A stretch of 55,865 bases of DNA from an uncultured Desulfovibrio sp. (GTDB taxonomy: Bacteria > Desulfobacterota > Desulfovibrionia > Desulfovibrionales > Desulfovibrionaceae). The notes under the pieces are model-generated. The model ran no database searches, was not told the DNA's origin, and worked only from the letters and a program-made list of their open reading frames with translations. Both the position numbers and the translations under genes were made by a program. Each line of letters starts with the position of its first letter. The first letter of the stretch is position 1. Location of the stretch: positions 1-55,865 of the forward strand of contig NZ_CALUWS010000014.1 of the NCBI RefSeq assembly GCF_944324525.1, read 5' to 3'. Positions 1 through 55,865 of this stretch are shown here, piece by piece.

Positions 1-49
1 GGGGGACCGGCGGACAAAGTGGCGGCAGACGCGTTACGAAAGCTTGGAG

Positions 50-145
50 CGACCAGAGTAAAGTTTTCGAGGGGAGGGGGCGCGGGGGAGGGGAACCTTT
101 GCAAAGGTTCCCCTCCCCCGCAAAAGTTCTCCCCCAAAAGGGAGC
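50..145 (+). repeat. dispersed repeat family A, copy 1
   Basis: The core at 84-119 is a perfect 36-bp palindrome (GGGGGAGGGGAACCTTTG followed by its reverse complement). The flank at 50-83 (GACCAGAGTAAAGTTTTCGA and following) matches the reverse complement of 55302-55343, so this is the same unit as copy A3 in opposite orientation. A third copy follows lon at 41066. The hairpin would be very stable and could end transcription of whatever lies to the left of the window. Confidence 0.8.
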
Positions 146-150
146 AAGCC

Positions 151-831
151 ATGCATTTTGCCTATGACGAGCGGGCGGTGGGCTATCTGGCCCGGCGGGA
201 CAAGCGGCTTGGGGAAGTGATGGAGCGGCTGGGGCCTCTGCGGCGGGAGGTGATGCCGGATCTGTTTGCCGCGCTGGTTCATGCCATTGTGGGGCAGCAG
301 GTATCCATGACGGTGCAGCGCACGCTTTGGCAGCGGTTGTGCGCCAGGCTGGGGGAGGTCAGGCCGTCGAGCGTGCTGGCGGTCGCGCCGGAGGAGCTGC
401 GAGCCCTCGGGCTTTCCGGGCGCAAGGTGGAATATGTTCGTGAGGCGGCGCAGGCTGTGACGGATGGGCGTCTGGATGTGGAAGCCTTGCGGGAGATGGA
501 CGATGCCGCCGTGTGCGCCGCGCTGGTGGGACTGCGGGGCGTTGGGGTGTGGACGGCGGAGATGCTGCTGCTGTTCTCTCTGCAACGGCAGGATGTGCTC
601 AGCTATGATGACCTGGCCATCCGGCGCGGCCTGCGTATGCTCTACCGGCACAAGGACATCGACCGGGAGCGCTTTGAACGGTATCGGCGGAGATTCTCCC
701 CGTACGGGAGCGTGGCCTCACTGTACTTGTGGGCCGTGGCGGGCGGGGCGCTGCCCGAACTGCGGGATCCGGCTGAAGCGGTGCAGGGAGGGAAGCGTGG
801 CGGCGCATGCAAAAAAGCCCGCTCCGCCTGA
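151..831 (+). CDS. DNA-3-methyladenine glycosylase II family (HhH-GPD)
   Basis: Base-excision repair glycosylase of the AlkA/MAG superfamily, 226 aa, which removes alkylated purines from DNA in the cytoplasm. The helix-hairpin-helix GLRGVGVWTAEM lies near residues 128-138. It is followed by the GPD-type loop SYDDLAIRRG, where Asp154 fits the catalytic aspartate. The N-terminal half has the family's VHAIVGQQVS helix (about 43-52). I chose ATG 151 because GGAG lies 6 bases before it; an upstream in-frame ATG would read through repeat A. E. coli AlkA has an extra N-terminal domain that is absent here, so the protein resembles the shorter single-core forms. The last codons overlap a terminator serving the opposing gene. 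Confidence 0.88.
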   Translation: MHFAYDERAVGYLARRDKRLGEVMERLGPLRREVMPDLFAALVHAIVGQQVSMTVQRTLWQRLCARLGEVRPSSVLAVAPEELRALGLSGRKVEYVREAAQAVTDGRLDVEALREMDDAAVCAALVGLRGVGVWTAEMLLLFSLQRQDVLSYDDLAIRRGLRMLYRHKDIDRERFERYRRRFSPYGSVASLYLWAVAGGALPELRDPAEAVQGGKRGGACKKARSA

Positions 832-843
832 AGGGGAACGGGC
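811..843 (-). terminator. intrinsic terminator for the GlcG-like gene
   Basis: Read leftward, GCCCG and CGGGC arms (with further CC/GG pairing inside) are followed directly by TTTTTT. It lies 24 bases past the stop of the GlcG-like gene and overlaps the last codons of the convergent glycosylase gene. Confidence 0.75.
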
Positions 844-866
844 CGGAAGGCTGCAAGGGTGGCGAT

Positions 867-1349
867 TTACTTCAGGGCCGCCGCACCGGCCTTGGCCACG
901 TTGGTGTCTTCGGCCACGCTGCCGCCGCTGACGCCGATGGCGCCCACGATGACGTTGTTGCGGATGAGCAGCTCGCCGCCGCCGAAGATGACCAGACCGC
1001 CGTTGGTGGCTTCGATGCCGTAAAGTTCCTTGCCGGGCTGGGAGGCAGCGCCCAGTTCAGCGGTGGACATGTTGAAGTAGCGGGCGGTGATGGCCTTTTT
1101 GGTGGACACGTCGATGCTGCCGATGAATGCGCCGTCCTGACGCACGAAAGCCTTGAGGTTGCCGCCGGCGTCCACGATGGCGATGTTCATGGGCACGCCC
1201 TGTGCACGGGCCTTGACCAGTGCGGCATCAAGGACGGTACGTGCCTCGTCCAGCGTCAGATCGCCGGGCAGATGTTTTTGCACATCCTTGGCAAAGGCTG
1301 TGGACGTGAGCAGCAGAAGACCGAGGGCCAGCAACAGTACACGTTTCAT
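867..1349 (-). CDS. periplasmic GlcG/HbpS family heme-binding-like protein
   Basis: 160-aa protein of the GlcG/HbpS (DUF336) family. Residues 1-20 form a signal peptide (basic KR, a Leu-rich core, AFA before KD), so the product is predicted to be periplasmic. The mature part carries family features: LTLDEARTVLDAALVKA, then PMNIAIVDAGGNLKAFVRQDGA, STKKAITARYF and a Gly-rich end GAIGVSGGSVAEDTNVAKAG. Members bind heme or degradation products or have unknown roles, so the ligand is not settled. ATG 1349 is preceded by AAGGAG. The tiny lipoprotein ORF lies about 100 bases upstream on the same strand. Confidence 0.85.
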   Translation of the reverse strand: MKRVLLLALGLLLLTSTAFAKDVQKHLPGDLTLDEARTVLDAALVKARAQGVPMNIAIVDAGGNLKAFVRQDGAFIGSIDVSTKKAITARYFNMSTAELGAASQPGKELYGIEATNGGLVIFGGGELLIRNNVIVGAIGVSGGSVAEDTNVAKAGAAALK

Positions 1350-1445
1350 GATGTTTGCTCCTTGCGTGCCTCGCGGCGGGATTGCCGGGGAGGAACTGCC
1401 ATGAACATAGCACCGGCGGCAACGGGAAGCAAGCGGAGCCAAGAT

Positions 1446-1523
1446 TTAGAATCCGGAGAAGCGGGTACAGGCGGTGAGCGCAAGCAGCAGCAGGAAGAGA
1501 AGGGAGCGGATGAGATGTTTCAT
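1446..1523 (-). CDS. putative 25-aa lipoprotein
   Basis: Very short ORF with complete lipoprotein features: MKHLIR basic start, a run of leucines (LLFLLLLAL) and lipobox LTAC with Cys19, leaving a mature peptide of only 7 residues (CTRFSGF). GGAG lies at a suitable distance before ATG 1523. The overall shape recalls entericidin-like or lysis-type small lipoproteins, but there is no sequence basis for a function. It sits between the TauE and GlcG-like genes, all leftward. Confidence 0.5.
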   Translation of the reverse strand: MKHLIRSLLFLLLLALTACTRFSGF

Positions 1524-1622
1524 GCGGAGACTCCGTAGTACAGAGGCAAGGGGTGCCGTGAGTGCTCGTGCAGGCGGAGGGGGGCTTCCCCCCAAAACAA
1601 GCCGCAGTCGTGTTGACAGGTT

Positions 1623-2396
1623 CTAGAATGCCTCAAGGATGAAGAATTCATAGAGCAGGGTGCAGAAGAGGAGGCCCAGCGATACCGTCAGGAAGCGGCG
1701 TACGGCCTGCGGGCCGACGCGGACGGCGGTACGGCTGCCCAGCCAGTTGCCTGTGATGGAGGCGGCCGCCATGGGCAGGGCCAGCAGCCAGAGCACCTTG
1801 CCCGCCAGGATGAAGCTGACGGCGGCGGCGATGTTGGAACCGAGGTTGATGACCTTGGAGGTCGCCGAGGCCTGGATGAGGCCCACGCGGACGATGAAGT
1901 GCAGGGCAAGGATGATGAAGCTGCCGGTGCCGGGGCCATAAAAGCCGTCGTAGATGCCGATGCACAGGCAGACCAGCGGCGTCAGCAGCCAGAGGCGGGG
2001 GCCGCTGGTGACGTTGAGGTCGTGGGCCATATCCTTCTTGGGCAGGAGGGTGGCGGCCATGCCGAAGGGCAGCAGGCAGACGAGGATCTTGCCCAGGATG
2101 GCGTTGTCGAACAGCAGGGATATCTGAGAGCCGATGGCAGAGCCCAGCAGGGCCGCGACCACGCCCACGAGGGCCACGCGCCACTGGATGAGGTGGCTGC
2201 GGGCAAAGGTGCCCACGGCGGTGGCCGTACCCAGCGCGGCGCTGATCTTGTTGCAGGCAAGGGCGTTGTGGGCGGGCACGTTGGCCAGCAGCAGCGCGGG
2301 CAGGGTGATAAGGCCGCCGCCGCCCGCTATGGCGTCGATGAAGCCGGCCACGAGGGCCGCCCCGCAGCAGATGAGGATGACGCTCAGCGAGACCAC
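1623..2396 (-). CDS. TauE/SafE family sulfite-exporter-like permease
   Basis: 257-aa multi-pass inner-membrane protein of the TauE/SafE (DUF81) family, transporters linked to sulfite, sulfoacetate or other organic sulfur anions. The N-terminal signature GFIDAIAGGGGLITLPALL (about residues 19-37) and the second-half repeat CLCIGIYDGFYGPGTGSFIIL (about 141-161) are both present, giving the usual two-repeat fold. The start is GTG 2396, just after the DUF486 gene stop (2404), with AAGGAA upstream; the two genes are probably cotranscribed. Substrate is not predictable from the sequence. Confidence 0.85.
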   Translation of the reverse strand: MVSLSVILICCGAALVAGFIDAIAGGGGLITLPALLLANVPAHNALACNKISAALGTATAVGTFARSHLIQWRVALVGVVAALLGSAIGSQISLLFDNAILGKILVCLLPFGMAATLLPKKDMAHDLNVTSGPRLWLLTPLVCLCIGIYDGFYGPGTGSFIILALHFIVRVGLIQASATSKVINLGSNIAAAVSFILAGKVLWLLALPMAAASITGNWLGSRTAVRVGPQAVRRFLTVSLGLLFCTLLYEFFILEAF

Positions 2397-2403
2397 GGCC
2401 CGC

Positions 2404-2763
2404 CTACCATTCCTTGAAAATGACCCAGCAGGCCAGCACGATGAGCGCGAAACCCACGATGTGGTTCCAGCGCAGGGATTCGTGCAGATAGAAGACCGAG
2501 AAGAGGGTAAAGACGCTGAGGGAGATGAGTTCCTGGATGGTCTTGAGTTCCGCGGCGGAAAAATAGCCGTGGCCGATACGGTTGGCCGGGACCTGCAGGA
2601 CGTACTCGAACAGCGCGATGCCCCAGCTCGTCAGGATGACGATGGGCAGGGCCAGGCCCTTGTAGCGCAGATGGCCGTACCAGGCGAACGTCATGAAAAC
2701 GTTGGAAAGGGTCAGCAGAAGGACGGTCGCTACGGGGATCGGTACGGAGAAGGGCAGGTTCAT
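2404..2763 (-). CDS. DUF486 family small membrane protein (DMT superfamily)
   Basis: 119-aa protein with four hydrophobic segments. It matches DUF486: SNVFMTFAWYGHL, ALFEYVLQVPANRIGHG, the FSAAELKTIQE segment and a YLHESLRWNH-type end. The family belongs to the drug/metabolite transporter superfamily and has no established substrate. ATG 2763 is preferred because GGTGAG precedes it; the in-frame ATG at 2778 sits in the T-run of the upstream terminator. It is followed within 10 bases by the TauE gene. Confidence 0.8.
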   Translation of the reverse strand: MNLPFSVPIPVATVLLLTLSNVFMTFAWYGHLRYKGLALPIVILTSWGIALFEYVLQVPANRIGHGYFSAAELKTIQELISLSVFTLFSVFYLHESLRWNHIVGFALIVLACWVIFKEW

Positions 2764-2780
2764 ACGCTCACCGGACATAA

Positions 2781-2814
2781 AAAAACGCCTATGCGAGATA
2801 GGCGTTTGTTTTTT
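2781..2814. terminator. bidirectional intrinsic terminator after tRNA-Thr
   Basis: Ten-bp arms AAACGCCTAT / ATAGGCGTTT with a 5-base loop, flanked by A-run and T-run, so it can act in both directions. It lies just past the 3' end of tRNA-Thr and just before the DUF486 gene. Confidence 0.85.
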
Positions 2815-2816
2815 CG

Positions 2817-2892
2817 TGGAGCCCTTGACCAGGATTGAACTGGTGACCTCATCCTTACCAAGGATGCACTCTACCGACTGAGCTACAAGGGC
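2817..2892 (-). tRNA. tRNA-Thr (anticodon GGT)
   Basis: Read on the minus strand: acceptor GCCCTTG pairs with CAAGGGC, discriminator T and encoded CCA; D arm with AGCTCAGTCGGTAGAG; anticodon stem CATCC/GGATG with loop TTGGTAA, giving anticodon GGT for ACC codons; T arm with GGTTCAATCC-type pairing (CCAGTTCAATCCTGG). The cloverleaf is complete at 76 nt. Confidence 0.95.
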
Positions 2893-2909
2893 GTCGCTGA
2901 CGAAGATGG

Positions 2910-2938
2910 TTTCTACGCGAAAGCCGTGCCGGGGTCAA
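2910..2938 (-). promoter_or_regulatory. sigma-70-like promoter of tRNA-Thr
   Basis: On the minus strand TTGACC (2938-2933), a 17-base spacer and TAGAAA (2915-2910), placed about 18 bases before the tRNA 5' end. Position and spacing support a dedicated tRNA promoter. Confidence 0.6.
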
Positions 2939-2956
2939 GCGTTTTTTCAAACTTTT

Positions 2957-3523
2957 TTATTTTTTTTGTCCGGGGCCGGCAGAGCCGTTCATGCCCTGCA
3001 TCAGCAGGCGGAAAAGTTCTCTCCGGGCGTGGGGCGCGCCCTGTTCGGCCCGGGCCCGGGCGACCAGATCCGGCAGCCGTTCGAGCAGGGCCTCGCCGGC
3101 GGCGGGCAGGGCCTCGCGCAGGGCGGTCAGAAGGCCGGGCAGGGTCGCGGCGGGTTCCTGCAGCAGGCGGTCCCGCCACTGTTCGGCCCGGTGGAAGCGG
3201 GCCGTATCCGCCTGATGGCCGGCGGAACGGGCGGCCAGGGCCTCACGGATGGCATCGGCATCTTCCTCGCGCATGAGCCGCCCGATGAACTGCATCTGGC
3301 GGCGGCGTCCCTCTCTGTCCGTTATGCGGGCGAGCAGGGAAAGGGCTTCGCGCATGTCCGGGCTGAGGGGCATGTCGGCCTGCGCGGCGGGGGGCAGGGC
3401 GGCCAGCTCTTCTCCCAGCGTCTGCAGGGCGGCGCTGCGGCGTTTTTTTTCCGACCGGCTGGGGCTGTCGTCATCTTCCCGCAGGGCCCCGTCCTGCCAC
3501 TGGTAGCGTTTGCGCGGGGCCAT
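2957..3523 (-). CDS. darP: DarP/YjgA (DUF615) ribosome-associated protein
   Basis: 188-aa, highly charged protein of the YjgA family. In E. coli DarP associates with late pre-50S particles and promotes maturation of the peptidyl-transferase region. The family core REGRRRQMQFIGRLMREED (about 93-111) followed by IREAL, FHRAEQWRDRLL and the C-terminal ARRELFRLL segment are all present. The ATG overlaps the upstream stop as TGATG, so translation is likely coupled to the prenyltransferase gene. It ends in a lysine pair and an A-rich stretch. Confidence 0.85.
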   Translation of the reverse strand: MAPRKRYQWQDGALREDDDSPSRSEKKRRSAALQTLGEELAALPPAAQADMPLSPDMREALSLLARITDREGRRRQMQFIGRLMREEDADAIREALAARSAGHQADTARFHRAEQWRDRLLQEPAATLPGLLTALREALPAAGEALLERLPDLVARARAEQGAPHARRELFRLLMQGMNGSAGPGQKK

Positions 3524-4386
3524 CAGAACACCATCCCCAGGATGACGCCCAGCAGGACGAGAGGGGAGACGATGCCGTTGAGCGTGAAGAAAGCCAGATT
3601 GACGCGGGAAAGATCCTGCTTGCGCATGATGCGGTGCTCCACCAGCAGCAGGAGCGAGATGCCCAGCCAGAAGGCGTACCAGATCAGCGAGAGCTGCGCG
3701 GCCAGACCGAACAGGAGCAGGAAAAGGGAGGTCAGCACATGCGAAAAGCCGGCGATGGTCAGCGCGGCTTCCGGGCCCTTGTCCGCGGGCAGGGAGTGCA
3801 GGCCGAAAGCCGTGTCGAAATCCAGATCCTGGAAGGCATAGTAGACGTCGAAGGCCCCCACCCAGAGCGTCACCGCGCAGAAGAGCAGCAGCGGGGCCAG
3901 GCCGAGACTGGAGGGATCGACGCTGAGCCAGCCGGCCAGCGGAGCCAGGCCGAGGCTGGCGCCAAGCCAGTAGTGGCAGTAGGGGGTAAAGCGCTTGAGC
4001 AGGCTGTAGACGGCGGTAAAGATGAGGGCCGGCAGGGCCAGGGAGAGGCAGAGCGTATTGATGCAGGCGCAGGCCCCGATGAAGACCAGCGCCGACACGC
4101 CGCAGAAGAGCCAGGCCTGCGTCAGGGTGATCTCGCCGGTGACGAGCGCCCGCTCGCAGGTGCGGGGATTTTCCCGGTCGAAGGGAAGATCGACGATGCG
4201 GTTGATGCCCATGGCGAAGGAGCGGACGCCGACCATGGCGATGGTCAGCATGACGAGGGGCAGCAGGGGCGGCATGCCCCGGGCCGCCAGTACCGCGCCC
4301 GCCCAGGCCCAGGGCAGGGCAAAGATGGAGTGCTCGATCTTGATCATGCGGCAGAACGTGGCTGCCGTGGTGCGGCTGGGAAGCAT
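3523..4386 (-). CDS. UbiA-family prenyltransferase, probably MqnP-like (menaquinone)
   Basis: 287-aa integral-membrane prenyltransferase. The first Asp-rich motif is NRIVDLPFDRENPRT (Asn62, Asp66, Asp70) and the second is DVYYAFQDLDFD (Asp180-Asp191); both bind the Mg-prenyl diphosphate. About eight hydrophobic helices follow the UbiA pattern. In organisms using the futalosine route a UbiA-like enzyme (MqnP) prenylates the naphthoate ring; that role is inferred from the suspected lineage and not from a diagnostic residue. ATG 4386 has GGAGG at good distance, and the stop of the MogA-like gene lies inside this leader. Confidence 0.8.
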   Translation of the reverse strand: MLPSRTTAATFCRMIKIEHSIFALPWAWAGAVLAARGMPPLLPLVMLTIAMVGVRSFAMGINRIVDLPFDRENPRTCERALVTGEITLTQAWLFCGVSALVFIGACACINTLCLSLALPALIFTAVYSLLKRFTPYCHYWLGASLGLAPLAGWLSVDPSSLGLAPLLLFCAVTLWVGAFDVYYAFQDLDFDTAFGLHSLPADKGPEAALTIAGFSHVLTSLFLLLFGLAAQLSLIWYAFWLGISLLLLVEHRIMRKQDLSRVNLAFFTLNGIVSPLVLLGVILGMVF

Positions 4387-4388
4387 CG

Positions 4389-5177
4389 TTAACCTCCACA
4401 ATCGGCGGTGTCGCCGTGCAGTTTGTCGAGTGCGTGGGCAAGGGCGGGCAGGACGGCGGCCAGATTTTCCCGGACGGCCTTGAGACTGCCGGGGAGGTTG
4501 ATGATCAGACTCTGCCCCAGCACGCCCGCCGTGGCGCGGGAAATGACGGCGCGCGGCGTGACGGCCAGACTGGCGGCCAGCATGGCCGCGGCAAAGCCGG
4601 GCAGCTCGTAGTCCAGCAGGGCCCGCGTCACCTGCGGGGAGATGTCGCGCGGACTGATGCCCGTGCCGCCGCTGGTCAGGATGAGATCATACTGCTGGCC
4701 GAGGGCCAGCTCCGTCAGCAGGGCGCGCAGTTCGGAGGGTTCGTCGGGCAGGATGAATCCCTGGCTGTGGCAGAGAGGCAGGGTTTCGGCCACCATTTCC
4801 GCCAGCGCCGGGCCGCTGGTGTCCTCGCGCAGGCCGAGGGAGCCCTTGTCCGACAGCGTGACCCAGGCGAGGCTGCGGCCGCTCTTGCGCGGCTCAAGGC
4901 AAATGTCGCCCACGGGGAGGTCCGTCAGGGCCGTGAGCAGGGGACAGCGCAGGGCGTGCCCGTCGTCGCAGGCCGGCAGCCAGACGTGGCCCGTCACGCG
5001 GGCAAAGGGGGTCTCCTCCGCATAGAGGGTGGTCCCCACCGGCAGGAAGGGGACGTCCCGCAAAGGCGGATCCTGCAGAAGATGAGCCGGCAGGCCGAGG
5101 GGCCCCCCGCTCTGCGCGGGGGCAAGCGGCAGGCAGTCCGCCGCCGAGCAGGCCCGCAGGGAAAGTTTCCAGATCAT
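4389..5177 (-). CDS. MogA/MoaB-type molybdopterin adenylyltransferase-like protein with N-terminal extension
   Basis: 262 aa. The C-terminal about 160 residues form a MoCF-biosynthesis domain: AWVTLSDKGSLGLREDTSGP, the nucleotide-binding TSGGTGISPRD (about 188-198), then AVISRATAGVLGQSLIINLPGS. This domain adenylates molybdopterin on the way to molybdenum/tungsten cofactor, consistent with the tungsten/molybdenum enzymes expected in sulfate reducers. The first 100 residues are not part of MogA. They look like a degenerate MOSC-like or unknown domain (PVGTTLYAEETPFARVTGHVW) that I cannot assign. GGAGG precedes ATG 5177. First gene of the operon with the prenyltransferase and DarP genes. Confidence 0.8.
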   Translation of the reverse strand: MIWKLSLRACSAADCLPLAPAQSGGPLGLPAHLLQDPPLRDVPFLPVGTTLYAEETPFARVTGHVWLPACDDGHALRCPLLTALTDLPVGDICLEPRKSGRSLAWVTLSDKGSLGLREDTSGPALAEMVAETLPLCHSQGFILPDEPSELRALLTELALGQQYDLILTSGGTGISPRDISPQVTRALLDYELPGFAAAMLAASLAVTPRAVISRATAGVLGQSLIINLPGSLKAVRENLAAVLPALAHALDKLHGDTADCGG

Positions 5178-5329
5178 GTACGCCTCCAGACGGTTGCGGG
5201 AGCGGACTTTCCCGGCAACGGGGAAGCGCCGGCGGCATCCGCTCCGGGAGGGACTATTGTAGCGGCAAGCACATTACGTTACAAGTCTGCCCGCGGGGCT
5301 GTCCCCGAATCTTTCCGCAAGGAGACATC

Positions 5330-5839
5330 ATGTCACAGGAACCGACCCACAGCCAGGATCAGACGGCCCATCTCCATGCCCTGGGCACGGGCAAACTACC
5401 CACGCCGCAGGGCGGGCCCAGCGTGGCCCTGCTGGAAGCCTTCCCCAACCGTTGCCCGCACAGGCCGTACGTCATCAGCATCAGCTTCCCCGAGTTCACG
5501 TCCCTCTGTCCCGTGACCGGGCAGCCGGACATGGGCACCATCAGCGTGGAATACATCCCCGACGAGCTGTGCGTGGAGTCCAAGAGCTTCAAGCTCTATA
5601 TGTTCGCTTTCCGCAACCATCAGTCCTTCATGGAGACCATCACCAATACGGTGCTGGATGACCTGAACAGCCTGCTGGCCCCCTGCTGGATCCGCGTCAA
5701 GGGATTGTTCGCGCCGCGCGGCGCGACCCGTATCCATGTCTTTGCCGAACAGTACAAGGATCTGCCCGAGCGGCGCGCCGCGAACGTGCGGGAGCTGGTA
5801 CGCGACTGGAAGACCGAACCCGACCCGCACCGTCCGTAG
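5330..5839 (+). CDS. queF: NADPH-dependent 7-cyano-7-deazaguanine (preQ0) reductase QueF
   Basis: 169-aa short-type QueF, which reduces preQ0 to preQ1 for queuosine synthesis. Catalytic Cys60 in PEFTSLCPVTGQPD with Asp67, the nucleotide-binding motif VESKSFKLYMFAFRNH (about 82-97), and HxSF are intact. AAGGAG precedes ATG. The 152-base gap to the divergent MogA-like gene must carry both promoters; I see no convincing preQ1 riboswitch in it. Confidence 0.95.
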   Translation: MSQEPTHSQDQTAHLHALGTGKLPTPQGGPSVALLEAFPNRCPHRPYVISISFPEFTSLCPVTGQPDMGTISVEYIPDELCVESKSFKLYMFAFRNHQSFMETITNTVLDDLNSLLAPCWIRVKGLFAPRGATRIHVFAEQYKDLPERRAANVRELVRDWKTEPDPHRP

Positions 5840-5907
5840 GGATCGCGCCAGGGGGCCGCGCCCGCCGTCGCGCCGGCGGGACGCGGCATGCGCGGCAAGG
5901 AGGGATC

Positions 5908-5988
5908 ATGCTGGAACGGCGGTTCAGACCACGGAAGCCCCGGCAGCGTCCGGCGTCCGGCATCTGCCCGCAACGGAGCGGGCGGTGA
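5908..5988 (+). CDS. possible leader peptide coupled to murJ (26 aa)
   Basis: Short ORF with a textbook AAGGAGG at 5898-5904. It codes for a very basic 26-residue peptide (MLERRFRPRKPRQRP start, many Arg) whose TGA overlaps the GTG start of murJ as GTGA. This geometry is typical of translational coupling. It could also be a chance ORF in GC-rich DNA; the strong ribosome-binding site is the main support. Confidence 0.4.
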   Translation: MLERRFRPRKPRQRPASGICPQRSGR

Positions 5989-7613
5989 CGCGGCGGCCGG
6001 AGCCGGGGACGAGCCGGGCCGGGCGGCGCGGGGGCGGCCTGCTGTCCACCGCCGCGGCGCTGGGCGGCTGTACCGTGCTCTCCCGACTGTTGGGGCTGGC
6101 GCGGGATGCGGCCACGGCCTGGCTGCTGGGGGCCGGCCCCGTGGCGGACGCGCTGACGGCGGCCATGCGCCTGCCGCATATCCTGCGGCGCATGCTGGCC
6201 GAAGGCTCCCTCTCCATGAGTCTTACGGCCCGTCTGGCCGGGCGCGATGATGCGGACGAGGCGGCGGCCGTGCTCCGGGCGCTGGCCTGGCGGCTGGGGG
6301 CGGCGCTGCTGGCCGCCTGCGTGCTGGCGGCCGTGCTGGCGCAGCCGCTCATGCGTCTGCTCGCGCCGGGGCTCCCTCCGGCCGGGGCGGCGCTGGCGGG
6401 AGAGCTCCTGCGCGCCTGCCTGCCCTATGTGCCGGCGGCGGGCCTAGCCGGCTTGTGCATGGCGGTGCTGCATGCCCGTGAACATTTTCTCGTCCCGGCG
6501 CTCTCTCCCGTACTCTTCAATATTTGTGTGCTGACGGCGGCCCTGCTGGCCGTCGCTTGCGGGGCGGACATGCGGCAAACGGCCCTCGCGCTGGCGCTGG
6601 GCATGAGCGGCGGCGGCTGCGCTCAGTGGCTGCTGCAGCAGGCCGCGGCGGCACGGCTCCTGCGGCGATCCCGTCCGCGTCGCGGCGGCCGTTCGTCCGC
6701 CCGGGCCGCGCTGCCGTCGCGCGAGGCCTGGCGGCTGCTGGCCCAGCTGCCGTCCGGCGCGCTGGCGGCAGCGGCTCCGCAGCTGGCCATGCTGGCGGCC
6801 ATGTGGCCCGCCTCGCTGGCCGGTGAGGGGAATATGGCCGCCCTCTATTATGCCGAACGCCTGCTTGAGCTGCCGCTCGGGCTGGTGGGGGCCTGTCTGG
6901 GCATGGCGGCCCTGCCGCCCCTGAGCCGTCTGGCGCATGCGGGCCGCTGGCGGGATTTCGCCCTGTTGCGGGATGCTTCCCTGCGCTGGGCCGTGCGCCT
7001 TTCTCTGCCCGCTGCGGCCGGGCTGGCGGCCGTGTCCGCGCCGCTGGTGGACTGCCTGCTGGGGCATGGCGCTTTTGACGCGAATGCGGTACGATTGACG
7101 GCATGGGCCGTTCTCGCCTATGTGCCCTGTTTGCCGGCCTGCGCCGTCAGTCGTTGTCTGCTGTCGGCCTGTCATGCTGTCGGGCGTCGCCGCCGGGCGG
7201 CCATGACGGGCCTGCTGGCGCCGTTGCTGACGCTTGCGGCGGGCCTGCTGCTGACGCGGGAGCTGGCTGTTCCCTTGCGGGGGGCGGGGGCTGCGGCGGC
7301 GGCAAGCCTGGCCCTCTGGGTGCAGACGGGCCTGCTGTGGCGGCTGGGGCATAGGGATGCCCCGCGCGGCGGCCGGTGGCGGGCACTGCGTTTTTGCGTT
7401 CTCCAGGCTCTGGTGGCGGGGCTGGTGGGGCTGGCGGCCTCGGGCGTGTGCCTGCTGACGGCGGCGCTGCCCGCGTGGGAACGGCTCAGTCTGTCCATCG
7501 CCGCGGGCCTGCTCATCTGGCCGCCTGCGCTTCTGCTCGTGCGCGACAGGGATATATGCCGGCTGGGGCGGCGGCTCCTGCGGCGCAATGACGATTCAAG
7601 AGCTTCATTATGA
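5985..7613 (+). CDS. murJ: MurJ/MviN lipid II flippase
   Basis: Polytopic inner-membrane protein of the MOP exporter superfamily that moves lipid II across the membrane for peptidoglycan synthesis. From GTG 5985 it has 542 aa, near the usual 500-540. The N-terminal MurJ pattern LSRLLGLARDAATAWLLGAGPVADALTAAMRLPHILRRMLAEGSLS is clear, followed by about 13 hydrophobic helices. I chose the GTG because GGAG precedes it by six bases and longer frames would overlap queF. The next gene overlaps by ATGA. Confidence 0.92.
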   Translation: MTRRPEPGTSRAGRRGGGLLSTAAALGGCTVLSRLLGLARDAATAWLLGAGPVADALTAAMRLPHILRRMLAEGSLSMSLTARLAGRDDADEAAAVLRALAWRLGAALLAACVLAAVLAQPLMRLLAPGLPPAGAALAGELLRACLPYVPAAGLAGLCMAVLHAREHFLVPALSPVLFNICVLTAALLAVACGADMRQTALALALGMSGGGCAQWLLQQAAAARLLRRSRPRRGGRSSARAALPSREAWRLLAQLPSGALAAAAPQLAMLAAMWPASLAGEGNMAALYYAERLLELPLGLVGACLGMAALPPLSRLAHAGRWRDFALLRDASLRWAVRLSLPAAAGLAAVSAPLVDCLLGHGAFDANAVRLTAWAVLAYVPCLPACAVSRCLLSACHAVGRRRRAAMTGLLAPLLTLAAGLLLTRELAVPLRGAGAAAAASLALWVQTGLLWRLGHRDAPRGGRWRALRFCVLQALVAGLVGLAASGVCLLTAALPAWERLSLSIAAGLLIWPPALLLVRDRDICRLGRRLLRRNDDSRASL

Positions 7614-8665
7614 CGGAACGAAGGAAATGGCGTCGTCTGGCGGCCCTCGGCATCTGGGGGGTGGGTCTCCTGCTGCTGGCGCTGCAGGTTGTCTGGGGCG
7701 TGTCCGCCGTGCGGCGGGATGTGGAGAGCCGGCTGATCAGCGAGGCCGGGCGCGCGGCCGCGCAGGTGGCGGGGCTGCTGAGCCTGCCTGCCTGGGAGAT
7801 GGACGAGCTGGCCGTACGCACGGTGATCATGAGCATCATGGAGGATACGCGCATCTACGGCATCATGGTGCAGACCCGGCAGGGATTTTTTGACGGCATG
7901 CGCCGCAACTATCAGTGGGAGCCCGTGCCGTGGGATGACGAGATCACCGAGCATGCCGTGCAGGGCATGAGCCAGCTCAGCATGGAAGGGCAGTTTATCG
8001 GCAAGGTGGAGGTCTACCTTTCCCGGCGCGAAGCGGCGGCCGAGATCCGGGCCGGGCGCGACCGCGAGTTCTGGCAGGGCGCGCTTTGGCTGGTCTACCT
8101 CACGGCAGCCCTGCTGGCGCTGTTCTGGCACTGGGGGGATCTGGCCCATGCCCGGCGCTGGCTCTCCGCCCGCTGGCAGCTCCTGCGCGGCAACGAGTCC
8201 GGGACGCAGGCGGAGAGTGCCGCCGCTCCCCGTACGCCGCCCATCAGACTGGGGTTGAGCCCGGTGGATGACGAGGCGGCCCCGACGGTGGAGGGCGGCG
8301 GGCCCGCTCCGGCGGAGGAAGGGCCGGTGGTCGTCAGCGCCGAACTGGGGCGGAGCTACCAGCGCACGCATCCGGAAAGCTGGCGGGTGACGGCGGGGCT
8401 GTTCCGACAGACCTTTGAACGCGGCCCGCGGGTGATGACCCGCCTGTATGAGGAAAATGAACTGGCCGGGCTCTGCCGTCTGGGGCAGACGCTGGAAAAG
8501 GCCGCTCCCTGCCTGGGGGCGGAGCGTCTGTCGGAAACGGCCCGTGCCATGCAGACGGCGCTCAACGATCCCCAGTGTGAAACACAGGCCACGGCCGTGG
8601 AGAATTGTTCCGTGGCCCTGCGCGAGGTGCTGACGGCCCTCGCCGCGCCGCAAAACGTGAAGTGA
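7610..8665 (+). CDS. membrane sensor-like protein with degenerate Hpt-like C-terminus
   Basis: 351 aa, not a recognised named protein. TM1 is at about 10-30, followed by a periplasmic region of about 120 residues resembling small sensor domains (SLPAWEMDELAVRTVIMSIMEDTRIYGIMV). TM2 is at about 156-174. A Pro/Ala/Glu-rich linker (200-245) leads to a helical C-terminal part. Residues 291-316 (LGQTLEKAAPCLGAERLSETARAMQT) line up with the Hpt pattern L-A-H-T-L-K-G-x-A-x-x-x-G-A-E, but the phospho-accepting His is Gln293 and the following Lys-Gly is Glu-Lys. The start overlaps murJ by ATGA and ftsY follows after 8 bases, so it is cotranscribed with envelope and secretion genes. Confidence 0.6.
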   Translation: MTERRKWRRLAALGIWGVGLLLLALQVVWGVSAVRRDVESRLISEAGRAAAQVAGLLSLPAWEMDELAVRTVIMSIMEDTRIYGIMVQTRQGFFDGMRRNYQWEPVPWDDEITEHAVQGMSQLSMEGQFIGKVEVYLSRREAAAEIRAGRDREFWQGALWLVYLTAALLALFWHWGDLAHARRWLSARWQLLRGNESGTQAESAAAPRTPPIRLGLSPVDDEAAPTVEGGGPAPAEEGPVVVSAELGRSYQRTHPESWRVTAGLFRQTFERGPRVMTRLYEENELAGLCRLGQTLEKAAPCLGAERLSETARAMQTALNDPQCETQATAVENCSVALREVLTALAAPQNVK

Positions 8666-8673
8666 GGCTGCGT

Positions 8674-10254
8674 ATGGGTTTTTTCTCTGCTGTGAAAAAG
8701 TTGTTCGGCGGCGGCGCCGCCCCGGAAACGGCGACGCCCGAGGTCCCCGCCGCGCCGCAGGCCCCGTCCGTCCCTGAGCAGGCCGGGGCTGAGACTGCCG
8801 GACATGCCGCCGCTGTGGAGAAGGTCGCCGTAGCGGATGCGGCTGCCGCTCCCACTGCCGACCCTGTCGCGGAAATCCCCGCCGAAATGTCCGGCGAGCC
8901 GGCTACCGGGCAGACGGCGGAGCAGGCTCCAGCGCAGGCGACGGAACAGACGGCGGCACAGGCGACGGAACAGGCGACGGAACAGGCCGCCGCGCCCGCG
9001 CCCGCCGCCGCCAGCGCGGACGACCCGGAAACGCAGGCCCTCACCTTGCGTCTGCGTCAGGCCGAGCCGCGCCTTTCCGTCTGGCTGGACATCGTGCTGG
9101 ACGGGGTGGAGATGGCCGACGACCTGCTCTGGCGGCGGCTGACCTTCCTGCTGGCGGCGCTGGAGACGCCCGCCGCGGAAGCGGAGGCCTTCGTGGAGGA
9201 CTTCCGGCAGTGGACGCGGCGCATGGACTACCGCTATGTGGCCGATTTCCGCTCCGAGCTGCAATACCGGCTGGCGCTGGCGCTGGACATGGAGGATGAA
9301 GAGGACGAACGCAGCCGCCTCTTCCTCAAGATCAGCCAGGGGCTGAGCCGCACCCGCGAACAGTTCTCCCGGGGGCTCAATTCCCTGTTCGCCTCGCATG
9401 GCGAGCTCGACGACGCGTTCTGGGAAGAGCTGGAAGAGCTCTTCATCATGGCCGACCTGGGCTATGAACCCGCGCTGGCGCTGGTGGAGCGTCTGCGTGA
9501 ACGAGCCCGCAAGCAAGGGGTGACCAGCGCCGGCGACGTGCGGGGGCTGCTCATGAGCGAGCTGGCGGAGATCTTCCAGGCCCCGCGCCGCATCGCGGCG
9601 GTCAATCCGCCCGAAGTGGTGCTTTTCATCGGCGTCAACGGCGTGGGCAAGACGACCACCATCGCCAAGCTGGCCCACCGGGCCCGCATGCAGGGGAAGA
9701 CGGTCATGATCGCCGCGGCGGACACCTTCCGTGCGGCGGCCATCGAACAGCTGCAGGTCTGGGCCGAGCGGGTGGGGGCGCTCTTCCACTCCCGCGCCGC
9801 CGGTTCCGATCCCGCCTCCGTGGCCTACGAGGCCATGGACCGCGCCCTGAAGGAAAAGGTGGACATCCTTTTCGTGGACACGGCGGGACGCCTGCAGACC
9901 AAGGTCAATCTCATGGAAGAACTGACCAAGATCCGTCAGGTCATCGGCAAGAAGCATCCCGGCGCGCCGCATCGCACGGTGCTGGTCATCGACGCCACCA
10001 CCGGGCAGAATGCCCTGTCGCAGGCCAGGCTGTTCAGGGAAGCGGCGGGCGTGGACGAGCTCATCCTCACCAAGCTGGACGGCACCGCCAAGGGCGGGGT
10101 GGCCATCGCCGTGGCCATGCAGGAGCATCTGCCCATTTCCTTTGTGGGCCTGGGCGAGAAGCTGGAGGATCTGCGGCCCTTCAACGGCGAGGATTACGCC
10201 CGGGCGCTGCTCGGCGAGAGCCGGCCGGCGGGCGGACGTTCCCGTGACGCTTAG
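8674..10254 (+). CDS. ftsY: signal recognition particle receptor FtsY
   Basis: 526-aa SRP receptor GTPase, which docks the SRP-ribosome complex at SecYEG. The N-terminal A domain (about 1-140) is acidic and low-complexity, with Thr-Glu-Gln-Ala repeats (EQTAAQATEQATEQAA) replacing a membrane anchor sequence. The N domain follows, then the G domain with P-loop GVNGVGKTTT (about 320-329), DTAGR (about 402) and TKLDGTAKGG (about 465). GAGG precedes ATG 8674. Its partner gene ffh is near the right end of the window. Confidence 0.96.
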   Translation: MGFFSAVKKLFGGGAAPETATPEVPAAPQAPSVPEQAGAETAGHAAAVEKVAVADAAAAPTADPVAEIPAEMSGEPATGQTAEQAPAQATEQTAAQATEQATEQAAAPAPAAASADDPETQALTLRLRQAEPRLSVWLDIVLDGVEMADDLLWRRLTFLLAALETPAAEAEAFVEDFRQWTRRMDYRYVADFRSELQYRLALALDMEDEEDERSRLFLKISQGLSRTREQFSRGLNSLFASHGELDDAFWEELEELFIMADLGYEPALALVERLRERARKQGVTSAGDVRGLLMSELAEIFQAPRRIAAVNPPEVVLFIGVNGVGKTTTIAKLAHRARMQGKTVMIAAADTFRAAAIEQLQVWAERVGALFHSRAAGSDPASVAYEAMDRALKEKVDILFVDTAGRLQTKVNLMEELTKIRQVIGKKHPGAPHRTVLVIDATTGQNALSQARLFREAAGVDELILTKLDGTAKGGVAIAVAMQEHLPISFVGLGEKLEDLRPFNGEDYARALLGESRPAGGRSRDA

Positions 10255-11365
10255 GGCGGCCTGTCTCTGCGGCATCGCCCGCGACGAGGCCGCGGAGGAC
10301 GTGCGGGAATGGGTCTGCTATCATCTGGGGCTCGGCTTCAGCCACGTCGCTCTCTATGACAACGGCAGTCGCGAGCCCCTGCGCGAGGTGCTCGCGCCGC
10401 TGGTGGCGCGCGGCGTGGTCAGCGTGACGGATTTCACGCTGCGGGAAGCGCCGCAGCTTTCCGCCTATTTCCATGCCCTCCGCCTCTGGCGCGGCCGGGT
10501 GTTCTGGCTGGCCTTCCTCGACATCGACGAGTTCCTCGTGCCGCTGACCAGCCCCGGACAAGGAGATGTCGTCCCGCCGCTGAGCCGTCTGCTGCGCCCC
10601 TACGAGCGTTTCGGCGGCGTCGCGCTGCACTGGATGATGATGGGCAGCGGGGGCCATCTGCGGCGTCCGCCCGGCGGCACGCTGGCCAACTACGGCGAGG
10701 CGCTGGGCCTGGACAGCCACGTCAAGAGCATCATCCGGCCGGAGCTGGTGACCCGTCCGCTGTCGCCGCATCATTTCGCCTTCCGCGAAGGGGCCTTTGC
10801 GGTCAACGAGGACGGCTTTCCCGTGGCCGGGCCCTGTTCCTATCCCACGGCCCGCCATCTGCGGGTGAATCACTATTACTACAAGTCGCAGCAGGATTTT
10901 GAAGCCAAGATCGCGCGCGGCCTGGCCACGCCGGTGCCGGGCGGCTCCCGCACGCTGGACATCTTTTATGCGGGCAGCGCCCGGCCCGCTGTGCCCGATG
11001 CGGCTGCCGCCCCCTGGCTGGCCCTCGGGGCGGACTGGGCCCGGCAGGCCGGCTGGGACTACCCGGCGGTGGGGCCGGGCGGATGTGAGCAGGCCTCGCC
11101 CGTGGCGGCCCGTCTGAGCCATAGCCGGGAAATGCAGGCATTGCGCCAGCTGTGGTTGCAGATCGAAGAACTGTGCCGCCGGGGCGTGCGGGAGGAGGCC
11201 GTGCTCCCGCTGCGGGAGCGCCTGTGGCAGCAGCTGTGCCGCCTCTACGCCGCGCGTGGAGCGGGGGAGGCCGCCCGCGCCGCCGCTGCCTACTGGCGGG
11301 AGCTGACCGGGACGGAGCAGGGGGCGCAAGCCGTTTCCGCTCATGGGAATGGAGAAAACGCTTGA
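10244..11365 (+). CDS. glycosyltransferase family 92-like protein (DUF23)
   Basis: 373-aa cytoplasmic protein. The start CGIARDEAAEDVREWVCYHLGLGFSHVALYDNGS (about 8-41) and FLDIDEFLVPL (about 91-101, a DxD-like motif) are characteristic of the GT92/DUF23 group of GT-A glycosyltransferases, as is the later HLRVNHYYYKSQQDFEAK segment. The sugar and acceptor are unknown. The start GTG 10244 overlaps ftsY by 11 bases with only a weak ribosome-binding site, so the exact start is uncertain. Confidence 0.7.
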   Translation: MTLRAACLCGIARDEAAEDVREWVCYHLGLGFSHVALYDNGSREPLREVLAPLVARGVVSVTDFTLREAPQLSAYFHALRLWRGRVFWLAFLDIDEFLVPLTSPGQGDVVPPLSRLLRPYERFGGVALHWMMMGSGGHLRRPPGGTLANYGEALGLDSHVKSIIRPELVTRPLSPHHFAFREGAFAVNEDGFPVAGPCSYPTARHLRVNHYYYKSQQDFEAKIARGLATPVPGGSRTLDIFYAGSARPAVPDAAAAPWLALGADWARQAGWDYPAVGPGGCEQASPVAARLSHSREMQALRQLWLQIEELCRRGVREEAVLPLRERLWQQLCRLYAARGAGEAARAAAAYWRELTGTEQGAQAVSAHGNGENA

Positions 11366-11893
11366 CCTTTTTTGCTGGTGAAGCTAAGTAAGACCTCTGC
11401 CCCGCAGACGGGGCAAATCCCTGGACGGCAGGGAAGGGCAGATCGAGTCTGTCCTGCTGTATCTCCCCGCAAGGGGAGGCTTTGACATGTGCAGGCGTTA
11501 CCAGATGCCGGACAATGTCGAGCCGTTCCAGCCCGATGACGGATCCCGCCACCTCCAAGTGGCGACCCGGGGCTGTAAAGGTAGGGGTGAGATACCCCAT
11601 TTGGTGACCCTGCGGGACCTCCTCGCTGCTCCATCATGGAGCGGCAGGCATGGGCTGCGCCGGGGAGCATCACACGGATGATGCGGCACGCTCATGCGTC
11701 CATACTCCTCCGAATTCCGGGAAACCGGTCCTGTGATGTGCGCTGCATAAGCGCTTCTCCCTCGTTGAAAGCCCTACGACGTCCGCCGGGTAGGCGGCCC
11801 ATCGGGCCATTGGTGTGGCTCGTTGAACAGTTGTGAAGGAACCTGCGTTGCACCCAACCGGCGCAGGATGTTTTTTCAAACGGAGTAGGCAAC
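11366..11893 (+). promoter_or_regulatory. 528-nt structured leader before the S10 operon
   Basis: No supported gene. The stretch is full of short perfect hairpins, for example GCCCCG/CGGGGC near 11400, CTCCCC/GGGGAG near 11464, CGCCAC/GTGGCG near 11550, GGGGT/ACCCC near 11583 and GCTGCTCCAT/ATGGAGC-type pairing near 11630. It ends in a terminator-like hairpin just before rpsJ. It may be a regulatory leader for ribosomal protein synthesis or a separate small RNA. It does not match the conserved cores of RNase P, tmRNA, 6S or SRP RNA that I know. Confidence 0.5.
11842..11876 (+). terminator. terminator-like hairpin 17 bases upstream of rpsJ
   Basis: CCTGCG (11842-11847) pairs with CGCAGG (11862-11867), with TTG/CAA pairing inside, followed by ATG and TTTTTT. 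The next bases give the rpsJ ribosome-binding site GGAG, so this is either an attenuator or the end of an upstream transcript. Confidence 0.6.
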
Positions 11894-12211
11894 ATGACGA
11901 CAGTTGGCAGCGATCGCATTCGGATCAAGCTCAAGGCCTACGACTTCCGCATCCTGGACAAGGCTGTTGCGGAAATCGTGGACACGGCGCGCAATACCGG
12001 TGCCGGTGTGGCGGGACCCATTCCTCTGCCCACCAACATCCATAAATATACCATCCAGCGTTCCGTGCATGTGAACAAGAAGTCCCGCGAGCAGTTTGAA
12101 ATGCGCATCCACAAACGGCTTATGGATATTCTTGAACCCACGCAGCAGACCGTCGACGCCCTTGGCAAGCTTTCTCTGCCCGCCGGCGTGGACGTGGAAA
12201 TCAAGCTCTAG
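11894..12211 (+). CDS. rpsJ: 30S ribosomal protein S10
   Basis: 105 aa, the usual S10 length. It shows [22 protein letters not shown] at the start, the tRNA-facing loop [31 protein letters not shown] and the [11 protein letters not shown] end. S10 is also NusE, the antitermination partner of NusB. First gene of the S10 cluster, with GGAG before ATG. Confidence 0.98.
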
Positions 12212-12223
12212 TGAGAGGCAGTC

Positions 12224-12853
12224 ATGGCTGAGAAAATGGGAATTTTGGGTCGCAAGCTTGGCATGACCCGTATTTTCGCCGGTGACGGCGCCGCTGTGCC
12301 CGTTACCGTGATACAGGCTGGCCCCTGCCCCGTCACCCAGGTGAAAACGGTGGAAAAGGACGGCTACAACGCGTTGCAGATCGCGCTGACCGAAGCCAAG
12401 GAAAAGCACGTGGGCAAGGCCATGCGCGGCCACTTTGCCAAGGCCGGCACCGGTCTGTACCGCCATCTGCGTGAGATCCGTCTGGAAGGCGCTCCGGAAA
12501 TGGAAGCCGGCCAGCAGCTCACCGTGGAAATGTTCGCCGCCGGCGACAAGGTGAAAGTGACCGGCACCAGCCTCGGTAAGGGCTATCAGGGCCGGATGCG
12601 CCGCTGGAACTTCGCCGGTTCCAAGGATACGCACGGCTGCGAAAAGGTGCACCGCAACAACGGCTCCATCGGTAACTGCACCTTCCCCGGCCACGTCTTC
12701 AAGGGCCGCAAGATGGCCGGCCACTGGGGCAATGAAACCGTGACGGAAATGGGCCTTATGATTGTTGACGTGCGCCCCGAGGATAACGTCATCCTGGTCA
12801 AAGGTTCCGTGCCCGGCCCCAAGAACGGGCTGGTGCTGATCCGCAAGCAGTAG
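12224..12853 (+). CDS. rplC: 50S ribosomal protein L3
   Basis: 209 aa, one of the early 50S assembly proteins near the peptidyl-transferase centre. [13 protein letters not shown] at the start and the long central finger [13 protein letters not shown]...[15 protein letters not shown] are standard. It starts 12 bases after rpsJ with a GAGAGG ribosome-binding site. Confidence 0.98.
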
Positions 12854-12863
12854 GAGAAGCAGC

Positions 12864-13496
12864 ATGGCTACCATTACAGTTTTTGACCAGAACAAGGTGA
12901 AAGCCGGCGAAGTGACGCTGGCTCCCGAAGTGTTTGAAGTCGAGGCCCGCCCCGAGATCCTCAACCTCGTGGTGCGCGCCCAGATGGCCGCCAAGCGCGC
13001 CGGGACGCATCAGACCAAGACCCGCGCCTTCGTTTCCGGCGGCGGCAACAAGCCCTGGAAGCAGAAGGGCACAGGTCGCGCCCGCTCCGGCTCCAACCGT
13101 TCGCCCATCTGGCGCGGCGGGGCCATCGTGTTCGGCCCCCAGCCCCGCGACTACAGCTTCAAGGTGAACAGCAAGGTGCGCGCTCTGGCGCTGAAGATGG
13201 CGCTTTCCAGCCGTCTGGCCGCCGAGAACCTCCTGGTCGTCAAGGCTATCGAACTGCCTGAAGCCAAGACCAAGCACTTTGCCAAGGTTGCCGATACCCT
13301 GGGTCTGACCAAGGCGCTCATCGTGACCCCCGAGGACAACGAGGCGCTGGCCCGTTCGGCCCGCAACATCCCCGGCCTCACGCTGACCACTCCCGACCGC
13401 CTGAGCGTGCTGGAAGTGCTGCGCCACAAGCAGCTCGTGCTGCTGGAAGGCGCCGTCAGCCCCGTGCAGGCCCGCTTCGAGAAGAAAGGGGCGTAG
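12864..13496 (+). CDS. rplD: 50S ribosomal protein L4
   Basis: 210 aa. The extended tunnel loop is clear (THQTKTRAFVSGGGNKPWKQKGTG onward to FGPQPRDYSFKVN). In enterobacteria L4 represses its own S10 operon through the leader; whether the long leader upstream of rpsJ here serves the same role cannot be read from sequence. Confidence 0.97.
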   Translation: MATITVFDQNKVKAGEVTLAPEVFEVEARPEILNLVVRAQMAAKRAGTHQTKTRAFVSGGGNKPWKQKGTGRARSGSNRSPIWRGGAIVFGPQPRDYSFKVNSKVRALALKMALSSRLAAENLLVVKAIELPEAKTKHFAKVADTLGLTKALIVTPEDNEALARSARNIPGLTLTTPDRLSVLEVLRHKQLVLLEGAVSPVQARFEKKGA

Positions 13497-13498
13497 TC

Positions 13499-13789
13499 AT
13501 GGAATATACTCAGGTTCTTATCAAGCCCCTGCTGACCGAAAAGACGACCCTGCTTAAGGAAGCGTCCAATCAGGTGGCTTTTTACGTCCATCCCAAGGCC
13601 AACAAGCTGGAGATCCAGCAGGCCGTGGAAAAGGCGTTCAATGTGAAAGTGGAATCCGTCAACGTGGTTCGCAAGGCGCCCTCCGATCGTGAGCGCCAGG
13701 GCCGCGTGGTCGGCCGCAAGCCCGGCTACAAGAAGGCCTATGTGACCCTGCGTCAGGGCGATAAAATCGAGTTCTTCGAGGGAGTGTAA
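13499..13789 (+). CDS. rplW: 50S ribosomal protein L23
   Basis: 96 aa, at the tunnel exit where SRP and trigger factor dock; both of those are also encoded in this window. [23 protein letters not shown] at the start and the [30 protein letters not shown] segment fit the family. It begins 2 bases after the rplD stop, with GAAAGGGG inside the rplD end as ribosome-binding site. Confidence 0.97.
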
Positions 13790-13791
13790 CC

Positions 13792-14622
13792 ATGGCTGTC
13801 CGCAAGCTGAAACCGACCTCCGCGGGGCGCCGTTTCCAGACGGTTTCCGACTTTGAGGAAATCACCCGCTCCACTCCGGAGAAGTCGCTGACCGTCGGCC
13901 TGACCAAGAAGGCCGGCCGTAACAATCGTGGCCGCGTGACCAGCCGCCGTCGTGGCGGCGGCGTCAAGCGCCTGTACCGCATCATCGACTTCAAGCGCAA
14001 CAAGCTGGGCATCCAGGCCAAGGTGGCGCACATCGAGTACGACCCTAACCGTACCGCCCGCATCGCCCTGCTGCACTATGCCGACGGCGAGAAGCGCTAC
14101 ATCATCGCCCCCGTGGGGCTGAATCAGGGCGATGTGGTCATCGCCGGCGAAGGCGCGGACATCAAGCCCGGCAACGCCATGCAGATGGCCCGCATCCCCG
14201 TGGGTACCGTCATCCACAACGTGGAACTGTATCCCGGCAAGGGCGGCCAGCTCTGCCGCGCCGCCGGCACCTACGCCCAGCTCATCGCCAAGGAAGGCAA
14301 GTACGCTCTGCTGCGCCTGCCCTCCGGCGAAGTGCGCAAGGTGCTCGCCGCCTGCGTCGCTACCGTGGGCCAGGTGGGCAACATCCAGCACGAGAACATC
14401 TCGCTGGGCAAGGCCGGCCGTAACCGCTGGCTGGGTCGCCGTCCCAAGGTGCGCGGCGTGGCCATGAACCCCATCGACCATCCCCTGGGCGGCGGCGAAG
14501 GCCGCAGCTCCGGCGGTCGTCACCCCGTGTCGCCCTGGGGTATGCCTGCCAAGGGCTTCAAGACCCGCGACCGCAACAAGGCGTCCTCGCGTCTTATCAT
14601 CAAGCGCCGCGGCCAGAAGTAG
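13792..14622 (+). CDS. rplB: 50S ribosomal protein L2
   Basis: 276 aa. Conserved end [26 protein letters not shown] carries the Asp-His pair associated with peptidyl-transferase activity; the second His of the enterobacterial HPHGGG is Leu here. Starts 2 bases after rplW, with GGGAG overlapping the rplW end. Confidence 0.98.
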
Positions 14623-14631
14623 GAGTAGCAC

Positions 14632-14916
14632 ATGCCCAGATCGCTGAAAAAAGGGCCGTTCATTGACGGCCATCTGATGAAGAAGGTCGAAACCGCCGTG
14701 GCCAACAATGACCGCCGCGTCGTCAAGACCTGGTCGCGCCGCTCGACCATCCTTCCCGAAATGGTGGGACTGACCTTTGCGGTGCACAATGGCAAGAAGT
14801 TCGTGCCGGTGTTCGTGACCGAAAACATGGTGGGCCATAAGCTGGGCGAATTCTCGCCCACCCGCACCTTCCACGGTCATGCTGCCGACAAAAAGGCCAA
14901 GGCCGGCAAGAAGTAG
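14632..14916 (+). CDS. rpsS: 30S ribosomal protein S19
   Basis: 94 aa. [20 protein letters not shown] start, [48 protein letters not shown] body typical of S19 in the 30S head near S13. Preceded by AGGAG. Confidence 0.98.
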
Positions 14917-14925
14917 GGTAGGGAT

Positions 14926-15264
14926 ATGGAATCGAAAGCTATTGCAAAGTTCCAGCGGGTGTCGCCCCGCAAGACCCGTCTTGTGGCCAAGAATGTGCAG
15001 GGCCGCGGTGTGGAAGAGGCGCTCAACATCCTGCGCTTCACCCCCAACAAGCCCGCCGGAGTGCTGCTCAACGTGCTGAAGAGCGCGCTGGCCAATGCCT
15101 CCCAGCTCGGCGGCGTGAATGTGGACGCCATGGTGGTCAAGGAAGTCATCGTGAACGAAGGCCCGACCTGGAAGCGCTTCATGCCCCGCGCTCAAGGCCG
15201 CGCCACCAAGATTCACAAGCGCACCAGTCACGTCACCGTCATACTCGCAGAAGGGCAGGAATAG
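14926..15264 (+). CDS. rplV: 50S ribosomal protein L22
   Basis: 112 aa, lining the exit tunnel. Contains SPRKTRLVAKNVQGRGVEEALNIL and the beta-hairpin end PRAQGRATKIHKRTSHVTVILAE, in which macrolide-resistance changes occur in other species. No anomaly is seen. Confidence 0.97.
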   Translation: MESKAIAKFQRVSPRKTRLVAKNVQGRGVEEALNILRFTPNKPAGVLLNVLKSALANASQLGGVNVDAMVVKEVIVNEGPTWKRFMPRAQGRATKIHKRTSHVTVILAEGQE

Positions 15265-15267
15265 GCT

Positions 15268-15909
15268 ATGGGTCAGAAAGTACATCCGTTTGGCTTCCGG
15301 CTTGGGTACAACAAGAACTGGCAGTCCCGCTGGTTCAGCAAGAAGGAATACCCTGCCTTTGTCTACGAGGACAGCAAGATTCGCGCCTTCGTCAAGAAGC
15401 TCCTCTATCATGCGGGCCTGGCGAAGATCGAGATCGAACGCGCCGGCGGCAAAGTGCGCCTGATCCTTTCCACCGCCCGTCCCGGCATCGTCATCGGCCG
15501 CAAGGGCGTGGAGATCGAAAAGCTGCGCAATGACCTGCGCCAGAAGTTCGGTCGCGAATTCTCGCTGGAAGTGAATGAAATCCGCCGTCCCGAAATCGAA
15601 GCCCAGCTGGTGGCCGAAAACATCGCCCAGCAGCTCGAGCGCCGCGTGGCCTTCCGTCGCGCCATGAAGCGCACGGTGACCATGGCCCGCAAGTTCGGCG
15701 GCGAAGGCATCAAGGTGACCTGCGCCGGTCGCCTGGCCGGTGCGGAAATCGCCCGTACCGAATGGTACCGTGATGGCCGCGTGCCCTTGCAGACCCTGCG
15801 CGCCGACATTGACTACGGCTTTGCCGAAGCGCGTACCACCTATGGCATCATTGGTGTCAAGGTCTGGATCTACAAGGGTGAAATCCTTGACAAAGAGGTT
15901 GATCAGTAA
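15268..15909 (+). CDS. rpsC: 30S ribosomal protein S3
   Basis: 213 aa. [13 protein letters not shown] start; type-II KH domain with [15 protein letters not shown] (about 72-86); mRNA-entry helicase region RMKRTV-type basic helix; C-terminal [12 protein letters not shown]. Its stop shares one base with the rplP start. Confidence 0.98.
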
Positions 15910-16322
15910 TGCTCGCGCCCAAGAAAGTAAAATTCCGTAAATGGCAGAAGGGCCGTCTGCGCGGCCTCGCCACCCGTGGCGCCACCATTGCCTTTGGCGA
16001 TATCGGCCTCAAGGCCGTGCAGCACGGCCAGCTCTCCAGCCAGCAGATCGAAGCCGCCCGTATTGCAATGATGCGTCACATCAAGCGTGGCGGCAAGGTG
16101 TGGATCCGCGTTTTCCCCGACCGTCCCGTGACCGCCAAGCCTCTGGAAACCCGTCAGGGTTCCGGTAAGGGTGCTCCGGTGGGCTGGTGCGCGCCGGTCA
16201 AGCCCGGCCGCGTCCTCTATGAAATCAAGGGCGTCAGCCTTGAGCTGGCCCGCGAGGCTCTGACCCGCGCCGCCCACAAGCTGCCCGTGAAGACCATCAT
16301 CGTGGTGAGGGAGGGGCTGTAA
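15909..16322 (+). CDS. rplP: 50S ribosomal protein L16
   Basis: 137 aa. [19 protein letters not shown] start and [36 protein letters not shown] body, contacting the A-site tRNA elbow. Its ATG shares one base with the S3 stop (TAATG), and its stop with the L29 start, showing tight coupling. Confidence 0.98.
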
Positions 16323-16543
16323 TGGCTGCCAAGAAGACCGAAAAGAAGGCCAATGTGCTCAAGGCCGCCGACCTGCGCAAGCTGAGCGCCGAGGAACTGC
16401 GTTCCAAGCTGGCCGAAGAGCGCGAAGCCCTGATGACGGCTCGTTTCAAGCATGCCACCGCGCAGCTGGAAAAGACCTCCGAGCTCAAGGCGACCCGCCG
16501 CCTGGTGGCGCGCATTTCCACCGTACTGAACGAAAAGGACTAG
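16322..16543 (+). CDS. rpmC: 50S ribosomal protein L29
   Basis: 73 aa, slightly extended at the N-terminus (AAKKTEKKANVLKAADLRKL) relative to the usual about 63. Core LSAEELRSKLAEEREALMTARFKHATAQLEKTSELKATRRLVARI matches L29. Located at the tunnel exit near L23. Confidence 0.95.
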   Translation: MAAKKTEKKANVLKAADLRKLSAEELRSKLAEEREALMTARFKHATAQLEKTSELKATRRLVARISTVLNEKD

Positions 16544-16556
16544 AGGGCTGAACACC

Positions 16557-16820
16557 ATGCAAGCTCTGGAAGATCGCAAGGGCAGAACGCTTACCGGCAT
16601 CGTGGTCAGCGACAAGAACGACAAGACCATTGTCGTGCGCGTTGAAACGCTGGTGAAGCATCCTCTGCTCAAGAAGTATGTGAGGTGCCGCAAGAAGTTC
16701 ACGGCTCATGATCCCATGAACGAATGCGGTATGGGTGACAAGGTCAAAATCGTGGAGTTCCGTCCCATGTCGCGCAACAAGCGCTGGCATCTGGTCTCCA
16801 TCATTGAAAAGGCTGTGTAA
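16557..16820 (+). CDS. rpsQ: 30S ribosomal protein S17
   Basis: 87 aa OB-fold protein: [69 protein letters not shown]-like site lies before ATG. Confidence 0.97.
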
Positions 16821-16831
16821 GGGTAATCGCC

Positions 16832-17200
16832 ATGATCCAGGTAGAATCTACGCTTCAGGTTGCCGACAATTCCGGCGCCAAAAAGGTGGCCTGCATCAAG
16901 GTGCTCGGCGGTTCGCACCGTCGTTACGCTTCCGTGGGCGACATCATCGTGGTGTCCGTCAAGGAAGCCATGCCCCACAGCAAGGTCAAGAAGGGTGACG
17001 TGATGAAGGCCGTCATCGTGCGCACCGCCAAGGAAGTGCGCCGCATGGACGGCAGCTACATCAAGTTTGACGGCAACGCCGCCGTGCTGCTTTCCAACCA
17101 GGGCGAGCCCGTGGGAACCCGTATCTTCGGCCCCGTGGCCCGCGAGCTGCGTGCCGCCAATTTCATGAAGATCATTTCCCTTGCTCCGGAAGTGCTGTAG
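16832..17200 (+). CDS. rplN: 50S ribosomal protein L14
   Basis: 122 aa. [46 protein letters not shown], ending with [20 protein letters not shown]; standard for L14 at the subunit interface. Confidence 0.98.
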
Positions 17201-17209
17201 GAGATGACG

Positions 17210-17542
17210 ATGAAAGCGTATCGTATCCGCAAGGACGACAAGGTGATGGTCATCACCGGCAAGGACAAGGGCAAGGTCGGCAAGGTGCTGAAGATCCTCA
17301 AGAAGAAGGATCGCGTGCTGGTGGAGAAGGTGAACGTGGCCAAGCGTCACATGCGCCCCAATCCCTACGCGCAGCAGCCCGGCGGCATCGTGGAAAAGGA
17401 AATGCCCATCCACGTGTCCAATGTGATGGTGGTCTGCTCGGCGTGCGCCAAGCCTACCCGCGTGGGCTACAAGTACATTGAGTCCGAGGGCAAAACCAAG
17501 AAAGTGCGCTTCTGCAAAGAGTGCAACGAAGTCATGGAATAA
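17210..17542 (+). CDS. rplX: 50S ribosomal protein L24 with zinc-ribbon-like Cys pairs
   Basis: 110 aa. KOW-type start [27 protein letters not shown], then [21 protein letters not shown] and [10 protein letters not shown], giving two CxxC pairs as in many zinc-type L24 proteins. ATG 17210 is preferred over the ATG at 17204, because GGAG directly abuts the first one and sits six bases before the second. Confidence 0.96.
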
Positions 17543-17551
17543 GGTGATACG

Positions 17552-18091
17552 ATGACCCGCCTTGAAAAGATTTATCGGGAGAAGGTGATTCCGGTACTGC
17601 AGAAGGAGTTCAATTACAGCTCCCCCATGCAACTGCCCGGGATTCAGAAAATCTCTCTGAATATCGGTCTGGGCGCCGCCAGCCAGAACAACAAGCTGAT
17701 GGAAGAGGCCGTGGCTGAACTGAGCGCCATCGCCGGCCAGAAGGCCGTGGTGACCCGCGCCAAGAAGTCCATTGCTTCCTTCAAGCTGCGTGAAGGCATG
17801 CCCATCGGTGCTCGCGTCACCCTGCGCAAGGATCGCATGTGGGACTTCCTGGACAAGTTGATGAACTTTGCCCTGCCCCGCGTGCGCGACTTCCGCGGCA
17901 TTCCGGATCGCGGCTTCGACGGTCGCGGCAACTTCACCCTCGGCATCAAGGAGCACACCATCTTCCCCGAGCTGGAAGTGGACCGTGTGGAAAATCCCAA
18001 GGGCATGAACATCACCATCGTGACCACCGCCAGCACCGACAAGGAAGGCAAGTTCCTCCTCGATCAGCTGGGCATGCCCTTCCGCAAGTAG
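17552..18091 (+). CDS. rplE: 50S ribosomal protein L5
   Basis: 179 aa, binds 5S rRNA. Family features: [63 protein letters not shown] and [22 protein letters not shown]. Confidence 0.98.
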
Positions 18092-18100
18092 GAGTAAGCT

Positions 18101-18286
18101 ATGTCGCGCACCTCTCTTGAAGTCAAAGCCCGGCGCAAGGCCAAGTTCAGCTCTCGCGCCTACAATCGCTGCCCCATCTGCGGACGTCCGCGCGCCTTCA
18201 TGCGCCAGTTCGGCATCTGCCGTATCTGCTTCCGCAACATGGCCCTTCGTGGCGAGCTTCCCGGCGTTCGCAAGTCGAGCTGGTAA
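18101..18286 (+). CDS. rpsN: 30S ribosomal protein S14, zinc type (type Z)
   Basis: 61 aa short form. [22 protein letters not shown] gives the four-Cys zinc site (CxxC...CxxC), and [11 protein letters not shown] the usual end. Followed directly by a strong terminator that separates it from rpsH. Confidence 0.97.
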
Positions 18287-18310
18287 GCCTTTCGCCCGTA
18301 CTGACGGCAA

Positions 18311-18340
18311 GGGGACGGACTCGTGTCCGTCCCCTTTTTT
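18311..18340 (+). terminator. strong intrinsic terminator between rpsN and rpsH
   Basis: Perfect 10-bp arms GGGGACGGAC / GTCCGTCCCC with a TCGT loop and TTTTTT directly after. It sits inside what is usually one uninterrupted spc operon. Confidence 0.9.
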
Positions 18341-18366
18341 GCGCTGCGGACGCAGCGCGTCAGGGC

Positions 18367-18395
18367 TTGCCTTTTCTGCATTCATGGGGTAAAGA
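18367..18395 (+). promoter_or_regulatory. possible promoter for the rpsH-rplQ half
   Basis: TTGCCT, 17-base spacer, TAAAGA, located between the terminator and rpsH and leaving about 70 nt of leader with a GCCGG/CCGGT hairpin. The boxes are only moderate matches; the support is mainly the need for a start site after the terminator. Confidence 0.4.
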
Positions 18396-18470
18396 CAACA
18401 GATTCACGTCGGGAAGTGCCGGCATGGGGCCGGTAACCCTGACGGTAAAACATGTAGTTAGGAGCTATCG

Positions 18471-18851
18471 ATGATGACAGATCCTATTGCGGATATGCTG
18501 ACCCGTATCCGCAACGCACATTTGGCCCTGCACAAGGAAGTGAATGTGCCGCGCTCGAAGATGAAAGTGGCTCTCGCCGACATCCTCAAGCGGGAAGGTT
18601 ACGTCGAAGACGTGGCCATGGATGAGCGGAACATCACCATCACCCTGAAGTACCTCAAGGGCAAGGCCGCCATTTCCGGCCTCAAGCGTGTGAGCACCCC
18701 CGGCCGTCGCGTGTACGTGGGCGCCCACCACATCCCCAAGGTGCAGAACGGCCTCGGCATTTGCATTCTGTCCACGTCCAGCGGCGTGCTGGACGGCATG
18801 ACCGCTCACGAGAAGAAGGTGGGCGGCGAACTTCTGTGTGAAATCTGGTAG
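18471..18851 (+). CDS. rpsH: 30S ribosomal protein S8
   Basis: 126 aa. MTDPIADMLTRIRNAHLALHKEVNVPRSKMK start and the C-terminal ILSTSSGVLDGMTAHEKKVGGELLCEIW are diagnostic. Two ATG codons in tandem; GGAG is six bases before the first. Confidence 0.98.
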   Translation: MMTDPIADMLTRIRNAHLALHKEVNVPRSKMKVALADILKREGYVEDVAMDERNITITLKYLKGKAAISGLKRVSTPGRRVYVGAHHIPKVQNGLGICILSTSSGVLDGMTAHEKKVGGELLCEIW

Positions 18852-18861
18852 GCGGTGCACC

Positions 18862-19401
18862 ATGTCTCGTATTGGAAAACAGCCTATTGCCGTGCCTTCC
18901 GGCGTTGAAGTGAAGATCGGCACGGATGTTGTGGAAGTGAAGGGACCCAAGGGCACCATCAGCACGCCTGTCTGCAGCCTGCTCAACTACGAACTGGCCG
19001 ACGGGCATGTCGTCATCACCCGCCGCGAAGAGACCCGGCAGTGCCGCGCCCAGCACGGGCTGCGCCGCACGCTGCTGGCCAACTGCATCGAAGGCGTGAC
19101 CAAGGGCTTCTCCAAGTCCCTGGAAGTCGTCGGCGTCGGTTACCGTGTGGCCGTCAAGGGCAACATGGTCGAGCTCTCCGTGGGCTACTCCCACCCTGTG
19201 ATCGTGGAGCTGCCCGAGGGCATCAAGGCCAGCGCGGAAGGTCAGGTCCTGACGCTCACCGGCGTCAACAAGGAACTCGTGGGCGAAATGGCCGCCAAGA
19301 TTCGCCGTATCCGCAAGCCTGAACCCTACAAGGGCAAGGGCATCAAGTATACCACTGAAACGATTCGCCGCAAGGTCGGCAAGTCGGGCGGCAAGAAGTA
19401 G
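18862..19401 (+). CDS. rplF: 50S ribosomal protein L6
   Basis: 179 aa with the two-repeat L6 fold: MSRIGKQPIAVPSGVEVKI, GYRVAVKGNMVELSVGYSHPV and KIRRIRKPEPYKGKGIKY. ATG 18862 is chosen because a longer frame would overlap rpsH, and because MSRIGK is the canonical start. Confidence 0.98.
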   Translation: MSRIGKQPIAVPSGVEVKIGTDVVEVKGPKGTISTPVCSLLNYELADGHVVITRREETRQCRAQHGLRRTLLANCIEGVTKGFSKSLEVVGVGYRVAVKGNMVELSVGYSHPVIVELPEGIKASAEGQVLTLTGVNKELVGEMAAKIRRIRKPEPYKGKGIKYTTETIRRKVGKSGGKK

Positions 19402-19414
19402 GTAGGGGGCGCAC

Positions 19415-19774
19415 ATGAAACTTTCTAAGAATGAATCCCGTCAGCGCCGCAAGATCCGCATCCGCAAGAAGGTCAATGGTACTCCGGAGCGTCCGCGCCT
19501 GGTGGTGTACCGTTCCAACATGCACATCTATGCGCAGATCGTGAACGATATCGAAGGCGCGACCCTTGTTTCCGCCTCCACCCTGCAGCTTGCCAAGACC
19601 GAAGCCGGCGTGCACTGCAATCTTGAAGGCGCCACCAAGGTCGGCAAGGAAATCGCCCGTCTGGCCAAGGAAAAGAATATCAGCCAGGTGGTGTTCGATC
19701 GCAACGGTTACCTTTACCACGGCCGCGTGAAAGCCGTGGCCGACGGCGCCCGCGAAGGCGGCCTGGAGTTCTAA
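19415..19774 (+). CDS. rplR: 50S ribosomal protein L18
   Basis: 119 aa, 5S rRNA-binding. [39 protein letters not shown] and the end [26 protein letters not shown] are standard. Confidence 0.98.
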
Positions 19775-19775
19775 T

Positions 19776-20285
19776 ATGCGTGAAAATACCGAAACCCCGA
19801 TGAACGAACTGGGCGAAATCGAAAAGATCGTCGCCCTGAATCGCGTGGCCAAGGTGGTCAAGGGCGGTCGCCGTTTCAGCTTCAGCGCACTTGTGGTCGT
19901 CGGTGACGGCAAGGGCGGCGTGGGCTTTGGCCTGGGCAAGGCGCAGGAAGTGCCTGAAGCCCTGCGCAAGGCCACCGAGCGCGCCCGCAAGAGCCGCGTG
20001 CAGATCCCGCTGGTGGACGGCACCCTGCCGTACGAAGTGCTGGGCCGCTTCGGCGCCGGCCGCGTCATGCTCAAGCCCGCTTCCGAAGGTACGGGCATCA
20101 TCGCCGGCGGCGCCGTGCGCGCCGTCATGGAAGCCGTGGGCGTGCGCGACGTGCTCGCCAAGGCCATCGGCACCAACAATCCCCACAACGTGCTGCGTGC
20201 GACCATGCAGGGCCTTGTCTCCCTGCGGAGCGCTGACGAAGTCTCCGAGCTGCGCGGCAAGAAGCTGGAAGCCCCGAGGAAGTAG
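19776..20285 (+). CDS. rpsE: 30S ribosomal protein S5
   Basis: 169 aa. Double-stranded RNA-binding fold: [45 protein letters not shown], then [23 protein letters not shown] inside the rplR end positions ATG 19776, one base after the L18 stop. Confidence 0.98.
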
Positions 20286-20287
20286 TC

Positions 20288-20464
20288 ATGGCGGAAATCA
20301 AGGTCAAACTCGTGCGTTCGCGCATCGGCAGCACCCCTGCGCAGCGCAAGCTGTTGGACTCCCTTGGCCTCAAGCGTCGCGAAAAGGTCAGGACGTTCCA
20401 GGACACCCCGGCCATCCGGGGCATCATTGCCAAAGTTTCGCACCTGGTTGCCGTGGTCGACTAG
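20288..20464 (+). CDS. rpmD: 50S ribosomal protein L30
   Basis: 58-aa ORF beginning 2 bases after the rpsE stop. IKVKLVRSRIGSTPAQRKLL, then LGLKRREKVRTFQDTPAIRGII and AKVSHLVAVVD match the L30 fold and length. Its presence between rpsE and rplO is the normal order. Confidence 0.96.
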   Translation: MAEIKVKLVRSRIGSTPAQRKLLDSLGLKRREKVRTFQDTPAIRGIIAKVSHLVAVVD

Positions 20465-20489
20465 TCACGGTGCCGGAGGAGTATAGATC

Positions 20490-20951
20490 ATGCAGTTGCA
20501 CAATCTCTTTCCCTTCCCGGAAGAGCGCAAAACCCGCCGTCGTGTGGGCCGTGGCGCCGGTTCCGGCCTTGGCTGCACGTCGGGCAAGGGTCACAAGGGC
20601 CAGAATGCCCGCGCCGGCGGCGGTGTCCGTCCCGGTTTTGAAGGCGGTCAGATGCCCTTGCAGCGCCGTCTGCCCAAGCACGGCTTCAAGAACTTCCTGT
20701 TCAAGGTGACCTACGACGTCATCAACCTCGATCGCCTGCTGGAAGCCTTTGCCGGCAAGAGCGAGATCACGCTTGACGACATCTACGCCCGCGGCCTTGC
20801 CCGCATGGGTGCCCCCGTCAAGGTGCTCTCCCGCGGTGAAGTGAGCACGGCCGTCAAGGTGCAGGCGCACAAGTTCAGCCAGGCTGCCGCGGAAAAGATC
20901 CGCAACGCCGGCGGCGAAGTCACCGAACTGGAAGCGGCTTCCGCCGAGTAA
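20490..20951 (+). CDS. rplO: 50S ribosomal protein L15
   Basis: 153 aa. MQLHNLFPFPEERKTRRRVGRGAGSGLGCTSGKGHKGQNARAGG start and GFEGGQMPLQRRLPKHGFKN are family hallmarks. GGAGG-like site (CGGAGGAG) before ATG. Confidence 0.98.
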   Translation: MQLHNLFPFPEERKTRRRVGRGAGSGLGCTSGKGHKGQNARAGGGVRPGFEGGQMPLQRRLPKHGFKNFLFKVTYDVINLDRLLEAFAGKSEITLDDIYARGLARMGAPVKVLSRGEVSTAVKVQAHKFSQAAAEKIRNAGGEVTELEAASAE

Positions 20952-20983
20952 CACTGTAATGTCCGACTGCGGACGCAATCGGA

Positions 20984-21010
20984 TGTCCTGCCCTCCGCAT
21001 GACGGAGGGC
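20984..21010 (+). other. hairpin between rplO and secY
   Basis: CCTGCCCTCCG and CGGAGGGCAGG form an 11-bp perfect stem around ATGA. No T-run follows, so it is more likely a processing, pausing or stabilising structure than a terminator. Confidence 0.5.
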
Positions 21011-21056
21011 AGGCATCCGCCGTGTAGGCCGCAGGAGCAAAACGAACGAGAATTGC

Positions 21057-22367
21057 ATGGCATCTGGAACCGTGAACAACATGGATGGGCAGCGCTCGCT
21101 CCTCAAACGCCTTGGCTGGACGTTTCTGCTGCTCTGCTTCTACCGGATCGGCGTGCATGTGCCGGTACCGGGCGTGAACACCGAGGCCCTCAAGGAGTAT
21201 GTCAACAGCATGCAGGGGACGCTCTTCGGCATGTTCGACATGTTTTCGGGCGGCGCTCTGTCCAATGTGTCGGTCTTTGCCCTCGGCGTCATGCCGTACA
21301 TTTCGGCCTCCATCATCATGCAGCTTCTGCAGGTGGTGAGTCCCGACATCAAACGCATGGCCAAGGAAGAGGGTCAGGCCGGTCGGCGAAAGATCACGCA
21401 ATACACCCGTTATCTCACCGTGCTCATCACTCTGGTGCAGGGACTCGGCATTTCCGTGGGGCTGGAATCCATGCGCATGGGGGAAGCCTCCATCGTGCTG
21501 AATCCCGGCTGGCAGTTCCGCATGATGACCATGGCGACCTTTACGGCCGGTTCCATGCTGGTCATGTGGTTTGGTGAACAGATCACCGAGCGCGGCATCG
21601 GCAACGGCATCTCGCTGATCATCTTCTGCGGCATCGTCGTGGGCATCCCGCGCGGCATCATGCAGTCCTTCGAGCTCATCAGCTCCGGCAGCATGTCCAT
21701 CTTTGTGGCGGTGTCCGTGGTGCTGCTCATGGCAGTGGTGCTGGCGGCCATCGTTTTCATCGAGACTGCCCAGCGCCGCATACCGGTGAGCTACGCCAAG
21801 AGGCAGATTGGGCGCAAGATGTTCGGCGGCCAGAATACGCACCTGCCGCTGAGGCTCAATACGGCGGGCGTCATCCCGCCTATCTTCGCCTCGTCGCTGC
21901 TGCTGTTCCCGGCCACGGTCGGCCAGTTTGCCACCAACGAGTATGTCAAGCGTGTGGCCGATTTCTTCGCGCCGCACACGATCATGTATAACGTCATCTA
22001 TGTGGCTCTGATCTTCTTCTTCTGCTACTTCTATACGGCCATCATCTTTGACCCCAAGGACATGGCCGAGAACCTGAAGAAGAACGGCGGCTTCATCCCG
22101 GGCATCCGTCCCGGCGAGAAGACGCAGGAGTACATCGACACGGTGCTGTCCCGTCTCACCCTTTCGGGCGGCGTGTACATCTCCATCGTGTCGGTCCTGC
22201 CCATGCTCATGTACAGCTGGTTCAACGTGCCGTTCTACTTCGGCGGCACGAGCCTCCTCATCCTGGTGGGCGTGGCCATGGACTTCAGGAATCAGATCGA
22301 GTCGCATATGATCTCCACGCAATACCAGGGCCTCATGAACAAGGCGCGCAAGGCCGGAAAGCTGTAG
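21057..22367 (+). CDS. secY: preprotein translocase subunit SecY
   Basis: 436 aa, ten membrane segments. Diagnostic: RIGVHVPVPGV, SALSNVSVFALGVMPYISASIIMQLL (here GGALSNVSV...), GERGIGNGISLIIF-type loop (TERGIGNGISL), PIFASSLLLFP and the cytosolic loop KRQIGRKMFGGQNTHLPLRLNTAGVIP. It forms the protein-conducting channel that receives FtsY/Ffh-targeted chains. The ribosome-binding site is weak (GAGAA), perhaps due to coupling with rplO. Confidence 0.98.
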   Translation: MASGTVNNMDGQRSLLKRLGWTFLLLCFYRIGVHVPVPGVNTEALKEYVNSMQGTLFGMFDMFSGGALSNVSVFALGVMPYISASIIMQLLQVVSPDIKRMAKEEGQAGRRKITQYTRYLTVLITLVQGLGISVGLESMRMGEASIVLNPGWQFRMMTMATFTAGSMLVMWFGEQITERGIGNGISLIIFCGIVVGIPRGIMQSFELISSGSMSIFVAVSVVLLMAVVLAAIVFIETAQRRIPVSYAKRQIGRKMFGGQNTHLPLRLNTAGVIPPIFASSLLLFPATVGQFATNEYVKRVADFFAPHTIMYNVIYVALIFFFCYFYTAIIFDPKDMAENLKKNGGFIPGIRPGEKTQEYIDTVLSRLTLSGGVYISIVSVLPMLMYSWFNVPFYFGGTSLLILVGVAMDFRNQIESHMISTQYQGLMNKARKAGKL

Positions 22368-22382
22368 GCCAAGGATAGTTTC

Positions 22383-23177
22383 ATGAAAAAATACCAGGGC
22401 GCATTTATCAAGAATGACCGTGAAATCGCCTGCCTGAGGGAGGCGAACCGCATGGTTGCCAATATTCTTGACGCCATCGGGGACGCCGTCGCCCCCGGGG
22501 TGCCGACCATGCGCTTTGAGGAGATCGCGCACGACATGTGCGCGAGCTACAAGGTGAAGCCGGCATTTCTCGGTTACTGCGGCTACCCCTACGCCACCTG
22601 CTGTTCCGTCAATGAGCAGGTTGTTCACGGTTTTCCTTCCCCGCGGCTGCTTGAGGAGGGCGATATCGTGAGCGTGGACATGGGCGTGGTTTATGAGGGC
22701 TTCGTGGGTGATGCCGCACGGACCTTTCCTGTGGGACAGGTGAGCCCTGAGGCGCATCGTCTCATGCAGGTGACCGAGCAAAGCCTCTACGTCGGCATCG
22801 AGCAGGCCCGGGCAGGCAACGATGTCTATGCCATCGGGGCTGCCGTTCAGGCCTTTGTGGAGGCCGCCGGTTTCAACGTCGTGCGTCGTTTCGTCGGCCA
22901 CGGGGTCGGCGCCAAGATGCACGAAAAGCCGGAAGTGCCCAACTTCAAGCCGGGCATGCGGGGGCTCACCCTGCAGAACGGCATGGTGATCGCCATCGAA
23001 CCCATGGTGACCATCGGCACCTATGAAGTGGACATTCTGGAAGACAACTGGACTGCCGTAACGCGGGATGGCAAATGGGCTGCGCACTTCGAGCACAGCG
23101 TGGCCATCACGCATGACGGACCGCGTATCCTGAGCATATCGGATCGCGGCCTCAATCGGCAGACCATTGGTGGTTGA
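22383..23177 (+). CDS. map: methionine aminopeptidase, type I
   Basis: 264 aa. Metal ligands are all visible: VDMGVV (Asp), GDAARTF (Asp), [12 protein letters not shown] (His), IEPMV (Glu) and FEHSV (Glu), plus the HGFPS substrate His. Removes the initiator Met from nascent proteins. It follows secY by 15 bases; the adk gene found between secY and map in many bacteria is absent here. Confidence 0.97.
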
Positions 23178-23323
23178 CAGTCGAACGAAAGATGGATAAA
23201 GGTTTCTGTTCCTGCCGCCCCAACCGGGGAGGAGCAGCCCACTGGCCCGGATTTCCGGCCGGGATTGCGGCAAGTAAATTCGGGCATGCAAGGCGAGGCC
23301 TTGCCGCCAATTGGAGACGAGTT

Positions 23324-23437
23324 ATGAAAGTCAGACCTTCCGTCAAGAAAATATGCCCCAAGTGCAAAGTTATCCGGCGCAAGGGCGTTCTTCGAGTTAT
23401 CTGCGAAAACCCCCGGCACAAGCAGCGCCAGGGCTAG
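23324..23437 (+). CDS. rpmJ: 50S ribosomal protein L36
   Basis: 37 aa, [21 protein letters not shown]...[11 protein letters not shown], with the zinc site Cys11, Cys14, Cys27 and His32 intact (C+ form). GGAG lies before ATG. The gap of 146 bases after map holds no infA, which commonly sits here. Confidence 0.97.
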
Positions 23438-23451
23438 GCAGGAGACGTACT

Positions 23452-23820
23452 GTGGCGAGAATTGCAGGTGTTGATTTGCCGCGTGGCAAACGGGTGGACA
23501 TTGCTCTCACCTATATTTATGGCATCGGCCGCACGACGGCCCTCAAGATCCTCGACACCACGGGTGTCAACTGGGAACGCAATATCGACGATCTTTCTGC
23601 CGATGAAGTGAACGAGATCCGTAAGGAACTCGAGCAGAACTACAAGGTCGAAGGCGATCTGCGCCGTGAAGTTTCCAGCAATATCAAGCGCCTTATGGAC
23701 ATCGGCTGCTACCGCGGACTTCGTCATCGTCGCGGTCTGCCCGTGCACGGTCAGCGTACCCACACCAACGCCCGCACCCGCAAGGGTCCCCGTCGCGGCG
23801 CCGTGGGCAAGAAGAAGTAA
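23452..23820 (+). CDS. rpsM: 30S ribosomal protein S13
   Basis: 122 aa from GTG 23452, with GGAG seven bases before it. [26 protein letters not shown] start and the C-terminal [29 protein letters not shown] are canonical. It contacts S19 in the 30S head. Confidence 0.98.
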
Positions 23821-23857
23821 CAGTGTTTCGCGCAAACGAGATTGAGGGATAGTAGTC

Positions 23858-24247
23858 ATGGCCAGACCCAAGAAAGCGGTCAAGAAAAGGGAAAAGAAGA
23901 ACATTCCTGTGGGCATCGCCCATATCCAGGCTTCTTTCAACAATACCATCATTACGTTTACCGACACCCGCGGCAACGCTGTGAGCTGGGCTTCCTCCGG
24001 TCAGAGCGGCTTCAAGGGGTCGCGTAAGTCCACCCCCTTCGCCGCTCAGGTGGCAGCCGAAACCGCGGCCCGCAAGGCTCAGGAAAACGGCATGCGTACC
24101 GTGGGCGTCTATGTGAAGGGTCCCGGTTCCGGTCGTGAAGCCGCCATGCGCGCCATTGCCGCTGTCGGTTTCCGTGTGGCTTTCATTCGTGACGTGACGC
24201 CCATCCCGCACAACGGGTGCCGGCCGCCCAAGCGCCGTCGCGTCTAG
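23858..24247 (+). CDS. rpsK: 30S ribosomal protein S11
   Basis: 129 aa. [46 protein letters not shown] and the end [14 protein letters not shown]. Located 37 bases after rpsM in the alpha-type block. Confidence 0.98.
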
Positions 24248-24281
24248 TTGCGGAACGCTTCAGCTACAAGAGGATTGATTC

Positions 24282-24908
24282 ATGGCCAAATATACCGAAG
24301 CCAAATGTCGCATCTGTCGCCGCGAGGGCTGCAAGCTGTTCCTCAAGGGTGACCGTTGCTTCACTGATAAATGTGCTCAGGATCGTCGTCCCTACGCGCC
24401 CGGCCAGCACGGCCGCGCTCGCAAGAAGGTGAGCGAATACGCGGTGCAGCTGCGCGAAAAGCAGAAGACCCGCCGCACCTACGGCATCCTGGAACGTCAG
24501 TTCCGCGGTTACTTTGAAAAGGCCGAAATGCAGAAGGGCGTGACCGGTACCAACCTGCTGGTCATCCTTGAGCGTCGCCTTGACAACGTGATTTACCGTA
24601 TGGGTTTTGCCAACTCCCGCAACCAGGCTCGTCAGCTTGTGCGGCATGGCATCTTTACCCTCAACGGCCGCAAGGTGAACATTCCTTCCCTGCAGGTTCG
24701 CGTGGGCGATACCGTGGAAGTGCCTGAAAAGAACCGCAAGATCCCCGTGATCGCCGAAGCTCAGGAAGTGCTGGCGCGTCGCGGGTGCCCCACCTGGCTG
24801 GAAGCCGACGGCGCCGCGTTCAAGGGGACGGTGAAAGCCCTGCCGCAGCGTGATGACATCCAGTTCCCGGTCAACGAACAGCTGATCGTCGAACTTTACT
24901 CGAAATAA
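24282..24908 (+). CDS. rpsD: 30S ribosomal protein S4
   Basis: 208 aa, primary 16S-binding protein. The N-terminus has the Cys-rich zinc form ([19 protein letters not shown]...KC). The S4 RNA-binding domain follows: [37 protein letters not shown]. In enterobacteria S4 controls the alpha operon; no leader pseudoknot is recognised here. Confidence 0.98.
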
Positions 24909-24920
24909 GGCGGGTGAGCC

Positions 24921-25953
<1,033 letters not shown>

Positions 25954-25964
<11 letters not shown>

Positions 25965-26355
25965 CAACTCCGGCAGAAAACTTTCGCGCACGCCGTCGCA
26001 CCGCAAGGCTCTGCTCCACAATCTCGCCAAGGCGCTTCTTATCCACGGCCGCATCCGCACCACGGAAATGAAGGCCAAGGAACTGCGCGGCGTGGTGGAG
26101 CCCCTGATCACCCTTGCCAAGCGTAACGACATGCATGCTCGCCGTCAGGCTTACCGCGTGCTGTGTGATTATGCGCTTGTCAAGCGCCTCTTTGATGAAA
26201 TCGGGCCCAAGTTTGCCGGCGTCCCCGGCGGCTACACCCGTATCATGAAGCTGGCCATGCCCCGCAAGGGCGATAACGCCCCCATGGCGATCATCGAACT
26301 GACCCGCCTCGAAGAGGCCGCGGCCGCTTCTGAAGCTGCCGCTGCCACTGCCTAA
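25954..26355 (+). CDS. rplQ: 50S ribosomal protein L17
   Basis: 133 aa. [29 protein letters not shown] start and the [21 protein letters not shown] segment. ATG 25954 lies inside rpoA (11-base overlap) with AGGAAG upstream. The C-terminus adds an Ala-rich tail ([14 protein letters not shown]). Last gene of the cluster. Confidence 0.97.
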
Positions 26356-26377
26356 CGGCGGATCCGCAAGCATTCTG

Positions 26378-26401
26378 AAGGGGCCTCAGGGCCCCTTTTT
26401 T
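26378..26401 (+). terminator. intrinsic terminator of the ribosomal protein cluster
   Basis: GGGGCC (26380-26385) and GGCCCC (26390-26395) form the stem around TCAG, followed by T x6. It ends transcription after rplQ, 17 bases before selD. Confidence 0.9.
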
Positions 26402-26417
26402 GTTATAAGGAAACAGT

Positions 26418-27476
26418 ATGCGACTTCTGGATAAGGCAAGAGCGGCCGGCTGAGCGGCCAAGGTGGCTCCAGAGGCTCTGGAGCGAATTCTTTCCGGCGT
26501 GCTTTCCGCCTTGCCTGCCGGGCTCGAGTCCCGTGTGCTGGCCGGAAGAGCGCGCAATGAGGATGCCGTGGTCTTGCGCCTGCCTCCCGGCAAGGCCCTG
26601 GTGCAGACGGTGGATGTGCTCGCGCCTGTGGTCAACGATGCGTATGCCTTTGGGCGCATCGCCGCTGCCAATGCGCTGTCGGATGTCTACGCCGTGGGTG
26701 GCGAACCCTGGTCAGCCATGAACATCTGCTGTTTCCCGACCTGCCTGCTGGGGGACGACCCGGAAGAGATCCTTGCCGGTATCCTGCGAGGCGGGCTTGA
26801 CGCCCTTATCGAGGCCGGCGCAGTGCTTGCCGGTGGGCATTCCGTGCAGGATGACGAGCTCAAGTTCGGGCTGGCTGTCAGCGGACTTATCGATCCCGAG
26901 CGTATCGCCGTCAATTCCGGCTTGCTGCCCGGGCAGAAGCTGATCCTGACCAAACCCATCGGGACCGGGGTCCTGTCCACCGCCGTCAAAGCGCAGTGGG
27001 ACGGCTGTGAAGAGGCCGAAGTCCAGCTCAGCCGGTGGTGCGGTCGTCTGAACAAGGTGGGTGGCGGCATCATCGCCGCCTACGGGCTGCGGGCGGCCAC
27101 GGACATCACCGGTTTTGGCCTTGGCGGGCATCTGTTGGAAATGGCTCGTGCGTCCAGTGTTCGCGTCGCCGTGGATACGGAAAGCGTTCCCTTGCTGCCG
27201 CAGGCGCTGGAGTATGCTCGTTTCGGCTTCATCCCTTCAGGTAGTCATGCCAACCGCCTGTACTGTGCGCCCCATACGGAGCATGCCTGTGTGCTGGATG
27301 AAGCGCTGGAGAGCCTGATCTTTGACGCGCAGACATCCGGCGGGCTGGTGCTGGCGGTCCCCCCGGAGCAGGTGTCCGCCATCAGCGATGAGCTGCGTCA
27401 AGCCGGGGATCTGGCGGCCTGCATCGGTGAAGTCCTGCCCGCTGTCGAGGGAAAAGCCGGATTGCTGCTGCGCTGA
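26418..27476 (+). CDS. selD: selenide, water dikinase SelD, itself a selenoprotein (UGA = Sec12)
   Basis: 352 aa when the in-frame TGA at 26451-26453 is read as selenocysteine. The enzyme makes selenophosphate from selenide and ATP. Codons before the TGA give [11 protein letters not shown] and those after give [13 protein letters not shown], so Sec12 takes the place of the catalytic Cys in the family's GC-x-x-K loop (here G-U-A-A-K). Downstream [55 protein letters not shown] and the AIR-synthase-like C-terminus are complete. AAGGAA precedes ATG 26418. A hairpin suited to a bacterial SECIS follows the TGA. Annotating from the next ATG would lose the active site. Confidence 0.93.
26454..26486 (+). 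promoter_or_regulatory. candidate bacterial SECIS element in selD
   Basis: Seven-bp perfect stem GCTCCAG (26466-26472) / CTGGAGC (26478-26484) with a 5-base loop AGGCT, starting 12 bases past the UGA. Position within the coding sequence and a G in the apical loop agree with bacterial SECIS elements that recruit SelB. Confidence 0.7.
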
Positions 27477-27481
27477 CAATC

Positions 27482-27510
27482 TTGCGAGCCTGCTTTCTCT
27501 GTGCTAGAGG
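27482..27510 (+). promoter_or_regulatory. possible promoter of tRNA-Leu
   Basis: TTGCGA, 17-base spacer, TAGAGG, about 12 bases before the tRNA 5' end. Weak match to sigma-70 boxes but correct geometry. Confidence 0.35.
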
Positions 27511-27521
27511 TCATGGGCAAG

Positions 27522-27605
27522 GCGAGAGTGGCGGAACTGGTAGACGCACTGGACTTAGAATCCAGCGGTTCATCCGTGGGGGTTCAATTCCCCCCTCTCG
27601 CACCA
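27522..27605 (+). tRNA. tRNA-Leu (anticodon TAG)
   Basis: Acceptor GCGAGAG pairs with CTCTCGC, then discriminator A and encoded CCA. Anticodon stem CTGGA/TCCAG encloses loop CTTAGAA, giving anticodon TAG (CUA codons). A long variable arm (CGGTTCATCCG) marks class II. Its 3' half is the left attachment site of the integrated element and remains intact. Confidence 0.96.
27557..27605 (+). repeat. attL: 49-bp direct repeat, 3' part of tRNA-Leu
   Basis: Begins AGAATCCAGCGGTTCATCCG and ends CTCTCGCACCA; identical to 34613-34661. It covers the anticodon stem 3' side, variable arm, T arm and CCA. An integrase gene lies 160 bases inside. Confidence 0.93.
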
Positions 27606-27631
27606 CTAGAAATTACAACCACTTGAATAAT

Positions 27632-27703
27632 AGTATAGCCCGTTGACCTTTGGTTCTTACACCCATGAGTGTAAGCAACCAGAAGCAACCAACGGGCTAT
27701 ACT
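27632..27703. repeat. nested inverted repeat between attL and integrase
   Basis: Outer 14-bp perfect arms AGTATAGCCCGTTG / CAACGGGCTATACT (27632-27645, 27690-27703). Inner 7-bp arms CTTACAC / GTGTAAG (27656-27662, 27669-27675). It may end integrase transcription or be part of the attachment region. Confidence 0.75.
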
Positions 27704-27761
27704 GTTATACGCTCTTGGCCTTATGGGAGAGCCTTCATTTCTTACTCCACTTCCCCTTGTG

Positions 27762-28808
27762 TCAGTTCCCTAAAAGTGAGGCCGCTGTACGCAGATCTTC
27801 AGGCGAAAAGTGGGCGTACCGGGCAGTTGTCGTGATGCTCGTGTGTCCCATCCATTCCTTGATGAGCGGCAGCGAGACTCCGGCCTGTGAGAGCCGTGTG
27901 GCGCAGGTATGGCGCAGCATGTGCGGCACGAACTGTGGGTCTTCGCTCATTCCCATGTGGTACCGAATAATATCCCACGGGCGGCGGAGCCATTCGTTGC
28001 TGCCTTCGGGAAACAAGCGCCCGCTTCCCCCGCAGGCTTCCATTCGCCGTTCAATAATGGGCCGCAGCTTTTCAACAAGCGGGATGGTACGCGGGTGACG
28101 ATTTTTCGTCTTCCATGCCGTGAGCGTCCCGCGCTCAAGGTCGATGTCTCGGCATTCCAGCCGCCAGAGTTCGCCGCAGCGGAACCCTGTGTAAAGCAGG
28201 CACATGACAGCGTCTTGTACGTCCGGCAAGGCAAGGCACTCAATAATAATGAGCATCCGTTCCTCTTCTTTGCGGGACAGGAAGCGGATACGATGCTCCG
28301 ACTCGCGCCGCTTCGGCATGCGCGGCAGGACAGGGAGCGCGCCCCGTTCGTGTGCCGTGCGCAGGATACGGGACAGGCAGGACAGTTTCCTGTTGATGGT
28401 CGCGCCACTGTTGCCTTTGGCGGCACAGTGAGAAACAAATCCGTCAATGGCGGACAGTGTTATGTCAATAATGGGGCATGTCTCTCCAAAAAAGGACAAG
28501 ACCTGCTCCACATTGATATGGATGGTGTCCTGAGACGCCTTGTCCGCCCAGACGGTTTGCCATGTACGTTCCACGGCTTCCTTGAGCGTCCATCCGCGCC
28601 GTGCGGCCTGCGGCTTTTCCTGGCAGAGAGTGGAAAGTAGTTCCTGCCGTGCGGCTATGGCCTCTGGCATCGTCCGTGCCGTGCGTGTCTTGCGGCAGCC
28701 GTCAACAGTCACGTCCACAATGTAGCCGCTTCGATGACGGCGAATGCCACGCGGCAGAGGTTCGGGCAGGGGAGGAAGGGCGGGAAGGGTCGGGCGTCTT
28801 GCGGGCAT
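27762..28808 (-). CDS. tyrosine recombinase/phage integrase
   Basis: 348 aa. An N-terminal arm-binding region (GIRRHRSGYIVDVTVDGCRKTRTARTMPEAI) is followed by a SAM-like core-binding domain and a C-terminal catalytic domain. Catalytic residues: Arg210 (TGFRCGEL), Lys near 235 (TKNRHPR), His296/Arg299 (PHMLRHTCATRL), His322 (MGHTS) and Tyr331 (TARYAHF); all are present, so it should be active. ATG 28808 has AAGGAG. The 3' end faces attL, the usual position for tRNA-targeting integrases. Confidence 0.95.
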   Translation of the reverse strand: MPARRPTLPALPPLPEPLPRGIRRHRSGYIVDVTVDGCRKTRTARTMPEAIAARQELLSTLCQEKPQAARRGWTLKEAVERTWQTVWADKASQDTIHINVEQVLSFFGETCPIIDITLSAIDGFVSHCAAKGNSGATINRKLSCLSRILRTAHERGALPVLPRMPKRRESEHRIRFLSRKEEERMLIIIECLALPDVQDAVMCLLYTGFRCGELWRLECRDIDLERGTLTAWKTKNRHPRTIPLVEKLRPIIERRMEACGGSGRLFPEGSNEWLRRPWDIIRYHMGMSEDPQFVPHMLRHTCATRLSQAGVSLPLIKEWMGHTSITTTARYAHFSPEDLRTAASLLGN

Positions 28809-28908
28809 AGTGGTTCTCCTTATGGCGGCTGGTAGTCGGGAAATACTGGGCGGCGAATTGGTCAAGGATGACGGACAGGGGCGGGTCGGTAAGGTCACGG
28901 GAAAGCAT
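28702..28908 (-). CDS. possible small protein overlapping the integrase start (68 aa)
   Basis: ATG 28908 has a good GGGAG site. The N-terminal MLSRDLTDPPLSVILDQFAA looks like a real helix, but the last about 33 codons overlap the integrase N-terminus in another frame and are Ser/Pro/Arg-rich. It could be a coupling ORF for integrase or a chance frame. No family recognised. Confidence 0.35.
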   Translation of the reverse strand: MLSRDLTDPPLSVILDQFAAQYFPTTSRHKENHYARKTPDPSRPSSPARTSAAWHSPSSKRLHCGRDC

Positions 28909-28924
28909 CGTTACTCCCTTTTGG

Positions 28925-28962
28925 TAAAAAGAAAGGCCGCCTTCTCTACAAGAGGCGGCCTT
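28925..28962 (-). terminator. intrinsic terminator after ardA
   Basis: Read leftward, AAGGCCGCCT and AGGCGGCCTT arms with a 10-base loop are followed by TTCTTTTT. It lies 26 bases beyond the ardA stop, separating the antirestriction genes from the integrase. Confidence 0.8.
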
Positions 28963-28987
28963 GCGTGGTCGTTGTGTCCACTGGGTA

Positions 28988-29542
28988 TTAGTATGACGAA
29001 AAGACGTACCCGTTTTCGGACATGTAATAGTCCGACATAAAAAGGTCATGAGCAAAGGCCTCATAGTCAAAGTAACGGGAAAGCAGTTCGTCCACATTGG
29101 AGAGCAAACCCAGTTCCTCTATCAGTTCTTCGGTAAACTCTTCCTTGCTTCTGTACCATCCACGGTAAGCATCTTGGAAAGCTTCGATATTGCTTTCCGT
29201 TACTTCGGAAAGTGAGACCTGCCCTTGAGTGCCGAGGTAGTCAATGAAAGCTTCGGGGTCGTCAAGGTCGGATAAGAGTTCGTGAGCTTGCCAAAGTGTG
29301 CTGATAGTTTCGTTTTCACTTACCTTAATCCCCCCGAATCCCTCATAATCATGGATAGCCCATTCTTCGGCGGGTGCTCCCTCTCTCTTTGCGGTAGGGG
29401 AAGCGGCAAGCATGGCGTGAATGGCTTCCCATACTTCATCCACGTTGAGACATGTATCAAAGTCTATCCACACGCCATGCAGGATACCAGCGTTATAGTC
29501 GTAAAGGGAGGCTACATATATGCTATTGTGTTCCGTGCTCAT
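28988..29542 (-). CDS. ardA: ArdA antirestriction protein
   Basis: 184 aa, very acidic DNA mimic that inhibits type I restriction enzymes. Family motifs: IYVASLYDYNAGILHGVWIDFD at the start, IHAMLAASP, EEWAIHDYEGFGG (about 60-72) and the acidic C-terminal half (SKEEFTEELIEELGLL...RYFDYEAFAHDLFMSDY). AAGGAG precedes ATG. Such genes are carried by conjugative elements and phages to survive entry into a new host; here it heads a block of small leftward genes. Confidence 0.93.
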   Translation of the reverse strand: MSTEHNSIYVASLYDYNAGILHGVWIDFDTCLNVDEVWEAIHAMLAASPTAKREGAPAEEWAIHDYEGFGGIKVSENETISTLWQAHELLSDLDDPEAFIDYLGTQGQVSLSEVTESNIEAFQDAYRGWYRSKEEFTEELIEELGLLSNVDELLSRYFDYEAFAHDLFMSDYYMSENGYVFSSY

Positions 29543-29553
29543 TTTCTTTCTCC

Positions 29554-29745
29554 TTAGTCCATGTATCCATACATGCTATGTCTATAGCGCCCATTGCGGA
29601 GGCGTTCCGTATATAAGCAGTCAAAGCGGATGCACTTACGACAAAAGGCAGCGTGCCTTTCTTCCGACACGCGCTTGCCGTCAATATAGTAATATGGACG
29701 GCTGCCGTCTTCAGATATTGTTCGATAAAGATTATAGCTTTTCAT
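29554..29745 (-). CDS. small protein of unknown function, RPYYY-DGKR motif (paralog 1)
   Basis: 63 aa, basic, Tyr-rich. Contains DGSRPYYYIDGKRVSEERH (about 13-31) and a pair of Cys (CRKC). The same motif occurs in the neighbouring upstream gene, so the two are paralogs. It starts 14 bases inside the end of that gene and is followed by ardA after 11 bases. AGGGTG is the likely ribosome-binding site. Function unknown. Confidence 0.6.
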   Translation of the reverse strand: MKSYNLYRTISEDGSRPYYYIDGKRVSEERHAAFCRKCIRFDCLYTERLRNGRYRHSMYGYMD

Positions 29746-30013
29746 TTTGACACCCTATGTCATCCTTTATCACGCCGGATATTGTATGCCGTATGCGCCC
29801 TGACGGGCGACGAAAAGCCCCAATGGCAGAGCAGTAAATCAACTTGTCGTACAGCTCATTATAGGTCTTTTCAGATATACGCTTGCCGTCCATATAGTAA
29901 TATGGGCGCTTGCCGTCTGGCCTCTCACTTCTGACAAAGTAATGTCGGGGCAAAAGTACATATGGGCGCTGTGCTTCCTGTTCCCCGAACTCGATAAAAC
30001 AAGCTTTCGGCAT
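29732..30013 (-). CDS. small protein of unknown function, RPYYY-DGKR motif (paralog 2)
   Basis: 93 aa. Residues about 33-48 read DGKRPYYYMDGKRISE, matching paralog 1 except at a few positions. The N-terminal part (MPKACFIEFGEQEAQRPYVLLPRHYFVRSE) is specific to this copy. The C-terminus RPSGRIRHTISGVIKDD resembles the paralog 1 end NGRYRHSMYGYMD. Looks like a small beta-rich module duplicated in tandem. No family recognised. Confidence 0.6.
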   Translation of the reverse strand: MPKACFIEFGEQEAQRPYVLLPRHYFVRSERPDGKRPYYYMDGKRISEKTYNELYDKLIYCSAIGAFRRPSGRIRHTISGVIKDDIGCQNEKL

Positions 30014-30036
30014 GGGGTCACTCCATTACTAAAGCG

Positions 30037-30068
30037 CAAAAAAGGCCGCCATACAGAACGGCGGCCAA
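30037..30068 (-). terminator. intrinsic terminator after the 222-aa gene
   Basis: Leftward: GGCCGCC and GGCGGCC arms with a 9-base loop followed by TTTTTTG. It separates the 222-aa gene from the paralog pair. Confidence 0.8.
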
Positions 30069-30099
30069 AAAGACGATATTTACGGCGACACTTGCCAGC

Positions 30100-30768
30100 T
30101 CATGCGGCCGCATGGCTTCCCCCATAAGGCAGCACATGGCCGCGTTGGTCGGTCGGCAGGCCGGGCAAGGTGAGCTGTGCAGGCCGAGCAGCAAGGGAGG
30201 CTTCCAGAGACGCAAGGGCCGCTGCGGCTTCCTTTTCCGCGTAGTCGTATCCGTAGAGGCCACAAAGGGAGTCGATAGGCTCCCACGCTTCGCATGTAGT
30301 GTCTTCCACGTCTTCAAGGTCTATGTCATCCGGCACGCGGAAAAGCTGATACTCCCACACGTCCCCGGAAAGATAGGCGGAAAACTCTTTCACTTCGCTT
30401 TCCAGCATCTTTTGCGCTTCGCGGATGTGCTTTTGTGTAAGCCGCTTGACGTTCCATTCCTTACGCAGGGCTTCCTTTTCCACATAGATGATTCCCGATT
30501 GCCAAGAATCCCAATGGCAGGAAAAAGGCGTGGTCGAAAGCCATGTGCCGCTGTGTACCAAAGCATATACAGGCAGGTACACAATGCCGCTGTGCTTTGT
30601 CAGTGCCCTAATTTCATCCGGGGATATGCAATCGTCTCCCAAATAGTAGCGAGACGAGGCATGCACAATGCGGCCCATATGATGGTATACGTCGCGTGGG
30701 TTTTCGGCGTATTCGTCCTGTATGATGCGGGCACAAAAATTCCCGCGTTCGCTGATGATGATATTCAT
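30100..30768 (-). CDS. mobile-element protein of unknown function (222 aa)
   Basis: The central part resembles a protein family common on conjugative elements and phages of Gram-positive and gut bacteria: IVYLPVYALVHSGTWLSTTPFSCHWDSWQSGIIYVEKEALRKEW, followed by a helical stretch and YLSGDVWEYQLFRV. These proteins often sit next to ardA. The biochemical role is unknown. The C-terminus from about 190 is Ala/Pro-rich. Its start overlaps the 56-aa gene as ATGA. Confidence 0.7.
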   Translation of the reverse strand: MNIIISERGNFCARIIQDEYAENPRDVYHHMGRIVHASSRYYLGDDCISPDEIRALTKHSGIVYLPVYALVHSGTWLSTTPFSCHWDSWQSGIIYVEKEALRKEWNVKRLTQKHIREAQKMLESEVKEFSAYLSGDVWEYQLFRVPDDIDLEDVEDTTCEAWEPIDSLCGLYGYDYAEKEAAAALASLEASLAARPAQLTLPGLPTDQRGHVLPYGGSHAAA

Positions 30769-30935
30769 ATTTCCCCCCCGGCAAGTTCTAAGAGAACGGC
30801 GTCAACAGCTCTGTCCTTTTCTTCGCACGTCGCCTTGTGCGGGCAGTCGGAAGGGCAGGCGGGCAGATGGTCAAGAATGATAGGACAGGTAAGCAGAGCC
30901 TTAGTGTAGGATTGTAAAACCTCTTGTGCTGTCAT
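30765..30935 (-). CDS. small Cys-containing protein (56 aa)
   Basis: GGAG eight bases before ATG 30935; the TGA overlaps the next ATG (ATGA), strong support for a real coupled gene. Helical start MTAQEVLQSYTKALLTCP, then HLPACPSDCPHKATC with Cys27, Cys31 and Cys37 (plus Cys17), which could bind a metal. No family recognised. Confidence 0.6.
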   Translation of the reverse strand: MTAQEVLQSYTKALLTCPIILDHLPACPSDCPHKATCEEKDRAVDAVLLELAGGEI

Positions 30936-30966
30936 GTTGGCTACTCCGATTCAGGCTTTCAGATAT

Positions 30967-31002
30967 GAAAAAGCCCGCCTAGGCGGAACCTAGACGGGCT
31001 TT
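30967..31002. terminator. intrinsic terminator after the DUF1640-like gene
   Basis: AAGCCCGCCTAGG and CCTAGACGGGCTT arms (one mismatch) with a 5-base loop and flanking A/T runs; works leftward and possibly rightward. Confidence 0.8.
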
Positions 31003-31025
31003 AGTTTTGGTGGTGTGGTGTCTAT

Positions 31026-31253
31026 TTACTTGAACGCAATCAAGGCAGAAAGCAGACCTACGCCTGCGGCAAGCATGGCACCGAAACGGACAACCAGCCG
31101 CAATTCCAGTTCCCGCAAGTCCTGCTTAGTCGCCACGCGTTCATCTATGACCTCAGCAAGGATGTTAGCTTGCGTTTCCGCCTGCTGCCGCGTAAACCCT
31201 GCCGCTTCAAGACGGCGGGCGTATTCCAGAGAATTAAAGACAAGTGAGGACAT
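31026..31253 (-). CDS. DUF1640/CCDC90-like coiled-coil membrane protein
   Basis: 75 aa. Pattern FNSLEYARRLEAAGFTRQQAETQANILAEVIDERVATKQDLRELELRL followed by a single C-terminal hydrophobic segment (RFGAMLAAGVGLLSALIAF). This is the typical architecture of short bacterial DUF1640 proteins: coiled coil then tail anchor. AAAGGAG before ATG. Role unknown; often found in prophages and mobile elements. Confidence 0.8.
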   Translation of the reverse strand: MSSLVFNSLEYARRLEAAGFTRQQAETQANILAEVIDERVATKQDLRELELRLVVRFGAMLAAGVGLLSALIAFK

Positions 31254-31394
31254 AAGTTTTCTCCTTTTGTATGTTCATTTTTACGGTACTTTTTCTCCTC
31301 TGTCCATATTCCATAAGTTCCCTATAGACGGCGGGCAGTGGTTCCGTAGCAGCTTGCCGCGCCGTGGGGGCTGCATGCCCCATTGTCAAAGAGC

Positions 31395-31496
31395 TTTTAG
31401 CTCTATATCGAGCTTATAAGAGGAAAAGAAAAAGGACTTGCGTCCCTTGGGTGTCTTTCCCGTTCGCAAGTCCTTTTTAGCTCTATATCGAGCTTA
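31395..31496. repeat. 22-bp direct repeats flanking a terminator-like hairpin
   Basis: TTTTAGCTCTATATCGAGCT plus TA occurs at 31395-31416 and 31475-31496. Each copy contains its own dyad AGCTC-TATATC-GAGCT. Between them AAAAAGGACTTGCG / CGCAAGTCCTTTTT (31429-31442, 31465-31478) forms a 14-bp perfect stem with flanking A/T runs. The whole lies in the 282-base gap upstream of the DUF1640-like gene. Confidence 0.8.
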
Positions 31497-31535
31497 AAGT
31501 CAACAAAAAAATAAATTATTTTTTCTCTTTAAATC

Positions 31536-31766
31536 TTAGCCTCTTAGCTGACCCCTACCGCCCCTTCCATCTATATCTTTATCTGCTAGGGCTTGTACTT
31601 GCTCTGTAGGTATGCACCACGTCTTGCCAACCTTGTAAGACACAACCGCGCCTTTTTGACATAACTTGCGTAGATAAGTGCCATCCACATAACCTAGGGC
31701 CTCTGCGGCCTCTGACAAGCTAAAATATCCCGGCAGTGCGGTCTTGATAGCGGACATGTCTGCCAT
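31536..31766 (-). CDS. helix-turn-helix protein, possible excisionase/regulator
   Basis: 76 aa. GYFSLSEAAEALGYVDGTYLRKLCQKGAVVSYKVGKTWCIPTEQVQAL is a winged-helix/HTH_17 pattern as in excisionases and AlpA-like regulators. In a tRNA-borne element with a lone integrase this is the best candidate for directionality factor or promoter switch. GGGGAG precedes the ATGs at 31766 and 31757; the exact start is uncertain. Confidence 0.7.
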   Translation of the reverse strand: MADMSAIKTALPGYFSLSEAAEALGYVDGTYLRKLCQKGAVVSYKVGKTWCIPTEQVQALADKDIDGRGGRGQLRG

Positions 31767-31794
31767 AACTCCCCCATTTTATTGGTTTTTCTTT

Positions 31795-31855
31795 CCTAAC
31801 TAGCGTTAGGGAATAGATTTTATGAAAATTTAAAAGGGTGTCAAAATTTTGACAC
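31795..31855. promoter_or_regulatory. operator-like palindromes upstream of the HTH gene
   Basis: A perfect 18-bp palindrome GTGTCAAAATTTTGACAC lies at 31838-31855 and a smaller dyad CCTAAC-TAGC-GTTAGG at 31795-31810, both in the AT-rich DNA before the HTH gene. Such sites usually bind a dimeric repressor or activator. Confidence 0.55.
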
Positions 31856-32982
31856 ATGAGAATTTCAAACAATTTCAGGAAGTTAGAAGAACAATCAGCA
31901 AGCTTTGGCTGCTGCCTTTCCGCCTCTTTCCCCGCCTGCCTCACCTCTCACCAGATACCATATCTATAGGCAATCCAGTAAAAACAGCCGCTTACGAATC
32001 TTGCTTGCGGCTGCGCTTGCATCCGGCCTGCGCTGACAATCAAAAAGGCCGTCGCGCCCGACCAAACCCAGCCAGACCCGGCCCCCAAAAGGAATCGCCA
32101 AGGGGCCAAGGGGGGAATCGAATCCCATAGACCTGTGTTTGCCCCCTCACATTTTTTCACCAAAACTACCGGCCCTTGAAGGGACTGTCTGGAGGAGCGA
32201 CGATGACTTCCGCCGGACCGTGAAATGGCTACCGTCATCCAGAGGGGCAACGACAGCCGTCCGACCACAAGCCCCTGCCTCTCCTGTACCGTGAGGGAGA
32301 GATTTTTTCAAGACGAGGCGACAGGCAAAATCCCCACGAAAATGCGGTGGGAAAATTTTCAAATGTCCCTGACATGGCTTGTTGGTCACGTTTTGTGTTT
32401 TCGTCGCTGGACTAAAGCCCTCGTACAGGCTCGGACGCGGAGATTCAGGTGCTGGGGGAAATGCGTGGGGCGGGAAGATGGACGCCGCCAAGAAAGCCCA
32501 TGCTGATCAACCTCCCCTCTGGGCTTGCCTTCTGCTTGGTGACCAACAAATTGGAGCAATGCGGAGCAATGAAAGATAACGACCAGTACAATGATTCTGA
32601 AAGAATCTGAAGGTAATGACTGGATACGCTATTACACCATCTTCATAGTTTATAACATATATAATCTTAAAGAGCATATAAACGAGTATTCTATAAGAAA
32701 GTTAAGGAAGGATATATGTCTGTAAAGTATTTTAGAAAAAGAATAGGTGTTTCCTAAAGTAGGCTTACCTATCCTATACATCCCCTTACCTCTTTATCTA
32801 TCGTTAAGTTTTCCTTAATAGTTTCTTTAAGCCCCCCTTACCCCCGCAGAGAGACCCTGCCTCCCCTCCGACAAGTGCAACCGAAACCCTGTTTTTTATA
32901 TCTAACTACATGAAAAACAAGATAAAAATGTGTGCAAATCCTGTTCGGGGAAATCCCCCTGAAAAAGGGGAAAAAGATGGAT
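31856..32982. other. 1.1-kb stretch without a supported gene, with an AT-rich tract
   Basis: From 31856 to about 32580 several short frames are open on both strands (for example 32147-32491 leftward and 32379-32579 rightward), but none has a convincing start, ribosome-binding site and family match together; a small phage gene could be hidden here. From about 32590 to 32940 the DNA turns strikingly AT-rich with many stops in all frames. A 13-codon ORF with a good AAGGAAGG site (ATG 32716) is the only notable reading frame there. The tract could hold a promoter array or replication origin of the element. Confidence 0.5.
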
Positions 32983-33015
32983 GAAGAGGAGGTCTACGAC
33001 CACGACCTCCTCTTC
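32983..33015 (-). terminator. hairpin after the terminase remnant
   Basis: Twelve-bp perfect arms GAAGAGGAGGTC / GACCTCCTCTTC with a 9-base loop, 31 bases past the terminase stop. The leftward T-run (CTTTTTCC) starts about 10 bases later, so termination would be weak. Confidence 0.5.
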
Positions 33016-33045
33016 CGTTTCTGCTGTCTTGCTGCTGTCTTGCGG

Positions 33046-34612
33046 TCACTTCCGCAGCGTGAGTCCTCCTTGGCCGAAGCAAGACCGTCTCTGGGCAGGT
33101 CGTCCCTCAAGGGGGGAGGTCGTCTCCTGGACGGGAGAGGGCAGGGAATAGCTCTGGAAACTGAAAAACATTTCCATTTCTTCCTTGCCAAGACTTTGGT
33201 TGACCTTGTTCGGCTCAGGTGCCAGGGCAATCCTGTTTTTGAACAGGGAAAGACGGGCCGTGGCATCCCACGCCTTGAGCTCTTCGGCCAGCAGGCGGTC
33301 GTTGCGCTGGTTGATGCGCCTGTCGGCGTCCTGCCTCATCTGCTCCGTCCAGTAGTTCACGGCGATGGCGAGGCAGTCGAGGCGGTCGTCATGGGCGAGT
33401 GCGCCTTTCTCGCGCATGATGCGGGACATTTGGTAGAAGAGCTGGTACTTGAGGGCCTTTTCAGGAGGCAGGGATTTGGTGCTTTCGTAATCCCAGACCA
33501 CCACGTTCCTGTCCACGACCAGCTTGTGCTGCCGCATGACCGGCTCCAGGGTGTCGATGATGCGGGCCTCCTTCTGACGGCTGTGCTTCACCTCCTCGAT
33601 GTGACAGGGGTAGTCCTTCTGGAAGTGGGGAGCGATGAGCCGGGTGAACATGCCGTCGCCAAAGTTGGCTTCGATGACCACGGCATTGACGTTCTCCAGC
33701 TTTGCGAGCTTCACGATGTCCTTGAGAGTGGCGTCGGAGTAGCCGTCGGTGTAGGCGCGGAGGGCGGTCAGGTAGAGGAAGCCGTTGAGCATCTTGACGA
33801 CCACCACGGCGGTCTCGTCCGTGCCTCTGCCGGAGGGGTCGATAGCCATGACGGCTCCGGTGTAGGGAATCCATGAGCCTGCCAGAAATGCGGCGGAATG
33901 ATACCTGTCGCCGTTCAAACCCACACAGGGCAGGTCGCTATCACGTTGCCAGCTCCCGACGCCCAGATGGGCTTTTCCGGGCCGTCAGACGTGCCGCAGC
34001 CCATGACGATGAGGTCGGAGAGCTTGAGGGGGTAGCGTTCGGCATCCGAGAGGCGGGTGTCGAGCATGAACTGGAGCTGGAAACCGGCCCTGCCGTAGGA
34101 CAGCTCACGTTCAAGGAGGTCTTCGGCGGAGAAGCGGCGGGGGTCGGTGGTACGGCCAGACAGGCCGGGGTCGGCCTCCAGGGCTTTCAAAATGCTGGGC
34201 GCGAGGGCTTCCCCGTAATTCACGAGCTGGGCACTCTCAGGATAGCGTGCGGGCCATATCCGTGTGACGTAGCCTCGGTCCGGCAGGGCGTTGTAAAGGC
34301 TCTGCTCCGTCTGGGGCGTGCCGAGGTAGATGACGCGTCCTCCGGGCTTGAGGATGGCGTCTATCTCCTTGACGGCCTCCGAGAGCTTGTCCCGCATCAT
34401 CTGAGTGTAGGAATTGTTGGCGACCTCCATGTCGTCAAGGACCACGATGTCCGCACGCCCGCCGGTTATCTGACTGAAGATGCCCTTGCTGGTGACGCTG
34501 GGAGCCTGGTCGGGCTTGGCCGGGCCTACGTCGAAAGAGAGCTTGGAGCAGCGTTGTTCGCTCCTCGGCGTCAGGCAGTGGAGCAGAGGGATGTCGTTGA
34601 TGAGCTGGAGGC
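33046..34612 (-). pseudogene. T7-like phage terminase large subunit, frameshifted and 5'-truncated
   Basis: Two adjacent frames together resemble T7 gp19-type terminase. The 5' part (34612-33915) has FDVGPAKPDQAPSVTSKGIFSQITGGRADIVVLDDMEVANNSY (Walker B-like VVLDD), KPGGRVIYLGTPQTEQSLYNALP, and the AGFQLQFMLDTRLSDAERYPLKL stretch. The 3' part (33924-33046) has the nuclease domain: GAVMAIDPSGRGTDETAVVVV, YTDGYSDATL, VVIEANFGDGMF and EKGALAHDDRLDCLAIAV. The reading frame switches near 33925-33960. The 5' end, including the Walker A region, is cut exactly where the right att repeat begins, so no start codon exists. Non-functional as a terminase. Confidence 0.85.
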
Positions 34613-34661
34613 AGAATCCAGCGGTTCATCCGTGGGGGTTCAATTCCCCCCTCTCGCACCA
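34613..34661 (+). repeat. attR: 49-bp direct repeat of the tRNA-Leu 3' end
   Basis: Identical to 27557-27605, including the CCA, but without the 5' half of the tRNA, so it does not form a tRNA. Marks the right end of the integrated element. Confidence 0.93.
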
Positions 34662-35121
34662 GCCTTGCATCAACCTCCCTGCGCACCTCCTTGGTGTGCG
34701 GGACGGTGAGCCAATCGCCTCTGACGCTTTGTCAGGCCTTGTCAACGGCCGGCTCGGCAGCCGGGCAGGGTAGCCGGGCATCTTGATGAAGTCCCACGCT
34801 CTGAGGCATCCGCCTGTCACTTCCTTACTCGCTTCCTCTTTTTTGCTTGTCCCTCTGCGGATCGTTCGGTCTGACCGCTCCAAATTCGGTCTTTCGTCAG
34901 CTGCTGGTCTGTGCCAGCCCTCGATTGCCGTCGTTGGCGGTCATGGCGGATCAGGCAGCTTGCGCCGCGAAATGCCCAGCCGGGGGGCTTAGTCGGCCGG
35001 GCTTGTGTTGCCCTGCTCTTTGTGGTAACGGAGACGGTTCCCTCTGCAGAAGACCGCGGTGGTGCGCGTGGAACGCGTCCAGCGGGGCAGACGGGAGAAA
35101 AAATCGCCCAAGGAGCGCCCT
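34662..35121. other. gap between attR and tig
   Basis: 460 bases without a supported gene. Just inside the chromosome side are GC-rich dyads (CCCTGCGCACC/GGTGTGCGGG near 34675-34705; GCCGGC-type near 34750), which may be the original terminator region of tRNA-Leu. The tig promoter must lie further right; no box pair is convincing. Confidence 0.5.
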
Positions 35122-36462
35122 GTGGAATATACCATTGAAGAACTTTCGCCGGTAAAAAGGAAGATCAGCATTGTTGCCGAAGCCAGTGACGTGGATGACG
35201 CCATAGCGCGTTCCGTGGCCTACTACCGCAAATCCGTGCAGATTGACGGTTTCCGCAAGGGCAAGGTGCCTGCCTCGGTGGTGGAGAAGCGTTTCCATGA
35301 CCATATCTATCAGGAGGCCCACCAGGCGCTCGTCAATGCCAAGGTCGGCGAGGCGCTGGCCAAGGCTGCGCTGGAACCGGTGTCCGGCATCCAGTTCGTG
35401 GATGACGGCGGCGCGCTTGCCCGCGGCAAGGGCCTCAACTTCAGCGTCGAGTTTGAAGTGCTGCCGGTCTTTGAGCTTCCGGTCTATGAAGGCATGGAAG
35501 TGGAGAAGGAAAAGGCCGTGGTGACCGACGAAGAGGTGGATACCGTCATCGAGCGCATCCGCCGCGATCGTGCCGAACTGCTGGATGCCGAAGGCGAAGG
35601 CCCCGCCGTGGACGGCCAGGTGGCCCGCATCAGCTTTGAAGCCTTTGAAGACGGCAAGTCCATCGACGAACTGAAGACCGAGAATTTCGACCTTCCTCTG
35701 GGCGAAGGACAGGCCCTCGACGATTTCGAGAAGCTGGTCAAGACCGTCAAGGTCGGTCAGACCGGCGAAGGCGACATCGCTTTCCCGGCCAACTTCCCTG
35801 CGGAGAGCCTGGCCGGAAAGACCCTGAAGATCCGGGTGACCGTCCATGCCATCAAGCAGCGCAAGCTGCCTGAAATCAACGATGAGCTTGCCAAGCAGGT
35901 CGGCGCCGAGAGCATGGACAAGCTGCGCGCGAGCATCCGCGACAGCTACGCCCACAGCCGCGAGAATGCCGTGCGTAGCGCCGCGCAGAAGAAGATGCTG
36001 GACAAGATGCTGGCCGGTCTGGAGTTCCCCCTGCCGGAAAGCCTGCTCGATATGCAGATCCGCACGCTTATTGCCGAAACGGCCGCCCGCCTCGAGCAGC
36101 AGGGCAAGAAGCTGGCCGATCTGGGCAAGACTGAAGACGAACTGCGCAAGGATATGTACAAGCAGGCCGAGGAGCTGACCCGCATCCAGGTGCTGCTGCT
36201 GTCCATCGCCCGCAAGGAAGGGCTGACCGTCACCCAGACCGAGCTGGATAACCAGCTTTACCGCATCTGCATCCAGACCGGCGAGGATTACCGCAAGGTG
36301 CGTGAAGCCTATGAGCGTACCGGCATGATCCACACCATGCGTGACCGCCTGCTGGCCGACAAGGGCATGGAAGCCGCCTTTGCCAAGGCCTCGGTCAAGG
36401 AAGTGGAGCCCATGAAGGAAATCACCCCTGTCAAGAAGGATACGGCCCCGGCTGCCGACTAG
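35122..36462 (+). CDS. tig: trigger factor
   Basis: 446-aa ribosome-associated chaperone and peptidyl-prolyl isomerase. The ribosome-binding signature is YYRKSVQIDGFRKGKVPASVVEKRF (about 34-58), close to the GFRxGKxP motif. The FKBP-type domain is about 150-235 (VDGQVARISFEAFEDGKSID...LPLGEGQALDDFEKLV), and the rest is the helical cradle. GTG 35122 is chosen because AAGGAG lies six bases before it and VEYTIEELSPVKRKI is the canonical N-terminus. First gene of tig-clpP-clpX-lon. Confidence 0.97.
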   Translation: MEYTIEELSPVKRKISIVAEASDVDDAIARSVAYYRKSVQIDGFRKGKVPASVVEKRFHDHIYQEAHQALVNAKVGEALAKAALEPVSGIQFVDDGGALARGKGLNFSVEFEVLPVFELPVYEGMEVEKEKAVVTDEEVDTVIERIRRDRAELLDAEGEGPAVDGQVARISFEAFEDGKSIDELKTENFDLPLGEGQALDDFEKLVKTVKVGQTGEGDIAFPANFPAESLAGKTLKIRVTVHAIKQRKLPEINDELAKQVGAESMDKLRASIRDSYAHSRENAVRSAAQKKMLDKMLAGLEFPLPESLLDMQIRTLIAETAARLEQQGKKLADLGKTEDELRKDMYKQAEELTRIQVLLLSIARKEGLTVTQTELDNQLYRICIQTGEDYRKVREAYERTGMIHTMRDRLLADKGMEAAFAKASVKEVEPMKEITPVKKDTAPAAD

Positions 36463-36484
36463 GCGCCAGCGCCGCACCGGTATA

Positions 36485-36516
36485 GACAACGTCGCACCGC
36501 AAGGTGCGGCGTTGTC
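36485..36516 (+). terminator. hairpin after tig
   Basis: GACAACGTCGCACC and GGTGCGGCGTTGTC arms (one mismatch) around GCAA, followed by GGAGTTTT. Likely a partial terminator between tig and clpP. Confidence 0.65.
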
Positions 36517-36588
36517 GGAGTTTTCAGCCTGCCGGCGGAGCGGCCCCGAACCTGACGGACATCACTTTCCCACGAGCAAGGAAGCATC

Positions 36589-37197
36589 ATGCAGGCCTAT
36601 CAGATTCCCTTTGTCATCGAAAATACGGGTAGGGGAGAGCGTTCCTACGACATCTATTCCCGTCTGCTCAAGGACCGCATCGTCCTTTTGAGCAGTGAAG
36701 TCACGGATGCCGTCGCTTCGCTGATCTGCGCCCAGCTCCTTTTCCTGGAATCGCAGGATCCCGAGCAGGAGATCAACCTCTACATCAACTCGCCGGGCGG
36801 CTCCGTGACGGCGGGCCTCGCCATCTACGATACCATGCGCTACATCACCTCGCCCGTGACCACGGTGTGCATGGGCCGGGCCGCCAGCATGGGGGCCTTC
36901 CTGCTGTCCGCCGGCAAGCCGGGCATGCGCTTTGCGCTGCCCAACAGCCAGATCATGATCCATCAGCCGCTGGGCGGCTATCAGGGGCAGGCCACGGACA
37001 TCGAGATCCATGCCCGTGAGATCCTGCGCATCAAGGAACGTCTGAACCGGCTGCTGGCCGAGCATTCCGGCCAGAGCTACGAGACCATCGTCAGCGCCAC
37101 GGAACGCGACAAGTTCCTTACGCCCGAGGAGGCGCTCGAGCTGGGCATCATCGACCGCGTGCTGGTCTCCCGCCGCGATCTGGAGGAAAAGAACTAG
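36589..37197 (+). CDS. clpP: ATP-dependent Clp protease proteolytic subunit
   Basis: 202-aa serine protease subunit. The catalytic Ser100 is in [12 protein letters not shown] and His125 in [18 protein letters not shown]; the Asp lies near residue 174. [18 protein letters not shown] is the usual strand. GGAAG-type site before ATG. clpX begins 2 bases after the stop, which favours coordinated synthesis of protease and unfoldase. Confidence 0.98.
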
Positions 37198-37199
37198 CC

Positions 37200-38480
37200 A
37201 TGTCCGACACCACGTCGACCGATAAGCGGCAGGAGCTGCGCTGCTCCTTCTGCGGCCGTCCCGAAAGCGAAGTCAACAACATGATCACGCAGGAGCATGC
37301 CTGCATCTGCGATCAGTGCATCAAGGCCTGCGGCGAGCTCATCGCCCGGGACAGGCTGCAGCATGACGACTCGCCGGAGCGTCTGCTCTCGCCGCAGGAG
37401 ATCAAGGAACGCCTGGACGAGTACGTCATCGGGCAGCATGACGCCAAGAAGATCCTCTCGGTCGCTGTCCACAACCATTACAAGCGGGTGTTCTACGCCG
37501 ATGCCCTGGGCGACGACGTCGAGCTGGAAAAAAGCAATATCCTGCTGGTGGGCCCCTCCGGCAGCGGCAAGACCCTGCTGGCCAAGACGCTGGCCAAGGT
37601 GCTGCGCGTGCCCTTCGCCATCGCCGACGCCACGACCCTGACCGAGGCGGGCTATGTGGGCGAGGATGTGGAGAACATCCTCGTGCAGCTCCTGCAGAAT
37701 GCCGATTATGATCTGGAAGCGGCCAGCAAGGGCATCATCTACATCGACGAGATCGACAAGATCTCCCGCAAGAGCGACGGGCCTTCCATCACCCGCGACG
37801 TGTCCGGCGAAGGCGTGCAGCAGGCGCTGCTCAAGATCATCGAAGGCACCGAGGCCAACATCCCGCCCAAGGGGGGCCGCAAGCATCCCCAGCAGGAATT
37901 CATCCGCATGAACACGAGCAACATCCTGTTCATCGTGGGCGGGGCCTTCGTGGGACTCGACAAGATCGTGGAGTCGCGCGTGAGCGGCGGGGCCATGGGC
38001 TTTGGCGCGCATGTGCGCAGCAGCAAGGGCATGCCGCTTTCGGAACTGCTGGAAAAGATCCATCCGCAGGATCTGGTGAAGTTCGGCCTCATCCCCGAAT
38101 TCGTGGGCCGCATCCCCATCATCACCCATGTGGACGAGCTGGATGAACCGGATCTGGTGCGCATCCTCACCGAGCCGAGGAACGCGCTGGTGCGCCAGTA
38201 CCAGAAGCTGTTCGAGCTGGACAACGTGCAGCTGCGCTTCACGCCCAATGCCCTCAAGGCCATCGCTCACAAGGCCATCGAGCGCAAGACCGGCGCGCGC
38301 GGGCTGCGCAACGTGATGGAACGCATCATGCTGGACATCATGTTCAAGCTGCCTTCCCTGCCCAACGTCAAGGGCTGCCTCATCAATCAGGCCGTCATCG
38401 AGAAGGGCAAGGAACCTGTCCTCCTTTATGCGGATGACGATGATTTTCCGGCTGAAGCGCTGGATGATCAGGCCGTATAG
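37200..38480 (+). CDS. clpX: Clp protease ATP-binding subunit ClpX
   Basis: 426-aa AAA+ unfoldase. The N-terminal zinc-binding domain has Cys15, Cys18, Cys37 and Cys40 (CSFCG...CDQC). Walker A is [15 protein letters not shown], Walker [11 protein letters not shown], the pore loop GYVGEDVEN and sensor 2 [14 protein letters not shown]. The ClpP-docking IGF-type loop region is in the [14 protein letters not shown] to MGFGAH segment. Confidence 0.98.
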
Positions 38481-38546
38481 ACCGTTGCCCGGGGCGTGCG
38501 CGCATGTCCCGGCAATGACCGCTTTTCCTTTGTGATGAACGCCTGC

Positions 38547-38571
38547 CGGCGGCCCCGCGCCGCCGGCAGCG
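38547..38571 (+). other. GC hairpin between clpX and lon
   Basis: CTGCCGGCGG and CCGCCGGCAG arms of 10 bp around CCCCGCG. No T-run follows, so it is probably a stability or pause element rather than a terminator. lon follows 22 bases later. Confidence 0.5.
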
Positions 38572-38593
38572 CGAGGGACCGTAAGGATACGCT

Positions 38594-41041
38594 ATGTCCG
38601 CACCCCAGTATGGCGCCTCCCCGGCGCAGACCCTGCCCTTCATGCCCCTGCGGGAAGTGGTGATGTTTCCCCGTTCCATCATGCCGCTCTTTGTGGGACG
38701 GGAGGCCTCCATCAAGGCCATTGAGGAAGCCCAGGCGAAATTCGGCAAGTTCATCTTCCTCGTTTCCCAGAAGGAAGCGGAAGTGGAGCGCCCCGGCGGC
38801 GACGACCTGTACGGCGTCGGCGTGGTCTGCAAGGTGCTGCAGATGCTGCGCCTGCCCGACGGCACCATCAAGGTGCTGTTTGAAGGCATGAACAGGGCCG
38901 TCTGGCGCAGCCTTCTGGATTCGGCCGCCTGTCCGCTGGTGCAGGTGGAAGATCTGCCGGAAACCGAGAGCCGCCCCGAAGAGCGGGAGGCGCTGGTCCG
39001 TGCGGTGCATGAATCGCTGGAAGAATACGCCAAGGGCAACAAGAAGATCTCACAGGAAGCCGTGCTGGCCATCCTGGCCCAGCGTGATCCCGGGGCGCTG
39101 GCCGACGCCGTGCTGCCGCACCTCAAGGTGGATTACCGCCGCAAGCAGGAAGCTCTGGAACTGACGGACGTCACCGAACGCCTGGAGAAGGTGTATGAGC
39201 TGCTGCAGGGCGAGGTGGCGCTCGTCAGCATGGAAAAGCGCATCAAGAACCGCGTCAAGGTGCAGATGGAGCGCAACCAGCGGGAATACTACCTCAGCGA
39301 GCAGATCAAGGCCATCAACAAGGAAATGGGCCGCGACGACGATCCGCAAGCCGAGATGGACGAGCTGGAGCAGAAGCTGCGCGCCCGCAACATGCCCGAG
39401 GAGGCCCGCGAAAAGGCCCTTTCCGAAGTCAAGAAGTTGCGGGCCATGCCGCCGTCCGCCGCGGAGTACACCGTGGTGCGCAACTATGTGGACTGGATCC
39501 TGGACCTGCCGTGGTGCGACCTCAAGGAAGTCGATATCGACATCGAGAAGGCCCGGGCCATCCTTGACGGCGATCATTTCGGGCTGGAAAAGCCCAAGGA
39601 GCGCATCCTCGAATATCTGGCCGTGCAAAAGCTCTCCAACGGCCTGAAAGGCCCCATCCTCTGCCTTGTGGGCCCGCCCGGCGTGGGCAAGACCTCGCTG
39701 GCCAAGTCCGTCGCCAAGGCCACCGGGCGCGATTATGTGCGTCTTGCGCTGGGCGGCGTGCGGGACGAGGCCGAGATCCGCGGGCATCGCCGTACCTATG
39801 TGGGGGCCTTGCCGGGCAAGATCATCCAGTCCCTCAAGCGGGTCAAGTACAATAACCCGCTGTTCTGTCTGGACGAGATCGACAAGATGAGCTCAGACTA
39901 CCGCGGCGATCCGGCCTCGGCTCTGCTGGAAGTGCTGGACCCTGAGCAGAACGCCACCTTCATGGATCATTATCTTGATCTGGAATACGATCTGTCCAAG
40001 GTCTTCTTCATCACCACGGCCAACTCCCTGCATTCCATCCCGGCCCCGCTGCTGGACCGTATGGAGATCATCGAGCTGAACAGCTATCTGGAGACGGAAA
40101 AGCGCCATATCGCCCGCAATTTCCTGCTGCCGCGCCAGATCGAGGAGCACGGCCTCAAGGAATACAATATCCGCCTTTCCGAGAACGCGTTGCTGGAGAT
40201 CATCCGTTCCTACACCCGCGAGGCGGGCGTGCGCAATCTGGAGCGCGAGATAGGCGCGCTCTGCCGCAAGACGGCCATCCGGCTGGTGGAAGAGGGCGAT
40301 CTGAACAAGTGCGTGACCATTTCCCGCCAGAGCTTGCCCGCCATGCTGGGCGTCAAGCGCTACCGTCACGAAGAGCGGGAAAGCGAGCCGCAGGTCGGGG
40401 TGTGCGCCGGGCTGGCCTACAATCAGCGCGGCGGCGAGATCCTGCTTGTGGAGACCAGCCTCATGAGCGGTTCCGGGCAGGTCGTGACCACCGGGCAGCT
40501 TGGCGACGTCATGAAGGAGTCGGCGCGCGCGGCCCTGAGCTATGTGCGCTCGCGGGCCGAAGTCTTCGGGCTGGATCCGCGCTTCCACCGTAAGGTGGAC
40601 ATCCATGTGCACGTTCCGGCGGGGGCCACCCCCAAGGACGGGCCGTCGGCCGGCATCACGCTGGCGACCTCCATCACCTCGGCTCTGCTCGGCATCGCCG
40701 TTCGCAACGACGTGGCCATGACCGGGGAGATCTCGCTGCGCGGTCGCGTGCTGCCCATCGGCGGCCTGCGGGAAAAGCTGCTGGCCGCGCGGCGCAGCGG
40801 CATTCGCTGCGTCATCATGCCGCGGGACAATGAAAAGGATCTCAAGGAAGTGCCGGACGAGGTGCTCAAGGATCTGGAGATCATTTTCGTGGAACATGTG
40901 GACGAAGTGCTGCCCCATGCGTTGGATGCCCCGCGTGAGGCCATCTTTTCCGGGGAAGGCACGGCCCAGCCGCTCTATCTGTCCCTGCGCGCCGACGCCA
41001 TGAAGCACGACGGCAGCGACAAGCGTCAGCCCGCGCAGTAA
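38594..41041 (+). CDS. lon: ATP-dependent protease La (Lon)
   Basis: 815 aa, slightly longer than E. coli Lon (784). The substrate-binding LON domain occupies about 1-200 ([24 protein letters not shown]). The AAA+ domain has Walker [16 protein letters not shown] (about 359-373) and the FCLDEIDKM Walker B. The protease domain has catalytic Ser685 in [10 protein letters not shown] and a Lys in [10 protein letters not shown]. It degrades misfolded and regulatory proteins. Fourth gene of the proteostasis block; transcription probably ends at repeat A copy 2 just downstream. Confidence 0.98.
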
Positions 41042-41059
41042 GGCATAAGCCTTCATTGT

Positions 41060-41137
41060 GTTTTTTCGGGGAGGGGAACCTTTTGTGGACAAAAGGTTCC
41101 CCTCCCCGAACCCCTCCCTTCCAAAAAACCTTGCTTG
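41060..41137 (-). repeat. dispersed repeat family A, copy 2
   Basis: Perfect 20-bp arms at 41066-41085 and 41090-41109 around TGGA, with the same CGGGGAGGGGAACC core as copies 1 and 3 and a related right flank (GAACCCCTCC, then A-rich, then CTTGCTTGTCC). Sits 25 bases past the lon stop, with T x6 before it and A x6 within its right flank. Confidence 0.8.
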
Positions 41138-41164
41138 TCCAGACACAGAGCCTCGCGGCATGGG

Positions 41165-41320
41165 AAGGTGTCGCCTGACCGCAAGCCAGCCAGACTCTGT
41201 AGAGACAGCGCCGTCCGGCCCAAAGTGAGCGGAAAAAAACGCGCTTTTTCCGCGAAACGACAGGCCGTACGGCTTGCAACGTGAAGCGTTTCAAACTGAG
41301 AATGCTCTAAAAGAACAGAC
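41165..41320 (-). repeat. dispersed repeat family B, copy 1
   Basis: On the minus strand it reads GAGCATTCTCAGTTTGAAAC, then CGTACGGCCTGTCGTTTCGC, GGAAAAAGCGCG and GGCGGCGCTGT-type sequence (here GACGGCGCTGT), matching B3 and B4 closely. It lies downstream of both lon and the leftward mdtI-like gene. Confidence 0.8.
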
Positions 41321-41393
41321 CGAACAGTTTTTGCTGTCCGGCCTGTAGGTATTCGTACGCACGTCTTCCGTACGGGTGCGGCGTGTTGTGGGC

Positions 41394-41720
41394 TTAGGCC
41401 TGATGCAGCAGGATCATGCCCGCGATGAGCAGGCCGATGCCGGCAAAGGCGCAAGGCCGCAGCCGCTGCTTGAAGAACAGCCAGCCCCCCAGCGACGTGC
41501 CGAGGATGCCGAAGCTCCCCCACATGGCATACGCCACGGAGAGATCCAGCGTACGCACGGCCAGCGAAAGGCAGTAGAATGCCAGACCTACCCCCAGAAG
41601 CGCCAGGATCCCGGTAAGACGGCGGCGAAAACCCTGGCTGCGGGCCAGCAGGAGATTGGCCAGCACATCCAGGATGGCGGCGGCCAGCACAAGCAGCAGG
41701 GGAATGAGCGTATCAGGCAT
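41394..41720 (-). CDS. mdtI: SMR-family transporter subunit, MdtI-like
   Basis: 108 aa, four membrane helices. Strong resemblance to MdtI: ANLLLARSQGFRRRLTGILALLGVGLAFYCLSLAVRTLDLSVAYAMWGSFGILGTSLGGWLFFKQRL. MdtI pairs with MdtJ to export spermidine in E. coli. The helix-1 acidic residue conserved as Glu in the family is Asp here (AAAILDVLAN). Starts within the 3' end of the MdtJ-like gene (8-base overlap), so the two subunits are coupled. Confidence 0.85.
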   Translation of the reverse strand: MPDTLIPLLLVLAAAILDVLANLLLARSQGFRRRLTGILALLGVGLAFYCLSLAVRTLDLSVAYAMWGSFGILGTSLGGWLFFKQRLRPCAFAGIGLLIAGMILLHQA

Positions 41721-42102
41721 GGCGGGCCTCCTTTGTGGCGGCGCTGTCGTCGCCGTGACTGGTGCCCTTGTGCACCAGCAGCGCCCCACCCAGCACGCAG
41801 CAGAGGCCCAGCAGGCGGGTCAGGCTGGGCTGTTCTCCCAGCACCAGGAAGCCGGCCAGCGTCACCAGCGTCAGGCCCAAGCCTTCCCAGAAGGCAAAAG
41901 CCACCCCCACCGGCAGGCCGGTGGTGGAGAGCGCAAGAAAGTAATAGGAAAGGCCGATGCACAGCCACATGATGACAAGGCCAAGCAGGGCCGCATGGGC
42001 AAAGCCCCATTGCTGGGACAGCTTCATGATGGTGGAACCGCCGACTTCCAGCAGGATGGCCGCCAGCAGACAGAACCAGTGATAAGGACGTGTGGGCGTC
42101 AT
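41713..42102 (-). CDS. mdtJ: SMR-family transporter subunit, MdtJ-like
   Basis: 129 aa, four helices. Helix 1 has AAILLEVGGSTIMKLSQQWGF with the membrane Glu; helix 3 PVGVAFAFWEGLGLTLVTLAGFLVLGE carries the second conserved Glu of MdtJ. The C-terminal tail (HGDDSAATKEARHA) is longer than usual. GAGG precedes ATG. Together with MdtI it likely forms a heterodimeric polyamine or drug exporter; the substrate is inferred from family only. Confidence 0.85.
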   Translation of the reverse strand: MTPTRPYHWFCLLAAILLEVGGSTIMKLSQQWGFAHAALLGLVIMWLCIGLSYYFLALSTTGLPVGVAFAFWEGLGLTLVTLAGFLVLGEQPSLTRLLGLCCVLGGALLVHKGTSHGDDSAATKEARHA

Positions 42103-42134
42103 GACTTTTTCCTCTTGTCGTACGATATAGGCGA

Positions 42135-42300
42135 CAGCAAGCGCCTTTTCCGGTTGAAAGGCTTTGTATTTTCAGCCGTGGACCTGTCGCTCTGCGGGAA
42201 AAGCGTGGTGTTCTCACGCAGTTCAGACCGACGGCGCTGTGCCGTCGCCTCGCGTTTTGCCTGTTTCACGGGCAAAACGCTCTCAAATGGACGCAACAAC
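42135..42300 (+). repeat. dispersed repeat family B, copy 2
   Basis: Contains CCTGTCGCTCTGCGGGAAAA, then GACGGCGCTGTGCCGTCGCC, CTCGCGTTTTGCC and a GGCAAAACGC end, aligned with B3. The most diverged of the four clear copies. The 300-base stretch after it (42301-42600) has no gene; it ends with a further weak B-like tail (CTCGCATTTTGCC). Confidence 0.65.
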
Positions 42301-42639
42301 AAATGCTGCCGCTCCACAAGGCAGGTACGGGACGCGTGCGCTCATGCGTCAGCGCAGCGAATGGCGTATGACAAGAGAAGACTTAGAGGCAGGAACGCCA
42401 GTAGCGTTCGTCACGGCAGGCATGGAAAGCCCGGTAGGGAGGGAAGGAACCGGCAAAAAACATAGTAATATTTTAGCACAGGTCGGGATGAACCGCAATG
42501 AGCGGCATCCTTGCGGCCAAGGCGGGGGCGCAGGACAAAAAAAAGAAACTGTCTTTATCTGTGATACGCGGTGCCGCGACCTCGCATTTTGCCTTTGAAA
42601 AACGGCGGAATGCTCTTAGACCGCAATAATTCATTAAAT

Positions 42640-42877
42640 GATCAAGATGGCTGCACACGCTCCACGTGTCTTTGGCGGCGGGCTTGCCTCGCTTTTCCGA
42701 CACAGCTCTCGGTAAAAGCGCGCTGGGGAAGGGTGGGGGGCTAGGGGGGAAGGGGAACACCTCCCGCGCCGGCGGCGACCCAACGGGCGGCCCGGAGGGT
42801 CGTGTCCGTCAGGCGACAAAGGAGCCTTACGGGCATCGACAGCAACGCAAGGGGCCCCTTCCCCCCCAAAAAGACAT
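42640..42877 (+). repeat. dispersed repeat family C, copy 1
   Basis: GGTAAAAGCGCGCTGGGGAA, GGGGGGAAGGGGAACACCTC, CCGCGCCGGCGGCGA, CAACGGGCGGCCCGGAGGG, GGGCATCGACAGCA and GGGGCCCCTTCCCCCCC follow in the same order as copy 3. The outer parts are inverted repeats of each other. It ends directly at the hisA stop codon (42878). Confidence 0.8.
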
Positions 42878-43612
42878 CTAGCTCTGGGCGTCGATCCAGT
42901 CGTTGGCCTGCTTCAGATCAAGGGTCCCTTCATAGAGGGCGCGCCCACTGATGGCTCCCTCAAGACGGGCCGTCCGGCTCAGTGGGTAGAGGGCCTGCAC
43001 ATCGGCCAGGGTGGCCACGCCGCCCGCGGCAATGACCGGCACGGTGGAGGCTTCGGCCAAGTGGGTCAGGGCCGGGAGGTTGACCCCGGTCTGCATGCCG
43101 TCCCGCTCGATATCCGTATAGATGATGAAGGCCGCGCCGTCGCCCAGCAGGCGGGGCAGCACGTCATCCACGCTCAGGCCGGCGTCGGCCACCCAGCCCT
43201 TGGTCTTGAGGCGTCCGCCCTCGGCATCCAGCGAGACGCCGATGCGGCCGGGAAAACGGCGGCAAAGGGCGGCGAAGGCCTCGGGCTGCTCCAGCGCCAG
43301 CGTGCCGATGATGAGGCGTTCCACGCCGGCGTCCAGATAGGCCTGGGCGATCTGCTCGCTGCGGATGCCGCCGCCAAGCTGGACGGGGATGTCCAGCGCG
43401 GAGCAGATGTCGCGCACGATGTCGCGGCTGCGGGGCAGGCCGTCAAAAGCGCCGTCCAGATCGACGACGTGCAGCCGGCGGGCCCCCTGTTCCTGCCAGT
43501 GACGCGCCGCGGCCACCGGGTCGGGGGAAAAGACGGTGCTGTCATCGGCGCGGCCCTGACGCAGGCGTACGGCCTTGCCGTCCTGGATGTCCACTGCGGG
43601 GAAAATGATCAT
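42878..43612 (-). CDS. hisA: HisA, phosphoribosylformimino-AICAR phosphate isomerase
   Basis: 244-aa TIM barrel, fourth step of histidine synthesis. The N-terminal catalytic Asp is in [19 protein letters not shown] and the second in [16 protein letters not shown] (Asp in YTDI). VQLGGGIRS and [13 protein letters not shown] are the phosphate-binding loops. The start overlaps the lipoprotein gene by ATGA. Confidence 0.97.
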
Positions 43613-44268
43613 AACGTCATGTCCTTTACGGCCTTGACCATGCCTTCACGCGCCAGCTCGTCGGCGGTGGCCCAGCCAGCCTGGCGCTTGAAGAATTCGC
43701 CGATCTCGAGAAGGTTGCTTGTCAGGCTGGTTTGCTCCACATCATAGACCGAGCGGTCAAGGATGGTCCCCTGCCGCGCATTGATCAGGAAGAACTCCAC
43801 CCGCACATGGGCGGGACGGGTCACACCCGCACGGGAGCCTTCGCGCGGATGCCAGTTGAGCACCTGAGGCACCAGCAGCAGATCCGTCTTGACCTCCCGG
43901 GCATAGGCCACCCAGGCGGACAGGGCCTGCGGCTGGTTGGAGTCATGATAGCGCATCTTGTCCGGCAGGGGGGCATGCCGGGGCACGAAGGTGTATTGCC
44001 GTTTGGTCTCCGTCATCAGCACGTCGCGCAGCGTCCTGTCCAGCGCGGGCAGCATCTCGGGCGCGATGCGTCCCTGATCGCGGGGGATCTGCCCAATGAT
44101 GAGCTGGCTTGTGCTGGTCGGCTGGGTGAAGGGCGCCACCGCAATGCTGTAGGACGGCGAGAGCGACCGGGGAATATCCGCCGTGGTGCGGGGCTTCCGG
44201 GCGCAGCCCGTGAGAAGGAGCCCGAGGCAGAGCGCCAGCAGGGCCATGATGGTGAGACGGGAACGCAT
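43609..44268 (-). CDS. putative outer-membrane or periplasmic lipoprotein between hisB and hisA
   Basis: 219 aa. Signal peptide [22 protein letters not shown] with lipobox LTGC (Cys22). The mature part has [35 protein letters not shown] and [38 protein letters not shown]. This pattern is seen in lipoproteins related to the curli/LPS-assembly CsgG-like or TolB-type fold, but no family is certain. One-base overlap (TGATG) with hisB and 4-base overlap with hisA make it a true operon member with no obvious histidine role. Confidence 0.75.
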
Positions 44269-44864
44269 CAGTCCAGACCTCCCTTGGTACTTCTGATGAC
44301 TGTGCCGGTACGCCGGACAGCCTGGCGCAGGGCCAGTCCCAGCCCCTTGGCTGCCGACTCCAGCAGATGATGGCCATTCTTGCCATAGAGCAGGCTGATG
44401 TGCAGATTGCAGCGCGCGCCCGCGGCAAGGGATTTGTAGAATTCTCGCCAGACGTCCCGCTCTTCCCCGGCGATGACCGGCGGCAGCAGCTCGTCGCCGC
44501 GCCACTCCAGCCAGGGACGGCCGGAAAGATCGAGGCTCACCTCGGTCAGGGCTTCGTCCATGGGGACCCGTCCGAAGCCCACCCGCTCGATGCCCTTGCG
44601 GTCGCCCAGCGCCTCCAGCAGAGCCTGCCCGAGCACGAGGGCGATGTCCTCGGCGCTGTGGTGGGCGTCGATGTGCATATCGCCACGGCAGCGCAGGTGC
44701 AGATCCATGCCGGCCCAGAAAAAGGTCAGATGCAGCATGTGATCCAGCAGGCCGAAGCCGGTCTGCACGTCCACCTTGCCCTCACCGTCCAGCACCAGCC
44801 GCAGGCTGATGTCCGTTTCCGTGCTGCAGCGGCTGCGTTCCGCGCTGCGGATATCCGTCGTCAT
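44268..44864 (-). CDS. hisB: HisB, imidazoleglycerol-phosphate dehydratase
   Basis: 198 aa, monofunctional dehydratase. The metal-binding signatures are [39 protein letters not shown] and, near the end, [23 protein letters not shown]. Starts 2 bases after the tatC stop. No phosphatase domain is fused. Confidence 0.97.
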
Positions 44865-44866
44865 GG

Positions 44867-46192
44867 CTATTCTCCCGTGCTTTGTCCGTCAGCGTTGGGG
44901 GCGGGTTCCTCGCCGTTTTCGCCGTCAACCGCCGCTTTCTTCTTTTTGCCGAAGACGGCCGCCACGATGACGCTGACCTCATAGAGCATCAGCATGGGGG
45001 CGGCCATGAGCAGTTGCGACAGCACGTCCGGCGGCGTGAGGATGGCCGCCACGATGAAAATGCCCAGGATGGCGTAGCGCCGGGCCCGTCGCATCATGGC
45101 CGCCGTGAGCACGCCCATGCGGGAGAGGAAGAAGGCGAAAAGGGGCATTTCAAAGATGAGTCCAAAGGCGATGAGCAGCTTGAGGACGAAGTCCACATAG
45201 TCGCTGATACGCGGCATGACCCGTATCTGCTCGGTATTGTAGCTCATGAAGAACTGGAAGGCGAAGGGGAAGACGATGTGATAGCAGAAAAGGGCTCCCC
45301 CCACGAAAAAGAACGCCGAGATGATGGCCACCGGCACGATGAAGAGTTTTTCCTCCTCATACAGCCCCGGTGAGATGAACGCCCATATCTGATAGAAAAT
45401 GACCGGACTGGCCACAAAGACCCCGGCGATGCAGGCCACGAACATGCGGATGAAGAAGGCTTCCGGCATGGTGCTGTACATGGCGTTGCCGTCAGCGGGC
45501 AGGACGGCCAGCAAGGGCTTGACCAGCACGGCGAAGATGGGTTCCACAAAGGCCCAGCAGAGGCAGAAACCCACGGCCGCGGCGATGAGGCAGCGCACCA
45601 GCCGCCAGCGCATCTCATTGAGATGCTCCAGCAGGCTCATGGGCTTTTCGGCCGGATCCGGCGTCTCTTCTTCCTCGCTGGGCGGCTGAACGGGCGGATC
45701 CCCCCCGTCTCCTCCCGCTGCGGGCACGGCATTGCCCGCCACGTCCGGCACGGCGGCGTTTTCCTGTCCGGCGGCGTCGGTTGCCGGCGTATCGCCGGAC
45801 GCGTCCGCCTGCTCGGCCTGCGCGTTCTCGGCGGCCTGAGCGGCCAGCACGTCCGGGCTGGCGTCCTGGATGACCTGCGGGCCGTCAGCCTCCGTCACGG
45901 GAGCGTCAGGGGCAGCCGTCCGCTCGGGCGTGTCCTCCGTCGCACCGTCCGTCGCGCCATTCGCCGGCCGGGCGGTGGCCTCGGCATCCACGCCGCTCAT
46001 GGCCAGCGCGGCGGCACGGATGGCCGCGTAGTCGTCTTGCGCGGAGGCCTCTTCCGGCCCGACGGTGACGACAGTGAGCTCGTCGGGGCGCGGCCGTTCT
46101 TCCGTCATGTGGGGAGAAGCCGTCGTTTCCTCATGACGGACGGCGGAAACGTCCGTCTTGTCCGCCATATCCTGCGTCAGCTTGTCGCTCAT
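44867..46192 (-). CDS. tatC: Sec-independent translocase TatC with a long N-terminal extension
   Basis: 441 aa, against about 250 for typical TatC. The core begins near residue 185 ([18 protein letters not shown]) and has six membrane segments with [22 protein letters not shown] and [15 protein letters not shown]. Residues 1-184 are acidic and low complexity (Ala, Glu, Asp, Pro, Thr), predicted disordered and cytosolic. No ribosome-binding site precedes the internal Met185, so the extension is probably translated. ATGA overlap with tatB. Confidence 0.92.
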
Positions 46193-46650
46193 GCGCGTTC
46201 GCTCCCGGAAGCTTGGGCCTCCGTCGCCGGGGCGGTCTGCGCGGCGGCCTGAGTGGCGGCTACCGCCTTCTCCAACGGGCTGCCCTGCGGGGGGACGGGC
46301 CCTTCGGACTCTGTCGCGGGCCGGGCCGTAGTGTCCAACGTAGCAGGTTCGGCAGGCTCGGCCTTGCCGGTCTGCGCGGCGGTCTCCGTCCTGCGGGAGG
46401 CGTCAGCCGTCGCTCCGGACGGAGAGGAGGAGGGCGCTGGTTTCGCCTCGGCGGCCTTGCGCTGCTTCTCGTCTTCTTCCTCGTTGGCCACTTCCGCATT
46501 CAGGGTGCGCTGAAAATCCGTGGAGACCCGGCGAAATTCGCCCATGGCTTTGCCCAGCGAGCGGGAAACGCTCGCCAGGCTCTTGGGCCCCAGCACTACC
46601 AGTGCCACCAGCAGAATAACCAGAAGTTCCGTGCTGCCGATTCCGAACAT
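46189..46650 (-). CDS. tatB: Sec-independent translocase TatB-like subunit
   Basis: 153 aa. MFGIGSTELLVILLVALVVLGPKSLASVSRSLGKAMGEFRR is the membrane helix, hinge with Gly-Pro, and amphipathic helix; the Glu at position 8 is typical of TatB. The long Ala/Glu/Pro/Thr-rich C-terminal tail resembles in composition the extension of the neighbouring TatC. GGGGGG-type purine tract before ATG 46650. Confidence 0.92.
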   Translation of the reverse strand: MFGIGSTELLVILLVALVVLGPKSLASVSRSLGKAMGEFRRVSTDFQRTLNAEVANEEEDEKQRKAAEAKPAPSSSPSGATADASRRTETAAQTGKAEPAEPATLDTTARPATESEGPVPPQGSPLEKAVAATQAAAQTAPATEAQASGSERA

Positions 46651-46888
46651 GTGACCCCCCTGTCGTCGCGTTCTTGCGCCCCATGTGCAGCGGCGGGCGC
46701 ATGTTCCGGGCCGTGCGCCGTCCGTGCGGGAGCAGGCCCGGCGGTGGCGCGCCTTCTCCCCAACCGAGCTCCGGCAGGGCAGGCGGCGCAGAGTGAGGAG
46801 GTTAGCCCAGCAAGGGGCCGATGTAAAGGCGAGCAATGTAAACGCATGTTTCCCTGTGCAGAGCAGGGGGCAGGCCGGGCAACGACAA

Positions 46889-46925
46889 GGCGGGGAAGGG
46901 GAGCGCCGGCTCCACCTTCCCCGCC
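46889..46925. other. GC-rich hairpin downstream of guaA
   Basis: GGCGGGGAAGG and CCTTCCCCGCC arms with an inner GGAGC/GCTCC stem. Similar in style to the G-rich hairpins of families A and C. It lies between tatB (diverging leftward) and the end of guaA, beyond repeat B copy 3. The remaining DNA at 46651-46888 shows no gene. Confidence 0.55.
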
Positions 46926-46929
46926 CTCA

Positions 46930-47095
46930 TGAGCATTTTTTGCTTGAAACGTTTTGCGTTTCAAACCATACGGCCTGTCGTTTCGCGGAAAAACGAGGTC
47001 TTCCCGCTTGGTTTGAGGCGGGCGGCGCTGTGCCTCCGCCTCGCGCTTTCCCCTTTGCAACGGCAAAACGCGTCTGCCGTCAGGCCGGGCATCTC
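46930..47095 (+). repeat. dispersed repeat family B, copy 3
   Basis: GAGCATTTTTTGCTTGAAAC, GTTTCAAACCATACGGCCTG, TCGTTTCGCGGAAAAACG, GGCGGCGCTGTGCCTCCGCC and CGGCAAAACGCGT follow in order and match copies 1 and 4. It ends close to the guaA stop. Confidence 0.8.
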
Positions 47096-47102
47096 CGGGA
47101 GG

Positions 47103-48647
47103 CTACTCCCATTCGATGGTGCTCGGCGGCTTGGAGGAAACGTCATAGACCACGCGGTTGACGCCCTTGACCTCGTTGATGATGCGGCCGGACATGCGGG
47201 CCAGCAGATCGGCCGGCAGGCGGGCCCAGTCGGCGGTCATGGCGTCCACGCTGTCCACCACGCGCAAGGCGATGACGTGTTCATAGGTGCGGCCGTCGCC
47301 CATGACGCCCACGGTCTTGAGGGGCAGCAGCACGGCGAAGCCCTGCCAGACCTTGCGGTACCAGCCGGATTCGCGCAGCTCTTCCTGCACGATCTTGTCC
47401 GCCTGACGCAGGATGTGCAGGCGTTCTTCGGTGATCTCGCCCAGCACGCGGATGGCGAGGCCCGGTCCGGGGAAGGGATGACGCCAGACGATGGAGTCCG
47501 GCATGCCCAGCTCGGCGGCCACCTTGCGGACCTCGTCCTTGAAGAGTTCGCGCAGCGGTTCCACCAGCTTGAGCTTCATGGTCTCGGGCAGGCCGCCCAC
47601 GTTGTGGTGGCTCTTGATGACGGCGCTCGGCCCCTTGTGGGAAACGGACTCGATGACGTCGGGGTAGAGCGTGCCCTGAGCGAGGTATTCCACTTCGGGG
47701 AGCTTTTTGGCTTCCTCGTCGAAGATGTCGATGAAGGTATGGCCGATGATCTTGCGCTTCTTTTCCGGGTCTTCCACGCCCTTGAGCAGGTCGAGGAAAC
47801 GCTTCTGGGCCTGCACGAAGGTAAGGTTGAGGTCGAAATGCTCGCGCAGGTAGCCGACCACCTGTTCCCCTTCATTGAGGCGCAGCAGGCCGTTGTCCAC
47901 AAAGATGCAGTGCAGGCGATGCCCGATGGCCTTGTGCAGCAGCACGGCCACCACCGTGGAGTCGATGCCGCCGGAAAGGGCGCAGACCACATGCTTGTCG
48001 CCGATTTTTTCGGCCATCTCCTTGACCACGCGCTCCACGAAGGAGGACATGCTCCAGTCCGGCGTGATGCGGCAAACTTTGAAAAGGAAGTTGCGCAGCA
48101 TCTGCTCGCCGTCCGCGCTGTGGTGCACTTCGGGATGGAACTGCACGGCATAGATGCGGCGCGCCTCGTCGGCCATGGCCGCCACCTCGAGGGTGGGCGT
48201 GCGCCCGGTGACGGTGAAGCCCGGCGGCGGCACGAGCACCTTGTCCCCGTGGCTCATCCAGACGCGGCTGGGGGCGGAACCGTCCAGCCCGTCCCAGAGG
48301 GCGCAGGGCGCGGCCAGCGTCAGATCGGCGGGGCCGTATTCGCGGGTCTCGGACTGGGCAAGCTGACCGCCGAGGTTATGGGCAAGCAGCTGCATGCCGT
48401 AGCAGATGCCCAGCACCGGCACGCCCAGTTCCAGGAAACCGCGGTCCAGCGTGGGGGCGTCGGCCTCGCCCACACTGGCCGGGCCGCCGGAAAGGATGAC
48501 GGCCTGAGGCTGCATGGCCGCCACCTGGGCGGCGGTGACGTTGCAGGCATGGATTTCGGAGTAGACGCCGGCCTCGCGCACCCGGCGGGCGATGAGCTGG
48601 GTGACCTGCGAGCCGTAGTCGATGATGATTACCTTGCTGTGAGCCAT
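47103..48647 (-). CDS. guaA: GMP synthase (glutamine-hydrolysing)
   Basis: 514 aa, converts XMP to GMP. The glutaminase domain has the nucleophile in [15 protein letters not shown] and the His/Glu in [10 protein letters not shown]. The ATP-pyrophosphatase domain has the PP-loop [15 protein letters not shown], and the C-terminal dimerisation domain ends with the conserved PPSTIEWE. Located downstream of guaB, separated by 275 bases containing repeat C copy 2. Confidence 0.98.
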
Positions 48648-48724
48648 GATCCTTCCTTGAGGCTGTGCCGTGCGGCGAGCGTTGCGGCGCGACGGCTGGG
48701 GCCTGTTGACGCTGTGCGCGGTTT

Positions 48725-48820
48725 ATCCGGGGGGAAGGGAAACCCCTCCGCCGGCGCTGGAGGGCTTTCCCTTCCCCCCAGGCTCCCCATCCCTTCCCCA
48801 GCGCGCTTTTACCGGGGGAG
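48725..48820 (-). repeat. dispersed repeat family C, copy 2 (short form)
   Basis: On the minus strand it starts GGTAAAAGCGCGCTGGGGAA and continues through GGGGGGAAGGGAAAGCCC. The arms GGGGGGAAGGGAAA / TTTCCCTTCCCCCC (48729-48742, 48766-48779) enclose only about 23 bases, so the internal part present in copies 1 and 3 is missing. Sits downstream of guaB. Confidence 0.75.
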
Positions 48821-48922
48821 GCGACGAGACATGCGGCGAGCGTTCGTCAAAAAGCTGCGGGCATGCGTGGGGTACATCCATTATTCATGTGAAACCGGCT
48901 GGAGGCTTGACGTTGATATGGT

Positions 48923-50752
<1,830 letters not shown>

Positions 50753-50754
50753 TC

Positions 50755-52296
50755 ATGAAGAAGCTTATGACTCTCGCTCTGGCCGCGGGCATGCTGTTCG
50801 GTGCTGCCACCGGCGCCAGCGCTGTTGATTTCAAGGCTAAGGGGCAGTGGCTGATGGGCTTTGGCGCCGCCAACACCAGCCTGACCTCCAAGCAGAATAA
50901 CGCCAAGACCGACAACGAAGACGACTTCTACGCCGTGCAGCGTATCCGTCTGCAGTTGGATGCCGTGGCTTCCGAAGCTCTGTCCGGCACCGTGTACTTC
51001 GAAATCGGCAACCACTGGTGGGGCGACAACAGCAACGGCGCCGCTCTGGGCGCTGACGGCACCACCGCCATCAAGGTGAAGCGTGCTTACCTCGACTGGC
51101 TCGTGCCCAACACCGACCTGAAGTTCCGCATGGGTCTCCAGGGCGTGCAGCTGCCCAACAAGGCCGGCGGCTCCGCTGTGCTGGATACCGACGTGGCCGG
51201 CGTGACCGCCTCCTACGCCTTCAACGAAAACGTTGCTCTGACCGCCCTGTGGGCCCGTCCGTTCAACGACAACTACTCCCAGGTGAATGACCTCGCGGGC
51301 AACCGCGTCCAGAACAAGTACAACTACAGCAACTATCTGGACAACATGGACCTGTTCTCCCTCATGCTCGATCTGAAGTTTGACGGCGTGCAGGCCACCC
51401 CGTGGGTCATGTACGGCATGGCCGGCCGCAATGCTTGGAGTGCCGTCGATGGCGAGCAGTTTAAGGATGGTAACCCCAACTTCACCATGCGTCCCTACTT
51501 TGACGGCATGGACAGGACCAACCCTTACTCTGGACGTTATGTGTATGGTTCCATGTTCTGGGCTGGCCTGCCGGTGGCCATCACCCTGTGGGATCCGCTG
51601 AACATCGAGTTCGACATCAACTACGGCTATGTGGAAAGCACCGGCCGCTATGACGTCACCAAGAAGTACACCGCCGGCTGGGGCCGCACCGTGCGTGGCA
51701 ATTCTGAGCGTCAGGGCTGGCTGGCCAAGGCCCTGGTGGAATACAAGATGGATTGGGGCGTGCCCGGCATCTTCGGCTGGTATGCCTCCGGTGACGACGG
51801 CAGCGTGAAGAACGGCTCCGAGCGTATGCCCTCCATCGCTCCCATGGGCAACTTCACCTCCTTCATGGGCGACGGCAACCTTGGCTGGGTGAAGCAGGAC
51901 TACAACACCAGCTATGCCGGCACCTGGGGTATCGGTCTCCAGATCCGCGACATGAGCTTCATGGAAGACCTGAAGCACACCTTCCGTGTGGCTTACTGGG
52001 GCGGCACCAACAGCCCGTCCATGGTCAAGTACATGAACAGCGCCTACGCTTGGAACAACGGCTCTGTTGATGGCCCCTACCTGACCACCAACGACGGTCT
52101 GCTGGAATTCAACCTGGTGAACACCTACCAGATCTACGAAAACCTGCAGATGAACCTCGAACTGGGTTACGTGGTCAACATGATGGATCGCGACACCTGG
52201 CGTCACACCGGCTTCAGCAATGCCGGCACCTACTACAGCCAGTACTCCAAGCAGGATATGTGGAAGGCCCAGCTGGTCTTCGCCTACTCCTTCTAA
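50755..52296 (+). CDS. outer-membrane trimeric porin (Desulfovibrio type)
   Basis: 513 aa. Signal peptide MKKLMTLALAAGMLFGAATGASA, then alternating beta-strand sequence with many aromatic residues and the terminal Phe (VFAYSF) needed for BAM recognition. Strands such as VDFKAKGQWLMGFG, YAVQRIRLQLDAVASEALSGTVYFEIG and KVKRAYLDWLVPNTDLKFRMGLQGVQLP fit the outer-membrane homotrimeric porin family abundant in Desulfovibrio. A strong leader site (AAGGAAGG), strong promoter and terminator suggest high expression. Confidence 0.92.
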   Translation: MKKLMTLALAAGMLFGAATGASAVDFKAKGQWLMGFGAANTSLTSKQNNAKTDNEDDFYAVQRIRLQLDAVASEALSGTVYFEIGNHWWGDNSNGAALGADGTTAIKVKRAYLDWLVPNTDLKFRMGLQGVQLPNKAGGSAVLDTDVAGVTASYAFNENVALTALWARPFNDNYSQVNDLAGNRVQNKYNYSNYLDNMDLFSLMLDLKFDGVQATPWVMYGMAGRNAWSAVDGEQFKDGNPNFTMRPYFDGMDRTNPYSGRYVYGSMFWAGLPVAITLWDPLNIEFDINYGYVESTGRYDVTKKYTAGWGRTVRGNSERQGWLAKALVEYKMDWGVPGIFGWYASGDDGSVKNGSERMPSIAPMGNFTSFMGDGNLGWVKQDYNTSYAGTWGIGLQIRDMSFMEDLKHTFRVAYWGGTNSPSMVKYMNSAYAWNNGSVDGPYLTTNDGLLEFNLVNTYQIYENLQMNLELGYVVNMMDRDTWRHTGFSNAGTYYSQYSKQDMWKAQLVFAYSF

Positions 52297-52330
52297 GAGT
52301 GCATAGCTCTAAAAGAGCTTAGGCAGTTTT

Positions 52331-52359
52331 GGGGAGAGTCCTTCAGGGCTCTCCCCTTT
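52331..52359 (+). terminator. intrinsic terminator after the porin gene
   Basis: GGGGAGAGTCC (52331-52341) pairs with GGGCTCTCCCC around TTCA, preceded by TTTT and followed by TTT. Confidence 0.85.
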
Positions 52360-52433
52360 GCGTCTTGTACGCAAGCCTGTCCCGTCCTCCTTGCCGGGCG
52401 AGTCTGCCGCAGCATGGGCGAAGCCCTTGCGGC

Positions 52434-52462
52434 TTGACCTCTCCCGGCAAACAGTCTATGAA
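52434..52462 (+). promoter_or_regulatory. promoter of ffh
   Basis: TTGACC, 17-base spacer, TATGAA, 75 bases before the ffh ATG and after the porin terminator. Confidence 0.65.
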
Positions 52463-52537
52463 CGAAAGTTCTGTGACTGCCGCACGCATCGCCTGGCCGA
52501 CTGCGGCGCGTATCTTTTCCCACTGTCAGAGGTGGCC

Positions 52538-54070
52538 ATGTTCGAGAGCCTTTCCGACCGTCTTTCTTCCGCGTTCCGCAACCTGCGGGGCCAGTCGCAC
52601 CTGACCGAGGAAAACATGCAGGCGGGACTGCGCGAGGTCCGGCTTGCCCTGCTTGAGGCGGACGTCAACTTCAAGGTCGTCAAGGACTTTGTGGACAGCG
52701 TCCGCGCCAAATGCCTCGGGCAGGAAGTCCTCAAGGGCGTGAGCCCCGCCCAGCAGGTCGTCAAGGTCGTACATGACGAGCTGGTGCAGCTGCTGGGGGG
52801 GGAAACGGCCCACCTTGATCTGCAGGGCAAAGAACCGGCGGTCATCATGCTCGTGGGCCTGCAGGGCTCGGGCAAGACCACCTCGGCGGGCAAGCTGGCC
52901 AATCTGCTGCGCAAGCAGAAGATGCGTCCTTACCTTGTGCCGGCGGACGTGTACCGCCCCGCGGCCATCGACCAGCTTACCGTGCTGGCTCGGCAGCTCG
53001 ACATGCCGTGTTACCCCTCCACGGTGGACATGAATCCTGTGGATATCGCCAAAGCCGCGCTGGCCGAAGCACGGGCGCAGCAGGCCACGGTAGTGCTGCT
53101 GGATACGGCGGGCCGCCTGCATGTGGATGAGCCCCTCATGGAGGAGCTTTCCGCCATCAAGGCCGCCGTGCAGCCGCAGGAGATCCTTTTTGTGGCCGAC
53201 GCCATGACCGGCCAGGATGCGGTCACCGTGGCCGAATCCTTCAACGAGCGGCTCGGCATCAGCGGCGTGGTGCTGACCAAGATGGACGGCGACGCTCGCG
53301 GCGGCGCGGCCCTCTCCATCAAGGCCGTCACCGGCGCGCCGGTCAAATTTGTGGGTATGGGGGAAAAGCTGTCGGAGATGGAGGTCTTCCATCCTGACCG
53401 TATCGCCGGACGCATCCTCGGTATGGGCGACGTGCTGACGCTGGTGGAGCGCGCGCAGGAGACCATCAATGCCGAAGAAGCGGAGGCCCTTGCCCAGAAG
53501 ATGCGCAAGGCCAGCTTTGACCTGGAAGATTTTCGCACCCAGATGCGGCGGGTGAAAAAGCTCGGCTCGCTGGACAGCATCCTCAAACTTATCCCGGGGC
53601 TGGGCGGCCTGCGTGAAAAGCTGGCCGAAATGAACGGCGCCGTGCCGGAAAAGGAGATGGCGCGCACCGAGGCCATCATCAACTCCATGACCATGGCCGA
53701 GCGCCGTAATCCCGATATCCTCAATGGCAGCCGCCGCGCGCGTATTGCCAGAGGGGCCGGTGTGAGTGTACAGCAGGTCAACCAGCTCGTGCGCCAGTTC
53801 GAGCAGATGCGCCAGATGATGAAGGGAATGCTGGGTGGCGGCAAACCCAAGGTGCCAGCCATGCCCAAATTGCCGCGCGGCATGCATCTGCCTGCCGGAA
53901 TGGGCGGCATGGCGCAGGGCATGGGCTTGCCCGGCATGCCGCCCGGCGCGGGGATGCCCGGCATGCCCGGCATGGGCCTGCCGTCGCTGCCCGGGGGCGG
54001 CTCCGGCAAGGGAGCGGCCGCCAAGAAGCGCAAAAAGCGCGAGCGGCCCGCCAAGCGCAAGAAAAAATGA
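52538..54070 (+). CDS. ffh: signal recognition particle protein Ffh
   Basis: 510 aa, somewhat longer than the usual about 450-470 because of the tail. N domain, then G domain with GLQGSGKTTSAGKLA (about 107-121), DTAGRLHVD and TKMDGDARGG. The methionine-rich M domain follows with the 4.5S RNA-binding SRRARIARGAGVSVQQVNQLVRQFEQMRQMMKGM. The C-terminal tail is Gly/Met/Pro-rich (GMGLPGMPPGAGMPGMPGMG) and ends in a Lys/Arg cluster. ATG 52538 has GAGG; longer frames would cover the promoter. Confidence 0.97.
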   Translation: MFESLSDRLSSAFRNLRGQSHLTEENMQAGLREVRLALLEADVNFKVVKDFVDSVRAKCLGQEVLKGVSPAQQVVKVVHDELVQLLGGETAHLDLQGKEPAVIMLVGLQGSGKTTSAGKLANLLRKQKMRPYLVPADVYRPAAIDQLTVLARQLDMPCYPSTVDMNPVDIAKAALAEARAQQATVVLLDTAGRLHVDEPLMEELSAIKAAVQPQEILFVADAMTGQDAVTVAESFNERLGISGVVLTKMDGDARGGAALSIKAVTGAPVKFVGMGEKLSEMEVFHPDRIAGRILGMGDVLTLVERAQETINAEEAEALAQKMRKASFDLEDFRTQMRRVKKLGSLDSILKLIPGLGGLREKLAEMNGAVPEKEMARTEAIINSMTMAERRNPDILNGSRRARIARGAGVSVQQVNQLVRQFEQMRQMMKGMLGGGKPKVPAMPKLPRGMHLPAGMGGMAQGMGLPGMPPGAGMPGMPGMGLPSLPGGGSGKGAAAKKRKKRERPAKRKKK

Positions 54071-54173
54071 CAGACGCACGTCTGTTTGGCTTTGTCCGGC
54101 AGGAGCGGCCCGGCTTGCTCTTTTGCCCACCTCACGTTACAAGAAAATTATCATAACCAAGGGAGTTTGACTC

Positions 54174-54413
54174 ATGGCTGTAAAGCTGAAATTGACCCGC
54201 ATGGGCAGCAAGAAGCATCCTTTCTACCGCGTGGTGGCCGCCAACGATGAAACCCGTCGTGACGGTCGTCCGCTGGATTTTCTGGGCTACTACAACCCCA
54301 TGACCTCGCCCGCCGAAGTGAAGTTCGACGTCGAAAAGGTCAAGGAATGGCTCGGCCGCGGTGCGGAACCGACCGACACCGTGCGCGCGCTCATCAAGAA
54401 GCACATGGGCTAA
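54174..54413 (+). CDS. rpsP: 30S ribosomal protein S16
   Basis: 79 aa. [43 protein letters not shown] is the family signature. GGGAG before ATG; 103 bases after ffh, as in many bacteria where ffh, rpsP, a KH gene, rimM and trmD cluster. Confidence 0.98.
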
Positions 54414-54447
54414 TGCCGTGCCTTCTTCCGGCGCGGGGGAGGTTCGT

Positions 54448-54678
54448 ATGAAGGATTTGATTCTCTATATCGCCAAGTCGCTGGTCGATAAGCCCGACGA
54501 GGTGCGCGTCAGCGAGATTGACGGCGAACAGACCACAGTGCTGGAACTCAAGGTTGCCAAGGAAGACCTCGGCAAGGTCATCGGCAAGCAGGGGCGTACG
54601 GCCCGTGCCATGCGTACCCTGCTCAGCGCCGCCTCGACCAAGTGCGGCAAGCGGACCGTGCTGGAAATCCTGGAGTGA
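54448..54678 (+). CDS. khpA: KhpA-type KH-domain RNA-binding protein
   Basis: 76 aa single KH domain: [28 protein letters not shown], then the GxxG loop in [22 protein letters not shown]. Proteins of this family bind RNA broadly and act with KhpB in some species. Strong GGGGGAGG site before ATG. Confidence 0.93.
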
Positions 54679-54685
54679 CCGGCTC

Positions 54686-55225
54686 ATGCCGCAATGGATC
54701 CACCTGGGCACATTGTTGCGCCCGCATGGCATCAAAGGGGAGATCTGCATCGAATGGTATGCGGACTCCCCATCCTTGCTTGACGCGCCGCTGTCCCTGC
54801 AAGTAGGGCAGCGGCCGCCGTATCCCGTGCGGGTCGCCGGCCACCGGCAGCACAAGGGCCGTCCGCTCGTGACGCTGGAAGGCGTTCCCGACCGTACCGC
54901 CGCCGAAGCGCTGCGCGGGGCGCGTCTGCTCATCAGCCGCGACGACCTGCCGGCTCCCGAAGACGACGAGATCTATGTGGAAGACTTGCTGGGCTGCGCC
55001 GTCCTCCTGCCTGACGGCAGCCGCCTGGGACGGCTCGACCATGTGGAATATCCCGCGCCGGACAAGGAGATCTGGAGCATCTTCACCGACGACGGCAAGG
55101 AAGTGCTCTTTCCCGCCGAAGCCTGTTTCATCGAAGGCTTCGACCTCACAGATCCCGATGCTCCCTCGGTGACCATAGCGCCGCCTCCCGGCCTGCTCGA
55201 CATCTATCTGCAGGACCCCGCCTGA
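54686..55225 (+). CDS. rimM: ribosome maturation factor RimM
   Basis: 179 aa, assists 16S rRNA 3'-domain assembly with S19. The N-terminal domain starts WIHLGTLLRPHGIKGEICIEWY; the linker has EIYVEDLLGCAVLLPDGSRLG and the PRC-barrel domain DHVEYPAPDKEIWSIFTDDGKEVLFPAEACFIEGFDL. It starts 7 bases after the khpA stop. trmD, the usual next gene, is not within the window. Confidence 0.95.
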   Translation: MPQWIHLGTLLRPHGIKGEICIEWYADSPSLLDAPLSLQVGQRPPYPVRVAGHRQHKGRPLVTLEGVPDRTAAEALRGARLLISRDDLPAPEDDEIYVEDLLGCAVLLPDGSRLGRLDHVEYPAPDKEIWSIFTDDGKEVLFPAEACFIEGFDLTDPDAPSVTIAPPPGLLDIYLQDPA

Positions 55226-55229
55226 AACG

Positions 55230-55257
55230 AAACGTCCCGTTGTCGCGGGACGTTCTT
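55230..55257 (+). terminator. intrinsic terminator after rimM
   Basis: AACGTCCCG and CGGGACGTT arms with a 6-base loop, followed by CTTGTT. It ends the ffh-rimM unit, followed immediately by repeat A copy 3. Confidence 0.75.
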
Positions 55258-55343
55258 GTTGGGACGGGGGAGGGGAACCTTTGCAAAGGTTCCCCTCCCC
55301 CGAACCCCCACCCCTCGAAAATCTTGCTCTGGTCAATGACGAA
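55258..55343 (-). repeat. dispersed repeat family A, copy 3
   Basis: Palindrome at 55266-55301 identical to that at 84-119. The right flank, read on the minus strand (GACCAGAGCAAGATTTTCGA then GGGGTGGGGG), matches 50-80 nearly base for base. Confidence 0.85.
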
Positions 55344-55414
55344 CGTCTTGCCGCGCCGTTCGCCATTGTCTCGTCCGTCCCCCGGCGATATGGCGAGGAA
55401 AGCAAGCGTTGCCG

Positions 55415-55575
55415 CAGGGCAACCTAAAGCGTTTTAGCTTTGAAAAAGGGAAAAGGCGGCGACACAGCGCCGCCCGGCTCAAAGTGAGCGGGAAAACCGC
55501 GTTTTTTCCGCAAGACGACTGGCCGTATGGTTTGCAACGTGACGCGTTGCCAACTGAAAATGCTCTATCTGACCG
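55415..55575 (-). repeat. dispersed repeat family B, copy 4
   Basis: Minus strand: GAGCATTTTCAGTTGGCAAC, ACGTTGCAAACCATACGGCC, AGTCGTCTTGCGGAAAAAAC, CCCGCTCACTTTGAGCCGGG, CGGCGCTGTGTCGCCGCC. Together with repeat A just to its left it repeats the A-then-B arrangement seen after lon. Confidence 0.85.
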
Positions 55576-55599
55576 GTAACAGGCCCGGCATGCTGGCCG

Positions 55600-55865
55600 C
55601 TCAGGGCTGTTGCCGCAAATCGGCAAATCGTTTCGACGGGTGAGGGAGCCCATTGCTATACGCTCCGCGTGCTTTTGGGGGCGGGCATTCCTCGTCTTCC
55701 TGACTCTTCCACAGTAAAAGCGCGCTGGGGAAGGGATGGGGGGCTTGGGGGGAAGGGGAACCCCTCCCGCGCCGGCGGCGATCCAACGGGCGGCCCGAAG
55801 GGCCGTGCCTGTTAGGCCGTAAGGCCTTACAGGCATCGACAGCAGAGCGAGGGGTTCCCCTTCCC
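55600..55865 (+). repeat. dispersed repeat family C, copy 3 (runs off the window)
   Basis: CAGTAAAAGCGCGCTGGGGA, GGGGGGAAGGGGAACCCCTC, CCGCGCCGGCGGCGATCCAA, GGCATCGACAGCA and GAGGGGTTCCCCTTCCC. The last is the inverted copy of the opening G-rich block, giving terminal inverted repeats of at least 17 bp. Internal hairpins: GGGCGGCCC/GGGCCG and CTGTTAGGCC/GGCCTTACAG. No gene is supported from 55226 to the end. Confidence 0.8.

Follow-up and report, generated by a model that had tools for sequence, protein, structure and literature searches.

Selenophosphate synthetase (selenide, water dikinase; SelD) occurs in forms that have cysteine and in forms that have selenocysteine (Sec) at the active site. 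The solved structure 3u0o, which we take to be SelD of E. coli, is Cys-type, with a residue, Cys17, that we assume to be essential; the structure 2yye, presumably a Cys variant of the Sec-type SelD of Aquifex aeolicus, has the active-site loop G-C-A-A-K. Table 3 of Zhang et al. (2006; PMC1794560) gives SelD as a selenoprotein in both D. vulgaris and D. desulfuricans. The same paper counts 38 SelD selenoproteins and three Sec-to-Cys events in SelD, mentions SECIS-like remnants in some of the genes that had changed to Cys, giving no family names where it does so, and suggests that Sec decoding is perhaps maintained for SelD in some species. For the bacterial SECIS hairpin, the model in PMC13188914 (section 5 and Fig. 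2 legend) has a loop of 3-9 nt, a stem of 4-16 bp and 16-37 nt from UGA to loop, together with G in the first two loop positions and a minimum free energy of -7.5 kcal/mol or lower (PMC13188914).

Here we analyze a selD gene in the window, by which we mean the whole stretch of 55,865 nucleotides of Desulfovibrio DNA that was analyzed. The encoded protein belongs to the same family as Cys-type 3u0o and has an active-site loop that aligns with it, but 3u0o has Cys where the window has the Sec codon, and no UGA. The loop of 2yye differs from the loop of the window, G-U-A-A-K, only in having C in place of U, although the lineage of 2yye is distant from that of the window. D. vulgaris and D. desulfuricans share with the window the genus name and the selenoprotein family, alongside a Sec-containing FdhA, but theirs are other genomes, likened here by their listing. 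Because a Sec-type SelD was tabulated for two Desulfovibrio species in 2006, the novelty of a Sec-type SelD in the window is low. The results below indicate that SelD of this Desulfovibrio very probably carries Sec at its own active site.

The selD gene and its in-frame UGA codon

The initial annotation had proposed that a frame beginning at ATG 26418, with a good ribosome-binding site, encodes SelD and is interrupted only by a UGA at the catalytic Cys/Sec position, and each of these points holds (Table 1). With the TGA read through, the frame scores 318.3 bits against the NCBIfam selD model TIGR00476 (cut-off 125), which identifies the product as a SelD equivalog, and a domain search finds AIRS and AIRS_C domains in it. 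The TGA is the sole internal stop of the frame, lies in the context ...RAAG-U-AAK... and aligns with Cys17 (residue counted from the alignment) of 3u0o, the best solved relative. Homologues with Cys at this catalytic position exist (loci L033, L042, L066 and L067).

Table 1. Features at and around selD, in coordinates of the window
Feature	Position	Strand	Remarks
rplQ (ribosomal protein L17)	25954..26355	+	upstream neighbour of selD; taken to be rplQ from its sequence and from its location behind rpoA
Intrinsic terminator after rplQ	26377..26401	+	T-run ends 16 nt before the selD ATG
Shine-Dalgarno-like AAGGA	26407..26411	+	6 nt before ATG 26418
selD, selenide, water dikinase (selenophosphate synthetase)	26418..27476	+	352 aa, predicted Sec at residue 12
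In-frame TGA, codon 12	26451..26453	+	catalytic Cys/Sec position, from frame reading and alignment
Bacterial SECIS hairpin (candidate)	26466..26484	+	8 bp, apical loop GGC at 26474-26476
Terminal TGA of selD	27474-27476	+	second UGA, taken as the true stop
tRNA-Leu(UAG)	27522..27605	+	downstream neighbour of selD

A start at GTG 26463 would place the TGA in a 5' untranslated region and yield an N-terminally short SelD, and this GTG does open an uninterrupted ORF of 337 aa that still scores 297.3 bits with TIGR00476. We consider such a start extremely unlikely, because the short form would be without the Cys/Sec residue and the conserved Lys that follows it, because the motif G-U/C-x-x-K around the codon is kept in all 66 loci of the family and order that were read, and because in four Cys-type relatives the residues concerned sit within a stop-free open frame. 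The frame from ATG 26418 supplies a likely start, active site and length for selD, a gene that could be annotated short.

The 66 loci are L018-L085 without L070 and L071, which are at selA; L018 is the window itself. The position of codon 12 reads TGA in 62 loci, TGT in 2, TGC in 2 and no other codon in any, and thus the relatives offer no instance of a codon for neither Cys nor Sec, which the initial annotation had named as counting against its reading. A TGA is one base away from the Cys codons TGC and TGT, and might accordingly arise by sequencing error or as a nonsense mutation in a dead gene; yet 62 of 66 loci, from separate genomes, share the TGA at this codon in an otherwise open frame, which brings the probability of this explanation close to nil. 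Since the 66 loci are no random sample, genomes G018 and G102 having been chosen for showing no TGA, we quote TGA rates from the genome searches. In the first search, of 61 genomes including the window's own, the match covered the N-terminus in 47, with one TGA in 44 of these and none in 3 (G009, G018 and G036); 12 of the 61 genomes gave no match, and a partial match without the N-terminus (G055) and weak hits (G001) fall outside the 47. The family search gave a match in 242 of 288 genomes, and among the 150 matches listed 147 had one TGA and 3 had none (G009, G102 and G036), the location of the TGA at the SelD codon being verified only in the loci read. In the named genome collection, from which very near records are possibly omitted, the nearest loci come from metagenome-derived Desulfovibrio; that of Candidatus Desulfovibrio gallistercoris, for one, is 84% identical. 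The terminal codon is UGA as well in 33 of the 62 Sec-type selD genes, so that one message would use UGA in both meanings.

The strong terminator upstream of selD has a similar layout in the five nearest loci (L048-L052), where it ends 13-17 nt before the selD ATG; at such a distance, there and in the window, a selD promoter downstream of the terminator would have little space. No sigma-70-like promoter was matched in 25900-27760, so that transcription of the ribosomal operon may read through into selD.

The tRNA-Leu(UAG) gene downstream of selD is present in all of the 10 loci scanned, among them that of the window. Soon after it, at 27762-28898 on the minus strand of the window, is a gene for a phage-type tyrosine recombinase (Pfam PF00589, 94.5 bits), which suggests an integrated element downstream. 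In several outer members of the family and order, rplQ and selD are separated by a LysR-type gene: in L041 (456-1460) and L076 (544-1482) it matches LysR_Sec_metab NF040786, a selenium metabolism-associated regulator family, with 270.5 and 284.7 bits (cut-off 250), and in L038, L039, L044, L075 and L085 it was recognized by eye. The window has no LysR-type gene between rplQ and selD.

A candidate SECIS hairpin and its conservation

The hairpin downstream of the UGA begins exactly 12 nt past the TGA, at the distance given for a candidate SECIS in the initial annotation, has a calculated folding energy of -11.9 kcal/mol and, counted from the sequence, places its loop 20 nt from the UGA. With 8 bp and a 3-nt loop that begins with G, it lies within every limit of the bacterial SECIS model quoted above; it can alternatively be drawn as the 7-bp stem proposed earlier, with a 5-nt loop. 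Under the same rules, 57 of the window's 1607 TGA triplets, both strands counted, are followed by a stem of at least 8 bp, and such a stem appears in 1258 of 20000 synonymous recodings. Folding over 51 nt is at least as good in 518 of 2000 recodings. A 45-nt stretch has a z of -0.26 and is equalled by 79 of 200 shuffles, and the 19-nt hairpin has a z of -2.87 and is equalled by 1 of 200. The results indicate that by most measures the hairpin of this single sequence is hardly above chance and is weak evidence, and the TGA-triplet, recoding and shuffle counts rule out the use of single-sequence statistics as proof of a SECIS. After the terminal UGA of selD, the longest stem under the same rules is 6 bp (z 0.82), and an Rfam search of the window at gathering scores returned two tRNAs only and no SECIS family.

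Comparison of the Sec-type genes shows that the hairpin is maintained. Among the 53 distinct sequences of the 62, standard pairing is found in 96.0% of hairpin pair cells, changes on both sides are found in 3 of the 8 pairs (20 cells), and RNAalifold recovers the same hairpin unaided. The covariation score, 0.201, is higher than in all 500 shuffles and all slides, and sliding the hairpin columns by 1-3 lowers every measure. The observed numbers of paired cells and of double-changed cells and the covariation score were each reached in 0 of 500 shuffles, the pair types in 1 and the pairs in 8, in a control that is inflated by the relatedness of the sequences. The 19-nt stretch folds at -7.5 kcal/mol or lower in 58 of 62 Sec genes and in none of the 4 Cys genes, and so do 3.4% of 18480 control stretches taken in the same phase from these 66 genes; the Sec genes that fall short are L037 (-7.3 kcal/mol), L076 (-6.7), L082 (-6.7) and L047 (-2.8). 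Third codon positions (62 loci, near-duplicates kept) hold one base in 95, 81, 65, 100 and 98% of loci in the stem, the 65% position belonging to a covarying pair, and in 100% at the loop G; counted from the TGA onward, codons 1-4 give 45-66% and codons 11-29 give 32-63%. Upstream of the TGA, outside the hairpin, a single third position is also conserved, at 84% (62 loci). We conclude that the hairpin is structurally conserved, with compensatory changes, that the four Cys forms have lost it or show it decayed, and that its conservation at one place in relatives, far beyond chance, is strong evidence.

Selenium genes of the genome and a single SelD

The components of the Sec-decoding trait, whose absence from the genome the earlier reading had named as counting against it, are all present in the genome of the window (2905649 bases in 93 contigs): selA (588.7 bits), selB (one 693-aa frame that matches model stretches 2-339 and 446-580, with 328.8 bits in total) and tRNA-Sec (selC) with anticodon TCA (UCA). 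A second hit above the tRNA-Sec cut-off is tRNA-Ser(UGA). The genome has a second UGA gene, that of the formate dehydrogenase FdhA, with one in-frame TGA, in V-U-HGP; it also has a SelU homologue (320.1 bits) and a YqeB-like hit that stays below the cut-off (192 vs 220 bits). Our search of the genome for a second SelD or a Cys paralogue found none: there is 1 match, and none of the four remaining hits exceeds 34 bits, against the cut-off of 125. With no second SelD found, the cell would need a Sec-requiring protein in order to make Sec, and the self-dependence proposed at the outset is supported to this extent.

Two observations might be taken to favor decoding of the UGA as Cys or Trp by a near-cognate tRNA instead of through SelB, with the hairpin incidental or an attenuator: the hairpin was also flagged as terminator-like, and some misreading would help to start up a self-dependent system. 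We nevertheless consider such decoding very unlikely, because 58 of 62 Sec-type genes keep the hairpin at one place behind the UGA and 4 of 4 Cys-type genes have lost it or show it decayed, and because the genome has the Sec genes; a minor level of UGA misreading may occur alongside Sec insertion. We conclude that UGA codon 12 of the only selD found in this Desulfovibrio genome is very probably decoded as selenocysteine.

From the gene content and the hairpin, we infer Sec insertion and SelD catalysis along the following lines. SelA would make Sec-tRNA-Sec(UCA), which SelB would carry, and binding of SelB to the hairpin 12 nt after the UGA would deliver Sec. Sec12, in a flexible Se-binding loop, would help to make selenophosphate from selenide and ATP. 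Selenophosphate would in turn feed Sec synthesis, including that for SelD itself and for formate dehydrogenase, and probably also, via the SelU homologue, the formation of tRNA 2-selenouridine.

Changes between Sec and Cys in relatives

The Cys-type SelD genes L033, L042, L066 and L067 belong to genomes G009, G036, G018 and G102, respectively, and the SelD tree requires two independent Sec/Cys changes, whose direction was probably from Sec to Cys, since Sec is the widespread state. G009 and G102 (1.4 Mb) have TGT and a decayed hairpin (-4.0 kcal/mol); G036 and G018, a sister pair on the SelD tree, have TGC and next to no hairpin at the site (-0.7 kcal/mol).

Three of the four Cys genomes (G009, G102 and G036) are small, 1.4-1.6 Mb, and in profile searches these three gave no selA match, no selB above cut-off and no SelU match. 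Their best hits with the tRNA-Sec model score 46.1 bits (G009), 46.1 bits (G102) and 48.1 bits (G036) against a cut-off of 47, compared with 72-83 bits for the tRNA-Sec-like top hits of other genomes; the hits in G009 and G102 are tRNA-Trp, and the hit in G036, just above cut-off, is tRNA-Ser(UGA). All three have YqeB above cut-off (338.7-351.3 bits), and in G036 its gene shares a contig with selD, at a distance of about 1.5 kb. PMC5029168 gives a SelD/YqeB/YqeC trait as selenium cofactor use, and by analogy SelD in these three genomes presumably serves a selenium cofactor. The fourth Cys genome, G018, retains selA, selB and tRNA-Sec(TCA) and gave no match to YqeB. YqeB is not a mark of Cys-type SelD, as the Sec-type genome G028 (UGA) also has it (334.5 bits). 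The SelD of G028 (L047), with UGA at the Sec codon and the weak hairpin noted above, is sister to the Cys pair G036/G018 and may be an intermediate between the Sec and Cys types.

Two further genomes, G025 and G064, are rated 100% complete and have selA, selB and tRNA-Sec(TCA). Neither has SelD above cut-off (best hits 37.6 and 41.5 bits vs 125), which reflects either an assembly gap or a missing SelD.

A genome whose sole SelD is a selenoprotein would need the whole Sec system for any use of selenium. That Sec-type SelD is in this way a lock in the genus, opened at least twice by UGA-to-Cys changes, is a proposal that we regard as evenly poised between right and wrong. In the pair G036/G018, G018 still has selA, selB and selC, and this suggests that the switch to Cys precedes loss of the machinery. 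The results support a picture in which the selenium donor of this Desulfovibrio is made by an enzyme that needs the product of its own reaction, and the order in which the steps of selenocysteine loss took place becomes testable through the relatives that have Cys instead of Sec.
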